Source of the DNA: Curtobacterium sp. MCSS17_007
GTDB taxonomy: Bacteria > Actinomycetota > Actinomycetes > Actinomycetales > Microbacteriaceae
Reading direction: 5' to 3'
Assembly (NCBI RefSeq): GCF_003234175.2
Contig: NZ_CP126257.1
Location: 1,798,001 to 1,862,000 of the forward strand
Length of the DNA: 64,000 bases
This document shows, piece by piece, positions 1-64,000 of the stretch; the stretch's first letter is position 1, and the number at the start of each line of letters is the position of its first letter. Under the pieces are notes generated by a model. It saw only the letters and a program-made list of their open reading frames with translations, was not told the DNA's origin and did no database searches. Position numbers and translations under genes: made by a program.

Positions 1-938
1 GCCGGTGCCGGTGCCGGTGCCGGGAAGTTCGTGATCGCACGGAGCCGCCCGCGTCGCACCGAGACCAGCCCCACGAGCCGGTCGTCCTCGGTGGCGATCG
101 CAGCGACCGGACCGTCCGAGTCGGGGTGCTCGACAGCGACCCGCTTGCCGTCCGACAGGTCCTTCGCGGCGGCGGGGTCGAGGGAGACCACGTCGAACAG
201 GCGCCGCGCCACGTCTGCCGGACGGACGAGTGCGGCGCCGACGTCCACGCCGTCGTCCTCGAGGTCGATCGCGGACCCGACGTCGAAGGGCCCGACGGCG
301 GTCCTGCGGAGCGCGGTGAGGTGGGCACCCGTGCCGAGCGCGGCACCGACGTCACGGGCGAGCGCGCGGACGTAGGTGCCGGACGAGCAGTCGACGACGA
401 CGTCGACGTCGACCACGGCGACGTCCTGCCCGTCGACCCGCACGGTCCGGTCGTTCCGCCCGGTGACGTCGAACCGCGCGACGGTGACGGTGCGCGAGCG
501 CAGGACGACCTCCTCACCCTTGCGCGCGAGGTCGTAGGCGCGGCGGCCGTCGACCTTGATGGCGCTGACGGTCGAGGGGACCTGGGCGATGACCCCGCGC
601 TGCGCGGCGACCGCCCGTTCCACGGCACCCTCGGAGACGTCGATGCCGTCGACACCGTGCGTCGACGTGGGCGTGCCGTCGGCGTCGTCGGAGTCGGTGC
701 CGACCCCCAAGCGGATCGTCGCCGTGTAGGTCTTGCCGAGTCCGACGAGGTGCGTCAGCAGCCGCGTCGAGGGCCCCGCGCCGAGCAGCAGGAGACCGGT
801 CGCCATCGGGTCGAGTGTGCCGGCGTGGCCGATCTTCTTGAGTCCGAGCCGACGACGGGCGATCGACACCACCCTGTGACTGGAGATGCCCTGCGGCTTG
901 TCGACGAGGAGGATGCCGTCAGGCGCGGTTGCGAGCAC
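1..938 (-). CDS. truB: tRNA pseudouridine(55) synthase TruB (3' end cut by window)
   Basis: Isomerises U55 of the tRNA T-loop to pseudouridine in the cytoplasm. The N-terminus reads ILLVDKPQGISSH, followed by the family catalytic motif GTLDPMATG that contains the nucleophilic Asp, then the LGKTYTATIRLG strand. About 312 codons are visible, close to full length; the C-terminal end is a Pro-Ala run encoded by a GCCGGT-type repeat at the window edge and no stop is reached. The GTG at 936-938 is chosen because a TACCCT -10 box lies 6 nt upstream, as for other leaderless genes here, and because it places the conserved DGILLVDKP close to the N-terminus. It follows the nusA-infB-rbfA block, its usual neighbourhood, but mutY and one unknown gene lie between. 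Confidence 0.95.
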   Translation of the reverse strand, partial: MLATAPDGILLVDKPQGISSHRVVSIARRRLGLKKIGHAGTLDPMATGLLLLGAGPSTRLLTHLVGLGKTYTATIRLGVGTDSDDADGTPTSTHGVDGIDVSEGAVERAVAAQRGVIAQVPSTVSAIKVDGRRAYDLARKGEEVVLRSRTVTVARFDVTGRNDRTVRVDGQDVAVVDVDVVVDCSSGTYVRALARDVGAALGTGAHLTALRRTAVGPFDVGSAIDLEDDGVDVGAALVRPADVARRLFDVVSLDPAAAKDLSDGKRVAVEHPDSDGPVAAIATEDDRLVGLVSVRRGRLRAITNFPAPAPAP

Positions 939-944
939 CGGACG

Positions 945-950
945 AGGGTA
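945..950 (-). promoter_or_regulatory. -10 box of truB, leaderless type
   Basis: Minus-strand TACCCT preceded by TGG (extended -10), 6 nt before the GTG start of truB. The spacing implies transcription starting at or next to the start codon. Inferred from sequence only; no convincing -35. Confidence 0.4.
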
Positions 951-974
951 CCAGCGCCGCCGGCGGACAGCGGG

Positions 975-1421
975 TCAGCAGGCGTCGTTCCACTCGCGGC
1001 GCGGGTGCTCCGGATCGGTGACGTCGAGGATCGCGGACGCCGCGATCTTGACGTCGGCACGGCGCTCCAACCGCCCCTGCTCCTGCTCGACCCAGAGCGA
1101 CCAGCGCCAGAGGCCGCGGGCGCCCTGTGCGAGCAGCCCGTGCCCGTGCACCACGAGGACCCCCTCACCCGCACCGGTCGTGCGGAAGGGCGTGACGATG
1201 TCCGAACGCAGCACGTCGACGTCCGACGACGGGGCCGCCGCCGCCATCGCGGAGACGCCGTGCTGCTGGAAGCCCGTGACCAGGCCCGCGGCGACGCGCT
1301 CGAGGTCTGCGCCGTCCTGCCCGTCGATGCCGACGACGGTGCGGTTCGTGCCGACCTGGGCGATCACCTCCTGCGCGATCGCAGCCATCGTGTCGGTCTC
1401 CTGCGGTGCCCAGCGTGCCAT
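975..1421 (-). CDS. degenerate uridine-kinase-like protein of unknown function
   Basis: About 148 aa. The N-terminal strand TVVGIDGQDGADLE has the shape of a uridine kinase/NMP kinase P-loop (GIDGxSGxGKT), but the Walker A Lys is Leu40 and the following Ser/Thr is Glu41. The C-terminal tail VTDPEHPRREW matches the VVDNTDPEHP tail typical of uridine kinase-like proteins. It is shorter than a true uridine kinase (over 200 aa) and is unlikely to bind ATP in the classical way. ATG at 1419-1421 is chosen because a TACGGT box sits 7 nt upstream; an in-frame ATG at 1386-1388 is an alternative. It is divergent from mutY, with overlapping -10 boxes. Function unknown. Confidence 0.75.
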   Translation of the reverse strand: MARWAPQETDTMAAIAQEVIAQVGTNRTVVGIDGQDGADLERVAAGLVTGFQQHGVSAMAAAAPSSDVDVLRSDIVTPFRTTGAGEGVLVVHGHGLLAQGARGLWRWSLWVEQEQGRLERRADVKIAASAILDVTDPEHPRREWNDAC

Positions 1422-1428
1422 GGCTCCC

Positions 1429-1434
1429 ACCGTA
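1429..1434 (-). promoter_or_regulatory. -10 box of the uridine-kinase-like gene
   Basis: Minus-strand TACGGT, 7 nt before the ATG at 1421. It shares its TA step with the plus-strand -10 box of mutY, so the two divergent promoters overlap. Confidence 0.4.
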
Positions 1435-1438
1435 GGCT
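1433..1438 (+). promoter_or_regulatory. -10 box of mutY
   Basis: TAGGCT lies 3 nt before the GTG at 1442 and 6 nt before the GTG at 1445. The second spacing matches the leaderless pattern elsewhere in the window and favours initiation at 1445. Confidence 0.4.
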
Positions 1439-1441
1439 GTC

Positions 1442-2398
1442 GTGGTGAACGCGCGTCGAGCCTCCGGGCAGGTTGTGGACGATCCGTCGGCTGCAGTCGC
1501 TGTGGAGGGACCCGATCGCGACGGGACGGACATCGCGACGCCGCTCGTCGCCTGGTTCCGCACCGAGGCGCGCGACCTGCCGTGGCGCCGACCGGGGTTC
1601 CCGGCGTGGGGCACGCTCGTCAGCGAGATCATGCTCCAGCAGACACAGGTGGCGCGCGTCGTCCCCCGACTGGAGGCGTGGCTCACCCGGTGGCCGACCC
1701 CCGCGGACCTCGCGGCGTCGCCTCCGGGCGAGGCGGTTCGCGCGTGGGACCGGCTGGGGTACCCGAGACGCGCACTCGCGCTGCACGCAGCGGCGACCGC
1801 CATCGCCGAACGGCACGGCAACGTCGTGCCGAGGGACGTGGACGCGCTCCTCGCGCTGCCCGGCATCGGCGACTACACCGCACGGGCGGTGGCGGTCTTC
1901 GCGTACGGAGACCGACACCCCGTCGTCGACGTGAACGTCCGTCGGGTGCTCGCCCGGGCCGTGCTCGGCCACGGCGAGCCGGGACCCGCGAGGGCGAAGC
2001 ACGACCTGCCGCTCATGGAGTCGGTGCTCCCGGAGGACCGCGACGACGCGGCCGCGACGAACGCCGCGGTCATGGAGCTCGGCGCGCTCGTGTGCGTCGC
2101 CCGCTCCCCCGCGTGCGACGTGTGTCCGATCGCCGACCGGTGCGCGTGGCGTGCTGCCGGCTACCCCGACCACGACGGGCCGCGCGCGCCGAAGCAGGCG
2201 CGGTTCGCCGGGAGCGACCGGCAGGTGCGCGGCCTGGTGATGGCGGAGCTGCGTGCGAGCGACGTCCCGGTGACGCGCGACGAGATCGACCTGGTCTGGC
2301 CCGACGCCGAACAGCGCGCTCGGGCCCTCGCGTCCCTGCTCCGCGACGGGCTCGTCGTCGGCGACGACGCGACGGGCTACCGGCTCCCCGACGCCTGA
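1442..2398 (+). CDS. mutY: A/G-specific adenine DNA glycosylase MutY
   Basis: Removes adenine mispaired with 8-oxoguanine or guanine in base excision repair. The HhH-GPD fold is clear: catalytic Glu62 in SEIMLQQTQV, hairpin LPGIGDYTARAV from residue 139, and catalytic Asp163 in VVDVNVRRV. A C-x6-C-x2-C-x5-C iron-sulfur cluster uses Cys218, 225, 228 and 234. At 318 aa the C-terminal MutT-like recognition domain is short. The roughly 30 residues before AWFRTEARDLPWR are not conserved-looking, so the true start could be 1445 (best promoter spacing) or an internal GTG. It stands alone on the plus strand, convergent with rbfA, with a shared terminator between them. Confidence 0.93.
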   Translation: MVNARRASGQVVDDPSAAVAVEGPDRDGTDIATPLVAWFRTEARDLPWRRPGFPAWGTLVSEIMLQQTQVARVVPRLEAWLTRWPTPADLAASPPGEAVRAWDRLGYPRRALALHAAATAIAERHGNVVPRDVDALLALPGIGDYTARAVAVFAYGDRHPVVDVNVRRVLARAVLGHGEPGPARAKHDLPLMESVLPEDRDDAAATNAAVMELGALVCVARSPACDVCPIADRCAWRAAGYPDHDGPRAPKQARFAGSDRQVRGLVMAELRASDVPVTRDEIDLVWPDAEQRARALASLLRDGLVVGDDATGYRLPDA

Positions 2399-2403
2399 CG
2401 ACC

Positions 2404-2438
2404 GACGGCCGCCGGACACGTGGTGTCCGGCGGCCGTC
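2404..2438. terminator. bidirectional terminator hairpin between mutY and rbfA
   Basis: A perfect 16-bp inverted repeat (arms 2404-2419 and 2423-2438) with a 3-nt loop, in the gap between convergent genes. There is no clear T-tract, as is usual in high-GC actinobacteria. Confidence 0.75.
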
Positions 2439-2453
2439 AGGGCGCGACAGCGG

Positions 2454-2915
2454 TCAGGCGCGGGGCTCGCGCTCCACGTCGTCGTCATCGCCCTCGTCGT
2501 CGTCGTGCTTGTACGGGTCGGCGTCACCGGCGTACTGCGCGCCGGCCGACGCGGCACGCACCTGCGCGTCACGCTGCTGCGCCTGGACGAGCAGGTCCTC
2601 CATGTGCGCCGACGTCTCCGGCAGCGCGTCCGCGATGAACTCGAGCGACGGGGTGAGCCGGGCGGTGATGTTCTTGCCGACCTCGCTGCGGAGCATGCCG
2701 GTGGCCGCCTTGAGGGCGGCGGCCGAGTCGGCGCGCTCCTGCTCCGAACCGTAGACGGTGTAGAAGACCGACGCGTGCTGCAGGTCGCCGGTCACACGGA
2801 CGTCGGTGATGGTGACGAAACCGAGCCGCGGGTCGCGCAGCCCCTTGTCGAGCCGCCGTGCGACGACTTCCTTGATGCGGTCCGCCATCTTGCGAGCGCG
2901 CTGCGGATCGGCCAT
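2454..2915 (-). CDS. rbfA: 30S ribosome-binding factor RbfA
   Basis: Binds the 30S subunit and helps late maturation of the 16S rRNA 5' end. The protein is 153 aa with a KH-type core: MADRIKEVVARRL, then DPRLGFVTITDVRVTGDL, the family signature. The C-terminus is a very acidic tail (runs of Asp and Glu), common in actinobacterial RbfA. ATG at 2913-2915 is chosen for its AGGAGG ribosome-binding site 6 nt upstream. It is downstream of infB in the usual order, separated by 88 bp that contain a hairpin. Confidence 0.95.
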   Translation of the reverse strand: MADPQRARKMADRIKEVVARRLDKGLRDPRLGFVTITDVRVTGDLQHASVFYTVYGSEQERADSAAALKAATGMLRSEVGKNITARLTPSLEFIADALPETSAHMEDLLVQAQQRDAQVRAASAGAQYAGDADPYKHDDDEGDDDDVEREPRA

Positions 2916-2956
2916 GGGTGCCTCCTGGGGCAGGGGATCTTCTGGTGGAACGGGAC

Positions 2957-2990
2957 GGACCCCGCCCCTCCCGGAGGAGGAGCGGGGTCC
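2957..2990 (-). terminator. hairpin between infB and rbfA
   Basis: A 15-bp stem with one mismatch (arms 2957-2971 and 2976-2990) and loop CGGA, just after the infB stop. It may be a partial terminator or a processing site that lowers rbfA expression relative to infB. Confidence 0.5.
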
Positions 2991-3003
2991 AGGATAACCA
3001 GCG

Positions 3004-5820
3004 TCAGTCGCGCGGCTTCTCGACGAGCTCGGTGGTCTCGATCTCGTCGCCGATCTGGATGTCGTTGTACTTGCCCAGACCGATACCGGCCTCGAAGTCC
3101 GTGCGGACCTCGGTGACGTCGTCCTTGAAGCGACGCAGCGACTCGATGGCCAGGCCGTCGGCGAGCACCACACCTTCACGGATGACGCGCGCCTTGGCGT
3201 TGCGCGTGATCGTGCCGGAGCGGACGATGACACCCGCGATGTTGCCGAACTTCGAGGAACGGAACACCTCGCGGATCTCGGCGACACCCGACTGGACCTC
3301 TTCGTACTCGGGCTTGAGCATGCCCTTGAGGGACTGCTCGATGTCCTCGAGTGCGTTGTAGATGACCGAGTAGAAGCGCACGTCGATGCCTTCGCGGGCG
3401 GCACGCTCGCGGGCCTTGACGTCCGGACGGACGTTGAAGCCGACGACGATCGCGTTGTCGATCGTGGCCAGGTCGATGTCCGACTCCGTGATCGCACCCA
3501 CACCGCGGTGCAGGATGCGGAGCTGGACGCTGTCGTCGACCTCGATGTCCAGGAGCGACTGCTCGAGTGCCTCGACGGCACCGGAGACGTCACCCTTGAT
3601 GATGAGGTTGAGCGAGTCGACCTTGCCCTCTTCGAGCGCACGGGTGAAGTCCTCGAGCGAGATGCGCTTGCGGGCCTTGGCCAGCTGGGCGTTGCGCTCG
3701 GCGGCCTCACGCTTCTCGGCGATCTGGCGGGCCGTGCGGTCCTCTTCCGTGACCAGGAAGGTGTCACCGGCGCGCGGCACCGACGACAGACCCTGCACCT
3801 GGACCGGACGGCTCGGCGTCGCGGCCTTGACCGCCACACCGTTCTCGTCCGTCATGGCGCGGACGCGGCCGTAGGCCGTGCCCGCCACGATGGCGTCACC
3901 GACGTGCAGCGTGCCGGACTGGATGAGCACCGTCGCCACGGAACCGCGACCCTTGTCGAGTCGGGCCTCGATCGCGACACCGCGGGCGTCCTTGTCGGGG
4001 TTCGCACGCAGGTCGAGACCGGCGTCCGCCGTGAGCAGCACCGCGTCGAGCAGGTCCTGGATGCCGACGTTGTTGCGCGCCGACACGTCGACGAACATGA
4101 CGTCGCCGCCGTACTCCTCGGCCACCAGGTTGTACTCGGTGAGCTGCTGCCGGACCTTCGCCGGGTTCGCGCCCTCCTTGTCGATCTTGTTCACCGCGAC
4201 CACGATCGGCACACCGGCCGACTGCGCGTGGTTCAGTGCCTCGATTGTCTGGGGCATGATGCCGTCGTCCGCCGCGACCACCAGGATCGCGATGTCCGTC
4301 ACCTGCGCACCGCGGGCACGCATGGCCGTGAAGGCCTCGTGACCCGGGGTGTCGATGAACGTGATCGGACGCTCGATGCCCTCGTGCTCGGTGACGATCT
4401 GGTACGCACCGATGTGCTGCGTGATGCCACCGGCCTCGCCCTCGACCACCTTCGAGTTGCGGATGGCGTCGAGGAGGCGGGTCTTGCCGTGGTCGACGTG
4501 ACCCATGACGGTGACGACCGGGGGACGCTGCTGCAGGACGGAGTCGTCTTCGTCGGCGTACTCGGCGTCGATGTCGATGTCGAAGCCCTCGAGGAGCTCG
4601 CGGTCCTCGTCCTCCGGCGAGACGATCTGGATCTTGTAGCCGAGCTCCTCGCCGAGGACCTCGAACGTGGCCTCGTCCAGCGACTCGGTCGCCGTGGCCA
4701 TCTCACCGAGGTGGAACAGCACGGTCACCAGGTTGCCGGGGCTCGCGTCGATCTTGTCCGCGAAGTCCGAGATGCTCGCACCACGACGCAGACGGACGAC
4801 CGTGTTGCCGTCGCCACGAGGGACCTGCACACCGCCGAGCGACGGCGCCTGCCGCATCTCGTACTCGGCGCGCTTCGTCCGCTTCGACTTCCGGGCGCGG
4901 CTCTTGCCGCCACCACGACCGAAGGCACCAGCGGTACCGCCGCCGGGGCCACGACCACGGCCACCGCCACCGCCGGGACGCGGGCCGCTGAAGGCCGGAC
5001 GCGGGAAGCCACCACCGGCACCACCGGCACCACCCGGACGACCGCCGGGACCGCCACGACCGCCACCCTGGCCCGGGCGCTGCCCGAAGCCGTTGGGACG
5101 GTTCGCCTGACCGGGACCACCCGGACGCGGAGCGCCCGGACGGGGCACACCGGGACGCGGCGGGGCCGGACGCGGGATGCCGTTGCCACCACCGGCACCG
5201 CCGGCGGGACGCTGACCCATGCCCTGGTTCGACGCGAACGGGTTGTTGCCCGGACGCGGCGGGCGCGAGCCCATGCCCTGGCTCGACGCGTAGGGGTTGT
5301 TACCCGGACGGGCACCCGGCTTGGGGCCGCCGGGCTTCGGGCCGGCTGCGGAGCCGGGCTTCGGCGCGCCGCCGGGCTTGACGGCGTCACCCTTCGACTC
5401 GGACGAGCCACCGGCTGCCTTCTCGGCGGCAGCGGCCTTCTGCGCAGCCTCGGCCTCGGCCTGGCGCTGCGCGACGGACTTCGGCGCGGCCGGCGTCGGG
5501 GCGTCGGCGACTGGCGCCTGCACCTCGGGCTCGGCCTTCGGTGCCGGGGCCGGACGCGCCGGACCCGGGCGGGGACCGCCGGGCTTCGGGGCACCGGACC
5601 GCGGAGCCGCGGTCTTCGCGGGAGCGCTCGGGGTCGCGGGCTTCGACGCCGTCGCGGCGCCGTCCGCCTGCAGCGCAGCACGGAGCTTGCGCGCGACGGG
5701 GGGTTCCACACTGGAGCTCGGGCCCTTGACGAACTCGCCGAGTTCCTTGAGCTTCTCCATTGCGGTCTTGCTGTCGACACCGAGTTCGGATGCGATCTCG
5801 TGTACGCGTGGTTTTGCCAC
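3004..5820 (-). CDS. infB: translation initiation factor IF-2
   Basis: GTPase that brings fMet-tRNA to the 30S subunit and promotes subunit joining; 938 aa. The N-terminal helix domain starts [20 protein letters not shown]. It is followed by a long Ala/Pro/Gly-rich disordered region, about residues 50-310, containing two copies of RPGNNPxASxQGMG and many PRPG units. The G domain has GHVDHGKT at 440-447, DTPGHE at 490 and NKID at 544-547; domains II-IV follow, ending in [14 protein letters not shown]. The start GTG has an AAGGAG ribosome-binding site. It lies between ylxR and rbfA in the conserved nusA operon. Confidence 0.98.
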
Positions 5821-5895
5821 TGTTCTCCTTCACGGGTCCCACCCCGCGAAGGGGGCAGGACTCACTGGATGACGGGTCTCATTTCGAGCCGCTCA

Positions 5896-6213
5896 TCAGT
5901 TGTCCATAAGCCGTTCAGCCTGTTCTGTCGTGTCCCGGTGACGCGCCTGCTCTTCGGCGTCGAGCGCCTCGAGGTAGTCACGTACCGCTGACGTGTCGGG
6001 TTCACGGTCGAGCCGGAGCGCGCGGCGGTAGGCCCTGCGCTTGACGGCCTGATCATGTGCTTCGACGGTCGGGGTGAGCCAGGCTCCCCGCCCCGGCATG
6101 ACTGCCTTCGGGTCCGCCACGACGCGACCGTCACTCAGGGCGACGACACGGAGGAGGGAGGACCGGGGAGCACGACGACGACTGCCGATGCATGTTCTGA
6201 CGGGAACCACCAT
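5896..6213 (-). CDS. ylxR: YlxR family RNA-binding protein (DUF448)
   Basis: About 105 aa, the usual size of the YlxR/DUF448 family, which occupies the slot between nusA and infB in most bacteria; a member in Bacillus was reported to modulate RNase P. The family core is visible as [19 protein letters not shown], then [11 protein letters not shown], a basic helix and a glutamate-rich tail. The AAGGAG box ends one base before the ATG at 6211-6213, which is too close, so the next codon (GTG at 6208-6210, spacing 4) may be the true start. Cotranscribed with nusA and infB. Confidence 0.85.
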
Positions 6214-6313
6214 ACTCCTTGCCTCCGACCACCGCGATCCGGCGCGCCCGGACCGGTCACGCCACCAGCGGAACGGTGTCGGGCGACGGTCGCCGCCCGG
6301 CACTGCTCGTGTC

Positions 6314-6370
6314 CTACTCGTCGCCGTCCAGGACCGAGCCCCCGACCGGCGCTGCCTGGATGTCGATCAT
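6314..6370 (-). other. partial tandem duplicate of the nusA 3' end (18-codon mini-ORF)
   Basis: Directly after nusA, starting within its stop (TGATG overlap), is an ORF encoding [18 protein letters not shown] and ending in TAG. It repeats the NusA C-terminus [14 protein letters not shown]. At the DNA level 18 bases are identical (6315-6332 region against 6371-6388), as are about 11 bases around the IDIQ codons. This looks like a duplicated tail with a diverged middle. Translation is possible but unproven. Confidence 0.6.
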
Positions 6371-7365
6371 CACTCGTCGCCGTCCAGGATCGAATCCGGC
6401 TGGATGTCGATGCGCGCACCGGTCAGCTTCGCGGCGAGGCGGGCATTCTGCCCCTCCTTGCCGATCGCGAGGGACAGCTGGTAGTCCGGCACGAGGGCAC
6501 GGACGGCCTTCGTCGACGCGTCGAGCACGAACGCACTCGTCACCTTCGCCGGCGACAGCGCGCTCGCGACGAAGGACGCCAGGTCGGACGAGTAGTCGAC
6601 GATGTCGATCTTCTCGGCCCCGAGCTCCGTCGTCACCGCGCGGACACGGGCACCGAGCTCGCCGATGCAGGCGCCCTTCGCGTTGACGCCCGGCTCGTTC
6701 GCCTTCACCGCGAGCTTGGTGCGGTGTCCGGCCTCGCGAGCGATCGAGGTGATCTCGACGACGCCCGAGGCGATCTCCGGCACCTCGAGGGCGAACAGCT
6801 TCCGGACCAGGCCCGGGTGTGTGCGGGACACGGTGATCTGCGGGCCCTTCGCGCCGCGGCCGACGCTCGTGACGTAGACGCGGATGCGGTTGCCGTGCTT
6901 GTACTCCTCGCCCGGCACCTGCTCCTCGGGCGGCAGGATCGCCTCGACCGTGCCGAGGTCCACGTGCACCATCTTCGGGTTCGGGCCCTGCTGGATGACG
7001 CCGGCGACGATGTCGCCCTCCTTGCCCCGGAACTGGCCGAGGATCTTGTCGTCGCCGATGTCGCGCAGGCGCTGGTTGATGACCTGCTTCGCGGCGAAGG
7101 CGGCGATGCGGCCGAAGTCGCTCGGCTGGTCGACGGCCTCGCCGACGACGGTGCCCTCGTCGTCGCGCTCCGGGACGTACACCGACACCTCGCCGGACTT
7201 CCGGTCGAGCTCGACGCGCGCCTGGGCGTCGACGGGCTCGTCGTTCTCCACGCGGTGCTTCTGGTACGCCGTCAGGATGGCCTGTTCGATGATGCGGACG
7301 AGTTCGTCGAACGGGATCTCCCGCTCGCGCTCCATGAGTCGCAGGACTGCGAGGTCGATCTTCAC
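6370..7365 (-). CDS. nusA: transcription termination/antitermination protein NusA
   Basis: RNA polymerase-associated factor for pausing, termination and antitermination; 331 aa, the short actinobacterial form without C-terminal acidic repeats. The N-terminal polymerase-binding domain begins [14 protein letters not shown]. The S1 domain follows ([20 protein letters not shown]), then two KH domains with [18 protein letters not shown] and [21 protein letters not shown] start with GGAGG 7 nt upstream. First gene of the nusA-ylxR-infB-rbfA unit. rimP, which commonly precedes nusA, is not present: only 145 bp separate it from proS. Confidence 0.97.
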
Positions 7366-7448
7366 CGAGGTGCCTCCGTATTCAGCTGAGTCGCTCCCGC
7401 GGATGGATCTGCGCGGAAGTCGGCGTCAAGCGTACCCCAGAACCGCGA

Positions 7449-7498
7449 GACGCAACGGGAGGCGCGGTGCCAGCTGGCACCGCGCCTCCCGTTGCGTC
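7449..7498. terminator. perfect 50-bp palindrome after proS (REP-like terminator)
   Basis: Positions 7449-7498 form an exact palindrome centred on CAGCTG at 7473/7474, giving a stem of more than 20 bp. It sits just after the proS stop and holds the GGGAGGCGCGG arm shared with hairpins at 9304-9347, 56979-57012 and 59589-59632. Likely proS terminator, and also the boundary in front of the nusA promoter region. Confidence 0.7.
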
Positions 7499-7510
7499 GT
7501 GGAGCTGCGA

Positions 7511-9265
7511 TCAGATCGCGCGGATCGCCTCGAGCAGGTCGGCGACCGGCACGTCGCGCCGCTCGCCCGAGCGGCGGTCCCACAGCTCGACGACGCCGTC
7601 GGCGGCGTTCCGGCCGGCGACGACGACCACCGGCACGCCGAGCAGCTCGGCGTCCCGCAGCTTGACGCCCGGCGACACCTTCGGACGATCGTCGTAGACG
7701 ACGTCGTAGCGCTCGCCCTCGAGGGTGTCGATGAGCGACGACGCGAGGTCGTAGGCGACCTGGTCCTTGCCCGTGGCGACGACGTGGACGTCGAACGGGG
7801 CGACCTCCTTCGGCCAGGCGAGGCCCTTCTCGTCGTTGTGCGCCTCGGCGAGGATCGCCATGATGCGCGTCACGCCGATGCCGTACGAGCCCATCGTGAC
7901 CGTGGCGAGCTTGCCGTTCTCGTCCTGCACCTTGAGGTCGAGCGCCTCGGCGTACTTGCGGCCGAGCTGGAACACGTGGCCGATCTCCATGCCACGGGCG
8001 GTCTCGAGCGGGCCGGACCCGTCGGGTGCCGGGTCCCCGGCGCGGACGTCGGACACCTCGGCGACGCCGTCGGCGGTGAAGTCGCGGCCCATGACCAGAC
8101 CGGAGACGTGGACGCCGCGCTCGTTCGCGCCGGTGATCCAGCTCGTGCCCTCGACCACGCGCGGGTCGACGAAGTAGCGGATGCCGGACGCGCTCTCGGC
8201 ACCGAGGACCTGCGGCCCGATGTACCCCTTCACGAAGACGCCCGGGTGCTTCCGGAAGTCGTCGTCACCCGCGGCCTCGACCTCGGCCGGCGCGAAGGCG
8301 ACCTCGGCGCGCTTCAGGTCGACCTCGCGGTCGCCGGGCAGCCCGACGACCACGACCTCGCGGGTGCCGTCGAGGTGGGTGAGCGCCAGCACGACGTTCT
8401 TCAGCGTGTCCGCGGCGGTCCAGGGAGCTCCGTCACGCGGAGCGACCTCGTTGGCGTGCGCGACGAGCGTGTCGATCGTCGGGGTGTCGGCGGCGGGCAG
8501 GAGCACGGGCTCGGGCTGGCCCGCGATCGGCAGGGCGTCGGGCACCGGCGTGACGTACGCCTCGACGTTGGCCGCGTAGCCGCCCGCGCTGCGGACGAAG
8601 GTGTCCTCCCCGACACCGATCGGGTGCAGGAACTCCTCGGACTTCGAGCCGCCCATCGCACCGGCGTCGGCCTTGACGATGACGTACTCCAGGCCCAGGC
8701 GCGCGAAGATCGCCTCGTACGCGTCGCGCATCACCTGGTAGCTGCGCTCGAGCCCCTCGTCGGTGAGGTCGAACGAGTACGCGTCCTTCATCGTGAACTC
8801 GCGGCCGCGCAGCAGACCGGCGCGCGGTCGGGCCTCGTCGCGGTACTTGTCCTGGATCTGGAACAGCGTGACGGGGAGGTCCTTGTACGAGCCGTACAGG
8901 TCCTTCACGAGGAGGGCGAACATCTCCTCGTGCGTCGGTGCGAGCAGGTAGTCGGAACCCTTGCGGTCCTGCAGCCGGAACATGCCGTCGCCGTACTCGG
9001 TCCAGCGGTTGGTCGCCTCGTAGGGCTCGCGGGGCAGGAGCGCGGGCAGCAGGACCTCCTGCGCGCCGGCTGCGACCATCTCCTCGCGGATGATGTCCTC
9101 GATCTTGTGCCGCACCCGCAGGCCGAGCGGCAGCCACGCGAAGATGCCCGGGGACTGGCGACGGACGTACCCGGCGCGGACGAGCAGCTTGTGGCTCGTG
9201 ACCTCGGCGTCGGAGGGGTCGTCGCGGAGCGTGCGGAGGAAGAGATGGGAGAGCCGTGTGACCAC
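7511..9265 (-). CDS. proS: prolyl-tRNA synthetase
   Basis: Class II synthetase charging tRNA-Pro; 584 aa. It has the bacterial-type architecture with an inserted editing domain between class II motifs 2 and 3. Visible are the N-terminal [19 protein letters not shown], motif 2-region [20 protein letters not shown], and motif 3-like [12 protein letters not shown], then an anticodon-binding domain. The GTG at 9263-9265 is preferred to the longer frame because a TAGGCT box ends 7 nt upstream and [11 protein letters not shown] is the usual N-terminus. Separate transcription unit between ispG and nusA. Confidence 0.97.
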
Positions 9266-9272
9266 GGACGCA

Positions 9273-9278
9273 AGCCTA
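9273..9278 (-). promoter_or_regulatory. -10 box of proS, leaderless type
   Basis: Minus-strand TAGGCT, 7 nt before the GTG start at 9265; implies a leaderless mRNA. Confidence 0.4.
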
Positions 9279-9303
9279 CCGGCGCGTTCGGGTCGCCTGA
9301 CCA

Positions 9304-9347
9304 CGGACGGGAGGCGCGGCGCACGCCGGCACCGCGCCTCCCGTCCG
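9304..9347. terminator. REP-like hairpin between ispG and proS
   Basis: Perfect 16-bp arms (9304-9319 and 9332-9347) with a 12-nt loop, downstream of the ispG stop. The arm CGGACGGGAGGCGCGG is shared with other intergenic hairpins in this window. Confidence 0.7.
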
Positions 9348-9374
9348 CCTGCTGGTGTCGCCGGACGCGACGGC

Positions 9375-10529
9375 TCAGGTGGTGGTGATCACCTGCGGGG
9401 TGCCGGTGGCCGCCTCGGGACCCATCTCGTCGGCGATGCGGTTCGCCTCCTCGATGAGCGTCTGCACGATCTCGCGCTCCGGCACGGTCTTGATGACCTG
9501 GCCCTTCACGAAGATCTGCCCCTTGCCGTTGCCGGAGGCGACGCCGAGGTCGGCCTCGCGGGCCTCGCCCGGGCCGTTCACGACGCAACCCATGACGGCG
9601 ACGCGCAGGGGGACGGTCATGCCCTCGAGCCCCTTCGTGACGTCGTTGGCCAGCTGGTAGACGTCGACCTGCGCGCGACCGCAGCTCGGGCACGAGACGA
9701 TCTCGAGCTTGCGCTCGCGCAGGTTGAGCGACTGCAGGATCTGCAGGCCGACCTTCACCTCCTGCGCGGGCGGTGCCGAGAGGGAGACGCGGATGGTGTC
9801 ACCGATCCCCTCGGCGAGCAGGATGCCGAACGCGGTCGCGCTCTTGATGGTGCCCTGGAACTCCGGCCCGGCCTCGGTGACACCGAGGTGCAGGGGCCAG
9901 TCCCCCGCCGCGGCGAGCTGCCGGTAGGCCTTGACCATGACGATCGGGTCGTTGTGCTTGACCGAGATCTTGAAGTCGTGGAAGTCGTGCTCCTCGAACA
10001 GCGACGCCTCCCAGACGGCCGACTCGACGAGCGCCTCGGGCGTGGCCTTGCCGTACTTCTGCAGCAGGCTCGGCTCGAGCGACCCCGCGTTGACGCCGAT
10101 GCGGAGCGAGACGCCGGCGTCCTTCGCGGCCTTGGCGATCGCACCGACCTGGTCGTCGAACTTCCGGATGTTGCCCGGGTTCACGCGGACGGCGGCGCAC
10201 CCGGCGTCGATGGCCTGGAAGACGTACTTCGGCTGGAAGTGGATGTCGGCGATGACCGGGATCTGCGACTTCTTCGCGATGATCGGCAGCGCGTCCGCGT
10301 CGTCCTGGCTCGGCACGGCAACGCGGACGATGTCACAGCCGGACGCCGTCAGCTCGGCGATCTGCTGCAGTGTCGCGTTGATGTTCGTCGTCGGCGTCGT
10401 CGTCATCGACTGCACGGAGACCGGTGCGTCGCCGCCCACGAGGACCTTCCCCACCCGGATCTGGCGCGACTTCCGACGCGGGCTCAGGGTTTCGGGGACT
10501 TTCGGCAGACCGAGGTTCACTGCTGGCAC
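9375..10529 (-). CDS. ispG: 4-hydroxy-3-methylbut-2-enyl diphosphate synthase IspG (GcpE)
   Basis: Penultimate step of the MEP isoprenoid pathway, converting MEcPP to HMBPP with a [4Fe-4S] cluster; 384 aa. TIM-barrel half with [15 protein letters not shown] and ADIHFQPKY; the C-terminal cluster domain has SCPSCGR and [10 protein letters not shown], supplying the three cysteines. The GTG at 10527-10529 is chosen over the longer frame: it gives the usual N-terminus [12 protein letters not shown] and a TAGAGT box lies 7 nt upstream. dxr, from the same pathway, is 3.7 kb upstream with rip1 between, the common actinobacterial grouping. Confidence 0.97.
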
Positions 10530-10536
10530 GGGGGTG

Positions 10537-10542
10537 ACTCTA
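10537..10542 (-). promoter_or_regulatory. -10 box of ispG, leaderless type
   Basis: Minus-strand TAGAGT, 7 nt before the GTG start of ispG. Confidence 0.4.
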
Positions 10543-10558
10543 CGCGCTCCGGGTGACG

Positions 10559-11134
10559 TCACACCTGGCCGGCGACCAGGTCCGACCCGCGGTCCACCAC
10601 CGTGATGAGCGGGGCGTAGAGCCGCATGAGCGCGAGCGCCCGCTCGTGGTCCTCGTCACTCGCCCCGGCGCAGGCGTCCGCGACGACCGTGACGGTCACC
10701 CCGGCGTCCGCCGCAGCGAGGGCGGTCGTGATGACGCAGCAGTCGGTGGAGACCCCGGTGAGCACCAGGTGCGGGTGGTCCCCGACGACGGCCCGGAGGC
10801 TCGTCCCCCACTTGCCGAAGGTCGGCTCGGTGACGACGGGGGCGCCGTGGTCCGCCGCGGTGGCCGCGAAGGGAGCCGTCAGGTCGTACAGGGGATCACC
10901 GTCCGGGACCAGGGCGAAGGGCCACTCGCGGTAGTAGGGCACCCAGGCGCCCTGCGGGCGCTCCGGCGCGACGAAGCGTGTGAACACGGTCCGTCCGGCG
11001 AACCGCGGCAGCAGCCGTTCCGTCCCGGCCGCGGCGTCGTCGTAGCGGGGCGTCGCCCACGGGCTGTCGCCGGTGAAGACCTCCTGCAGGTCGATCGCCA
11101 CGAGCCAGGCGTCGGCCGGTACCGTGACGCTCAC
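10559..11134 (-). CDS. isochorismatase-family cysteine hydrolase
   Basis: 191 aa alpha/beta hydrolase of the isochorismatase/nicotinamidase superfamily. The Asp-Lys-Cys triad is visible: Asp in [10 protein letters not shown], Lys in [10 protein letters not shown], and Cys in [13 protein letters not shown] with the Val-Ser pair that usually forms the cis-peptide. The metal-binding Asp-x-His of true nicotinamidases is not evident, so the substrate is unknown. The GTG start overlaps the stop of the NCS1 permease gene by 4 bp (GTGA), so the two are translationally coupled. A role in using a nitrogen compound imported by the permease is an inference from that coupling. Confidence 0.88.
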
Positions 11135-12627
11135 GCGGTCGGCTCCCGACGGGCGTCGACGGCAGGCTCGGCGACGGACACCGGGAGGCGCTCCTGCCGC
11201 CGGACCGCTCCACGCGCCGTGAGGAGCGTGCCCGCGAACCCGACGACCAGGGCGACGAGGACACCGAGGTTCGCGTACGCCCACGCGCCCTCGCGACCGC
11301 CGAGACCGAACGGGCCGAGCAGGTACCCCTGCCAGTTGAGCCAGGACGGCACACCGTACGTGTTCGTGACGAGACCCCAGCCGAGCGCCGTGCCGAGCGC
11401 GACGAGCCCGATCGCCGGCCACCGCACGTCGCCGTAGCGTCCACGGACGTCGTCGAGCTCGGCGTCGGCGTACGCACGGCGACGCAGCAGGACGTCGGCC
11501 ACGAAGACCCCTGCCCACGCGGCGATCGGCACGCCCAGGGTGACGAGGAACGCCTGGAAGGGCGAGATGAAGTCCTTCGCGAAGAAGACCACGTACACGG
11601 CGCCTGCCACCATGAAGACGCCGTCCACCCCCGCTGCCACCGGGCGCGGGATGCGGACGCCGGCGCTCAGCAGCGCGAGTCCGGACGAGTAGATGTCCAG
11701 CACCGCACCGCCGACGAGCCCGAGGATCGCGACGAGGGCGAAGGGGACGAGGAACCAGACCGGCAGGATCGTCGTGAGCGCGCCGATCGGGTCGGCGCTG
11801 ATCGCGCCGTCCAGGTCCTCCGACGATCCGGCGAGCAGGACGCCGACGACGACGAGGACCGCGGGGGCGAGGGCGCCGCCGAAGGTCGTCCACCACACCA
11901 CACCGCCCGTCGAGGACGTCCGCGGCAGGTACCGCGAGTAGTCCGCCGCCGCGTTCACCCAGCCGAGCCCGAAACCGGTCATCACGAGCACCAGCGCGCC
12001 GATGACGTTCTGCGCGCTGCCCGTGGGGAGGGCACCGAGCGTACCGAGGTCGATCGACGGCACCGCGAGGACGACGTAGACGACGGTGAGCACCGCGGTG
12101 ACGACCGTGATGACGGTCTGCAGCCGCATGATGACGTCGAAGCCGGCGATGCCCGCGCCGACGACGAGCGCGGCGACCACGACCAGGGCGACGAGCTTCG
12201 TCACGACGCCGTCGTCCCAGCCGAGCTCGCGGAACACCGTCGACGTGGCGAGCACGGCGAGGGAGGCCAACGCGGTCTCCCACCCGACCGTGAGCACCCA
12301 GCTGAGGAACGACGGCAGGCGGTTGCCGCGGACTCCGAAGGCCGCGCGGCTGAGCACCATCGTCGGCGCGGATCCGCGCTTGCCGGCGATCGCGACGACG
12401 CCGCAGAGCAGGAACGAGAACGCGACGCCCACGACGGAGACGATCGTTGCCTGCGCGAGCGAGATGCCGAAACCGAGCACGAACGACCCGTAGCTCAGCC
12501 CGAGCACCGAGACGTTGGCCGCGAACCACGGCCAGAACAGGCCACGCGGGCGACCCTTGCGGTCGGACTCGGCGATGACGTCGATGCCCTGGCGCTCGAC
12601 GGCGCGGACCTCACCAGCGGTGCTCAT
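11131..12627 (-). CDS. NCS1-family purine/cytosine permease-like transporter
   Basis: 498 aa integral membrane protein with about 12 hydrophobic segments. The N-terminal DRKGRPRGLFWPWFAANVS and the following GxxLGxxxxxxxL-type helices fit the nucleobase:cation symporter-1 family (CodB-like). The transported compound cannot be told from sequence. It starts an apparent two-gene operon with the downstream isochorismatase-family hydrolase. ATG at 12625-12627 has a TACGCT box 6 nt upstream. The pair interrupts the otherwise common dxr-rip1-ispG order. Confidence 0.88.
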   Translation of the reverse strand: MSTAGEVRAVERQGIDVIAESDRKGRPRGLFWPWFAANVSVLGLSYGSFVLGFGISLAQATIVSVVGVAFSFLLCGVVAIAGKRGSAPTMVLSRAAFGVRGNRLPSFLSWVLTVGWETALASLAVLATSTVFRELGWDDGVVTKLVALVVVAALVVGAGIAGFDVIMRLQTVITVVTAVLTVVYVVLAVPSIDLGTLGALPTGSAQNVIGALVLVMTGFGLGWVNAAADYSRYLPRTSSTGGVVWWTTFGGALAPAVLVVVGVLLAGSSEDLDGAISADPIGALTTILPVWFLVPFALVAILGLVGGAVLDIYSSGLALLSAGVRIPRPVAAGVDGVFMVAGAVYVVFFAKDFISPFQAFLVTLGVPIAAWAGVFVADVLLRRRAYADAELDDVRGRYGDVRWPAIGLVALGTALGWGLVTNTYGVPSWLNWQGYLLGPFGLGGREGAWAYANLGVLVALVVGFAGTLLTARGAVRRQERLPVSVAEPAVDARREPTA

Positions 12628-12633
12628 GCGCCG

Positions 12634-12639
12634 AGCGTA
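12634..12639 (-). promoter_or_regulatory. -10 box of the NCS1 permease gene
   Basis: Minus-strand TACGCT, 6 nt before the ATG at 12627; leaderless spacing. Confidence 0.35.
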
Positions 12640-12675
12640 CTGGGCGGCGGGGCCGGTGCGCGCGAGCGGTCCGCG

Positions 12676-14010
12676 CTACCCGAACAGGTCCACCGGGCGC
12701 ACGAGGTCGGCGTAGATGAGCAGCGCACTCATCCCCGCGAGCAGGACCACGACGACCATCGTGAGCGGCATCGACTTCGCGAGGTCGATCGCACCCGGGT
12801 CGGGCTTGCCCGCGAGCTTGTACGCGCGGCGTTTCACGGCCTCCCACAGGGCTCCGGCGATGTGCCCGCCGTCGAGCGGCAGCAGCGGGACCATGTTGAG
12901 CACGAACAGGCCGATGTTCAGCGAGGCGAGGAGCCCGAGGATCGTGTAGGCCTTGTCGACGACCGGCACACCGCTCATCGAGGAGACCTCGCCGATGGCG
13001 CGCCCGACGCCGACGACCGACACCGGGCTGTCCTGCGACCGCTCCTGGGCGCCGAACGCGGCGTTCCACACGGCGACCAGGCGCTGCGGCAGGTCGATGA
13101 TGAGGTGCGCGGACGCGGCGATCTGTGCACCGGTCGCAGGCAGCACGGCGGCGGGCGACTGCCGCACGAGCGACTGCCCGATGCTCACGCCGACGACGCC
13201 GACGCGCTGGGTCTTCGTGGTGCCGTCCGCGTTCTTCGCCACGGTGCCCCGGTCCGTGACCACGTCGCGCGTCGCGAGCTGCGGCGTGACCTCGAGCGTC
13301 CTCCGCTGGCCGTCGCGCTCGACGACGACGGTCACCGTCTCGCCCGCCGACCGCTGGAAGACCCGGGAGACCTCGGCGATGCTGGGGTCCTGCGTGCCGT
13401 TCACCGCGAGCACGACGTCGCCGTCGCGGATGCCCGCCTCCTTCGCGGGGGACGCTCCGTCGCCGGGAGCGCAGGCGGTCGACTGGCTGGTCGGAAGGAC
13501 GCAGTCGACGCTCGACGTGAAGGTGGTCGTCGGAGCGCCGAAGCCGCAGAGCAGCACACCGAACAGCACGATGCCGATCACCAGGTTCATCGCGGGTCCG
13601 GCGATCATGACGATGATGCGCTTCCACGGGGTCAGGCGGTAGAACGCCCGAGCGTCGTCGCCGCCGGCGTCCGCGATCTGTTCCGCGCTCGCCTGGCGGG
13701 CGTCCTGCACGAACGCGCCGTACATGCCGGTGTTCGTGATCCCGCGCTGACGACCCGAGGCGCGGGGCTTGAGCATGCCGACCATCGAGATGTAGCCGCC
13801 GAGCAGGATCGGTCGGATGCCGTACTCGGTCTCGCCCCGGCGGAACGACCAGATGGCCTTGCCGAACCCGAGCGAGTACTGCGTCACCTTGACGCCGAAG
13901 AGCTTCGAGAACGACAGGTGTCCGAGTTCGTGGAGTCCGATCGAGACCAGCAGGCCGATGATGAAGACGACCACGCCGAGGACGAAGAGGAGCACGGATT
14001 CGACGGTCAC
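12676..14010 (-). CDS. rip1: M50 site-2 protease, Rip1/RseP family
   Basis: Intramembrane zinc metalloprotease that in other bacteria cleaves anti-sigma factors and other membrane proteins; 444 aa. The first helix carries the zinc motif HELGH at residues 27-31. A PDZ domain in the middle reads IRDGDVVLAVNGTQD and a C-terminal LNMVPLLPLDGGH holds the third zinc ligand. The start is set at GTG 14008-14010: it directly precedes the first helix (TVESVLLFVLGV) and a TACCCT box lies 6 nt upstream. Longer in-frame starts up to 14082 exist. It lies between dxr and ispG as in Mycobacterium, though the permease/hydrolase pair intervenes on the ispG side. Confidence 0.94.
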   Translation of the reverse strand: MTVESVLLFVLGVVVFIIGLLVSIGLHELGHLSFSKLFGVKVTQYSLGFGKAIWSFRRGETEYGIRPILLGGYISMVGMLKPRASGRQRGITNTGMYGAFVQDARQASAEQIADAGGDDARAFYRLTPWKRIIVMIAGPAMNLVIGIVLFGVLLCGFGAPTTTFTSSVDCVLPTSQSTACAPGDGASPAKEAGIRDGDVVLAVNGTQDPSIAEVSRVFQRSAGETVTVVVERDGQRRTLEVTPQLATRDVVTDRGTVAKNADGTTKTQRVGVVGVSIGQSLVRQSPAAVLPATGAQIAASAHLIIDLPQRLVAVWNAAFGAQERSQDSPVSVVGVGRAIGEVSSMSGVPVVDKAYTILGLLASLNIGLFVLNMVPLLPLDGGHIAGALWEAVKRRAYKLAGKPDPGAIDLAKSMPLTMVVVVLLAGMSALLIYADLVRPVDLFG

Positions 14011-14016
14011 CGTCAG

Positions 14017-14022
14017 AGGGTA
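14017..14022 (-). promoter_or_regulatory. -10 box of rip1
   Basis: Minus-strand TACCCT, 6 nt before the GTG at 14010; supports the short start for rip1. Confidence 0.4.
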
Positions 14023-14186
14023 CGGGACCATGCCCATGACGGAGCCGAGCGCGCCCTGGGAGGTCTGCCTCCCCACCGGCACGGCCGGACCGCCGCTGGC
14101 GCGTCGCCCCGGAACCGGCGGCGTGGGCCCAGCCTCCCGGCCGGCCTGGAGGCACGGATCACCGCAGACGCGTCCGTCACCGGTCC

Positions 14187-14206
14187 GCGTGGCGGGCTCG
14201 CCACGC
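14187..14206 (-). terminator. hairpin after dxr
   Basis: A perfect 8-bp stem (14187-14194 and 14199-14206) with a 4-nt loop, 10 bp after the dxr stop. Candidate terminator or attenuator in the 205-bp dxr-rip1 gap. Confidence 0.45.
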
Positions 14207-14215
14207 CCGGTCGCG

Positions 14216-15298
14216 TCAGCGGGCCAGCAGGCGGTCCGCCGTGGCGCGCGCCCAGCGCTCGGCGGCGAGCACGCCCTCGAGGGACGACTCCCCCGCGGTG
14301 TGCTGGTCGACGACGCGTCGGACGGTGTCCACGATGTCGAGGAAGCCGATCGTACCGGCGTGGAACGCGGCGACGGCCTGTTCGTTCGCCGCGTTGAAGA
14401 CCGCCGGGAACGTGCCGCCGAGGACGCCCACGTGCTTCGCGAGGTCGACCGCGCCGAACGCGTCGGTGTCGAGCGGTTCGAACGTCCAGGTGCTCGCCGT
14501 CGTCCAGTCGAGCGGCACCCCGACGCCGGGGACCCGCTCCGGCCAGGCGAGGCCGAGCGCGATCGGCAGCCGCATGTCGGGCGGGGAAGCCTGGGCGATC
14601 GTCGATCCGTCGACGAACTCGACCATCGAGTGGACGATCGACTGCGCGTGCACGGTCACGTCGATGCGGTCGTAGGGCACGTCGAACAGCAGGTGCGCCT
14701 CGATGACCTCGAGCCCCTTGTTGACCAGCGTCGCGGAGTTGGTCGTGACGACGAGGCCCATGTCCCACGTCGGGTGCGCGAGCGCCTGTGCCGGCGTGAC
14801 GTCCAGGAGGTCGGCGCGTCCGAGCCCGCGGAACGGACCACCGCTCGCGGTGAGGACGAGTCGACGGACCTCGGCGCCGGAGCCGGACCGCAGCGCCTGC
14901 GCGATCGCGGAGTGCTCGCTGTCGACGGGCACGATCTGCCCCGGGGCTGCGGCCCGCTGCACGAGCGGGCCGCCGACGATGAGGCTCTCCTTGTTCGCCA
15001 GGGCGAGCGTGGCACCGGACTCCAGCGCGGCGAGCGTGGGGCCGAGGCCGACCGAGCCGGTGATGCCGTTGAGCACCACGTCGGCCTCGACGCTCCGGAC
15101 GAGCCGCTCCGCGTCCTCGGCCCCGAACGCCGTGTCCCGGACCCCGAACCGCGAGGCCTGCTCGGCGACCAGCTCGCGGTTCGTGTCGGCGGTCAGGCCG
15201 ACGACGTCGAAGCGGTCGGGGTTCCGGGCGACGACGTCCAGCGCCTGGGTGCCGATGGACCCGGTGCTCCCGAGGACGACGATGCGGCGCCGGTCCAC
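14216..15298 (-). CDS. dxr: 1-deoxy-D-xylulose-5-phosphate reductoisomerase
   Basis: Converts DXP to MEP, the committed step of the MEP pathway, with NADPH and a divalent metal; 360 aa. The N-terminal Rossmann motif is [34 protein letters not shown] and LTASGGPF are family signatures of the metal and substrate site. GTG start 3 bp after the stop of the upstream FKBP gene, so the two are probably cotranscribed. Confidence 0.97.
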
Positions 15299-15301
15299 GG
15301 G

Positions 15302-16273
15302 TCAGCCCTTGGCGAGGATGTCGACGACGAAGACGAGCGACGCGTCCTTCGGGATTCCCGAGCCCTCGGGCGGGTTGGCGCCGTAGGCGTCCTCCGGCGT
15401 GGTGACGATGAGCACCTGCGAGCCGACCTTCTGGCCGACGAGTCCGGTCACGAAGCCCTTGATGAGGGAGCTCTCGGAGACGGTGAAGGTCGTCGGGGTG
15501 CCCTTCGACCAGGACGAGTCGAACTCCTTGCCGCCGTCGAGCTGGACGCCCTTGTACTGCACCAGCGCGGTGTCGCCGTTCGCGATCGTCTCGCCGTCGC
15601 CCTGCTTGAGCACCTCGACCTCGGTCTTCGAGGGCGCCTTCGCACCGGACGGGATGGTGATCTCGGGCTCGCCGTCGGCCTTGTCCTGCACGGTCGGCAG
15701 CGAGGGGTCCTGCTGCTGCGGGGTGCCGGTCGCCTTGGTCGGCGTCTGGGCGATGACGTCGGCGACCACGACGATCTCGCCGCCGGTCGTGAAACCGAGC
15801 GACGCGGACTGACCGACGGCCGCGACCCGGTCGCCGACCTTCGTGCACGCGAGGAGGGCGCCGAAGCCGGTGCCGCCGACCGACAGCACCTGCGGGTTGC
15901 CCTGGTCGAAGCCGACCGCGCCGAGCTTCGACGCGTCCGACGCCTTGTAGACGGCGTAGGAGACCTGGGCGAACTCGCCGTCCTCGAGGGCCTTGCCGGA
16001 GCCCTCGACGAGGGTGGTCGCCTGCGGCTCCTTCGCGCTGATGCCCTTGTCGAACGTCACCTCCGGTGCCTGGTCGCCGCCGACGGCCCCGCTGACCTCG
16101 ATCGACTTCGAGGCGGACCCCGACTCCGGGCACGACGAGATGGGCGTCGCGGTGGCACTCGCCGACGCGCTGGGCGATGCCGAGGCGTCACCCGAGCCGT
16201 TCCCGGAGCAGGCGGCGAGTCCCAGCACGACGGCGGGGACGATGGCGATCGGGAGCAGACGGAGACGCTTCAC
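15302..16273 (-). CDS. FKBP-type peptidyl-prolyl isomerase lipoprotein
   Basis: 323 aa. A signal peptide with lipobox LAAC (Cys22) is followed by a Ser/Ala/Thr-rich linker. Two FKBP-like domains are present. The second is the better one, with VQYKGVQLDGGKEFDSSW, a FTV...LIKGF segment and QVLIVTTPEDAYG; the first is divergent. It probably assists folding of exported proteins on the outer face of the membrane. GTG start; 3 bp upstream of dxr and 6 bp downstream of the osmC-like gene, so these three genes likely share a transcript. Confidence 0.92.
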   Translation of the reverse strand: MKRLRLLPIAIVPAVVLGLAACSGNGSGDASASPSASASATATPISSCPESGSASKSIEVSGAVGGDQAPEVTFDKGISAKEPQATTLVEGSGKALEDGEFAQVSYAVYKASDASKLGAVGFDQGNPQVLSVGGTGFGALLACTKVGDRVAAVGQSASLGFTTGGEIVVVADVIAQTPTKATGTPQQQDPSLPTVQDKADGEPEITIPSGAKAPSKTEVEVLKQGDGETIANGDTALVQYKGVQLDGGKEFDSSWSKGTPTTFTVSESSLIKGFVTGLVGQKVGSQVLIVTTPEDAYGANPPEGSGIPKDASLVFVVDILAKG

Positions 16274-16279
16274 GGGGAC

Positions 16280-16756
16280 CTATCCTGCCGTACGGACCTT
16301 GGTGACGGGCGTGTGGTGGACGGGGAACGCCACCGAGCGGGCGATGAAGCAGAGCCGGTTCGCCTCGGCGTGCGCGGCCTCGGCGTCGGCCACGCGGTCG
16401 GCCTCGAGCACGGTGACCACCGGACGCAGCGTCACGGAGGTGAGCTCGCCGGTGCCGTCCCGGTGGACGTCGAGGGACGCCGTGGCGGTGTCCTCGTAGT
16501 CGACGACCGTGAAGCCCTGCTGCACGGCGACGTACAGGTAGCTCATCATGTGGCACTGCGTGAGGGCGGCGAGCACCAGTTCCTCCGGGTTCCACCGGTC
16601 GCGGTCACCGCGGAACGCGGGATCGGCAGACCCGGCGATGCCCGCCTTGCCGTCGGCGAGCACGTCGTGGTCGCGCCCGTAGTCGCGGTACCCGCTCGTA
16701 CCGGTACCGCGGTCACCGGTCCAGCGGACGGAGACCTCGTAGGTGTGGTCGGTCAC
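16280..16756 (-). CDS. OsmC-family peroxidase-like protein
   Basis: 158 aa. The OsmC fold carries two redox cysteines, one in LTQCHMMSYL and one in NRLCFIARS, with the conserved Glu in WNPEELVLAAL. Family members reduce organic hydroperoxides; this one is nearer the YhfA-like subgroup (HMMSYLY) than to Ohr. The GTG start has an AAGGAG ribosome-binding site. Probably in one unit with the FKBP lipoprotein and dxr. Confidence 0.9.
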   Translation of the reverse strand: MTDHTYEVSVRWTGDRGTGTSGYRDYGRDHDVLADGKAGIAGSADPAFRGDRDRWNPEELVLAALTQCHMMSYLYVAVQQGFTVVDYEDTATASLDVHRDGTGELTSVTLRPVVTVLEADRVADAEAAHAEANRLCFIARSVAFPVHHTPVTKVRTAG

Positions 16757-16768
16757 GGTGCGCTCCTT

Positions 16769-16812
16769 CGTGCTCGTGTAGGTCGTCCGGCGTGCTCGTG
16801 CGGGTCGTCCGG
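16769..16812. repeat. 22-bp direct repeat, two copies
   Basis: Copies at 16769-16790 and 16791-16812 differ at two bases. They lie between the divergent osmC-like and asparaginase genes and start within the osmC leader. No function is evident. Confidence 0.7.
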
Positions 16813-16848
16813 CCCGACGCGGCGGCTCGCGGCTCGCGGTCGGCTCGC

Positions 16849-16854
16849 TACGAT
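16849..16854 (+). promoter_or_regulatory. -10 box of the asparaginase gene
   Basis: TACGAT, 6 nt before the ATG at 16861. There is no ribosome-binding site, so the mRNA is probably leaderless. Confidence 0.45.
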
Positions 16855-16860
16855 GACGAC

Positions 16861-17853
16861 ATGACGGTGAGCCCCGACGTCCGAACCGACCGCCATCCTC
16901 TCACCGCCGAGGGCTCCGTCGAGCTCGCGGTACTCGACCGGAACGGTTTCGACGAGAGTCGGCACATCGGTGCCGGTGTCGTCGTCGCCGCGGACGGCAG
17001 CGTGCTCGACGCAGTGGGCGACATCGGCGCGAGCATCTACCCGCGATCGACGATGAAGCCGTTCCAGGCCCTCGCGATCCGCCGCGCCGGTGCGTCCTTC
17101 AGTGACGAGGAACTCGTCCTCACCACCGCGAGCCACGCGGGGACCGCCGCGCACCAGGCGCTCGCGCTGCACATGCTCGAGTCCTTCGACCACCAGGAGG
17201 CCGACCTCGGGTGTCCGCCGGACCTGCCCTTCGACCGGGCCACGGCCCGCACCATGACGGGTCCGCGGCGCCTGGCGATGAACTGCTCCGGCAAGCACGC
17301 GGGCATGCTCGCCGCCTGTCGCGTCAACGGCTGGGACGAGGCGAGCTACCTCGACGTGGCGCACCCGCTCCAGCAGCGCGTCCGGGAGACCGTCGAGGAG
17401 TACACGGGCGAGGTCGTCGACGTCGTCGGCACCGACGGCTGCGGCGCCCCGGTCTTCCCGCTGACCCTGAGCGGACTCGCACGGGGCTTCGCCGGCGTCG
17501 TCGCCCGATCCGACCAGGACACCGCGGCGCTCGTCGATGCCGTGCTCGACCACCCGTGGGCGATCGACGGCGTCGGACGCGCGAACACCGTGACGATCGA
17601 GCGCCTGCGGGTGCTCGCGAAGTTCGGTGCCGAGGGGGTCATGGTGATGGGCCTCCCCGGTGGAGCGGCCGTGGCGGTCAAGACCCTGGACGGCTCGCAG
17701 CGTGCGGGCACGCTCGCGGCGCTCACGCTCCTCGAACGGAACGGTCTGGTCGACGCCGCGGGTGTCGCGGACGTGATGGCGGCGACCGGCGAGCAGGTGC
17801 TCGGCGGCGGAGTGCCCGTCGGCACGGTGCGAGCGGGTGCCGGTCTGCGCTGA
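16861..17853 (+). CDS. asparaginase (Asparaginase_II family)
   Basis: 330 aa. It belongs to the Rhizobium-type asparaginase family (PF06089), not to the AnsA/AnsB fold. Signatures: IYPRSTMKPFQALA near residue 60, ASHAGTAAHQ, and NCSGKHAGML, the Ser-Gly-Lys-His core of the family, plus GTDGCGAPVFPL. It should hydrolyse L-asparagine to aspartate and ammonia in the cytoplasm. ATG at 16861 is chosen because the -10 box abuts it; a GTG frame extension upstream would cover the promoter. Transcribed alone, divergent from the osmC-like gene. Confidence 0.93.
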   Translation: MTVSPDVRTDRHPLTAEGSVELAVLDRNGFDESRHIGAGVVVAADGSVLDAVGDIGASIYPRSTMKPFQALAIRRAGASFSDEELVLTTASHAGTAAHQALALHMLESFDHQEADLGCPPDLPFDRATARTMTGPRRLAMNCSGKHAGMLAACRVNGWDEASYLDVAHPLQQRVRETVEEYTGEVVDVVGTDGCGAPVFPLTLSGLARGFAGVVARSDQDTAALVDAVLDHPWAIDGVGRANTVTIERLRVLAKFGAEGVMVMGLPGGAAVAVKTLDGSQRAGTLAALTLLERNGLVDAAGVADVMAATGEQVLGGGVPVGTVRAGAGLR

Positions 17854-17941
17854 ACGGTAGCGTCCGTCGGGCGTCGGCCACGCGTGTTCGGCCCCGGGCC
17901 TCCGGACCCCGACCCGTCTGCCGCGATCCGTCCGAGCCGAC

Positions 17942-18943
17942 TCAACCGGGCTCGACCCGACCGGCACCGGCGAGACCGGCATGGCCCCGACCGGCATCGA
18001 CCCGTCCGGCGTCGGCCGCCTCGGTCAGGACGGGCAGCACCGGCTCGATCGTGGTCCAGCGTGCCCCCGACCGGTCCTGGACCCGGCAACCGTGCCGCGA
18101 GACCTCGACGAGGTGGTCCCACTGCCTGGGCAGCAGGTGGAGGCCCGGCACGAGGACGACGGTCAGGAGTGGTCCCCCGTCGGGCTCGAGCCGGACGGCG
18201 ACCGCCGTGCCGTCCGGCAACGCGGGGCTCTCCGCTCCGGTCACCGCCCCTCGACCGACTCCCGGCCCGAAGGCCTCCCGCACCTCGACCGCGGTGCCGC
18301 CCGGAGCGCTCCCGTCGAGCACGGTGAGCTGCGTGGCGATCGCGGCGAACACCGCATCGGCCAGCGCTCCGACGCCCACGACGACCAGGTGACAGGTGCC
18401 GTCCGCACCCGTCGAGACCCGGACCGGCCGGCCGTCGGCCGTCCGCCCGAGCGAGATCACGCCCCGTCGCCGCTCCTCCTCGGGATCGCTGAACGGGGCC
18501 GCTTCGAGACGGTCCGCGCCGCGCTGGTCCGCGCTGGCCTCGTCTGCGCTGGCCTCGTCTGCGCTGGCCTCGTCTGCGCTGGCCTCGTCTGCGCTGGCCT
18601 CGTCTGCGCTGGGTCGGTGCGCGCCGTCCGGCTCAGCGCCGGTCGTGCCGGCACCGAGCGGATCGGCGCCGAGCCGGCCTGTGTCGACCGGGCCGGCGGC
18701 GAGCGGGTCCGCGTCAGGCGTCGCTGTCGCGAACGGGTCCGCACCGAGTGGGTCGATCAGGGGTGCGGAGCCTGTCTCGACCGAGGGCGCCGTCCGGACG
18801 ACCAACACGTCGAGCCCGCCGCAGCACGCGGCCGCCACGAGCAGCACCACTCGCGCCGTTCCCGGTACGTCACCGAGCACGCCGAGGGCCGCGAGCAGGA
18901 GGGCGGCTCCGACGAGGCAACAGCGAGCGGCGAACGGGGACAC
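17942..18943 (-). CDS. membrane-anchored protein of unknown function, last gene of the kinase/FHA cluster
   Basis: 333 aa. Two hydrophobic segments near the N-terminus (about residues 9-25 and 30-48, both with Cys pairs) are followed by a low-complexity linker rich in Ala/Asp/Gly with five SADEA pentapeptides from a 15-bp DNA repeat. A C-terminal domain of about 170 residues contains VISLGRTADGRPV and HLVVVGVGALADAVFAAIATQL, reminiscent of, but not clearly, an FtsK/EssC-type accessory fold. I do not recognise a family. GTG start, no clear ribosome-binding site; 157 bp downstream of the zinc-ribbon FHA gene. Its direction and membrane anchor suggest it belongs to the same system. Confidence 0.75.
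   Translation of the reverse strand: MSPFAARCCLVGAALLLAALGVLGDVPGTARVVLLVAAACCGGLDVLVVRTAPSVETGSAPLIDPLGADPFATATPDADPLAAGPVDTGRLGADPLGAGTTGAEPDGAHRPSADEASADEASADEASADEASADEASADQRGADRLEAAPFSDPEEERRRGVISLGRTADGRPVRVSTGADGTCHLVVVGVGALADAVFAAIATQLTVLDGSAPGGTAVEVREAFGPGVGRGAVTGAESPALPDGTAVAVRLEPDGGPLLTVVLVPGLHLLPRQWDHLVEVSRHGCRVQDRSGARWTTIEPVLPVLTEAADAGRVDAGRGHAGLAGAGRVEPG
18529..18611. repeat. 15-bp in-frame tandem repeat
   Basis: Four exact 15-bp units at 18541-18600 with partial units on both sides encode the SADEA repeats of the overlapping gene. Copy number could vary by slippage without changing frame. Confidence 0.9.
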
Positions 18944-19099
18944 GTGCAGAGCGAAGCAGCTCGGCGCTCCCCGTCGTGCGGAGGTGTGGTGCCTGTGGGT
19001 GGACCAGCGCCCCTCGTGATCCTGTGCAGGAACCGCTGGGAGCGACGGCCGGCGCGGAGAGGGCCGGCGCGGCGGGCAACCGCGTCCGTCGACGGGCGG

Positions 19100-21199
19100 T
19101 CACTGCACGAGGAAGAACTGCTCCCCGATGTCGACTCGTGCCCCACGCTCGACGCGGTAGCGACGCCCTGGCTCGCACCGCCGGATGCTGCCGTCGATGT
19201 GCCGGATCACCGTGCCGTTGCCGGAGAAGCGATCGGACACCCACAGGTCGTCGGCGTCGCGACCGAGCTCGAGGTGCGTCTTCGACACCGACTTGCCCGG
19301 GTCGTGAACCGTGAGCAGGTCGTCGAACCGCTCGCCCGGTTGCGGACGAGGCAGGCGTCCGAGCAACCCGGTGCCTCGGACGGCAGAGCGCTCACCCGTG
19401 CTGAAGTGCAGGACGAAGGGGGCGTTCGTCGCGCTCGCCTCGACGATGCGGGTCTCCTCGACGTCCTCGTCGTCGTCGGGAGCTGCCTCGCCGCTCGTCG
19501 GGGCGGTCGACTGCCCGACGGCGGGGAGCACCGGACCGGTCGCGCCCGGCATCGGCGGGAGCGGTTCCGCGGTCGGCAGCGGCGGGAGCGGTGCCGCGGT
19601 CGGCAGCGGCGAGAACGGTTCCGCGGTCGGCAGCGGCGGGAGCGGTGCGGCGGTCGGCACCTGCGGGGCTGCGTCGGCACCGTGGCGGGGTGCGGACGAA
19701 GGGACTGTCGGCGACGCAGGAGCTGCCGGCGCCCCCGTGGCGGCGTCGCCGGCAGGGTCGGCCGCGGCCGCGGCCGCGGCTGCAGCTGCGGCCCGGCGAC
19801 GGCGCCCGGGGAGACGCAGTCCCGATGTTCGCGGCACCGGCGTGCGCGGTGTCGTGTCGGGCGCGACCGGGACGTCGGCATCGCCGACGCCGTCGCTCGG
19901 TGGCGCGGCCTCGTCTCCCGGGAGGTCCGACCGCAGCCCACGGCGCTGCTCACTCGGTGCCCCGTTGCTCGGGACATCGCCGCGCGCTCCGTCCGCGCGC
20001 AGTTCGGCTCCGGGCTCTTCGTCACCGGGCTGTTCGTCGCCGAGCTGTTCGTCGCCGGACTGTTCGTCGCCGGGCTGTTCGTCGCCGGGCTGTTCGTCGC
20101 TGGACAGTTCTCCGTCGGCCGCCCAGTCCGGACGGGCCACCGGCAGCGGGACCACCGGTCCGGTGAAGGCCGCGGTCACCGTCGGTCGGACGGCACCGCA
20201 CTCCGCGCAGAAGATGTCGTCGGGTTCGAGGGTGTGCCCGCACACCGGGCACGCGGCCGGCCCGCTCCCCGGAGCGACGAGCGGGGTCGGTGCCGGGCGG
20301 CGGTCGACGAGCGGCTCGACCACGGCCGTGTCGCCGGGCTGCGGTCGCTGGTCGGTGAGGTCGTCCTGCCGTTCCTGACCGTCGGTCGTGGTCGCCTCCG
20401 ACGCGCTCCGGCCGACCCACCAGGACGGGCGCGACGGCGCGACGGGGACCTGTTGCGCGGGCGGGGCCCACACCGGCGCCTCGCGCGGTTCTGCGGGCAG
20501 AGCGGGGTCGAGGGACGCTCCACGGTCGTCGACGTCCTGACCGGCAGGCTCCTCCGCACGCGGGAGTGCCGCAGGGGCGGTGGCGCTCGCGCGGTCCTCC
20601 GCCGGAACGGGCTGTGCGTCGGGATCGAGCGACGGCTCCGGAAGGACCGTCACGTCCGACGTCGGCAGTGGCTCGCCCGCGGGGGTGGCGTCCTGGCGCT
20701 CCACGGAGCCCGGGCGCTCGACGGAGTCCGCACGGTCGGTGACGTCGGTACGGTCAGCGACGTCCGGACGGTCAGCGGGCTCGGAACCGTCACTGCCGAC
20801 CAGGTCGCGGGTGCCGGGGGCGCCACGGTCCAAACGTGCCGGGGCCTGCTGTGGATCCGGCGACGGTTCGGTCGCCGCGCGCTCGGCCGTGGGGGTCCGG
20901 GGAACACGGGGAACGGATGGTCGCTCGGCCGGCACCGAGCCGCCGCGCTGGCGGTCCTCGCCCGTGAGCCACGCGCGGGTGGCGGGGTCGAGCGTCGCTT
21001 CCGGCAGCCACGCCTCGGATGCGGGGTCGGGGTGGCGGCCCTGCTGGTCCGGCTGGCGCAGCGGCGGCGGCGGCGTGTCGTCCACGGGCGCAGCCGGTGC
21101 GGGCCGGCGGTTCGCGGAGACGTTCACCGATCGCCCGCACTCACCGCAGAAGATCGCCCCGTCGGGCAGCACCGAGCCGCAGTGTTCGCATCTGATCAC
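19100..21199 (-). CDS. double zinc-ribbon and FHA domain protein
   Basis: 699 aa. An N-terminal zinc ribbon (RCEHCGSVLPD...FCGECG) is followed by a long disordered region and a second zinc ribbon in the middle (CPVCGHTLEPDDIFCAECG). Low-complexity repeats (GDEQP/S units near residue 370; PLPTAxPL units near 530) come next. A C-terminal FHA domain follows (GLLGRL, KSVSKTHLEL, SGNGT), the fold that binds phosphothreonine. Just before it is EETRIVEAS with Thr583, like the phospho-Thr site that precedes the FHA domain in GarA/OdhI. GTG start overlaps the stop of the transglutaminase-like gene by 4 bp. Probable reader or target of the kinase in this operon. Confidence 0.88.
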   Translation of the reverse strand: MIRCEHCGSVLPDGAIFCGECGRSVNVSANRRPAPAAPVDDTPPPPLRQPDQQGRHPDPASEAWLPEATLDPATRAWLTGEDRQRGGSVPAERPSVPRVPRTPTAERAATEPSPDPQQAPARLDRGAPGTRDLVGSDGSEPADRPDVADRTDVTDRADSVERPGSVERQDATPAGEPLPTSDVTVLPEPSLDPDAQPVPAEDRASATAPAALPRAEEPAGQDVDDRGASLDPALPAEPREAPVWAPPAQQVPVAPSRPSWWVGRSASEATTTDGQERQDDLTDQRPQPGDTAVVEPLVDRRPAPTPLVAPGSGPAACPVCGHTLEPDDIFCAECGAVRPTVTAAFTGPVVPLPVARPDWAADGELSSDEQPGDEQPGDEQSGDEQLGDEQPGDEEPGAELRADGARGDVPSNGAPSEQRRGLRSDLPGDEAAPPSDGVGDADVPVAPDTTPRTPVPRTSGLRLPGRRRRAAAAAAAAAAADPAGDAATGAPAAPASPTVPSSAPRHGADAAPQVPTAAPLPPLPTAEPFSPLPTAAPLPPLPTAEPLPPMPGATGPVLPAVGQSTAPTSGEAAPDDDEDVEETRIVEASATNAPFVLHFSTGERSAVRGTGLLGRLPRPQPGERFDDLLTVHDPGKSVSKTHLELGRDADDLWVSDRFSGNGTVIRHIDGSIRRCEPGRRYRVERGARVDIGEQFFLVQ

Positions 21200-23688
21200 G
21201 GTTCGCCTCTGTCCTCACTCAGCCGTCCACGACACTCGCCGGCTTCCCGCCCATCGTAGTCACGGCCCCCGCGACGACGTTGGCCGCCACGGACCAGCAG
21301 GGCGACACCCGTCGTGCCGACCGTCCCCGTCCGCTGCGGGGTGGATGCCCGCGCGGCTCCGTGCCGGAGCGACCGGAGCGAGACGGCGTCGCGCCAGCGT
21401 TCCCGCCGCGTCCGCCCCTGTCGCAGGCTCTCGACGGCGGCCCCACTCGCCGCCCACATCCGGTCGGCGGTGGCGGCGTCGACGTCGTCCGGGCCGAAGA
21501 CGGTCCGGTCGGCCAGGGCCGCGAGTCCCGCTCCGCCCTCGCCGGGCGCACCGGCGACGACCTCGCGCCGCGTGGCAGCACGCCCGACCTCGTGCCCGCG
21601 GTCGACGAGGGCGTCACGGTACTCGTCCCAGGCTCCGACGACCCGCGCACGCGGGGTGGGTGCCCGTCGCCGTCGCCGGCGGCGCACCCGCTTGAGCGTG
21701 ACCACCACGGCGGACGGCAGGAGCACGAGGGCGACGAGACCGAGGGCCGCGAGCACCCACGGCAGCGCCGCGAGCAGGATCTGCAGCCACAGCGGCTGCA
21801 CCGGTGGGGTGTCCCGGTCGCTCTGCGGGGGTGCCTGCTGGTCCTGGTCCTGCTGCTCGGCGGGAGGCGGCGGCACGATGGTCTCCGGCCGGGTGACGGG
21901 TTGCGGCGTCTGGTCCTGCTCGTCCGGGATCTCCCGCACCACGGGGTTCGGGTTGATCGTCACCCAGCCCCACTGGGCGGTGTCCACCTCGACCCGCGCG
22001 GTGACGTCCGAGCCACGGAGCGTCGTCGTGCCGCCAGGGCCACCGCCGGACGTCGCTCCCCCGGAGTCGCCGCCGGGGGTGAACCCCATCACGACCCGCG
22101 CCGGGAACCCGAGTTCCCGAGCCATCAGCGCGGCGGCGACGGCGTACTGCTCCTGGTCGCCGATCATGAGCGGCGAGGTGAGGAGCTCCTGGATGCGGTC
22201 GGCGCCGTGCCCCGAGCGGCTCGCGCGGTCGTCGCCGACCCCGTGGCTGACGTACCCGGAGCGCTTGAGCGCCGCGATCGCCGCCACGAGCTTCGCACCG
22301 TCGGTCGCCGCATCGCCGGTCGTCGCCTCGACACGCTCCCGGACGGCGTCCGGCACACCGGTGGGCGCCGGCACGTCGGCCGGGCCCGGTCGTGCCGTCG
22401 CCAGCTGCTCGTCGCTCGGCTGGTCCGGGAGGACGGCCTCGAGGTCGTACCGCGTGCCGGCTCCGACGCCGCCGACCACCGCCCCCGTGGCGGTGGACCG
22501 GTTGTAGAAGAAGGCGCCGCGGTCACGGGCCGCTCCGGCTCCGCGGAACGAGACCGACTCGAGGTCCCCGACCGTCGGCAGCCAGACCCCACGGTAGCGG
22601 TCGACGTCCACCCCGACCCGGACGTCGCTCCCTCGGACACCGCTGACGTCGACTGCCGTCGGCACCCGTTCGAACGTGCCCGAAGCAGCGGAGCCGTCCT
22701 CCCCGCCGACCCGGTAGACGACGCCGTCGTAGGTGTCCAGTGTCGCGATCCTCACGAAGCCACCCGCGGGCAGCCCGGACACACGCAGCTGCGTCGCCTC
22801 CGCCGCATCGGGTTCCTCGTACGACCGGAACGCGCTCAGCGGGCTCACCTCGTCGCGCGGGTCGAACGGCTTCACGACGTCGGTGCGCGCGACGGTGCGC
22901 GCGACCGTCGGCGGCGCGACGAGTCCGAGCCCGGTCGCGACCACCGCGGCGACGAGGATCGTCCCGGTCCCCACGAGCGCAGGACGCGCCACCGACCGCC
23001 ACACCGGCACGGGCGTGCCGACCGTGGTCGCCACCGCGACCGCACGGCGCAGGTGTCGCACCGTGAGCGCCCAGACGAGGGCGACACCGCCGAGCCCGAC
23101 CGCGGTCACCACCGAGACGTCGAGACGGCTCGGTCCCACGACGACGCCCGCCGCGAACAGCAGGAGCGCGGGGACGCTCGCGAGTTCCGGACGGGAGGCG
23201 CGGGTCACCAGGCTGACGGCGGCCACCGTCGCGACGAGCGTCGTCACGAAGTAGGGCACGAGCAACGACTCGTACGACCCGACCGGGAGGCTGATGGTCA
23301 CGAGCCGCTTCCAGTCGAGCGCGACCCCGGCGAAGAGGTCGACCAGACCGGAGCCGGTGGGCAGGAGCCCCGCGGCCTGCGCCGGGACCGCCGCCGGCAC
23401 GCCGGTCAGGGCGAAGACGGCGACGGTCGACGCGCCGACCGCCACGGCGGGCAGGCGCGCGGCCGTGCCGACGAGGGCGACGACGGTACCCGCGACCACC
23501 GCGGTGACGCCGGCGGTGATCATCGACCCGTCGCGGTGCACCGGCCACCACGCCGTGCTCGCGACGGCGACCAGGAGCCAGACGACGAGCGTCCCACCCG
23601 CGTGACGCATCGGTGCGCGCCGCCGGTCGGAACGACGCTCCGCCCGTCGTGTCCGCCGCCGTGTCGGCGCGGTCGACGGAGCGCTCAT
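21196..23688 (-). CDS. transglutaminase-like membrane protein with degenerate triad (TgpA family)
   Basis: 830 aa. An N-terminal block of about five to six membrane helices (residues 25-230) precedes a large extracellular part with a transglutaminase-like domain near 480-585, one helix near 640-670, and a basic cytoplasmic tail. In the transglutaminase core the Cys of G-x-C-E-x-Y-A is Gln512 (GDQEQYA), the His of xHAWVEV is Thr563 (VTARVEV), and the Asp of the GWVxxDP motif is Asn579. The fold is recognisable but it should be catalytically inactive. ATG overlaps the DUF58 stop by 4 bp and its stop overlaps the next gene by 4 bp. DUF58 and MoxR partners are the usual company of this family. 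Confidence 0.9.
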   Translation of the reverse strand: MSAPSTAPTRRRTRRAERRSDRRRAPMRHAGGTLVVWLLVAVASTAWWPVHRDGSMITAGVTAVVAGTVVALVGTAARLPAVAVGASTVAVFALTGVPAAVPAQAAGLLPTGSGLVDLFAGVALDWKRLVTISLPVGSYESLLVPYFVTTLVATVAAVSLVTRASRPELASVPALLLFAAGVVVGPSRLDVSVVTAVGLGGVALVWALTVRHLRRAVAVATTVGTPVPVWRSVARPALVGTGTILVAAVVATGLGLVAPPTVARTVARTDVVKPFDPRDEVSPLSAFRSYEEPDAAEATQLRVSGLPAGGFVRIATLDTYDGVVYRVGGEDGSAASGTFERVPTAVDVSGVRGSDVRVGVDVDRYRGVWLPTVGDLESVSFRGAGAARDRGAFFYNRSTATGAVVGGVGAGTRYDLEAVLPDQPSDEQLATARPGPADVPAPTGVPDAVRERVEATTGDAATDGAKLVAAIAALKRSGYVSHGVGDDRASRSGHGADRIQELLTSPLMIGDQEQYAVAAALMARELGFPARVVMGFTPGGDSGGATSGGGPGGTTTLRGSDVTARVEVDTAQWGWVTINPNPVVREIPDEQDQTPQPVTRPETIVPPPPAEQQDQDQQAPPQSDRDTPPVQPLWLQILLAALPWVLAALGLVALVLLPSAVVVTLKRVRRRRRRRAPTPRARVVGAWDEYRDALVDRGHEVGRAATRREVVAGAPGEGGAGLAALADRTVFGPDDVDAATADRMWAASGAAVESLRQGRTRRERWRDAVSLRSLRHGAARASTPQRTGTVGTTGVALLVRGGQRRRGGRDYDGREAGECRGRLSEDRGEP

Positions 23689-25094
23689 GCTGCCGCCGAT
23701 CGGTGCAGCGCCTGGCGCAGGTCCTCCAGGTAGCCGATCGTCACGACGGTCAGGCCGGCGATGCGGAGGAACCGCGGCTGGGCCTCCGGCTCGCACGTCA
23801 CCGCCACGACCTCCACCCCGACCGGGAACCGCGTCGCCGCGAGCCGCAGGGCGGACAGTCCGACCGTGGAACCGACCACCAGGAAGGCGACGGAGATGCC
23901 GGCGGTGTCGGACCCGACGATCCGCGCGACCTCCGCGATCGGCAGGCAGGCGTCCGACAGACCGACCGTGGCGAACTCGTCGAGGAGTCGTGTCGGTGTG
24001 ACCGTCGGGAGCGGGTGCACCGCGCGGACCGGGCGCTTCGCGTACTCGGGCGTGCGCTCGGACACGACGACCGAGACCTCGCGGCCGTCCCGCACGGCTC
24101 GTGTGCCGAGGGAGGCCGCGGCGCTCACCGCGAGCTCGAACTCGTCCTCGTCCGCATACTCGGTGCGACCGGTGGCGAGCGCGACGACGAGGTGCGAGCG
24201 CCGTGTGTCCTCGAACTGCCGCACCATGAGCGATCCGGACTTCGCAGTCGACTTCCAGTGGATCGTCCGGGGGTCGTCGCCCGGCATGTACTCGCGGATG
24301 GCGTGGAAGGCGATGTCCGCCGGCGAGAGGTCCGTCGTCGCCTGCCCCTCGAGGTCGCGCACGAGGCCCGTGCTCGTGGACGGGATCGCGATCGTGCGCG
24401 GGTGGACGATGACCTGTTCCCGGGCGGTCCACACCACCTCGCGCCGGACCAGTCCGACCGGGTCCGCCCGAACGCCGGTGACCGGCCCGACGTCGAGGAC
24501 GCCCCGCCGAGCCGTCGGCACGGGCACCTGTCGCTCGAAGGCGCCCTGTGGTGGGACGGCCGGGATCGCGACGTCGACGAGACCAGCGCCGACCGGGACC
24601 TCGACGGTGGTCGGTACGGACGGCAGGCGCGCGGGGTTCTCCGCCGTCACGACGACCCCTGCGTCGTCACCGACGGCGACCCGGTGCTGCGGCAGCCGCA
24701 TGCGGACCAGCAGCCGTGAGCGGCCGATGAGGGCGATCGCGGCGACCGCCACGAGGACCGCGCCGGCGAAGCCCACCACGACGACCTCGCGCAGCCCGTA
24801 GCGGTACCCGACGACGAACGCCAGGAGCGTGACGGCGGCGACCGTCCATCCCAGGCCGGTGACCACCGAGGCGAGCTCCGCCCACCCGCGGAGGACGAGC
24901 CTCCAGAACGAGGTCCATGCCTTCGCTGCACCGACGACGGCGTCCGCGGCCACGCCCTCGCGGTCCCCGACGAGCCGGGTGCGGACGTTGGTGAGGCCGG
25001 CGACGGTGCTCGTCCGGTCCGGCACGGCCGCGCCGCGGCGCGACCGTGTCGCCGCGCGCTGCGACCGGGTGACGCTCGGACGGTGGTCGGTCAC
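23685..25094 (-). CDS. DUF58 domain-containing membrane protein
   Basis: 469 aa. Two adjacent membrane helices at about residues 80-125 and a beta-rich segment are followed by the DUF58 signature FHAIREYMPGDDPRTIHWKS and a von Willebrand A-like C-terminal domain. DUF58 proteins are typically encoded next to MoxR ATPases and transglutaminase-like proteins, as here, and may serve as their membrane substrate or adaptor. GTG start overlapping the moxR stop (GTGA); its stop overlaps the next ATG. Biochemical role unknown. Confidence 0.92.
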   Translation of the reverse strand: MTDHRPSVTRSQRAATRSRRGAAVPDRTSTVAGLTNVRTRLVGDREGVAADAVVGAAKAWTSFWRLVLRGWAELASVVTGLGWTVAAVTLLAFVVGYRYGLREVVVVGFAGAVLVAVAAIALIGRSRLLVRMRLPQHRVAVGDDAGVVVTAENPARLPSVPTTVEVPVGAGLVDVAIPAVPPQGAFERQVPVPTARRGVLDVGPVTGVRADPVGLVRREVVWTAREQVIVHPRTIAIPSTSTGLVRDLEGQATTDLSPADIAFHAIREYMPGDDPRTIHWKSTAKSGSLMVRQFEDTRRSHLVVALATGRTEYADEDEFELAVSAAASLGTRAVRDGREVSVVVSERTPEYAKRPVRAVHPLPTVTPTRLLDEFATVGLSDACLPIAEVARIVGSDTAGISVAFLVVGSTVGLSALRLAATRFPVGVEVVAVTCEPEAQPRFLRIAGLTVVTIGYLEDLRQALHRSAAA

Positions 25095-26062
25095 GACACC
25101 GCTCGGTCGGTCGGCGGCGGGGTCTCGACCAGGAGCTGCGCGACGACGCTGGTGGCGCTCACGCCGTCGAACTCCGCCTCGGCGTCGAGCACGAGACGGT
25201 GGGCGAGCACCGGCACGGCCAGCGCCTTGACGTCGTCCGGTGTGACGTAGTGCCGCCCCTGCACCGCAGCGTGGACGCGGGCCGCACGGACCAGACCCAT
25301 GGCGCCGCGCACGCTGACGCCGAGTCGGACCTCGCTCGCGGCACGGGTGGCGTCCACCAGACGGGCGACGTAGTCGGCGATCGTCGGGTCGACGTGCACC
25401 GTGCGCGCGAGGGCGGCCATCTCGGTCACCGTCGCCGCGGGGACGACGCTCGCGAGCGGGACCGACGCCGACGGCGCCGAGGAGGATTCGAGGATGCGCA
25501 CCGTCGCGGCGTGGTCGGGGTACCCGATGGAGGTGCGCATGAGGAAGCGGTCGAGCTGCGCCTCCGGCAGGCGGTAGGTGCCGGCCTGCTCGACGGGGTT
25601 CTGGGTCGCGATGACCATGAACGGCGCGGCGAGCCGGTGGTTGACGCCGTCCACGGTGACCGCGGCTTCCTCCATCGCCTCGAGCAGGGCCGACTGGGTC
25701 TTGGGGCTGGCACGGTTGATCTCGTCGGCCAGCACGATGTTCGCGAAGACCGGGCCGCGGTGGAAGTCGAACTCCTGCGTGCGCTGGTCGTAGACGCTGA
25801 TGCCCGTGATGTCACCGGGCAGCAGGTCGGGCGTGAACTGGATGCGGTTCGTCGACCCCTGCACGCTCTGGGCCATCGCGCGCGCGAGGCTCGTCTTGCC
25901 GGTGCCCGGGACGTCCTCGAGGAGCAGGTGCCCCTCGCTGAGCATCGCCGTGACGGCGAGACGGATCACGAACGTCTTCCCGAGGAGCACCTGCTCGACG
26001 TTGGTCACGATGCGGCCGGCGACGTCGGCGAACCAGGTGGCCTGCTCGGGGGTCATGCTCAT
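25091..26062 (-). CDS. MoxR-family AAA+ ATPase
   Basis: 323 aa AAA+ protein of the MoxR group, considered chaperones that mature specific partners. Walker A is EDVPGTGKTSLARA, Walker B is IVLADEINRASPKTQ, sensor 1 is VIATQNPVEQ, and the C-terminal lid has VRLGVSVRGAMGL. The ATG at 26060-26062 is used because GAGG lies upstream and the long TTG frame adds non-conserved residues; ATG at 26054-26056 is an alternative. It is 53 bp after the giant Ig/FN3 gene and 4-bp overlapped with the DUF58 gene. Confidence 0.95.
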   Translation of the reverse strand: MSMTPEQATWFADVAGRIVTNVEQVLLGKTFVIRLAVTAMLSEGHLLLEDVPGTGKTSLARAMAQSVQGSTNRIQFTPDLLPGDITGISVYDQRTQEFDFHRGPVFANIVLADEINRASPKTQSALLEAMEEAAVTVDGVNHRLAAPFMVIATQNPVEQAGTYRLPEAQLDRFLMRTSIGYPDHAATVRILESSSAPSASVPLASVVPAATVTEMAALARTVHVDPTIADYVARLVDATRAASEVRLGVSVRGAMGLVRAARVHAAVQGRHYVTPDDVKALAVPVLAHRLVLDAEAEFDGVSATSVVAQLLVETPPPTDRAVS

Positions 26063-26115
26063 GCGGTGGGGTCCTCGTTCTCGGGGGCGTTGCGGGGAGG
26101 TACAACTGTCACAGA

Positions 26116-29100
26116 TCAACCGGTGGAAGACGGTGGCGGTGCAGTCCTCGCCGGCCCCGCGGTGTACTCGTACACATCTTGTTGACCGCCGATCATCACT
26201 GTGATGCGAACGCGGGTCGTCACGAGAGGCGAGAGGGGGTTCGTCGGAACGACCGAGGTCGTCGTGTAAGGGCGCTGCTCATCGTCGAGCTTCTCACCGT
26301 CGAATTCGACGACGTAAGTCGGCACGAGCCCGCCGTTCTGAGGATCCGTGACGGACAGCGGCTTGCCTTCTTCTGCTTGCACCGCGCTCGGCCGCGTAAG
26401 CACAGGCGTGACCGGATCGGACGCGGGGGACGCTGTCCCACAGTACGAGTCGCTCGGCCCACGACATCCCTGGACCGAAACGCGGACCGGGGTCCCGTAG
26501 CCCAGGGCATCGGTCGGAGTCGACGGCTCGTCCACCCAAGAGCCCCCGTTGTACCGGACGCGGTAGTGATCAGCCGTGCCGGACTGCACGCCGCGAGTAT
26601 CGACTTGCACCTGGTACACACCTTCCGACGTCTTCACGATCCTGACGTCCGGCGCGTTCGCCTCGCCCGGGGTCGCGTAACTGGTGACGCTTTGGGTCGC
26701 GCTGCTCACGCTGCAGAACCCGAAGGTGTTCGTAGCCACGACCACCCAGCTGGCCGAACTCCCATCCGGCACGTTCTGGTCGCGGAGGGTGCCACCCGCC
26801 GGACCCGTCGAGTCGACCTCGGTGCCTCCCGCGACAGGCCCACACGAGACAGCACCAGCAACCCTGACGAGGACGTAGCTCTGTATCGGCGCGCCTTGTC
26901 CGTCGGAAGGTGAATGGTCCACGCTCACGACGGTGCGTCCTGAGGATGCATCGGTGTACGGAATTCCGACAGAGACCGCTGTAGGAACCCCCACGGCCGT
27001 CCCCGTCGCCGACGCCTCGTTCCACTGCACGGGGCTCCCGTCACGGTCGGCGGCGTTCCGCGGCGAGACGGTCACGGTGTACTCCGCACCGCTCTGCGCT
27101 CCAGGGAAGGAGACGCTCGTCGCCGTCCCCGCGTTCCGTGCCGTCGCGAGTCCCGGGCCGGCGACCGAGACCACGTAGTTCGTCACCGCCGACCCGCCGT
27201 TCGGCGTGCTCACGGCACTCCAGCTGACGTCGAGCTGGTCGGGTGTCACGCTGCTGGGGACCACGCGCAGTCCCTTCGGCGCCGCGGGCACGAAGTCGGC
27301 ACTGATCGGCGCCGAGGTCACGGACGGCTCCGAGTCGCCGACCGCGTTCCGCGCGACGACCGAGAACCGGTACGACGCCGTCGGGTCCAACCCGGTGATC
27401 GTGCACACCGTCGATGTCCCGCAGTCCTTCGCGACGCCGTTGGTCCCCTGCAGCCGGTAACCGGTGATCGGTGCGTTGTTCGCCTGCGGCGCCGACCAGG
27501 AGAGCGTCGCCCGGCCGCCCTGGAAGGTGCCCGTCCTGCTCGGTGCACCCGGTGCGTCCGGCACGTCCTGGACGGAGATCGTGACGTCGCCCCAGACGTA
27601 CCGGTCGGGATCGTCGGTCGCGTCCGCGACCTGGTACTGCAGGTGCGCGTCCACCGGTTTCGCGGTGCCCGAGACCGACACCTGCAGGCGAGACCGATCG
27701 GCGCTCGGCGTCACGCTGACACCCGCGGGCAGCCCGCCCGACAGCCCGCGGATCGCCACGACGCGCAGCGGCTCGTCCGGGAAGGGGTTGGTCGGCCGGT
27801 CGTTGGCGAGGACGTCGATGGTGGACGACCGCCCCCGCTCCACCACGGCCCGGTCGGCCGCGGGCTGCACGAGCGGTCGGGTCGACCCGACGACACCGAC
27901 CTGCACCACACCGGATCGACCGGCGTTGGCGTCGTCCGCGACGCCGATGCCGATGGAGGCGGTCGTGCCCTTGCGTGCGTTCTCGGCGACGCTGATCCGG
28001 AGCTGCTGGCCCTGTACCGTGGCCGTCGTGCCCGCGTCGGGTCGGCTCACCACGGAGTACCGGAGCTCACGGAGGTCGTCCGGGTACGGGTAGTCGGTCA
28101 GCTTCGTGAGGTCGATCGTCCGTGACTCCCCCGGCTGCATGTCGAGGACGGAGCCGGTGAACGCCGGCGGCTGGTTCGACCGCGGGGTCACCTTGATCGG
28201 CAGCACGAGTGTCGCGACACGGCCCTTCCCCCCGTTCGCACTCGAACCGTCGGTCACCTCGAACGAGATCGAGGCGTTGCCGTAGTAGAGCTTCGACGAC
28301 GTGAACTGCAGCGTGGAACGGTCGACCACCAGGTCCTGCCCGTTCGCGTGCGTCGCCTTCACCGTCCCTCGGTCGGTGATCTGCGCGGTCCGGCCGTTCG
28401 CCGTGACGACGTACCTGTCCAGTGGGATCCGCACCGTCGCCTCGCTCCTGACGGTGATGACGCCGGCGGTCCGGTCCACCTGGGGCAGCGCGTCGTCGAA
28501 CCCCGGCACGTGGATGAACCCGTACGAGACGACGTCGGGGTGGTCCGACCGGGCGACCGAGAACGGGATCACCTGTGACGCGTCGGTGAGCCGCACCGTG
28601 ATTCGACGATCCGGCGTGACGCTCGCGGTGTCGCCGTACCCGTCGACGACGCCCACCCGGAGCCGCGAGGTCGAGCCCTCGGCGAAGAAGACGTTCCGCA
28701 GCACGTCGACGGTGACGCTCTGGCGCCGGAGGACGTCCTGCAGGTCGAGCGTCGTGTCCTCGACCTCCGGGCGGAGGGGCGCCGCGTCGCGGTCCACGGT
28801 CACGGTGAGGAAGGCCGTGCTCGACCCGCCGCTCGGGTTCTCCACCGTGTAGAGCACGGCGAAGTCGCCCTCGGTCGCCGAGCGCGGCGGCGTGACCCGC
28901 ACCTGGCTGCGGTGCAGGACCTCCGCGCCGACACCGGACGTCGTCGGGTCGGCGGCGGTGACCCGGAGCTGGCCGCCCTCGGGGTCCGAGTCGTTCTGCA
29001 GGACCCGCACCGTGACCGACCCTCCCGGTCGGATCGTGACGTGGTCCGCCTGCGCGATCGGGTTCCCGGCCTGCTCGGCGCGGGGCGTGATGCCGATCCG

Positions 29101-31947
29101 AACGATCCCGGTCGCACGGGCCCCGAGGGCGTCGACGACCGTGTAGCTGAACTCGTCCGTGCCTGCGGAGTAGTCACCGGCGTCGTACGTCAGCGCGTCG
29201 GCGGCGACGTCGCTGACCGAGCCCTTGTCCGGGTTGTCAGCGACACCCACGAGCTGCACCGAGTCACCGTCGGGGTCGATGCCGTTGAGCGGGACCGTGA
29301 CGCGCACCGCCTGCCCGGCGACCACGCGCGCGGTGACGGTCTCCGGGACGGGCGGGTTGTTCGTCGCTGCGTCCCGCTCGCGCACCGAGATCGAGACCGT
29401 GGCGTCGGCGTACTGACCGTCGGGGCCGGCGACCCGGTAGACGGCGGTGTGGTTGCCCGGGGTGTCCGGCGCCAGGTAGCGCAGCCGGTCGCCCGACACG
29501 AACAGCAGACCGCCGTCGCCCGGCACGTTCTGCACGAGGTCGGGGGCGAGCGTCAGGGGCTGGCCCTCCGGCTGGGTGTCGTTGGCGAGGACGTCGATCT
29601 CCGCCACGTCACCCACGCGCACCGTGGCGGAGTCCGCCTGCGCGACCGGGGGTTGGATCCGGTCGGGCTTGGGGATCTCGACCACGGTGATGGTGCCGGT
29701 GGCGGTGGCCAGACCGTTCGACTCGGTGTACCGGAACGACACGGGCCCATCGAGCGGTGCGGTCAGCGTGACGCGGACGACGTGCTGGTCGAGGACACTG
29801 GCCTGGACACCGCTCCCCCGCGGTGGCCCGTCGAGAGCCGTGACCATGAGCACCCCACCCGCCGGGTCGGTGTCGGTCGCGGTGACGTCGGTGTCCTTCG
29901 TCGACAGCGTGTTCACGAAGACGGTCTTCGGAGTGGTGATGGGCGGTGTCGAGGCGTCAGGCGGAGCGAGCACCGTGATGCGCACGACGCCGCTCGCGGT
30001 CTTCGTACCGTCGGTCACGGTGTACTCGAGCTGGTGGTCGCCCGCTCCGTCACCCTGCACCCGGAAGGTGCCCGCGTCGTAGGACGGGGTCACGATGAGA
30101 CCGGCCGCGGAGGACACGCTCGTCAGCGTCACGGTGCCGTTGCCGCCACGGACGTGCGCGAGTGGGTCCACCGTGAACGCCTTGCCGGCGTAGCCCTGCG
30201 TGGCGAACGGGTCCGCGTGCAGCGGGACGCGCCCCTGCTCCGCGACGCGGACGGTCATCGCCCCGCGACCGCGTTCGCGTCCGTCGCTCACGACGAGCTG
30301 GACGGCACGCTCGCCCGTCCGGCCGCTCGCGTTGCGGAAGTCGAGCAGGCCGTCGGGCGTGGTCGACACCTGGTCGCCGTCGGCCGATGCGGACTCGAGG
30401 TACACCGGGTCGCCGTCGGGGTCCACCCAGTCGGCGAGCACGTTCGTGACGACGTGGCCGTTCTGCACGACGTCGGCGGAGGTGCTGCGGACCTGACGCG
30501 GCGGCTCGTTCTCGGAGTCCGGACGGACGGTGACGCGCACCGTCGCGGAGTCCGAACCGCCGTTGCCGTCGGTGATCGTGTACGGGAAGGAGACCGTGCC
30601 CGCCGCCTCGGCCGCGAGGGTGATCTGCAGCCGTTGCCCGTCGCCGACCACGGCGACGCTCCCGGTGGCGTCGTCGATGCTGCCGACCTCGCTGATGACG
30701 AGCGGGTCGCCGTTCGGGTCGTGGTCGTTGAGCAGGACGGGGAGGCTCGTGGTCCGGCCCGGCCGTGCACCGAGGTCGTCGTCGACCGCCACCGGCGGCT
30801 TCTGGTCCTTGTCGACCTCGGGGTCGTCGTCCGAGACCCGCTCCTGCTGCCGCTCGTCGTCCTGCTCGACCAGGTCGGCCCAGTTGTCGATGACCTGCCC
30901 GCTGCGGTCGATGGCCCAGGACCGGCCGGACCGCGGGTCGTTCGCGACCACCGTCTCGCCGTTGTGCACGATCTGCAGGTCCCCCACGTCCGCGGTCCTG
31001 GCGAGCTGCTGCAGCGCCGAACCGCGACAGGAGTCCATGGCCTGGCCGCCACCCCACGCCGCGTACGTGCAGGACCCGACGACGGCAGGACGCGCCGCCC
31101 GCCCGGAGACCCGGAGCGCCGTGCGGTCGACCTGCCCGGACGCCGTCACGCGCACGAGTCCGGCGGTTCCGGCGACGACGACCTCGGACGAGCCGTCGGA
31201 GGAACGCTGCAGAGCGGGCGCGCTGCCCACCCGGTCCCCCAGGTCCACCGTGCTCCCGTCGACGGAGAGCTCGCCGGTCGTGCGGTCGAGCACGGCCACG
31301 TGCTCACCGAACGAGGCCACCTGGAAGTCGTGGTCGCGGTCGAAGCGGACGTTCCACCGTCGCTCGACGCTCAGGCCCGCGGCGGTGACGTCGACGAGCG
31401 CGGCCCGTCCCGTGCGCGGCGAGTACACCGCGACGTGCTCGTCGGAGGCGTCGAACACGGCGTCAGCCCCGAGGGTCAGGTCGGCCTTCGTCGCCGCGTC
31501 GAAGTCGGCGAGGTCCGCCGCGGGCGTCGCCCAGAGCTCGCCGGAGTCGCCGTTCCCGACGACCGCGGTCGCACCGGCGAAGAAGACCTGCGGTGAGCCG
31601 GCCGGCAGGGTCACGGCATCGCCGACGGTCGCGTCGGCGACGTCGATCTTCGCGATCGTGCCCTTCGTCCCGTCGACGCTGTAGACGTCCGCTCCGCGCT
31701 GCAGGACCGACAGGTCGTCGCTCGGGGTCTCGACCGCCGTGTTGAGTTCGAGCACGCCGGTGTTGGCCCGACCGACCGCACCGTACTCCGCGGAGGGGAC
31801 CCACACCGTCCCGTCGCCGAGGTCCACACGCTGCGTGTGGTACCCGCTGGACACCACGGCCGCGGTCGCCACGACGGCCCCCACCACCACGGAAGCACCG
31901 ACGGACACGGCCGCCGAGCGGTGCTTTGCGAGGAAGGCGCCGATCAC
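26116..31947 (-). CDS. giant cell-surface protein with cadherin-like/Ig-like repeats and FN3 domains
   Basis: 1943 aa. A short cytoplasmic tail and one membrane helix (about residues 9-35) are followed by a roughly 330-residue beta-rich region that resembles a propeller. A charged QDDERQQER linker leads to about ten Ig/cadherin-like repeats marked by LLNDHDPNGDPL-type motifs (to about residue 1530), then FN3-type domains to the C-terminus. It should sit in the membrane with most of the chain in the cell wall. GTG at 31945-31947 is chosen because it overlaps the kinase stop by 4 bp (GTGA), like other junctions here; an upstream GTG at 31971 is possible. The last 0.9 kb is lower in GC than the rest. 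Confidence 0.9.
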   Translation of the reverse strand: MIGAFLAKHRSAAVSVGASVVVGAVVATAAVVSSGYHTQRVDLGDGTVWVPSAEYGAVGRANTGVLELNTAVETPSDDLSVLQRGADVYSVDGTKGTIAKIDVADATVGDAVTLPAGSPQVFFAGATAVVGNGDSGELWATPAADLADFDAATKADLTLGADAVFDASDEHVAVYSPRTGRAALVDVTAAGLSVERRWNVRFDRDHDFQVASFGEHVAVLDRTTGELSVDGSTVDLGDRVGSAPALQRSSDGSSEVVVAGTAGLVRVTASGQVDRTALRVSGRAARPAVVGSCTYAAWGGGQAMDSCRGSALQQLARTADVGDLQIVHNGETVVANDPRSGRSWAIDRSGQVIDNWADLVEQDDERQQERVSDDDPEVDKDQKPPVAVDDDLGARPGRTTSLPVLLNDHDPNGDPLVISEVGSIDDATGSVAVVGDGQRLQITLAAEAAGTVSFPYTITDGNGGSDSATVRVTVRPDSENEPPRQVRSTSADVVQNGHVVTNVLADWVDPDGDPVYLESASADGDQVSTTPDGLLDFRNASGRTGERAVQLVVSDGRERGRGAMTVRVAEQGRVPLHADPFATQGYAGKAFTVDPLAHVRGGNGTVTLTSVSSAAGLIVTPSYDAGTFRVQGDGAGDHQLEYTVTDGTKTASGVVRITVLAPPDASTPPITTPKTVFVNTLSTKDTDVTATDTDPAGGVLMVTALDGPPRGSGVQASVLDQHVVRVTLTAPLDGPVSFRYTESNGLATATGTITVVEIPKPDRIQPPVAQADSATVRVGDVAEIDVLANDTQPEGQPLTLAPDLVQNVPGDGGLLFVSGDRLRYLAPDTPGNHTAVYRVAGPDGQYADATVSISVRERDAATNNPPVPETVTARVVAGQAVRVTVPLNGIDPDGDSVQLVGVADNPDKGSVSDVAADALTYDAGDYSAGTDEFSYTVVDALGARATGIVRIGITPRAEQAGNPIAQADHVTIRPGGSVTVRVLQNDSDPEGGQLRVTAADPTTSGVGAEVLHRSQVRVTPPRSATEGDFAVLYTVENPSGGSSTAFLTVTVDRDAAPLRPEVEDTTLDLQDVLRRQSVTVDVLRNVFFAEGSTSRLRVGVVDGYGDTASVTPDRRITVRLTDASQVIPFSVARSDHPDVVSYGFIHVPGFDDALPQVDRTAGVITVRSEATVRIPLDRYVVTANGRTAQITDRGTVKATHANGQDLVVDRSTLQFTSSKLYYGNASISFEVTDGSSANGGKGRVATLVLPIKVTPRSNQPPAFTGSVLDMQPGESRTIDLTKLTDYPYPDDLRELRYSVVSRPDAGTTATVQGQQLRISVAENARKGTTASIGIGVADDANAGRSGVVQVGVVGSTRPLVQPAADRAVVERGRSSTIDVLANDRPTNPFPDEPLRVVAIRGLSGGLPAGVSVTPSADRSRLQVSVSGTAKPVDAHLQYQVADATDDPDRYVWGDVTISVQDVPDAPGAPSRTGTFQGGRATLSWSAPQANNAPITGYRLQGTNGVAKDCGTSTVCTITGLDPTASYRFSVVARNAVGDSEPSVTSAPISADFVPAAPKGLRVVPSSVTPDQLDVSWSAVSTPNGGSAVTNYVVSVAGPGLATARNAGTATSVSFPGAQSGAEYTVTVSPRNAADRDGSPVQWNEASATGTAVGVPTAVSVGIPYTDASSGRTVVSVDHSPSDGQGAPIQSYVLVRVAGAVSCGPVAGGTEVDSTGPAGGTLRDQNVPDGSSASWVVVATNTFGFCSVSSATQSVTSYATPGEANAPDVRIVKTSEGVYQVQVDTRGVQSGTADHYRVRYNGGSWVDEPSTPTDALGYGTPVRVSVQGCRGPSDSYCGTASPASDPVTPVLTRPSAVQAEEGKPLSVTDPQNGGLVPTYVVEFDGEKLDDEQRPYTTTSVVPTNPLSPLVTTRVRITVMIGGQQDVYEYTAGPARTAPPPSSTG

Positions 31948-33353
31948 CCGGCGCCTCCGATCGTGCCGCACTGCTCAGCGCTCATCGCACCGGTCTTGCC
32001 GTCGCGGTTCACCGCCACGGTGATGCACTCCTCGGCACCGGACGTCCCGGAGACCACGAAGGTCGTCCCCGTCTGCTGTGTCGTGGCCCCGGCCGAGGTG
32101 ATCACGAAGGTGTCACCGGAACGGAGCCCGGGGTCCGTCCAGCTGAAGGACACCGAGTCGGCTCCGGCCTGCGCGCGGACGTCGGACACGGTCGGGATCG
32201 ACGCCGTGCCCGCCCGGCCCACCAGCAGGACCGCCACCACCGCGAGTGCCGCGACCACCACGGCCCCGGCCGAACCGATCCAGAGCAGGTTCGACCGACT
32301 GCGTCGTCGGGCGCGGGTCGCGGATCCGGTCCGGTGCACGGTGCCGACGCTCTGCACACCGACGGACGTCCCGCCCTGGACAGGACGTCGCCGCCGCCGT
32401 CGGGCGCCGACCCGCGACGGCGGCTGCAGTTCGCGCACGACCGTCCGCTCGGCGCCGGACGAGGGCGTGCTCACCGCCCAGGCCTCCACCGCGACGTCAG
32501 CGGGCGTCTGCGGGAGACCGAGCTCCGCCTCGACCTGCTGGAGACCGCGGACGAACTCCATGACGGTCGCAGGTCGAGCTGCGACCCGACGGGCCATCGC
32601 GGTCGCGAGCAGCCGCTCGAGCGAGGGCGGCACATCGGGCCGACCGGTCGGCTTCACGCCGCCCTTGTCGATGCGGTCCATGAGGTCGGCTGCGGAGTTC
32701 GCTCCACCGCGGATCTCGAAGGGGCTGCGGCCGGCGAGCAGTGACCAGACGGTCGCCGCGAGCGAGTAGACCTCTGACTGGACGGAGCCACGGGACTCGT
32801 CACCGAGCACCTCGGGCGCGGACCACGGGATGGACATGCCCACGGGCTCGTCGGGGTCGACGCTGCCGATCGTGGCCGCGATGCCGAAGTCCGACAGCAC
32901 GGGGGCGCCGTAGGCCGTGCGGAGGATGTTGGACGGCTTGACGTCCCGGTGCAGGACGCCCTCGCGGTGCGCGGTCTCGAGCGCGGACCCGATCCGGACG
33001 CCGATCGCCAACACCTCGGACACGGGCACCGGCTCGCGCCGGTAGCGCTCGCTGAGCGAGGACGAGCACAGCTCCATGACGAGGTACGGGCGCCCGTCGG
33101 GAGCGATGCTCGCCTGGAACACGGTGAGGATCGACGGGTGGGTGCTGAGCCGTGCCATCAGGTTGGCCTCGGCCTGGAACATCTGCCGCACCCGGTCGTC
33201 CACGACCTCGTCGAGCAGCACCTTCACCGCGACCTGGCGACGCGGCATGTCCTGCTCGTACAGGAAGACGTCGGCGAAGCCGCCCGAGCCGAGCACGTGC
33301 ACCGGGCTGAAACCCGCGATCACCGGCGGGTCGGACGGCAGGCGTCGGGCCAC
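31944..33353 (-). CDS. transmembrane Ser/Thr protein kinase
   Basis: 469 aa. Kinase domain at about residues 12-270: glycine loop LGSGGFADVF, Lys44 in VAVKVL, HRDVKPSN with Asp137, DFG at Asp155, and APE in SAPEVLGDES. The activation segment lacks the usual GT-x-x-Y and has few Thr/Ser, so autoactivation may differ from PknB. A juxtamembrane stretch contains ERTVVREL (Thr304) and is very basic. A helix at about 350-370 leads to a small extracellular FN3-like domain instead of PASTA repeats. GTG start with GGAGG. Its stop overlaps the Ig/FN3 gene. Related to the Pkb2-type kinases of PFNA clusters. Confidence 0.93.
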   Translation of the reverse strand: MARRLPSDPPVIAGFSPVHVLGSGGFADVFLYEQDMPRRQVAVKVLLDEVVDDRVRQMFQAEANLMARLSTHPSILTVFQASIAPDGRPYLVMELCSSSLSERYRREPVPVSEVLAIGVRIGSALETAHREGVLHRDVKPSNILRTAYGAPVLSDFGIAATIGSVDPDEPVGMSIPWSAPEVLGDESRGSVQSEVYSLAATVWSLLAGRSPFEIRGGANSAADLMDRIDKGGVKPTGRPDVPPSLERLLATAMARRVAARPATVMEFVRGLQQVEAELGLPQTPADVAVEAWAVSTPSSGAERTVVRELQPPSRVGARRRRRRPVQGGTSVGVQSVGTVHRTGSATRARRRSRSNLLWIGSAGAVVVAALAVVAVLLVGRAGTASIPTVSDVRAQAGADSVSFSWTDPGLRSGDTFVITSAGATTQQTGTTFVVSGTSGAEECITVAVNRDGKTGAMSAEQCGTIGGAG

Positions 33354-33487
33354 GTGCGTCCTCCCCTTCCCCGGCCGAGCGTCGGCCGTCCGTTCCTGGC
33401 GGCCAGGTCATTCTACGAAGCGCAGGGGCACGGCCGAGCGCACCGGGCGACGCTGTGGAGAGCCACCATCCCCCACTTCGGGGGGTG

Positions 33488-34309
33488 TCAGTGTCGTGGG
33501 AGCGTGTCCTCGACGTCGGCGTCGGCAGGAGCGCCGTCCACCTGGACGACGACGACGGTGACGTTGTCGCGACCACCGGCGACGACCGCGTCGCCGACCA
33601 GTCGCTCGGCGAGGGCCTGGGCGGAGGGGACGCGGGCGGCGATGCGGCCGATGCCGACGTCACCGAGCTCCTTCGTCAGCCCGTCCGAGCAGATGACGTA
33701 CCGGTCCCCGGCACGCAGCGGGAGCGTCCACCAGTCCGGCTCCGGCGGCTCGCCGAACCCGACGGCGCGCGTGATCACGTTGCTGTCCGGGTGCTGCTCG
33801 GCGTCCTCGGCCCGGAGCAGGCCCGCGTCGACCATCTCCTGCACCACGGAGTGGTCGACCGTCACGCGGTGGAGGGATCCACCCTCGATGCGGTAGGTCC
33901 GGGAGTCCCCGACGTTGAAGACGAGCGCGGCTGGTTGTCCCTGCCCGGCAACCAGCGCCACGCCGGTCACCGTGGTGCCCGCACCGAGCGCGTTCCCGCC
34001 GGCCGCTCGTTCGATGTCCGCGGTGGCCAGCAGCAGCGCCCGCTGGATCTGCTGGCGTGTGGTGAACGGGCCGTCGGACACCTGGTCGAGCCGCCGGACG
34101 ACGGCGTCACTCGCTCGGTCCCCCGCCAGGTGGCCGCCCATGCCGTCGGCGACGACGAAGAACGGTGCCCCGACGAGGTAGCTGTCCTCGTTGTGGTCGC
34201 GGCGCCTGCCGACGTCGGTCGCGGCGCCCCAGGAGAGCGTCAGGGGGGTGCCGTCGGCACCGGGGACGTCGATGGCGTGCTCGGTGGCAGCTCGGCCGAG
34301 TTCGGTCAC
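33488..34309 (-). CDS. PP2C-family Ser/Thr protein phosphatase
   Basis: 273 aa soluble phosphatase. Metal-binding motifs are complete: RDHNEDSYLV, VVADGMGGHLAGD, VFNVGDSRTYR, CSDGLTKEL and GGRDNVTVVVV. It should reverse phosphorylation by the neighbouring kinase. GTG start at 34307-34309 without a clear ribosome-binding site. It is 53 bp downstream of the FHA gene and 134 bp upstream of the kinase gene. Confidence 0.95.
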   Translation of the reverse strand: MTELGRAATEHAIDVPGADGTPLTLSWGAATDVGRRRDHNEDSYLVGAPFFVVADGMGGHLAGDRASDAVVRRLDQVSDGPFTTRQQIQRALLLATADIERAAGGNALGAGTTVTGVALVAGQGQPAALVFNVGDSRTYRIEGGSLHRVTVDHSVVQEMVDAGLLRAEDAEQHPDSNVITRAVGFGEPPEPDWWTLPLRAGDRYVICSDGLTKELGDVGIGRIAARVPSAQALAERLVGDAVVAGGRDNVTVVVVQVDGAPADADVEDTLPRH

Positions 34310-34362
34310 GGTTTCAGGGTCGCTCTCTGGAGGTCGGGGGGGCGTGCCGGTCGGTCGGTCCG

Positions 34363-35055
34363 TCAGGGGACCGAGGGGAACGGTGGGAGGACGTCGTCCG
34401 GTCCGACCCGGAGGTGCGGCGACAGGAACTCGATGACGTTGCCGTCACCGATCTCGACAACCGTACCCGTCAGGACGACCACCGACGCACCCGACGCCAT
34501 CCGGAACGGTGCGGCTCCGGGTGGGCGGACGACCGTGCCGTTGGTCGACCGGAGGTCGTCGACGACCGCGGCCTCACCCTCCGCGTGCACGAGCAGGTGT
34601 GACGACGAGACCTCGCCGTTCGGCGAGGAGACCGCGATCAGCAGCGGCTCCGCACCCGTGACCACCCGGGGCGACGCGGGTCTCCGGCCCACGACGACCG
34701 GGCGGTCCAGGCGGAGGACGCGTCCGCCGAGCCGGATCGACGGCACGCGGGCGCGCGCGGTCCCGACCGTCGGCGCGGGTGCCGCGGGGACGGGTCCGAC
34801 GCTGGCCCCGCGCACGACGGTGTCGCCGGAAGCGTCGGCCGCCACCGTGTCGAGCGTCGGCGCCGTGCGGGCGCGCGGACGGATGACGGTGTCGCCGAAC
34901 GGATCGCCGTCCACCGACACGGAGGTGCGTGGACGGACGACGGTGTCGTCGGGACCGGGTGCGGACCGGTCGTCGTCCCTGTGCGGCACCGGGCGCGGAC
35001 GCACCACCGTGTCGTCGACATCGTCCTCGCGCACCGGCTCTGCCTCCATGGTCAT
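34363..35055 (-). CDS. FHA-domain protein with DTVVR repeats
   Basis: 230 aa. The N-terminal 85 residues are disordered and acidic with four repeats of the form DTV(V/I)R at Thr16, Thr38, Thr56 and Thr79. The C-terminal FHA domain shows VGRRP, SSSHLL and RSTNGT, the residues that bind phosphothreonine. The ATG at 35053-35055 overlaps the stop of the upstream gene by 4 bp; ATG 35047-35049 has better spacing to GGTGGG. The repeated Thr sites next to a kinase and phosphatase suggest a multi-site phosphorylated adaptor, an inference. Confidence 0.9.
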   Translation of the reverse strand: MTMEAEPVREDDVDDTVVRPRPVPHRDDDRSAPGPDDTVVRPRTSVSVDGDPFGDTVIRPRARTAPTLDTVAADASGDTVVRGASVGPVPAAPAPTVGTARARVPSIRLGGRVLRLDRPVVVGRRPASPRVVTGAEPLLIAVSSPNGEVSSSHLLVHAEGEAAVVDDLRSTNGTVVRPPGAAPFRMASGASVVVLTGTVVEIGDGNVIEFLSPHLRVGPDDVLPPFPSVP

Positions 35056-35717
35056 CCCACCGTAGACGATCCGGTCCGCCCCGTGTGGCTCCCCCACCAC
35101 GCCGGCGCGTAGCCGGACCGCACGGCTCGGAGCACCAGCCAGGCGAGGGGGTCGTCGGACCGGGCGTCGAGCGCGTGCCGTGCACGCACCTCTGCCCGCG
35201 CAGACGAGCCGACCGCCCACGCGCACCACGATCCGAGGGCGAGTGCACCCGCCGCTCCGATCGCGACGTCACCCGGAGGTGCGCCGTCCGCCCGCCACGA
35301 GCGCCAGGCCGCCGCGCACCGGTCTCCGGCAACACGCAACCGGACCCGGTCCGGCGCCGGTCCGGAACCGCCGAGCGCGGGCGGGGTCGGGTCGCGGAAC
35401 GGGTCGAACGGCACCACACCCCGCGGGTCCGGACCGCGGGGGTCGGCCAGGAAACCGATCAACGCGAACCGGGTCGCGAGGGCGCCGCACGCCGTCACCA
35501 CGACGACGGCGCTCCGGCGGTCGACGCGGTCGGCGGGCTCCCCGGCCGACGACGATGCGACGAGGACCCCACACGCGGCCCGGAGGGTGACGGCTGCCGC
35601 GATCTCGCGGGGGTACCGCCCCGGGGTGGACGGGCGTGCCCGGCTCCTCTGGTCCGGGCTCGGCTGGTCCTGTGTGGTCTGGTCCGGTCTCGACTGATCG
35701 TGTCTCGCAGAGGTCAT
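35052..35717 (-). CDS. small protein of unknown function, first gene of the kinase/FHA cluster
   Basis: 221 aa from ATG 35715-35717. A polar N-terminus rich in Asp, Gln, Pro and Arg precedes an Ala/Val-rich half with hydrophobic stretches (TLRAACGVLVA, AVVVVTACGALATRFALIGFLA, AIGAAGALALGSWCAWAVG) that could be two or three membrane segments. I do not recognise a family. That its stop overlaps the FHA start by 4 bp (ATGA), as elsewhere in the operon, is the main reason to call it a real gene. A CACGAT sequence 7 nt before the ATG could be the operon's -10 box. Confidence 0.65.
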   Translation of the reverse strand: MTSARHDQSRPDQTTQDQPSPDQRSRARPSTPGRYPREIAAAVTLRAACGVLVASSSAGEPADRVDRRSAVVVVTACGALATRFALIGFLADPRGPDPRGVVPFDPFRDPTPPALGGSGPAPDRVRLRVAGDRCAAAWRSWRADGAPPGDVAIGAAGALALGSWCAWAVGSSARAEVRARHALDARSDDPLAWLVLRAVRSGYAPAWWGSHTGRTGSSTVG

Positions 35718-35807
35718 GCCCGAGATCGTGACGGACAGGCAGCCCGACGGATCGCAGAGCGCCGCCACCCTGTGCAGGATGGACGGCGAGGACCCTCCTG
35801 TGCAGGA

Positions 35808-36569
35808 TCAATCCCGCACGGCCTCAACGCTCTCCGCGACCAGGTCCCAGCCGTCCGCGGTCCGCTCGACGATCACGTCGTGCGACCGGGCCCACGCGAC
35901 GAGCTCGTCCATGTCGGCGATGTCGGCCGAGGTCCGGCCGAGCAGCGCGACGAGGCGCCCCTTCGCCGTCTTGTTCCAGTGGTTGAGCGCCCTGCGCCGC
36001 CCGCCGTCGTCGATGCTGACGACCCGGAGTGCCACCGCGTCGGGCACGGGGCCGAGGGCACGGTACCCCTCGGACCGCAGGTCGAGGACGAGACCGTCCG
36101 ACCGCGCTCCGAGCGCGCCGGACGCCGCCGACGGCCAGTGCTTCGCGAGCCGGAGCCCCCCGAGACGCGAGTCGTGCGACAGGCGGTAGGCCGGGATGCG
36201 GTCACCGGCACCGATGGGTCCGAACATCGCGGACTGGACCACGACGTGTGCAGACCACCAGCGACGGGTCGCCTCGTCCGCTCCCTCGACACGGAGCGGG
36301 TCGTACAGCACCCCGGTGTACCGCTCGATGGCCGGCATCGTCGGCGACGTCTCCAACTCGAGGTTCCGGAGGCGCTCCCCGATCGACTTCGGGCCGAGCT
36401 TCAGCGCCGTCCGCGCGGAGGACTCCTCGGAACTGACGGAGCGGGCCGCGGTGATCACCGCGGCCCGCTCGTCGGCCAGTTCCGGGAAGGACAGCGCACC
36501 CAGGTCGAGGGTCCGGGTCCGGTCCCCGCCCTCCCGCTTCGTCTCCGAGGGCGGGAGGAGGACGGTCAG
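35808..36569 (-). CDS. yaaA: YaaA-family peroxide stress protein, probable CTG start
   Basis: DUF328/UPF0246 family; Escherichia coli YaaA lowers free iron during peroxide stress. The N-terminal signature LLPPSETKREGG is conserved, as are GVLYDPL, SAMFGPIGAGDRIPAYR and LNHWNKTAKG. No ATG, GTG or TTG lies upstream of LLPPSETK in frame before the atpC coding end. The only candidates are CTG at 36567-36569 and CTG at 36576-36578, which overlaps the atpC stop as CTGA. Starting at the first conventional codon (GTG 36458) would remove the conserved N-terminus. It follows atpC directly and may be translated by reinitiation. Confidence 0.85.
   Translation of the reverse strand: MTVLLPPSETKREGGDRTRTLDLGALSFPELADERAAVITAARSVSSEESSARTALKLGPKSIGERLRNLELETSPTMPAIERYTGVLYDPLRVEGADEATRRWWSAHVVVQSAMFGPIGAGDRIPAYRLSHDSRLGGLRLAKHWPSAASGALGARSDGLVLDLRSEGYRALGPVPDAVALRVVSIDDGGRRRALNHWNKTAKGRLVALLGRTSADIADMDELVAWARSHDVIVERTADGWDLVAESVEAVRD
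36439..36470. repeat. 32-bp perfect palindrome inside yaaA
   Basis: Exact inverted repeat centred at 36454/36455, within codons for the ELADERAAVITAARS region. Could fold as an mRNA hairpin; no further evidence of function. Confidence 0.6.
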
Positions 36570-36574
36570 TCCGG

Positions 36575-36838
36575 TCAGGACGCCAGCGCGGCCTGCCGCG
36601 CCACGATCGTGACCGTGTCGTGCTCGACCGACAGGAAGCCGTCCTCGGCGTCCGCGGTCACCGTCGAGCCGTCGGCCCGGGTGATGCGGACCTGCCCCTG
36701 CGCGAGGGTGGCGAGCAGCGGCTCGTGCCCCGCGAGGATGCCGATCTGGCCCTCCGTCGTCCGTGCGACGACCATGGTGGCGTCGCCCGTCCAGACCTCG
36801 CGGTCCGCCGAGACGACGCTCACGGTGAGTGCCGCCAT
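36575..36838 (-). CDS. atpC: F1Fo ATP synthase epsilon subunit
   Basis: 87 aa, the short actinobacterial form lacking the C-terminal helical hairpin. The beta-barrel begins LTVSVVSADREVWTG and contains GILAGHEPLLATLAQG. It is part of the central stalk of F1. ATG at 36836-36838, one base after the atpD stop. Confidence 0.97.
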   Translation of the reverse strand: MAALTVSVVSADREVWTGDATMVVARTTEGQIGILAGHEPLLATLAQGQVRITRADGSTVTADAEDGFLSVEHDTVTIVARQAALAS

Positions 36839-36839
36839 G

Positions 36840-38342
<1,503 letters not shown>

Positions 38343-38343
<1 letters not shown>

Positions 38344-39245
38344 TACTTCTTCTTCGACGAGAGGGCGTCGGCGCCGCCGACGATCTCGGAGATCTGCTGG
38401 GTGATCTCGGCCTGACGCGCGTTGTTCGCGAGCCGGGTGAACTCGTTGATGAGCGAGTCGGCGTTGTCGCTCGCAGACTTCATGGCCTTCTGACGGGCGG
38501 CGTGCTCGGAAGCGGCCGACTGCAGCATGGCGTTGAAGATGCGGCTCTCGATGTACACCGGGAGCAGCGCGTCGAGGACGGCGTCGGCGTCGGGCTCGAA
38601 CTCGTAGAGCGGCAGGGGCTCGCCGTCCGACGGCTCCTCCACACCCTCGACGACCTCGAGCGGGAGCAGGCGCACGACCTGCGGCTCCTGCGTCGCCAGG
38701 CTGATGAACCGGTTGAAGACGATGTGGATCTCGTCCACGCCGCCCTCCGCCGTGTCCTGGAGGAACTTCGACACGACCGCGTCGCCGATCTCCTTGGCCG
38801 TCGAGAACTCCGGCTGGTCGGTCCCACCGATCCACTGCCGCTCGGACGGACGCTCGCGGAACGCGAAGTACCCGACCGACTTGCGGCCGACGAGGTAGAA
38901 GACGACGTCCTTGCCCTCACTGCGGAGCAGCGAGGCGAGCTCCTCGCCCTGCTTGAGGACGTTGGTGCTGAACGCACCGTTGAGACCGCGGTCGGACGTG
39001 AACAGGACGACCGCCGCACGGGTCGACGTCTCCGGCTCCGTGGTCAGCACGTGGTCGACGTTCGAGAACGTGGCCACGGCCGACACGGCCCGCGTCACGG
39101 CCCGCGAGTACGGGCCGGACGCGGCCATGCGGGCCTGCGCCTTCTGGATCCGCGACGCCGAGATCAGCTCCATCGCGCGGGTGACCTTCTTCGTGGTCTT
39201 CGCCGACTTGATGCGCTGTCGGTAGACCCGGACCTGGGCTGCCAT
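38343..39245 (-). CDS. atpG: F1Fo ATP synthase gamma subunit
   Basis: 300 aa rotor shaft of F1. N-terminal [33 protein letters not shown] helix, [16 protein letters not shown], and the C-terminal helix ending in [15 protein letters not shown] directly follows the atpA stop (no gap). Confidence 0.98.
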
Positions 39246-40874
<1,629 letters not shown>

Positions 40875-40983
40875 GGGATTTTCCTTGTTGGTTTCCGGGG
40901 CCCTTCGGCTCCGAGAGGGTGATGCTGCCCGGTGAGGGACAGTTCCCGTTGTGGACTTGGAGGAGTCGGCTTCGACGGTACGC

Positions 40984-41778
40984 TCAGCCGGCCAGCTGGA
41001 GCCGGAGCTCCGACAGGCGCGTGGACACCGTGCCGTCGATGACGTCGCCACCGACCTGCACGCGCACACCGCCGACGACCGTGGGGTCGACGACCTGGTT
41101 GACGCTGACGTCCTTGCCGTACCGCTCGGCGATGCCACGGGCGACGCGTGCCGCCTGGCCGTCGGAGAGCGGCGTCGCGGTGATGACCGTCGCGACGACC
41201 TTGCCGGCCTGGTCGGCCACGATGCGCGAGGCGTCACGGACGATCTCACCGATGCGGCGGCCACGGGGCTGCTGCACGAGGTGCTCCAGGATCGCGGTGG
41301 TCTGCGGCGAGACCTTGGAGCCGACGAGGCGCTGCACGAGCGCCCCCTTCTCCGCCGGGCTGCCGAGCTTGGTGCCGAGCGCCAGCTCGAGCGCCGCGTC
41401 CGAACGGACCGCGGTCTCGAAGGTGAACAGCTCGGCCTCGATCGACGTCTCCGCCGATGCGGTCCGGGCGACGGCGCGGATGCCCGCGTCCTCGATGCCG
41501 GCGAGCAGGTCTTGCTGCGAGGACCAGCGCGAGCCGGCCACCGCGGTCAGGACGGCACGCGTGGCGTCCGATTGACCGCCGAAGACACGGTCGATGACCG
41601 CCTTCTTGCCGACGACGTCCGCGGTCGGGTCGGCCAGCAGACCGAGCAGCTGGGGCGCCCCGGCGATCGCACGCCCTGCGGCGAGGATCTCGACACCCGT
41701 GCCGAGCTGGACGGCGTCGCCGAGGTCGGCGAGCACCGCCCGCGTCGACGCGAGCGCTTCCCTGGTGGCGCTGCGCAT
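40984..41778 (-). CDS. atpH: F1Fo ATP synthase delta subunit
   Basis: 264 aa, longer than the 180 aa of E. coli delta, as in other actinobacteria. N-terminal [17 protein letters not shown]-terminal [20 protein letters not shown] is the family signature. Connects F1 to the peripheral stalk. ATG start 2 bp after the atpF stop. Confidence 0.97.
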
Positions 41779-41780
41779 GC

Positions 41781-42335
41781 TCAGCGCTCCCCGGCCGTCT
41801 GGCCCTGCGACGCCTCGAGATCGGCGAGGAAGCGGTCGACGACCGCAGCCGACTTCGCGTCGTCCTTCAGGGACTCCCCGATCACACCGGAGGCGAGGTC
41901 GAGGGCGAGGGTGCCCACCTCGCTCCGCAGCGACTGGAGCGCGCTCTGCCGCTCGGCCTCGATCTGCGCCTGGGCGTTGGCGGTGATGCGTGCTGCATCG
42001 GCCTGCGCCTGCTCGCGGACCTCGTTGCCGATCGCGGTGGCGTCGGCACGGGCCTGCTCACGGATGCGCGAGGCCTCGGCACGCGCGTCCGCGAGCTGCT
42101 TGTTGTACTCGTCGAGTGCAGCGGCGGCCTGCTCCTGAGCGGCCTCCGCCTTCTTGATGCCACCCTCGATGGCCTCGGTGCGCTCATCGAGCATCTTCGT
42201 GATGCGCGGCGTCACGACGCGCCACATCACGAGGAAGATGATGACGAAGGCCACCGCGGACCACACGATGTCGTACACCGGTGGGATCAGCGGATTGTGG
42301 GTCTCCTCCGCCGCGATGATGAGTGCAGTCTGCAT
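41781..42335 (-). CDS. atpF: F1Fo ATP synthase b subunit
   Basis: 184 aa. One N-terminal membrane helix (IVWSAVAFVIIFLVMWRVVTP) and a long Ala/Glu/Gln-rich coiled coil forming the peripheral stalk. ATG start 9 bp after atpE. Confidence 0.97.
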   Translation of the reverse strand: MQTALIIAAEETHNPLIPPVYDIVWSAVAFVIIFLVMWRVVTPRITKMLDERTEAIEGGIKKAEAAQEQAAAALDEYNKQLADARAEASRIREQARADATAIGNEVREQAQADAARITANAQAQIEAERQSALQSLRSEVGTLALDLASGVIGESLKDDAKSAAVVDRFLADLEASQGQTAGER

Positions 42336-42344
42336 CGAGAAGCC

Positions 42345-42629
<285 letters not shown>

Positions 42630-42637
42630 TCAGTAGG

Positions 42638-43507
42638 TCAGTGCTCGTCAGCCAGCGCGAGCTGGATGTACACAGCGGTCAGCAGCATGAAGACGTACGC
42701 CTGCAGCAGCGCGACGAGGATCTCGAAGAAGCTGAACGCGATGCCGAACGCCAGGGTCCCGACACCGAAGAGCTTGAAGAGGCTCTCGGCGTCGAAGAAG
42801 AAGAACCAGGTGGCCGAGAAGAAGAGCACCAGGAGGAGGTGACCCACGACCATGTTCATGAGGAGTCGCAGCGTCAACGTCACCGGACGGAGCACGAAGG
42901 TCGAGACGAGCTCGATCGGCGTCACGATGATGTAGAGGTACCACGGCACACCGGGCGGGAAGAGCGCGTTCCGGAGGAACGTGCCCGGGTGCTTGCGCAG
43001 ACCCGCGTAGATGAAGGCGACGTAGGCGACGATCGCGAGGATCATCGGCATCGCGATGCGGCTGGTACCGGCGATGTTCATGAACGGGATGAGACCCGTC
43101 AGGTTCATGAAGAGCACACCGAAGAAGATGGTGGCGAGGAGCGGCAGGAAGCGCTTGCCGTCCTTCTCACCGAGGTTGTCGAAGGTGTTGCGACGGACGA
43201 CGTCGAACGCGTACTCGATGAAAGCCTGTCCGCGGTTCGGGACCAGCTTCAGCGCGCGCGTCCCGACGAACGCGAAGACGAGCAGCACGGCCACCGCGAA
43301 CAAGCGGATGAGGACGATGCGGTCCATCTCGATCGGGGTCCCGGCGAAGAAGATCGGGTCCGGGAAGAACTCGTTGATCGACGGACCATGGAATTCGGCG
43401 GCCTTGCTGCTCCCCGCCGCCACGGTGTTGGCCGCGGCGGTGAGGGACAGGGGAAGAGCGTGGGATAGCAGCGCTGTCTCCTGTGTCGGCGCGCGCACAC
43501 ACGGCAC
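42638..43507 (-). CDS. atpB: F1Fo ATP synthase a subunit
   Basis: 289 aa as drawn, with about six membrane helices forming the proton half-channels. The essential Arg is in VTLTLRLLMNMVVGH and the last helices include ILVALLQAYVFMLLTAVYI. The start is uncertain. GTG at 43505-43507 is the longest conventional option but has no ribosome-binding site and yields an unusual PCVRAPTQETA leader. AGGAG at 43478-43482 lies 6 nt before an in-frame CTG at 43469-43471 that would give LLSHALPLSLTAAA. Confidence 0.95.
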   Translation of the reverse strand: MPCVRAPTQETALLSHALPLSLTAAANTVAAGSSKAAEFHGPSINEFFPDPIFFAGTPIEMDRIVLIRLFAVAVLLVFAFVGTRALKLVPNRGQAFIEYAFDVVRRNTFDNLGEKDGKRFLPLLATIFFGVLFMNLTGLIPFMNIAGTSRIAMPMILAIVAYVAFIYAGLRKHPGTFLRNALFPPGVPWYLYIIVTPIELVSTFVLRPVTLTLRLLMNMVVGHLLLVLFFSATWFFFFDAESLFKLFGVGTLAFGIAFSFFEILVALLQAYVFMLLTAVYIQLALADEH

Positions 43508-43602
43508 GCGATGGTGGACTTTGTGGAGGCTCGTCCGCTCCGAGCGAGGCTCCGGACGCGGACTTCGAGAAGCCTATCAGGTGCGAGAGGCTTCTCGGGC
43601 TC

Positions 43603-44139
43603 TCAGGGGCGGGGGGTGTCGCTCCCAGCGTCGGCGGAGCCGCCCGACGCGGATCGCGACCCTTCGGCAGCGGCGTCACGGCCGGCGCGCGCGACGTCGC
43701 CGGGCAGGCTCACCCCGATCGGGATGCGGGCCTTGGCGACGGCGACGACGTCGATCACGAGCGATCCGACGACGCCCGCGATGATCACCACGGCGAGCAC
43801 CGGGAAGTCCACCCAGGTGCGGTCACGCAGCGCGACGAGGACGACCAGGAACAGCACGAACTTGAGGATCCAGGTGCCCATCACGATGCCGAAGAAGGCG
43901 CCCGAGATCATCTGGCCCTTCGACACCCGGAGGGCCACCAGCACGAAGACGGCCGTGAGTCCGAGGAACACCACGCTGAGCACCGCCCCCAGCAGCCCGC
44001 CCACGAGGCCGGGGGTACCCGCGACGACGAGTCCGACGACTCCGCCGACGACGGCGAGGGCGACGGCGAGCACGGCTGCCCAGAGGAGGATCCGGCGGAA
44101 GACCGGCCGGACGTGGTCGAGGGCGTTCGGTGCGGTCAC
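43603..44139 (-). CDS. ATP synthase protein I-like membrane protein
   Basis: 178 aa with four hydrophobic segments and a polar, Ala/Ser/Asp-rich C-terminal tail. It occupies the position of atpI (Rv1303 in Mycobacterium tuberculosis) just before atpB; such proteins are thought to help c-ring assembly. The sequence identity to atpI is judged from context and topology more than from motifs. GTG start overlaps the stop of the wecA-like gene by 4 bp. Confidence 0.8.
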   Translation of the reverse strand: MTAPNALDHVRPVFRRILLWAAVLAVALAVVGGVVGLVVAGTPGLVGGLLGAVLSVVFLGLTAVFVLVALRVSKGQMISGAFFGIVMGTWILKFVLFLVVLVALRDRTWVDFPVLAVVIIAGVVGSLVIDVVAVAKARIPIGVSLPGDVARAGRDAAAEGSRSASGGSADAGSDTPRP

Positions 44140-45362
44140 GAGGGGTCTCCAGGGATCGAGCGGTCGTTGGCGGCACGGTCGAGCGGGTCGAGGCTGGCGT
44201 CGACCACGCTGTTCGAGCGGGTGGCGGCCTGCGCGACGAACTCCGCGCGCTTGCGGCCGAGCGGGGCGAAGGTCGCGACCGCGCACACGGTGAAGCCCAC
44301 GGCGACGAACGTCACGACCCAGTACCACTCCACGAACAGGAACAGCAGGCAGCCGAAGGCGACCGTCGCCGTCCACGCGTAGAAGATGAGCACCGCGTGG
44401 AAGTGCGAGTGGCCCATGTCGAGCAGGCGGTGGTGCAGGTGCTTCCGGTCGGCCGAGAACGGCGACTTGCCCGCGCTCAGGCGGCGGGTCACGGCGAGGC
44501 CGAAGTCGAGGATCGGCACGATCAGGATCGCGAACGGCAGCAGGATCGGGATGAACGCCGGCAGCAGGGCCTGACGGGTCTGGATCACCGCGGGGTCGAT
44601 GTTGCCCGTCACCGAGACCGCGCTCGTGGCCATCAGGAACCCCACGAGCAGCGCCCCCGCGTCGCCCATGAAGAGCTTCGCCGGGTGCCAGTTGAGGACG
44701 AGGAACCCGCAGCAGGCGCCCACGAGCACCGCTGTCAGCAGCGACGGCAGGTTGAAGAAGAACTCCGTCTGCACGACCACGCGGTTGATGAAGAAGGTGT
44801 ACAGGAAGAAGACGCCCCCGGCGATGATCGCGACGCCGGCGACCAGCCCGTCGAGACCGTCGATGAAGTTCACGGCGTTCATCACGAGCACCACTGCGAG
44901 CACGGTGAAGATCAGGCTCATGTAGGACGAGCCGACACCGAGCGTGTTGCCGATCGGCAGTGACACGATCGCCACGCCCTGCCACGCGAGGATGCCGGCA
45001 GCGATGATCTGCCCCGCGAGCTTCGTCATCCAGTCGAGGTCCCAGATGTCGTCGACGACCCCGAGCACCACGATGATGGTCGCGCCCGCGAGCACCGCGA
45101 TCACGCGCCCCGGCTCCGAGAACACCAACCGGAAGTAGTCGGTCCCCGCGATGGACGGGAACAGGAACCACGCCGCGAGCAGCGACACGATCACGCCGAG
45201 GTACATGGCGATGCCGCCGAGCCGCGGGGTGGGCGTCCGGTGCACGTCGCGCTCACGGACCTTCGGGTACCAGCCGTACCGCAGTCCGAGCTTCCACACG
45301 GCCCAGCTGCACACGAAGCTCACGACGGCCGCGATGGCCCCCGCGAGCAGGTAGTACTTCAC
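44136..45362 (-). CDS. undecaprenyl-phosphate sugar-1-phosphate transferase (WecA/MraY family)
   Basis: 408 aa polytopic enzyme with about 11 membrane helices. It transfers a UDP-sugar phosphate (GlcNAc-1-P in WecA) to a polyprenyl phosphate to begin cell-wall glycan synthesis. Motifs: HRTPTPRLGG, VVLGVVDDIWDLDW, NAVNFIDGLDGLVAG, and HLHHRLLDMGHS (the HxxHH-type loop). GTG start overlaps the tsaC stop by 4 bp. In Mycobacterium the same slot holds rfe/wecA. Confidence 0.93.
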   Translation of the reverse strand: MKYYLLAGAIAAVVSFVCSWAVWKLGLRYGWYPKVRERDVHRTPTPRLGGIAMYLGVIVSLLAAWFLFPSIAGTDYFRLVFSEPGRVIAVLAGATIIVVLGVVDDIWDLDWMTKLAGQIIAAGILAWQGVAIVSLPIGNTLGVGSSYMSLIFTVLAVVLVMNAVNFIDGLDGLVAGVAIIAGGVFFLYTFFINRVVVQTEFFFNLPSLLTAVLVGACCGFLVLNWHPAKLFMGDAGALLVGFLMATSAVSVTGNIDPAVIQTRQALLPAFIPILLPFAILIVPILDFGLAVTRRLSAGKSPFSADRKHLHHRLLDMGHSHFHAVLIFYAWTATVAFGCLLFLFVEWYWVVTFVAVGFTVCAVATFAPLGRKRAEFVAQAATRSNSVVDASLDPLDRAANDRSIPGDPS

Positions 45363-46033
45363 GTGACGAGGTCGGCTCCGACGACCCGGACGATGTCCTC
45401 GTCGGCGATCACCCCGTGCCGGACGATCGTGAGCTTCCCGCCCGTGGACAGCCCCGTGGCGTCGACGATCGTGGAGCCCGTCGAGGCCGCGAACCCGTCG
45501 TGCAGCGCGAGCGGGCCACCGTCGAGGTACACCGACACGCTGTCGCCGAGCATCGACTCGGCCCGGTCGACGTCCATCGCGGCGGGGTCTCCGGTCGAGT
45601 TCGCGGACGACACCGCCAGCGGTCCGACCTCCTGCAGGAGTTCGAGCGCGATCCGCGAGTCGGGCATGCGCAGGGCGACGGTCCCCCGGGTCTCCCCCAG
45701 GTCCCAGTCGAGCGACGGCTGCGCACGGAGGATCACGGTGAGCCCGCCCGGCCAGAACTCGTCGACGAGGTCGCGGACCTGCTGCGGGATCTCGGTCGCG
45801 AGCGCCTCGAGCGTCGGCGGTCCGGGGATCAGGACGGGGGGCGGCGACTGCCGCGTGCGGCCCTTCGCGTCGAGCAGGCGCTGGACGGCGCTCGCGCTGA
45901 AGGCGTCCGCCGCGACGCCGTACACGGTGTCGGTGGGGACGACGACGAGTTCGCCCCGTCCGAGCGCGGCACGTGCGAGCCGCATCCCGGTCAGGAGCCC
46001 GTCGGGGTCGGTGCAGTCGTATCGGGAGGCCAT
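45359..46033 (-). CDS. tsaC: L-threonylcarbamoyladenylate synthase (TsaC/Sua5 family)
   Basis: 224 aa. Makes threonylcarbamoyl-AMP from threonine, bicarbonate and ATP for the t6A37 modification of ANN-decoding tRNAs. Signatures: VVPTDTVYGVAADAF, LLDAKGRTRQSPPP, FWPGGLTVIL and SSANSTGDPAA. It lacks the extra Sua5 C-terminal domain. ATG at 46031-46033 has a TATCAT box 9 nt upstream. First gene of the tsaC-wecA-atp run. Confidence 0.96.
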   Translation of the reverse strand: MASRYDCTDPDGLLTGMRLARAALGRGELVVVPTDTVYGVAADAFSASAVQRLLDAKGRTRQSPPPVLIPGPPTLEALATEIPQQVRDLVDEFWPGGLTVILRAQPSLDWDLGETRGTVALRMPDSRIALELLQEVGPLAVSSANSTGDPAAMDVDRAESMLGDSVSVYLDGGPLALHDGFAASTGSTIVDATGLSTGGKLTIVRHGVIADEDIVRVVGADLVT

Positions 46034-46042
46034 GACTCGACG

Positions 46043-46048
46043 ATGATA
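46043..46048 (-). promoter_or_regulatory. -10 box of tsaC
   Basis: Minus-strand TATCAT, five of six matches to the classical -10, 9 nt before the ATG. Likely promoter for the tsaC-wecA-atp region or part of it. Confidence 0.45.
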
Positions 46049-46069
46049 GTGCGCCACAATGGTCACATC

Positions 46070-46723
46070 GTGAACGAGACGCCCGCGCCCCGACTCCTGT
46101 TCCTCTTCGACATGGACGAGGTGCTCGTCCGGTACGACTGGCGCGTCCGGATGGCGGCCCTCGCGGAGTACACCGGGCACACCTTCGACGAGCTCCGTCG
46201 ACGCTGGTGGGACTGCGGCGACGAGGCCCGGGCCGAGGCCGGGCACTTCGCGGACGGTGACGCCTACCTCGCTGCGTTCACCGCGGCCGTGGAGTGCGAC
46301 GTGCCGGAGGACGACTGGGCCCGCATCCGCGGTGCGGCGATGACCGAACTGCCCGAGCGCATCGAGGCGGTCCGGATCGCGGCCGAGCACGGCCGCGTCG
46401 GTCTGCTCACGAACAACGGGCCGCTCGCCGGACGGTGGATCCACCGCTGGGCGCCGTCGCTGCCCCCGCTGTTCGGCGAGCACCTGGACACGACGAGCAA
46501 CTTCGGCGCCCGGAAGCCCGAGCCCGAGGTGTTCGAGCGCGCACTCGCCCACCACGGCTTCCCCGCCGAGCGCACGTTCTTCGCCGACGACATGCCGGTC
46601 AACGTCGAGGCGGCCCGCGGCGTCGGCATCCACGCGGTGCTCGTCGAGGAGCACACCGACCTGCGTGCGGCGGTCCGCGCCTTCGTCACGGCACAGCAGG
46701 CCGCAGCGACGGCCGTCGCCTGA
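46070..46723 (+). CDS. HAD-superfamily hydrolase
   Basis: 217 aa from GTG 46070. HAD motif I is LFLFDMDEVLV, with Glu where Gly is most common; motif II is LLTNNGPLAG; motif III Lys is in GARKPEPEVFERAL; motif IV is FFADDMPVNVEAA. The cap is small, so it is probably a phosphatase of the HAD-IA type with unknown substrate. Start alternatives: ATG 46043, only 9 bp from the divergent tsaC. It lies on the plus strand inside an otherwise conserved minus-strand block, between tsaC and prmC. Confidence 0.9.
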   Translation: MNETPAPRLLFLFDMDEVLVRYDWRVRMAALAEYTGHTFDELRRRWWDCGDEARAEAGHFADGDAYLAAFTAAVECDVPEDDWARIRGAAMTELPERIEAVRIAAEHGRVGLLTNNGPLAGRWIHRWAPSLPPLFGEHLDTTSNFGARKPEPEVFERALAHHGFPAERTFFADDMPVNVEAARGVGIHAVLVEEHTDLRAAVRAFVTAQQAAATAVA

Positions 46724-46758
46724 CCGGAGGACGGCCAGGAGGCCCTGCCCGGTTCCGC

Positions 46759-47658
46759 CTAGCGGGTCGCGGTGGTCGTGCGGTCGCGCCCCGTCAGGTC
46801 GACGTGCGTCTCCGGGGACCGGAACCCCCGCCGTGCGAGCACCTCGCGCACGCCCGCGCCCTGCTGCTCCGCGTGCTCGATGACGAGCAGGCCGCCGGGG
46901 ACGAGCAGCCGCCAGGCCGTCCCGGTCAGGGCGCGCACGGCGTCGAGGCCGTCCGCTCCCCCGTACAGCGCGAGCGCGGGGTCGTGGTCACGGACCTCGG
47001 GGTCGACCGGCACCATGTCGTCGGGCACGTACGGGGGATTCGACACGACGACGGACACCGTACCGTCGAGTTCCGGCAGGGCGTCGGCGAGGTCGCCCTC
47101 GACGAGCCGCACGGTGCCGCCGTGCGCTTCGACGTTGCGTCGCGTCCACGGCAGCGCCTCGGGCGACCGCTCGACGGCGTACACCACGGCGTTCGGCACC
47201 TCGGTGTCCATCGCGATGGCGATGGCACCGCTGCCGGAGCCGAGGTCGACCGCCACGGGCGTCGGGACCGCGGTGGCGCGGAGCGCGTCGATGCCGAACT
47301 GCACGACGCCCTCGGTCTCGGGCCGCGGCACGAAGACGCCCGGACCGACCGACAGGGTCAGCGCCCGGAAGTGCGCCTCTCCCGTGATGTGCTGCAGCGG
47401 CTCGCGCGTCGTTCGACGCGCCACGGCCTGCCGGAAGCGCTCCACGTGCGCGCCGGCGATCGCGCCGCCGGTGAGTGCCCGGGCCTGGACGGCACCCCGG
47501 GAGGTGTCCGTGGCCCAGGCGAGCAGGAGTTCCGCGTCCACCTGCGGCGTCGGCACGCCGACAGCACCGAGCGCCGCGGCCGCCTCCCTGAGGAGCCGGT
47601 CCGCGGCGAAGGTGCCGTGCGTGTCGGACGTGATCCGTGCCTCCGGGCCGGTGATCAG
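46759..47658 (-). CDS. prmC: release factor glutamine methyltransferase PrmC (HemK), probable CTG start
   Basis: 299 aa as drawn. Methylates the Gln of the GGQ motif in release factors using SAM. N-terminal helical domain [33 protein letters not shown] site [14 protein letters not shown]; catalytic NPPY in [11 protein letters not shown]. No ATG, GTG or TTG lies between the end of prfA and the conserved helix. The only plausible initiator is CTG 47656-47658, which overlaps the prfA stop as CTGA. The upstream open frame runs through prfA in another frame. Substrate gene prfA is directly upstream. Confidence 0.93.
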
Positions 47659-48737
47659 GCGTCCTGGTCGCCGATGGCGGCCAGTCGGGCCTCTTCGTCC
47701 GCCGAGATCGCGGACTGGATGACGGGCTCGAGGGCGCCGTTCATCACGCGGTCCAGGTCGTACGCCTTGTACCCGGTGCGGTGGTCCGCGATGCGGTTCT
47801 CCGGGAAGTTGTACGTACGGATGCGCTCCGACCGGTCCATGCCGCGGATCTGCGACTTGCGCGCGTCCGACGCGATGGCGTCGAGCTCCTCCTGCTGCTT
47901 CGCGAGGATGCGGGCACGCAGGACGCGCATCGCCGCCTCGCGGTTCTGCAGCTGGGACTTCTCGTTCTGCATGGCCACCGTGATGCCCGTGGGCAGGTGG
48001 GTGATGCGGACCGCGGAGTCCGTCGTGTTGACCGACTGACCGCCGGGACCGGACGACCGGTACACGTCGATCTTCAGGTCGTTCTGGTTGATCTGCACCT
48101 CTTCGGGCTCGTCGACCTCCGGGAAGACGAGCACGCCCGTGGTCGACGTGTGGATGCGGCCCTGCGACTCGGTCGCCGGCACACGCTGCACGCGGTGCAC
48201 GCCGCCCTCGTACTTGAGGTGCGCCCAGACGCCCTGCGACGGGTCGGTCGCGTTCGACTTGATGGCCACCTGGACGTCCTTGTAGCCGCCCAGGTCGGAC
48301 TCGGTGCGCTCGAGGAGCTCGACCTTCCAACCCTTCGACTCGGCGTAGTGCGAGTACATGCGCAGGAGGTCGGCCGCGAACAACGCCGATTCCTCGCCGC
48401 CCTCGCCGCCCTTGATCTCCATGATGACGTCACGGCCGTCGTCCGGGTCGCGCGGGATGAGCAGTCGGCGGAGACGCTCCTGGCGCTCCGACAGCTGTTC
48501 CTCGAGCACGGGGACCTCGTCCGCGAAGGCCTCGTCCTCGCGGGCGAGCTCCTGGGCGGCGGCGAGGTCGTCCCCCGCCGCCTGCCAGGCCTCGTACGCG
48601 GCCTTGATCTGGCTGAGCTCGGCGTACCGCCGGTTCACCTTCTTGGCCCGGGCCGCATCGGCGTGGAGCGCGGGGTCCGACAGCTGCTGCGTCAGGTCCT
48701 CGTGTTCCGCCAGCAGCCCCGACACCGACTCGAACAC
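47655..48737 (-). CDS. prfA: peptide chain release factor 1
   Basis: 360 aa; terminates translation at UAA and UAG. The PxT codon-recognition tripeptide is in [12 protein letters not shown] and the catalytic GGQ is at residues 232-234 in [17 protein letters not shown] start 3 bp after the rho stop. rpmE, normally between rho and prfA in actinobacteria, is absent. Followed by prmC with a 4-bp overlap. Confidence 0.98.
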
Positions 48738-48740
48738 GCC

Positions 48741-50927
48741 CTACTCCTGGTGACCGTTGTGGTGGCCGCCGGTCGTCGGGACCGACTTCTGCACCTGGAC
48801 CAGGAACTCGACGTTCGACTGCGTCTCCTTGAGGTTCCGGAGGACGACGTCGAGCGCCTGCTGCGGGTCGAGGCCCGCGAGCGCACGGCGGAGGCGCCAC
48901 GTGATCTTGACCTCGTCGGCGGAGAGCAGCTGCTCCTCGCGACGAGTGCCCGAGGCGTTGATGTCCACGGCCGGGAAGATCCGCTTGTCGGCGAGGTGCC
49001 GGTTGAGGCGGAGCTCCATGTTGCCGGTGCCCTTGAACTCCTCGAAGATCACCTCGTCCATCTTCGAACCGGTCTCGACCAGCGCGGTCGCCAGGATGGT
49101 CAGCGAGCCGCCGTCCTCGATGTTGCGCGCGGCGCCGAAGAAGCGCTTCGGCGGGTAGAGCGCGGCCGAGTCGACGCCGCCGGAGAGCACGCGGCCGGAG
49201 GCCGGCGTCGCGAGGTTGTAGGCGCGGCCGAGACGGGTGATCGAGTCGAGCAGCACGACGACGTCGTGGCCGAGCTCGACCAGGCGCTTCGCGCGCTCGA
49301 TGGCGAGCTCGGCGACTGTGGTGTGGTCCTCGGCGGGACGGTCGAAGGTCGAGGCGATGACCTCGCCCTTCACCGAGCGCTGCATGTCGGTGACCTCTTC
49401 GGGCCGCTCGTCCACGAGGACGACCATGAGGTGCGCCTCGGGGTTGTTCTTCGCGATCGCGTTCGCGATGGCCTGCAGGACGACGGTCTTGCCGGCCTTC
49501 GGCGGCGAGACGATGAGACCGCGCTGACCCTTGCCGATCGGTGCGACGAGGTCGATGATGCGCGTCGAGAGCTTCTGCGGCTCGGTCTCGAGACGGAGGC
49601 GCTCGTTCGGGTACAGCGGCGTGAGGTCCTGGAAGTCGACGCGTGCCGCTGCCTCGTCCGCGGTCTGCCCGTTGACGGTGTCGACCTTGACGAGCGCGTT
49701 GTACTTCTGGCGGCTCTGCTGCTCGTTGTCCCGCGGCTGCTTGATCGCGCCGACCACCGCGTCGCCCTTGCGCAGGTGGTACTTCTTCACCTGGCCGAGC
49801 GACACGTACACGTCGCTCGGACCCGGCAGGTACCCGGTCGTGCGGACGAACGCGTAGTTGTCGAGGACGTCGAGGATGCCCGCGATCGGGATGAGGACGT
49901 CGTCCTCGGTGATCTCCGGCTCGAACTCGTCGTTCTGACCACCGCGGCCGCGCTTGCGGTCGCGCTGGCGGCGCCCGCGGCCGGTCTCGGCCTCGTCGGC
50001 GTGCTGCTGCTGGCCGTTCTGCTTCTGCTGGCCGTTCTGCTGCTGGCCGTTCTGCTTCTGCTGACGGTCGTCCTGCTTCGCGTCGCCGGACTTCTGCTCG
50101 TCCTGCTTGCCACCCTGCTTCTGCTGCTGACCGTTCTGCTGGCCGCCCTGCTGGTCGCCGCTCTGCTGCTCGGCGCCCTCGGCGTTCTGCCCGCGGCCAC
50201 GACCGCGACCCCGGCTGCGACGACCACGGCGCGAACCGCTCTCGCCCTGCTGGTCCGCCTGGTCGTCCTGCTCCGGGGCGGACGTGGGCTGCTCCGTCGA
50301 GGCACCGCGCGCCTCCTGGCCGGCGTCCTGCTGCGGCTCGTCCTGCTGGGCCTGCTGTGCCGTGTCCTGGCCACCGCGACGACCGCGACGGCGACCGGCC
50401 TGTGCGGCCTCCTCGGCGTCCTTCTCCGCACGCACCTGGTCGAGCCCCGCGAGCAGGTCCTCGGTGCCGGTGTGCCCGTGGTTCGTGTGCTCGGCGGCCG
50501 AGGTCGGACCGGCGTTCACGGTGCCGCTCGAGGAGGCACGGCGCGACCGACGACCGCGCTGTCCGGCACTCGGCTGCTCGCCGTCGACCTGCTGGCCGTC
50601 GGTCTGCTGGCCGTCGGCCTGCGCGGCAGCCGGCTGCTCGGCGGCCGCCGGCTCGGCAGGGGACTGCTCGGACGCCTCGTCGGCGGCCGGCGAGGTCGTC
50701 GGGGCGGCCAACGTCGGCTGCTCCGCCGACGCGCCCTGCTCCGCCGCGGGCTCGTCGGTGTCGACGGCGGGACGCTTGTCCTCGATCGACGCGATGAGGT
50801 CGCCCTTGCGGAGCTTCGAGAGCCCGGTGATGCCGAGGGAGGAGGCGATGCGCTGGAGCTCCGGCAGGCGGAGTGCGCGCAGGTCGCTGGGGATCTCCAC
50901 CTGGGTGGAGTCGTTGACGTTCGTCAA
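48741..50927 (-). CDS. rho: transcription termination factor Rho, large form with Gln/Asn-rich insert
   Basis: 728 aa, against 419 in E. coli. N-terminal Rho_N helices ([19 protein letters not shown]...[10 protein letters not shown]), then about 250 disordered residues. These include an Arg/Gly patch and a dense Gln/Asn/Gly/Lys segment near residues 251-310 (repeats like NGQQQKQ). The RNA-binding domain and hexameric ATPase core follow, with Walker A PPKAGKT (Lys480), [15 protein letters not shown] and the Q-loop region. TTG at 50925-50927 is chosen for the AAAGGA site upstream. Transcribed ahead of prfA and prmC. Confidence 0.97.
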
Positions 50928-51104
50928 GGTCGGTGTTTCCTTTCGAACCGCAGAACGCGGAGAGTTTCCACCGTCCCGGCGCAAGGGTGCGCTTCGACCG
51001 CCGTTCAGACGACGGACCGGGATTCGGTGATCTGAAAGAGAGTGCCCCCGCGCACCGGACCCTGCGCCAGCGCGGATGGATCCGGTGCGGATCAGTCCTC
51101 GCGC

Positions 51105-52097
51105 CTACGCTGGATCGGCTTCGAGCGCCGAGTGCGGCACCACTGTAGCACCACCGAGGTCGACGGCCAGCATGAGCGCCCGCCAGTCGGACTGCGCGTG
51201 TCGAGCGACCAGGTCGGCCGCGGTGAGACGCTGCGACGGGTCGCTCCCGAGCACGAGCAGGCTCGGGCCGGCACCCGACACGACCGCGGCGAGCCCGTGC
51301 TGTCGCAGCAAGCCGATGAGGGCGTCGGTCTCCGGCATGGCGCTCGCACGGTACGACTGGTGCAGGCGGTCCTCGGTGGCGGCCAGCAGCAGCTCCGGGC
51401 TCTGGATGAGCGCCGCGACGAGCAGCGCCGAGCGCGACACGTTGAACGCGGCGTCCTCGTGCGGCACGCTCGCGGGCTGCAGGGACCGCGCGAGCTTCGT
51501 CGACAGGGTCGACGTCGGCACGAAGACCACGGGCGAGACACCACGGTGCACGAGCAGTCGCTTGACCGCAGGGCCCTCGGCCGTCATCCACGCGATCGTC
51601 AGGCCGCCGAACAGCGCCGGTGCGACGTTGTCGGGGTGGCCCTCCATCTCGGTCGCCAGGGTGAGCAGCGTCGACGCGTCGAGGTCGACGACCCCCTGGA
51701 GCAGGCCGCGGGCCGCCATCAGCCCGGCGACGATCGCCGCGGCCGACGAGCCCATGCCACGGCCGTGCGCGATCGCGTTCACGGCGTGCAGCTCGAGCCC
51801 GGGCTGCTCCACACCGGCGTGCTCGAGGCCACGTCGGACGGCCTGCACCACGAGGTTCGACTCGTCGGTGGCGACCTCGCCGGCGCCGACGCCCTCGACG
51901 GTCACGGTCGCACCGGGCTCCGGACGGACGCGGACGACAACCTCGTCGTAGACCGACAGCGCCAGACCGAGCGAGTCGAACCCGGGGCCCAGGTTCGCGG
52001 AGGTCGCCGGGACCCGTACACGGACCGCCCGTCCGGCCGGTACAGCACTGCGGGCGGTCACGCCCTCCCCCGGTCCGGACGAGCGGTCGACGCTCAC
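51105..52097 (-). CDS. thrB: homoserine kinase
   Basis: 330 aa GHMP kinase phosphorylating homoserine. [21 protein letters not shown] at the N-terminus and ATP loop [14 protein letters not shown] are diagnostic; [11 protein letters not shown] is the C-terminal motif. GTG 52095-52097 overlaps the thrC stop (GTGA); an internal GTG at about 52058 with a GGGGAGG site is an alternative that trims 13 residues. Last gene of hom-thrC-thrB. Confidence 0.97.
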
Positions 52098-53173
52098 GCG
52101 GGGCCGACCAGTCCGAGCACCTCGGCGACCGACTTCGTGTCGACCGGGACGCTCGTCGGGGCGACCTCGCCGCCGTCCTCGGTGCGGAGGGCCCACTGCG
52201 GGTCCTTCAGGCCGTGGCCCGTCACCGTGATGACGACCTTCGCACCCTGCGGCACGACACCGGCGTCCGCGCGCTCGAGCAGCCCCGCGACGCCGATCGC
52301 CGACGCGGGCTCGACGAACACGCCGACCTCGGCGGACAGGATGCGGTGCGCGGCGAGGATCCCCTCGTCGGTGATCGCACCGAAGTAGCCGTCGGTCTCG
52401 TCGCGTGCCTCGAGCGCGTACTGCCACGACGCCGGGTTGCCGATGCGGATGGCGGAGGCGATGGTGTCCGGGTGACGGACTACCTCGCCGGAGACGATCG
52501 GCGCCGAGCCGGCGGCCTGGAACCCGAACATGCGCGGCATCCTCGTCGAGCGGCCGGCGGCGACGTCCTCGCGGTAGCCGCGGGAGTACGCCGTGTAGTT
52601 ACCCGCGTTGCCGACCGGCAGGAAGTGGAAGTCCGGGGCGTCGCCCAGCACGTCGACGACCTCGAACGCGGCCGTCTTCTGGCCCTCGATGCGGTCGTTG
52701 TTGACCGAGTTGACCAGGTGCACCGGGTAGTTGGCGGCAAGGTCGCGGGCGATGTCGAGGCAGTCGTCGAAGTTGCCCTGCACCTGCAGCAGCTGGGCGT
52801 CGTGCGCCACGGCCTGGCTGAGCTTGCCCATCGCGATCTTGCCCTCGGGCACGAGCACCGCGGCGGTGATGCCGGCGTGCGTGGCGTACGCGGCGGCCGA
52901 GGCGCTGGTGTTGCCGGTCGACGCGCAGATGACGGCCTTCGCACCGTGCTCGACGGCCTTCGAGATCGCCATCGTCATGCCGCGGTCCTTGAAGGACCCG
53001 GTCGGGTTCATCCCCTCGAACTTCACGTACACGTCGGCGCCGGTGCGCTCGGACAGCCGACGGGCCGGGATGAGCGGGGTCCCGCCCTCGCCGAGGGTGA
53101 CGACGGGCGTCGCCTCGGTGACGTCGAGGCGGTCGGCGTACTCGCGCAGGACTCCCTGCCACTGGTGGGCCAT
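52094..53173 (-). CDS. thrC: threonine synthase
   Basis: 359 aa PLP enzyme forming threonine from phosphohomoserine. The PLP Lys is residue 62 in [27 protein letters not shown] binds phosphate of PLP; VGNAGN is the glycine loop. ATG with AAGGAG upstream. Lies between hom and thrB, 4-bp overlap with thrB. Confidence 0.98.
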
Positions 53174-53223
53174 CAGGCTCTCCTTGTTCGGTGTTGTGCA
53201 GTCGGGTGCGGACGGTGCGGGGC

Positions 53224-54543
53224 TCAGGCCCCGACGACCCGCAGGACGCTGGTGATCTCGACGACGACGTCCTCGTTCCGGAGCGCGACGACCGTGGCGG
53301 CCAGGTCGGACTCGCGGGCGAGGTGCGTGCCGATGACGAGGTTCGCGGTGCCGGCAGTGCCGTCGCCCGGGTCGGTGGCGGCGGTCTGCTCGACGGTCTC
53401 GACGCTGACGCCGTGCTTCGCCAGGACGCCGGCGACGGTCGACAGCACGCCCGGGGCGTCGGCGACGTGCAGCGTGATCTGGTAACGCGTGCGGACGGTG
53501 CCGATCGGGAAGACGGGCAGTGCCGACTGGGTCGACTCCGCGATGCCCGGGCCCCCGATGACGTGACGGCGGGCCGCCGACACCAGGTCGCCGAGCACGG
53601 CGGACGCGGTCTCGACACCGCCGGCACCGGCACCGTAGAACATGAGGTCGCCAGCGGCCTCGGCCTCGACGAACACGGCGTTCTTCGCGCCGTGCACGCT
53701 CGCGAGGGGGTGCGACTCCGGGACGAGCGCCGGGTAGACACGGGCGCTGACGCCCTCGACGCCGGACTCGTCCGTCAGGCGCTCGGCGGTGGCCAGGATC
53801 TTCACGACGTAGCCGGCCTTGCGCGCGGCGCGGACCTGCTCGATCGTGACGGCGGTGATGCCCTCGCGGTGCACGGCGGCGAGCGGCACCGAGGTGTGGA
53901 ACGCGAGGGAGGCCAGGATCGCGGCCTTCTGCGCGGCGTCGTAGCCCTCGACGTCGGCGGTCGGGTCGGCCTCGGCGTACCCGAGCTCGGTCGCGGTGGC
54001 GAGAGCAGCCTCGAAGGTCGAGCCCTCGCGGTCCATCAGGTCGAGGATGAAGTTCGTCGTGCCGTTGACGATGCCCATGATGCGCTCGATGCGGTCACCC
54101 GCGAGCGAGTCGTGCAGCGGCCGGATGATCGGGATCGCCCCGGCGACGGCAGCCTCGTAGTAGAGCTGTGCACCGACCTGCTCGGCGGCAGCGAAGAGCT
54201 CGGGACCGTGCGTCGCGAGGAGCGCCTTGTTGCCGGTGACGACGTCCGCGCCGGACTGCAGCGCCTGCAGCACCAGGGTGCGCGCCGGCTCGATGCCGCC
54301 GATGAGCTCGACGACGATGTCCGCGCCGAGGATCAGCGACTGCGCGTCGGTCGTGAAGAGCTCCTTCGGCAGGTCCACGTCACGCGGCGCTCCGAGGTCC
54401 CGCACCGCGATGCCGACGAGCTCGAGGCCGGCACCGGCCCGTGACGCCAGCTCGTCGCCGTGCTCGAGGAGCAGGCGCGCCACCTGGGAACCGACGGAGC
54501 CGGCTCCGAGCAGCGCGACGCGGACGTTGCGGTATTCGATCAT
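53224..54543 (-). CDS. hom: homoserine dehydrogenase
   Basis: 439 aa. NAD(P) motif [15 protein letters not shown], catalytic region [11 protein letters not shown] and [11 protein letters not shown], Lys in [18 protein letters not shown]-terminal ACT domain ([19 protein letters not shown]) points to threonine feedback control. ATG start. Precedes thrC by 50 bp and follows lysA; supplies homoserine for threonine and methionine. Confidence 0.98.
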
Positions 54544-54589
54544 GTGGTGCGCATTCCTGTGGGTCGAGCGTCAGCCCGGTCGGTCGGGG

Positions 54590-55999
54590 TCAGCGGCCGG
54601 AGCCGGCGACGACCCCCGTGTCGCGGGCGAGCAGGTCGTCGATCGACTCGCCACGGACGAGGATACGGGCTGCGCCGTCCGCGACCGCGACGACCGGCGG
54701 GCGTCCGACGTGGTTGTAGTTGCTGGCGAGCGACCAGCAGTACGCACCGGTGGCGGCGACGGCGAGCAGGTCACCCCGGTGCACGTCACCCGGCAGGTAG
54801 TCGTCGTTGACCACGATGTCGCCCGACTCACAGTGCTTGCCGACGACCCGGGTGAGCACCGCCGGGGCGTCGGAGGCCCGGGCGAGCCGCGCCGTGTAGT
54901 CGGCTCCGTACAGGGCCGGCCGCGGGTTGTCGCTCATGCCGCCGTCGACCGAGACGTACGTCCGGGTCGCCGACGAGCCGTCGTCGGTCTCGAGCGTCAC
55001 GGGCTTGATCGTGCCCACCCGGTAGAGCGTCAGCCCGGCGGGACCGACGATGTACCGGCCGGGCTCGACCGCGATCTCGGGGACCGGGATGCCGCGTTCT
55101 GCGCAGGCATCGGCCACGATCGTCGCGAGGGCGTCGGCGACGTCCTCCGGCGCGAACGCTTCGTCAGCCTCGGTGTAGTCGATGCCCCAGCCCCCGCCGA
55201 GGTTGAGCTCCGGCACCGGACCGGACGCCACGAGTTCCGCGTGCACGTCCATCAGGCGGCGGGCGGCCTCGCGGAAGCCGGACTCGTCGAAGATCTGCGA
55301 ACCGATGTGCGAGTGCAGCCCGACGAACGCGAGCGACGGCTCCGCGCGGACGGCGGCGGCGGCCTCGGCTGCTTCGGTGAGGGGGATGCCGAACTTCTGG
55401 TCCTCCCGCGCCGTGGCGAGGTACTCGTGGGTGGAGGCGTGCACGCCGCTGTTGATCCGGATGCGGACGCGCTGCACGGTGCCCGCGTCGGCGGCCGCAC
55501 GGGCGACGCGCCCGATCTCCTCGTGGCTGTCGAGGACGATCGTGCCGAGGCCCACCTCGACCGCCCGGGCGATCTCGGCGTCGGACTTGTCGTTGCCGTG
55601 GAACCCGAGGAGCGCGGGGTCCGCTCCCCCGGCCAGCGCCACCGCGAGCTCGCCCGCGGTGCACACGTCGATCCGCAGACCGGCCTCGGCCATCCACGCG
55701 GCGACCTGGGTCGTGAGGAACGCCTTCGCCGCGTAGTAGACGTGGGCGCGGGTGCCGATGCGTCCGAACGCCTCGGTGAATGCGGTGCGCACCCGCGCTG
55801 CGCGCGCCTGCACGTCGTGTTCGTCGACCACGTAGAGCGGCGAGCCGAACTGCGCGACGAGGTCGGACGCGGTGATCCCGCCGACGACCAGTTCGCCGTC
55901 GTCGGTGCGCGTCGCGGAGGCCGGCCAGATCCGCGCGGTCAGGGCGGACGCGTCGGCCGGGAACCGCAGCCGCGGCGGGGCAAGGGGGTTCGCGCTCAC
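54590..55999 (-). CDS. lysA: diaminopimelate decarboxylase
   Basis: 469 aa, last step of lysine synthesis from meso-DAP. The PLP Lys is in VYYAAKAFLTTQV; the phosphate loop is NLGGGWGIDYTE; EPGRYIVGPAG and SVDGGMSDNPRP complete the site, and CESGDI holds the active-site Cys from the partner subunit. GTG start has a TAGGAT box 8 nt upstream. Start of the lysA-hom-thrC-thrB run. Confidence 0.98.
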   Translation of the reverse strand: MSANPLAPPRLRFPADASALTARIWPASATRTDDGELVVGGITASDLVAQFGSPLYVVDEHDVQARAARVRTAFTEAFGRIGTRAHVYYAAKAFLTTQVAAWMAEAGLRIDVCTAGELAVALAGGADPALLGFHGNDKSDAEIARAVEVGLGTIVLDSHEEIGRVARAAADAGTVQRVRIRINSGVHASTHEYLATAREDQKFGIPLTEAAEAAAAVRAEPSLAFVGLHSHIGSQIFDESGFREAARRLMDVHAELVASGPVPELNLGGGWGIDYTEADEAFAPEDVADALATIVADACAERGIPVPEIAVEPGRYIVGPAGLTLYRVGTIKPVTLETDDGSSATRTYVSVDGGMSDNPRPALYGADYTARLARASDAPAVLTRVVGKHCESGDIVVNDDYLPGDVHRGDLLAVAATGAYCWSLASNYNHVGRPPVVAVADGAARILVRGESIDDLLARDTGVVAGSGR

Positions 56000-56007
56000 G
56001 GGACCCG

Positions 56008-56013
56008 ATCCTA
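56008..56013 (-). promoter_or_regulatory. -10 box of lysA
   Basis: Minus-strand TAGGAT, 8 nt before the GTG at 55999; leaderless spacing. Confidence 0.4.
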
Positions 56014-56074
56014 CCGAGCCCGGCCGACCCTCCCGTCCGGTGTTACGCCGACCGTCGGTCGGAGCTGCTGCCCC

Positions 56075-56830
56075 TCAGTCGCAGCGGCCGACCGTGCGGA
56101 GGCCCTGCTCGGTGAGCGGCAGCGACTCGGCGGTGACCCGCACGGTCGCCTGCTCCGCGCTGATGTCCAGCGACCGGATGCGCAGCTGCTCGGGCAGGAA
56201 CTGCGCGGTGCAGACCCGGACGGGGACGTTCGTGACCCCGGGGATCGAGTCGACCTCGAGGCCCAGGGCGGAGTTCGTGATCCGCACGTTCTGCGGGGTG
56301 ATCGTCACGCCACGGCCGTCGCGCTGCGTCACGACGTCGCCCGTCGCCGCGTACGTGATGTCGAAGCCGAGCACCGCGGTGGAGCCCGACAGCTCGACGC
56401 CGTCGTCCACGAGCCGCAGCCGGTCGAAGAGCGGGCTGTACTTCGCGAGGTCCTTGACACTCGAGGCGGCGAGCGTGACGTGACCGTCGACGTCGTGCAC
56501 GTCACCCACGCCGTCGACGGGGACGTCGTGCGCCGTGACGTCCGCTGCGAGCGGGATGCCGTCGACCGTCAGGCGGTCCGACGTGATGTCGACGCGGTCG
56601 AGCGTGCCGGCGAGCAGCTGCGGGATGACGATGCCGTCGGCGTGGGCGGTCACCTCGCCGGTGGCACCCTCGGGCAGGGACTGCTCGACCTGGTCGGCGA
56701 TGATCCGGTCCACGACGCCGCGGAGGACGAACTCCGCGACGACCACGAGTGCGGCGAGCACGAGCACCAGGACGACGAGGACGACGGGCCAGCGACGGCG
56801 CTTCCGGGTGGGCTCGGTGGCTGCGGACAT
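56075..56830 (-). CDS. DUF2993 membrane-anchored protein
   Basis: 251 aa. A basic N-terminus (TRKRRRW) and one membrane helix (VVLVVLVLVLAALVVVAEFVL) are followed by an extracellular LmeA-like DUF2993 domain (DRIIADQVEQSLP; VDGIPLAADVTAHDVPVDGVGD-type strands). LmeA in mycobacteria affects lipoglycan mannan length; function here is unknown. ATG at 56828-56830 with GGGAG close upstream. It lies between argS and lysA, following a 442-bp repeat-rich gap. Confidence 0.85.
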   Translation of the reverse strand: MSAATEPTRKRRRWPVVLVVLVLVLAALVVVAEFVLRGVVDRIIADQVEQSLPEGATGEVTAHADGIVIPQLLAGTLDRVDITSDRLTVDGIPLAADVTAHDVPVDGVGDVHDVDGHVTLAASSVKDLAKYSPLFDRLRLVDDGVELSGSTAVLGFDITYAATGDVVTQRDGRGVTITPQNVRITNSALGLEVDSIPGVTNVPVRVCTAQFLPEQLRIRSLDISAEQATVRVTAESLPLTEQGLRTVGRCD

Positions 56831-56871
56831 GACTCCCACCCTGCCAGGCTCCCCCGGCAGCCCGCCTGGGA

Positions 56872-56925
56872 GGCGCGGTTGCGCCCGGTCGGCGCGACGG
56901 CGCGGTTGCGCCCGGTCGGCGCGAC
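56872..56925. repeat. 27-bp tandem repeat, two full copies
   Basis: Units at 56872-56898 and 56899-56925 are identical, with a partial third. The sequence begins with the GGCGCGG portion of the REP-like arm. Confidence 0.85.
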
Positions 56926-56978
56926 GGCGCGGACGCGCGCGTGCGCCGGATGGGCGTGGGGCGCAACCGTCTTCGGCC

Positions 56979-57012
56979 GGGAGGCGCGTGGCGGGGCCGC
57001 CCTGCGCCTCCC
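56979..57012. terminator. nested REP-like hairpin downstream of argS
   Basis: Outer 9-bp arms GGGAGGCGC (56979-56987) and GCGCCTCCC (57004-57012) enclose a GGCGG/CCGCC inner stem. Same arm as the hairpins at 7449, 9304 and 59589. Confidence 0.55.
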
Positions 57013-57127
57013 GTCCGCCCGTTCCTTCCCATGACCGTCGCGATGGTCGGTGGTTTCGGGCGTACCTGGTGCTCCGGAACCCCCCCCGGTACGCTCGGAA
57101 CCGCCTGGTACGCCCGGAACAGCCCGG

Positions 57128-57158
<31 letters not shown>

Positions 57159-57272
57159 ACCAGCGGGACCGCCCGCGGCTCCACCGGCGAGGCGTGCTCG
57201 CGCCGCGCCGGGCGCCGGCACGGCAGCGCCGCGCCGGGCGCCGGCGAGGCAGCGCAGCCCAGGGCGACGGCG

Positions 57273-58943
57273 CTACATGCGCTCGGGCGCGCTCACCCCG
57301 AGGAGGCCGAGACCGTTGCGGACGACCTGGCCGGTCGCGTCGTTCAGCCAGAGGCGCGTGCGGTGCAGGTCCGTCACGGCCTCGTCGCCGAGCGGCGTCA
57401 CGCGGCAGGCGTCGTACCAGCGGTGGTAGAGCCCGGCGAGCTGCTCGATGTACCGCGCGATGCGGTGCGGCTCACGGAGCTCGGCCGCCTGCCGCACGAC
57501 GCGCGGGTACTCGGCGAGGGCCCCCAGCAGGGCGCCCTCGGTCTCGTGGGTGAGCAGCGACGCGTCGAACGCCGAACGGTCGACCCCGGCCGAGGCGGCG
57601 TTGCGGGCGACGGACTGCGTGCGGGCGTGGGCGTACTGCACGTAGAAGACCGGGTTGTCGTTGGTCCGCTTCGTCAGCAGGTCGAGGTCGATGTCGATCG
57701 ACGTGTCGCTCGCGAACCGCACGAGCGCGTAGCGGCCGGCATCGACACCCACGGCGTCGACGAGGTCCTCCATCGACACGATCGTGCCGTTGCGCTTCGA
57801 CATGCGGAACGGCTGGCCGTCCTTGAGCAGGTTCACCATCTGGCCGATGAGGATCTCGAGGTTCTTGCCCGGCTCGTCGCCGAACGCGGCGCACATGGCC
57901 ATCATCCGACCGACGTAGCCGTGGTGGTCCGCACCGAGCATGATGAGGTTCCGCTCGAACCCGCGCTCGCGCTTGTCGAGGTAGTACGCCAGGTCGCCCG
58001 CGATGTACGCCGGCTGCCCGTCGGACTTGATCACGACACGGTCGCGGTCGTCGCCGAAGTCGGTCGTGCGGAGCCAGAGCGCACCGTCGGCCTCGTACAT
58101 CTTACCGAGGGACTGCAGCCGCTCGATGGCACGCTCGACGGCCTTCGACTCGTGCAACGAGTTCTCGTGGAAGTACACGTCGAAGTCGACCCCGAAGTCG
58201 TGCAGCGACGACTTGATGTCGGCGAACATGAACTCGACGCCCTCGCGGCGGAAGACTTCCTGCGCCTCGTCGCGCGGCAGGTCACGGACGTCGGTGCCCG
58301 CGGGCAGGGTCGCGATGACGCGCGCCGCGATCTCGCCGATGTACGCACCGCCGTAGCCGTCGTCCGGCGTGGGCTCCCCCAGCGCCGAGGCGACGAGCGA
58401 CCGGGCGAAGCGGTCGATCTGCGCGCCGTGGTCGTTGAAGTAGTACTCGCGCGTGACGAGGCCGCCCTGCGCCTCGAACACGCGGGCGAGCGAGTCACCG
58501 ACGGCAGCCCAGCGGACGCCGCCCATGTGGATCGGGCCGGTCGGGTTGGCGGAGACGAACTCGAGGTCGATCGACACGCCCTCGTACAGGTCACCGTGCC
58601 CGAACGCGACCCCCTGGTCGACGATCGTGCGGGCGATCTCGCCGGCTGCGGCGGCCTCGAGCGTGATGTTGATGAAGCCGGGACCGGCGACGTCGACCGA
58701 GGCGACACCGTCGAGCTCGGTCAGCTCGCCGGCTATCTCGGTCGCGAGCTCGCGCGGGTTCGTGCCGAGGCGCTTCGCGAGCTGCATCGCCGCGTTCGAC
58801 GCCCAGTCGCCGTGCGCACGGTTCTTCGGCCGCTCGAGGGCCACGTGGGACTCCCCGATCGTCACGGTGTCGGACGCGCCTCGTCGCTCGACGATCCCGG
58901 TCAGGATCGACAGGTACGCGGCGGAGAGTTCGGCAGGAGTCAC
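57273..58943 (-). CDS. argS: arginyl-tRNA synthetase
   Basis: 556 aa class I synthetase. The HIGH motif is HMGG in [15 protein letters not shown]; the KMSKS-type loop is [10 protein letters not shown]-terminal tRNA-recognition domain and C-terminal helical domain ending [16 protein letters not shown] are complete. GTG start with a TAGACT box 8 nt upstream. Head of the argS-lysA-hom-thrC-thrB-rho order known from Mycobacterium. A tRNA-Arg gene lies nearby on the other strand. Confidence 0.98.
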
Positions 58944-58951
58944 GAGGGTCG

Positions 58952-58957
58952 AGTCTA
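58952..58957 (-). promoter_or_regulatory. -10 box of argS
   Basis: Minus-strand TAGACT, 8 nt before the GTG start; leaderless spacing. Confidence 0.4.
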
Positions 58958-59002
58958 CCGGGACGTCCAGGTGCCTCCCGGCCGATGGACCATCATGTCG
59001 GG

Positions 59003-59575
59003 ATGACCACCCGCAGCCGTGCCCGGGCGATCACCGTCGCCCTGCTCACCGTGTCCGCGTCCGTCGCCCTGACCGGCTGCACGGGCGGTTCCGACGACAC
59101 GGCCCCGAGCGCGAGCGCGACCCCGATCGGCACCGCCGTGCGGCAGACGTGCGCCGAGCTGCTGCCCTCGAGCGCCCTCGCGGTCTACGGGACGACCTTC
59201 GAGCAGGACACGACGTGGACACCCGCGAAGGGCACGCCGGCCGCGACGATCGCGCACCAGCGTGGTCGGGTCTGCCGCCTCGTCGCCACCGACGACCCGT
59301 CGACGACGATCACGCTCGCCGTCGCGCACCTGCCTGAGAAGTCGCTCACGACGTTGAAGGACGCGCTCTACGAGCGCGGCGGCTCCGTCCCGACCTACCG
59401 CGTCGAGGGGTACTACGCCCTGGACGACGGCGTCGGCCGCGCGGACGCCTTCCCCGACCCGTACTGGGTCACCACCGAATCGACGCTCTACACCGAGCCG
59501 GGCGGGGCGCAGCCCGTGGTGGACGCGGTACGCGCCGTGCTGCAGCCGTCCGCGTCCGCCAGCCCGGCCGGCTGA
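59003..59575 (+). CDS. small lipoprotein of unknown function
   Basis: 190 aa. Signal peptide with lipobox LTGC, Ser/Ala linker, then a compact domain with two further Cys (RQTCAELL and GRVCRLV) that may form a disulfide. No family recognised. ATG at 59003 is preferred to the GTG/ATG further upstream because it directly precedes the basic n-region TTRSRARA. Divergent from argS; ends at a REP-like hairpin. Confidence 0.8.
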
Positions 59576-59588
59576 CGCCACCCCGCAC

Positions 59589-59632
59589 CGGACGGGAGGC
59601 GCGGTGCAGGCCGGCGCCGTGCCTCCCGTCCG
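59589..59632. terminator. REP-like hairpin after the lipoprotein gene
   Basis: Arms 59589-59607 and 59614-59632 pair along their length apart from two G-T wobbles. Shares the CGGACGGGAGGC arm with the other hairpins of this family. Confidence 0.65.
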
Positions 59633-59689
59633 ACGGTCGTCGCGACACGGACGCGACACGCGCTGTCGGGAGCCGCTCGCGGGACCTGC

Positions 59690-59695
59690 TACGGT
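59690..59695 (+). promoter_or_regulatory. -10 box of tRNA-Arg
   Basis: Extended -10 TGCTACGGT (hexamer TACGGT), 15 nt before the tRNA 5' end. No convincing -35. Confidence 0.35.
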
Positions 59696-59710
59696 TGGTG
59701 TCACCCACGG

Positions 59711-59782
59711 GCCCCCATAGCTCAGGGGATAGAGCACTGCCCTCCGGAGGCAGGGGCGGAGGTTCGAATCCTCCTGGGGGCA
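59711..59782 (+). tRNA. tRNA-Arg (anticodon CCG)
   Basis: Full cloverleaf: acceptor stem GCCCCCA/TGGGGGC with discriminator A, D-arm GCTC/GAGC, anticodon stem CTGCC/GGCAG around loop CTCCGGA (anticodon CCG, reading CGG), T-arm GGAGG-TTCGAAT-CCTCC. The 3' CCA is not encoded. Followed by 66-bp tandem repeats and no integrase. Confidence 0.97.
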
Positions 59783-59828
59783 CAAGAAACTCCCGCGCAG
59801 GCGGACGTTCTCGCTTCGCTCGATCGGC

Positions 59829-60059
59829 CGCGCGCGAAGTCGCCTGCGGCGACCGTCCCCCGTCGTTGCGACCGCCACGTCCGGCTCGGTCCGCGTCGCG
59901 CGAAGTCGGCTGCGGCGACCGTCCCCCGTCGTTGCGACCGCCACGTCAGGCTCGGTCCGCGTCGCGCGAAGTCGCCTGCGGCGACCGTCCCCCGTCGTTG
60001 CGACCGCCACGTCCGGCTCGGTCCACGTCGCGCGGGGTCGCCTGCGGCCACCGTCCCCG
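59829..60059. repeat. 66-bp tandem repeat, about 3.5 copies
   Basis: The GAAG of each unit falls at 59836, 59902 and 59968, with the degenerate fourth at 60034, an exact 66-bp period. Each unit contains the inverted repeat GTCGCCTGCGGCGAC or a one-base variant. Units differ by only a few bases; the fourth is most diverged. Confidence 0.92.
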
Positions 60060-60132
60060 ATGGACGCGCCCGCCGCGCTCGTCACCACGCGCCGGACCGC
60101 CCGGTGTTTCCGGGGACGACACCCGGCGTCAG

Positions 60133-60138
60133 TATGAT
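60133..60138 (+). promoter_or_regulatory. -10 box of the peptide synthetase gene
   Basis: TATGAT (five of six to consensus), 8 nt before the ATG at 60147; no ribosome-binding site, so leaderless initiation is likely. Confidence 0.45.
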
Positions 60139-60146
60139 CCGCGCCG

Positions 60147-63100
60147 ATGAGCACCGGCACCACGGACCTCCAGGCCCCCCTCGCCCGCGGCCAGTACGCA
60201 CCCGCCCCGCGCACCCTCCTCGACGTCCTCGAGGCGACCGCGCGCGCCACGCCCGACGCCCTCGCGCTCGAGGACCCGGCTGGCACGATCGACTACGCGA
60301 CGCTGCTGCGGCTCGTCCGGACGCAGGCCGACGACCTCGCCACGCGCGGCGTCCGGCGCGGCGACCGGGTCGGCGTGCGCATCCCGTCGGGCGGGCGCGA
60401 CCTGTACCTGTCGATCCTCGCGGTCCTCGCGGCGGGTGCCGCCTACGTGCCGGTCGACGCGGACGACCCGGAGGAACGCGCCGCCCTGGTCTTCGGCGAG
60501 GCCGGGGTCGTCGGCGTGGTCGGGGCCGGCGGCGTCCTGCGCACGCGCGGGGACCCGGACGCCGAGCCCGCTCCCGTCGTCGCCCCGGGCGCCCGTGCCG
60601 GGACGCCGAGGGTCGAGGACGACGCCTGGGTGATCTTCACGTCCGGGTCCACGGGCGTGCCCAAGGGCGTCGCGGTGACACACCGCTCCGCAGCTGCCTT
60701 CGTCGACGCCGAGGCACGGATGTTCCTGCAGGACGCGCCGATCGGCCCCGGCGACCGCGTGCTCGCCGGCCTGAGCGTCGCGTTCGACGCCTCGTGCGAG
60801 GAGATGTGGCTGGCCTGGGGCCACGGCGCGTGCCTGGTGCCCGCCCCGCGGTCCCTCGTCCGCACCGGGGTCGACCTCGGCCCCTGGCTCATCGCGCACA
60901 CGATCACCGTCGTGTCCACCGTGCCGACCCTCGCGGCACTGTGGCCCGACGACGCCCTCGAGCAGGTCCGGCTCGTGATCTTCGGCGGCGAAGCGTGCCC
61001 ACCCGAACTGGCCGCCCGCATCGCGTCCCGCGACCGGGAGCTCTGGAACACCTACGGTCCGACCGAGGCGACCGTCGTCGCGTGCGGCGCCCTGATGGAC
61101 GGCGGCCAGCCGGTGCGGATCGGCCTGCCGCTCGACGGGTGGGACCTGGCGGTCGTCGACGAGCAGGGCCGGCGGGTCGCCCCTGGCGGGGTGGGCGAGC
61201 TCGTCATCGGCGGGGTCGGCCTCGGCCGGTACCTCGACCCGGCGAAGGACGCCGAGAAGTACGCGCCCTTCCCGGAGCTCGGCTGGGACCGGGCGTACCG
61301 GAGCGGCGACCTCGTCCGCTACGAGCCCGAGGGGCTCGTCTTCCAGGGCCGCGCGGACGACCAGGTGAAGCTCGGCGGTCGCCGGATCGAGCTCGGGGAG
61401 GTCGACGCCGCACTGCAGGGCCTCGAGGACGTCGCCGGCGGGGCGGCCGTCGTGCAGCGCACCCCGGCCGGCAACCAGGTGCTGGTCGGCTACGTCGCTC
61501 CCGTGGCCGGCGCGACGATCGACACGGGCGCGGCGAACGCCCGCCTGCGCGAGGAGCTGCCCGCCGCCCTCGTGCCGCTCCTCGCGGTGGTCGACGCCCT
61601 GCCCACCAGGACGTCCGGCAAGGTCGACCGCGCCGCACTGCCGTGGCCGCTGCCCGGCGCCACCGACGCCGCGCTGCTCCCCGACACCGTGGCGTGGATC
61701 GCCGAGCGCTGGTCGGCGATCCTCGGGGTCCCGGTGACGAGCGTCGACGACGACTTCTTCGCCCACGGCGGCGGGTCGTTGACCGCCGCACAGCTCGTCT
61801 CCGCGATCCGCGAGCGCTTCCCGGTGACGACCGTCGCGGACGTCTACGACCACCCGCGCATCGGTGCCCTCGCCGCTGCCCTGGACGACGCCGGCCCCGC
61901 CGCTGCCGCGCGCCGTCCGGTGCGTCCGGTCGCGCCGACGACCGGGCTCCTGCTCACCCTGCTCGGCCTGCCGGTCCAGGTGCTCCGCGGCCTCCGGGTG
62001 CTGACGTGGACGGCACTCGTCGGGGCGGTCCTGCACGCGACCACGCTGCCCGTCGTCCCGGTCCTGCCCTGGTGGGCACTCGTCGTCGCGCTCCTGCTGT
62101 TCGTCACCCCGATCGGCAAGATGACGGTGACCGTCGTGCTCGCACGACTCCTGCTCGTCGGGGTCCGTCCGGGTGACCACCCCCGCGGCGGCTCGGTGCA
62201 CGTGCGCGTCTGGCTCGCCGAACGCATCGCCGAGGCCGTCGACGGCCCCTCGACCGCCGGCGCCCCGTGGATCAGCTACTACGCGCGAGCGCTCGGAGCC
62301 CGCGTCGGCCGCGACGTCGACCTGCACACGCTGCCGCCGGTCACCGGCATGCTCACCGTCGGCAAGCGGGCATCGATCGAACCCGAGGTCGACCTCGCCG
62401 GGCACTGGGTCGACGGCGACCTGTTCCGGCTCGGGCACGTGCGGGTGGACGCGGACGCGGTGGTGCACAGCCGCTCGACCCTGCTGCCAGGGGCGCACGT
62501 CGGCGAGGGCGCCGAGGTCGAGGCCGGCTCCGCGGTGACCGGCCGGGTCCCCGCCGGGGAGCGCTGGGCGGGCTCGCCGGCGGAGCGCGTCGGGTCGGCC
62601 CGGCACGGACGGGAGGCACGTCCCCCTGCCCGACGCCGGTGGCTCGCCGCGTACGGGGTCGGCTCCGTCGTCGTGGCGGGTCTGCCCGTCGCGGGCGTCG
62701 CCGCCGGACTCGCGGTCGTGGTCGCGCTGGTCGGTCCGGCCGGCTCGATCGGCGCCGCGGTGCTCCGCGGGCTCGCCGCCGTCCCCGTCGCCACCCTCGT
62801 CGCGGGGCTCGTGTACGCCGTCCTCGTGGTCGCCGCCGTCCGGCTGCTGGCCCTCGGGCTCCGCGAGGGACGTCACCCGGTACGCTCCCGGTCCGGTTGG
62901 CAGGCCTGGTGCACCGAGCGGGTGCTCGACGCCGCCCGGACCCTGCTCTTCCCGCTGTACGCGTCGCTCGTCACCCCGGTGTGGCTGCGCGTCCTGGGTG
63001 CTCGCGTCGGTCGGGACACCGAGATCTCCACGGTGCTGCTCATCCCCTCGCTCACCCAGATCGCCTCCGGCGCCTTCCTGGCGGACGACACCATGGTCGC

Positions 63101-64000
63101 GACGTACGAGCTGGGCGGCGGCTACGTGCGCATCGGCCGGTCGAAGGTCGGTCGGCGGGCGTTCCTCGGCAACTCCGGCATGACCGGGGCCGGGCGGTCG
63201 GTCCCTCGCGAGGCCCTGGTCGCCGTCCTCTCCGCCGTGCCGAAGAAGGCCAAGCGCGGGTCGTCCTGGCTGGGATCGCCGCCGGTCCGGCTGCGCCGTG
63301 CCGCCGCCGAGTTCGACGAGGAGCGCACCTTCCGACCGCCGCGCCGGCTCAAGGTCGCCCGCGCGTGCTGGGAGCTGCTCCGCCTGGTCGCGCCGATGCT
63401 GTCCGGCGCGATCGCCCTCGGGGTCGCCGGGAGCCTGCTGGCACTGTGGTCCGCCGTCGGCATCGGTTGGACCGTGCTCCTCGCCGGTCCCGTGCTCATC
63501 GCCGCGGGAGCCGTTGCCGCCGCCGTCTCCACGGCCGCCAAGTGGGTCTTCGTCGGCCGGATCGACGCACGCGAGCACCCGCTCTGGTCGTCCTTCGTGT
63601 GGCGCAACGAGGTGCAGGACACCTTCGTCGAGACCGTGGCCCGGCCGTGGTTCGCAGAGCAGGCGACGGGCACGCCGGCGTTGGCCACGTGGCTCCGCAG
63701 CCTCGGCGCGGGCATCGGCCGCGGCACCTGGATCGAGACGTACTGGCTGCCGGAGGCGGACCTCGTGTCCATCGGCGACGGCGCGTCGGTCGCCCGCGGG
63801 ACCGTGGTGCAGACGCACCTGTTCCACGACCGGGTGATGCAGCTCGACACCGTCCGGCTCGAGGACGGCGCCACCCTCGGCCCGCACAGCGTCGCCCTGC
63901 CCGCGTCGGGGATCGGTGCCGGCGCGACCGTGGGGCCGTCGTCGCTGGTGATGCGCGGCGAGCAGGTGCCCGGCGGGACCCAGTGGGCGGGCAACCCGAT
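60147..64000 (+). CDS. Pls/PosA-family single-module non-ribosomal peptide synthetase (runs off window)
   Basis: 1284 codons visible, no stop. An adenylation domain (about 1-500) has IFTSGSTGVPKG, NTYGPTE, and Lys492 in RTSGKVDR. A carrier domain has Ser544 in FAHGGGSLT. Membrane helices at about 592-670 lead to a left-handed beta-helix (hexapeptide) segment about 700-815, two more membrane blocks (about 830-900 and 1070-1140) and further hexapeptide-like segments (LGARVGRD, LGAGIGRG). This A-T-membrane-repeat layout is that of Pls-type enzymes, which make cationic homopolymers such as epsilon-poly-lysine, and of uncharacterised relatives. Specificity-pocket positions read D214, A215, E218, S257, I278, G280, T302, V310, V311, K492, close to a lysine signature. 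Confidence 0.9.
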   Translation, partial: MSTGTTDLQAPLARGQYAPAPRTLLDVLEATARATPDALALEDPAGTIDYATLLRLVRTQADDLATRGVRRGDRVGVRIPSGGRDLYLSILAVLAAGAAYVPVDADDPEERAALVFGEAGVVGVVGAGGVLRTRGDPDAEPAPVVAPGARAGTPRVEDDAWVIFTSGSTGVPKGVAVTHRSAAAFVDAEARMFLQDAPIGPGDRVLAGLSVAFDASCEEMWLAWGHGACLVPAPRSLVRTGVDLGPWLIAHTITVVSTVPTLAALWPDDALEQVRLVIFGGEACPPELAARIASRDRELWNTYGPTEATVVACGALMDGGQPVRIGLPLDGWDLAVVDEQGRRVAPGGVGELVIGGVGLGRYLDPAKDAEKYAPFPELGWDRAYRSGDLVRYEPEGLVFQGRADDQVKLGGRRIELGEVDAALQGLEDVAGGAAVVQRTPAGNQVLVGYVAPVAGATIDTGAANARLREELPAALVPLLAVVDALPTRTSGKVDRAALPWPLPGATDAALLPDTVAWIAERWSAILGVPVTSVDDDFFAHGGGSLTAAQLVSAIRERFPVTTVADVYDHPRIGALAAALDDAGPAAAARRPVRPVAPTTGLLLTLLGLPVQVLRGLRVLTWTALVGAVLHATTLPVVPVLPWWALVVALLLFVTPIGKMTVTVVLARLLLVGVRPGDHPRGGSVHVRVWLAERIAEAVDGPSTAGAPWISYYARALGARVGRDVDLHTLPPVTGMLTVGKRASIEPEVDLAGHWVDGDLFRLGHVRVDADAVVHSRSTLLPGAHVGEGAEVEAGSAVTGRVPAGERWAGSPAERVGSARHGREARPPARRRWLAAYGVGSVVVAGLPVAGVAAGLAVVVALVGPAGSIGAAVLRGLAAVPVATLVAGLVYAVLVVAAVRLLALGLREGRHPVRSRSGWQAWCTERVLDAARTLLFPLYASLVTPVWLRVLGARVGRDTEISTVLLIPSLTQIASGAFLADDTMVATYELGGGYVRIGRSKVGRRAFLGNSGMTGAGRSVPREALVAVLSAVPKKAKRGSSWLGSPPVRLRRAAAEFDEERTFRPPRRLKVARACWELLRLVAPMLSGAIALGVAGSLLALWSAVGIGWTVLLAGPVLIAAGAVAAAVSTAAKWVFVGRIDAREHPLWSSFVWRNEVQDTFVETVARPWFAEQATGTPALATWLRSLGAGIGRGTWIETYWLPEADLVSIGDGASVARGTVVQTHLFHDRVMQLDTVRLEDGATLGPHSVALPASGIGAGATVGPSSLVMRGEQVPGGTQWAGNP

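Follow-up and report, generated by a model that had tools for sequence, protein, structure and literature searches.

A probable epsilon-poly-L-lysine synthetase gene and its overlapping M1 peptidase gene in a Curtobacterium genome

Epsilon-polylysine is an antimicrobial polymer, and Curtobacterium is a plant-associated actinobacterium. Homologues of the polylysine synthetase Pls have been listed in Microbacterium and other coryneforms, with the lysine substrate of these homologues deduced from pocket and tree, and the Pls gene of Corynebacterium variabile, a cheese bacterium, gave rise to epsilon-polylysine of 26-35 residues in Streptomyces coelicolor (PMC8117764). In Streptomyces albulus, the peptidase gene pldII is translationally coupled to pls (PMC9223678). 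In addition, epsilon-polylysine clusters have been described in Microbacterium and Agrococcus, with a Leifsonia cluster included in the comparison, all of them members of the Microbacteriaceae (PMC12067966). Here we describe a gene of this family in Curtobacterium, which extends a known and useful antimicrobial-polymer system to a genus from which no report of a polylysine product was found in the literature searched. The synthetase gene itself was to be expected; the interest lies in a signature within its last C-terminal unit and in a partner peptidase with no visible export signal.

Domain layout and substrate pocket

The window, meaning the whole stretch of 64,000 nucleotides that was analysed, spans positions 1798001-1862000 of the single 3.31-Mb contig of a Curtobacterium genome. 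The pls-type open reading frame begins with an ATG at 60147 and crosses the window edge, and its stop was located in the genome's own sequence at window-equivalent position 64094, giving a protein of 1315 aa whose C-terminus lies outside the window, as the preliminary description had stated. The features are as follows.

59831..60058, + strand: tandem repeat, 3.5 copies of 66 bp, directly 5' of the pls-type gene
60147..64000, + strand: pls-type gene, residues 1-1284 of 1315, the ORF running on to window-equivalent 64094 (TIGR02353)
60228..61640, + strand: adenylation domain, residues 28-498 (PF00501, TIGR01733; 7WEW match)
60786..61079, + strand: nine of the ten pocket residues, D214-V311 (D-A-E-S-I-G-T-V-V)
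61620-61622, + strand: tenth pocket residue, K492
61695..61883, + strand: carrier (thiolation) domain, residues 517-579 (PF00550)
61776-61778, + strand: phosphopantetheine Ser544 in GGGSL (motif position)
61947..63998, + strand: membrane and predicted polymerisation region, residues 601-1284 (model, hydropathy, TIGR02353)
63810..63830, + strand: C3 motif Q1222-T-H1224-L-F-H-D1228, candidate catalytic centre (His1224 at 63816-63818)

Pfam analysis of residues 1-1284 recovered only AMP-binding (28-359), PP-binding (517-579) and Hexapep (765-799) domains, with neither a condensation nor a thioesterase domain among them, and the NCBIfam model TIGR02353 (Pls/PosA terminal domain), for which the cut-off is 423.1, scored 697.5 bits over residues 604-1284. 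These results bear out both the adenylation-thiolation-membrane-hexapeptide layout and the lack of a thioesterase that had been read from the letters. Relatives of the protein occur in other Curtobacterium genomes at 76-95% identity, the nearest named locus being that of Curtobacterium sp. MCSS17_008 (95% across residues 1-1311), and chance is excluded by these relatives together with the profile scores. The genome encodes two further large AMP-binding proteins (L007/L011 and L008/L012), which do not belong to the Pls/PosA family; its only other TIGR02353 match is weak (23.4 bits) and lies elsewhere.

In a 143-row alignment the pocket reads D-A-E-S-I-G-T-V-V-K (D214, A215, E218, S257, I278, G280, T302, V310, V311 and K492). 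The preliminary description had proposed the same ten letters and likened them to the lysine code of bacitracin synthetase; they are identical to the pocket of the Pls of Streptomyces sp. NBC_01454, an epsilon-poly-L-lysine synthase by record annotation, and this annotated enzyme is the better comparison. A fixed-offset reading, DAESIGNTVK, was dropped in favour of the aligned one, since ahead of the final motif the query lacks one residue that the offsets had counted on. The closest solved structure to the adenylation domain is likewise an epsilon-poly-L-lysine synthase, 7WEW (637.2-639.9 bits; the next, linear gramicidin synthase, 397.1), and with the alignment read by eye its ten pocket letters are the same as those of the query.

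The enzyme might instead be a homopolymer synthetase from this family that uses another diamino acid, namely ornithine, diaminobutyrate, diaminopropionate or beta-lysine; all four are used within the family (PMC10522769, PMC8117764), the PosA pocket binds lysine though its substrate is ornithine (PMC10522769), and relatives with the phenylalanine-type pocket of PDAP/PDAB enzymes do occur in Microbacteriaceae (L135, L137 and L139). The codes described for these enzymes are different, however, being D-M-E-H-N-G-T-V-S-K in PosA and D-G-E-S-I-S-V-V-N-K in the beta-lysine enzyme, with Phe at position 2 in PDAP/PDAB. Position 2 has been tied to chain length, with Phe in PDAP/PDAB, Met in PosA and Ala in Pls (PMC10522769), and the query has Ala there, neither Met nor Phe, within the Pls code. 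Its gene context, with a neighbour of the pldII type, also departs from that of the three other known synthetases (PMC8117764). We therefore regard a different diamino acid as very improbable, and the product of the gene as very probably an epsilon-poly-L-lysine synthetase (Pls). In such an enzyme the adenylation domain would activate L-lysine with ATP and load it onto Ser544 of the carrier domain, which would itself be armed by a phosphopantetheinyl transferase; a gene for one (PF01648) lies ~2.5 kb downstream of pls.

The peptidase partner, gene neighbourhood and distribution

The gene that follows has a GTG start in a 4-nt overlap with the end of pls and encodes a 451-aa M1 metallopeptidase (PF01433, PF17900), and the same overlap is present in the Streptomyces NBC_01454 record. 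The pairing was followed in 141 loci, comprising 80 kept of 278 relatives in genome contigs, one plasmid record (NBC_01454) and 60 loci picked from family-wide and phylum-wide TIGR02353 match lists. The full lysine code is present in 134 of the 141 (DAESIGTVVK in 130, DAESVGTVVK in 4), and a same-strand M1 gene comes after pls in 133 of these 134, the exception being L124; as the loci are related and most were chosen for their nearness to the query, these are not independent counts. The M1 gene is likewise present at L040, where the code is truncated, and none was found among the 141 at the three loci with the pocket DFECLSVVTK or at the three that lack an adenylation domain.

The peptidases themselves were surveyed in 141 rows (the query and 140 loci, L040 being left out), and a motif search identified an M1 gene in 128 of them. 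HEXXH-X18-E is present in all 128, and in 98 the chosen start either touches or overlaps the pls end, that of the query lying at -4. The remaining thirteen, with no motif match, were left unscored, and six of these (L023, L043, L140, L141, L145 and L173) are M1-positive by BLAST. By a simple hydropathy cut, 127 of the 128 scored peptidases, among them the query and L114-L117, presumed to be Streptomyces from genome size and tree position, showed no hydrophobic N-terminal stretch that could serve as an export signal; the query peaks at -0.07 against a cut of 1.5. The sole exception is the Streptomyces NBC_01454 peptidase, in which twin arginines precede the stretch. We treat the missing signal as a lead, given the simplicity of the cut and the fact that starts were chosen by position. 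The overlapping peptidase probably trims or destroys the polymer, which would amount to self-protection.

Two genes just upstream of pls in the window, lysA and argS, could be read as a link to lysine synthesis. They were not taken as evidence on the substrate, since their position is genus-specific and the strands are opposite: among 31 Curtobacterium-like loci (L013-L040, L044, L047 and L066, with L038 labelled only as Microbacteriaceae), argS is upstream of pls in 29 and lysA lies within a flank of up to 6 kb in 23, and among the other 49 loci lysA is found in none and a distant downstream argS in two.

Among 66 Curtobacterium genomes, 59 have a TIGR02353 match above the cut-off; of the seven that do not, two are only 65% and 73% complete. 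Of 299 genomes sampled from the family, 117 passed the cut-off, and matches came from 41 of the 85 genera; in a phylum sample, 20 of 346 genomes passed. When the C-terminal half was used as a protein query, 7995 candidates were scored, 6390 of them with an E-value of 0.001 or better, and many of the best 120 of the 7995 already carry the Pls/PosA family name at NCBI, Curtobacterium proteins included. In view of these names and of the published Microbacteriaceae clusters (PMC12067966, PMC8117764), the suggestion in the preliminary description that a basic homopolymer would be unreported for this lineage has to be rejected. In a FastTree tree of 54 rows, computed with long-branch warnings, the query falls with Curtobacterium and then with Cryobacterium and Lacisediminihabitans, the placement expected for descent within the family. 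Six rows, whose pocket is different or missing, are separated by one branch of this tree from the lysine-code rows, among which the query lies. In the respects tested the synthetase fits the known picture of Pls, and the gene is not new to the lineage.

The membrane half and a candidate centre in C3

The AlphaFold2 model of residues 601-1284 (mean pLDDT 87.3, pTM 0.88) consists of three units, C1, C2 and C3, and in each of them a left-handed beta-helix comes after long hydrophobic helices. Hydropathy gives three hydrophobic blocks, at about 595-673, 833-907 and 1077-1136, each with room for two of the six membrane helices expected of a Pls, but the model draws the third as a single 56-residue helical stretch. 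The query is thus predicted to possess the three tandem C domains, with membrane segments between them, that characterise Pls, and the number of tandem C-terminal domains, which the preliminary description had left to be counted, comes to three in the model. Fold matches of this half are to hexapeptide acetyltransferases, mostly in C1. No Pls C-terminal half with a solved structure turned up among 52 sequence matches or among the best 50 of 461 Foldseek rows, and the available text of PMC10522769 contains no structure for the making of an isopeptide bond without a condensation domain.

Conservation was assessed in 142 rows, all from Actinomycetota, with the cut L040 dropped and Streptomyces NBC_01454 present twice, once as L113. 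Invariant in all 142 are E1155, E1203, Q1222, H1224 and D1228 in C3, D980 and N1009 in C2, and R899 ahead of C2; in C1 no charged or amide residue is fully invariant in these rows, the nearest being R714 (141) and R776 (140). At the equivalent position of the beta-helix, C3 has His in 142 of 142 rows, C2 has Tyr in 134, and C1 has Tyr in 73, with His and Trp among the rest. H1227, within the same C3 motif, is present in 135 of 136 lysine-code rows, and the six others have Glu there. In hexapeptide acetyltransferases, a histidine activates the acceptor for attack on the pantetheine thioester. Given this role, and since only C3 keeps an invariant histidine, the alignment suggests one catalytic centre, situated in C3. 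No mention of a catalytic residue of this kind in Pls was found in the literature searched, so far as its text was available, and the C3-only histidine and the peptidase with no visible export signal may both be new details.

It might also be that lysine is activated and no long polymer is formed in the host, whether through a silent gene, the making of short oligomers or the addition of lysine to some other acceptor. No polymer was obtained from C. variabile, nor from Corynebacterium glutamicum expressing its gene even though the protein was detected (PMC8117764), and the function seems dispensable, as the seven Curtobacterium genomes with no match over the cut-off indicate. Set against this are the C-terminal half of the query, which retains the residues invariant across the 142 rows, and the polymer that the C. 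variabile gene did yield in S. coelicolor (PMC8117764). We consider this alternative improbable and retain a polymer-forming Pls as the preferred reading.

In such a Pls, the membrane-bound C-terminal half would form one bond after another, each between the carboxyl group of a lysine and the side-chain amine of a second one. We propose that this half corresponds to a trimeric left-handed beta-helix acyltransferase contained in one chain, in which the lysyl-phosphopantetheine thioester would take the place of acetyl-CoA and the catalytic histidine would be found only in C3, as His1224 with the invariant Glu1203 and Asp1228. A broader proposal, which we put forward tentatively and consider rather doubtful as a whole, is that this half is a fused trimeric beta-helix acyltransferase with two of its three active sites decayed, that all isopeptide bonds would be made at C3 (Q-x-H1224-x-x-x-D1228 plus E1203), and that the coupled M1 peptidase would be intracellular, so that the polymer would undergo trimming or recycling in the cytoplasm besides being secreted. 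The part of this proposal that concerns an intracellular peptidase covers Curtobacterium and the majority of the actinobacterial pairs surveyed. Should the C3 centre be real, a single point mutation would test how isopeptide bonds are made by an enzyme with no condensation domain; a cytoplasmic location of the peptidase, if it holds, may help to explain the lack of polymer in cultures of coryneform hosts.

Comparison with known systems

The Pls enzymes of S. albulus and C. variabile have the A-T-membrane-C1-C2-C3 layout in common with the query and, like it, possess no condensation or thioesterase domain and are accompanied by an overlapping peptidase gene (PMC8117764). The query is 54% identical to the Pls of Streptomyces NBC_01454. 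PosA, the delta-poly-L-ornithine synthetase of Acinetobacter baumannii, belongs to the same family and has the same layout, and unlike the query it has the pocket D-M-E-H-N-G-T-V-S-K and, in the available text, no obvious co-transcribed neighbours (PMC10522769). Similarly, the PDAP/PDAB synthetases agree with the query in layout and differ from it in gene context (PMC8117764).

As for the partner, PldII of S. albulus resembles the query peptidase in that its gene is coupled to pls, but PldII has been reported to lie on the outside of the membrane (PMC9223678), whereas the query partner has no visible export signal. The M1 family of the latter matches the annotated NBC_01454 neighbour, the comparison covering that neighbour rather than S. 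albulus PldII. Finally, the left-handed beta-helix fold is common to the query and to hexapeptide enzymes such as the galactoside and serine acetyltransferases; in contrast to these, the query has three unequal copies in one membrane-bound chain, and its donor would be an aminoacyl carrier protein.

A second Pls-type synthetase in Microbacteriaceae

Departures from the usual pairing of a Pls-type synthetase carrying the lysine code (adenylation pocket DAESIGTVVK or DAESVGTVVK) with a downstream M1 metallopeptidase gene were found in the following loci from related genomes:

L135, 1-4929: Pls-type synthetase, pocket DFECLSVVTK
L137, 2051-6337: Pls-type synthetase, pocket DFECLSVVTK
L139, 2054-6520: Pls-type synthetase, pocket DFECLSVVTK
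L124, 2183-6250: lysine-code synthetase, no M1 gene detected

The three DFECLSVVTK synthetases are second Pls-type copies, carried by three genomes that all belong to a single other genus of Microbacteriaceae, and no M1 gene was found beside them in the loci examined for this partner. The same genomes also hold a separate lysine-code copy with an M1 gene (L134, L136 and L138). This combination suggests a second, shorter diamino-acid polymer in Microbacteriaceae. L124 is the sole lysine-code synthetase in the set for which no M1 gene was found within the sequence stretch covered.

Pls-like proteins lacking an adenylation domain

Three actinobacterial ORFs of 824-919 residues combine a carrier domain with the Pls C-terminal half and have no adenylation domain; their carrier domain would need to be loaded by an enzyme encoded separately:

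L118, 2183-4939
L123, 2156-4735
L133, 2138-4609

Sequence upstream of pls

Upstream of pls, the window holds these features:

54590-58943, strand opposite to pls: lysA and argS, a short way upstream of pls
59711-59783: tRNA-Arg gene
59831-60058: tandem repeat, 66-bp unit, 3.5 copies, between the tRNA-Arg gene and pls

Of 80 loci compared, with flanks of up to 6 kb, the Curtobacterium-like ones alone showed the argS-lysA neighbourhood. No further match to the 66-bp unit was found in the genome, with 40 of 69 first-look candidates scored; related but differing repeats occupy the same location in L014, L015 and L022, among the matches listed for 31 loci examined.

Occurrence on plasmids and in Corynebacterium

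In the plasmid collection, 19 records contain Pls-type genes, including those of Rhodococcus opacus, Arthrobacter, Kitasatospora, Streptomyces and the Mycobacterium avium group. The Corynebacterium glutamicum control genome gave a match above the cut-off (423.1 bits) to TIGR02353, the Pls/PosA terminal domain, although the study of Corynebacterium variabile Pls (PMC8117764) used this species as a host in which to express a Pls gene.
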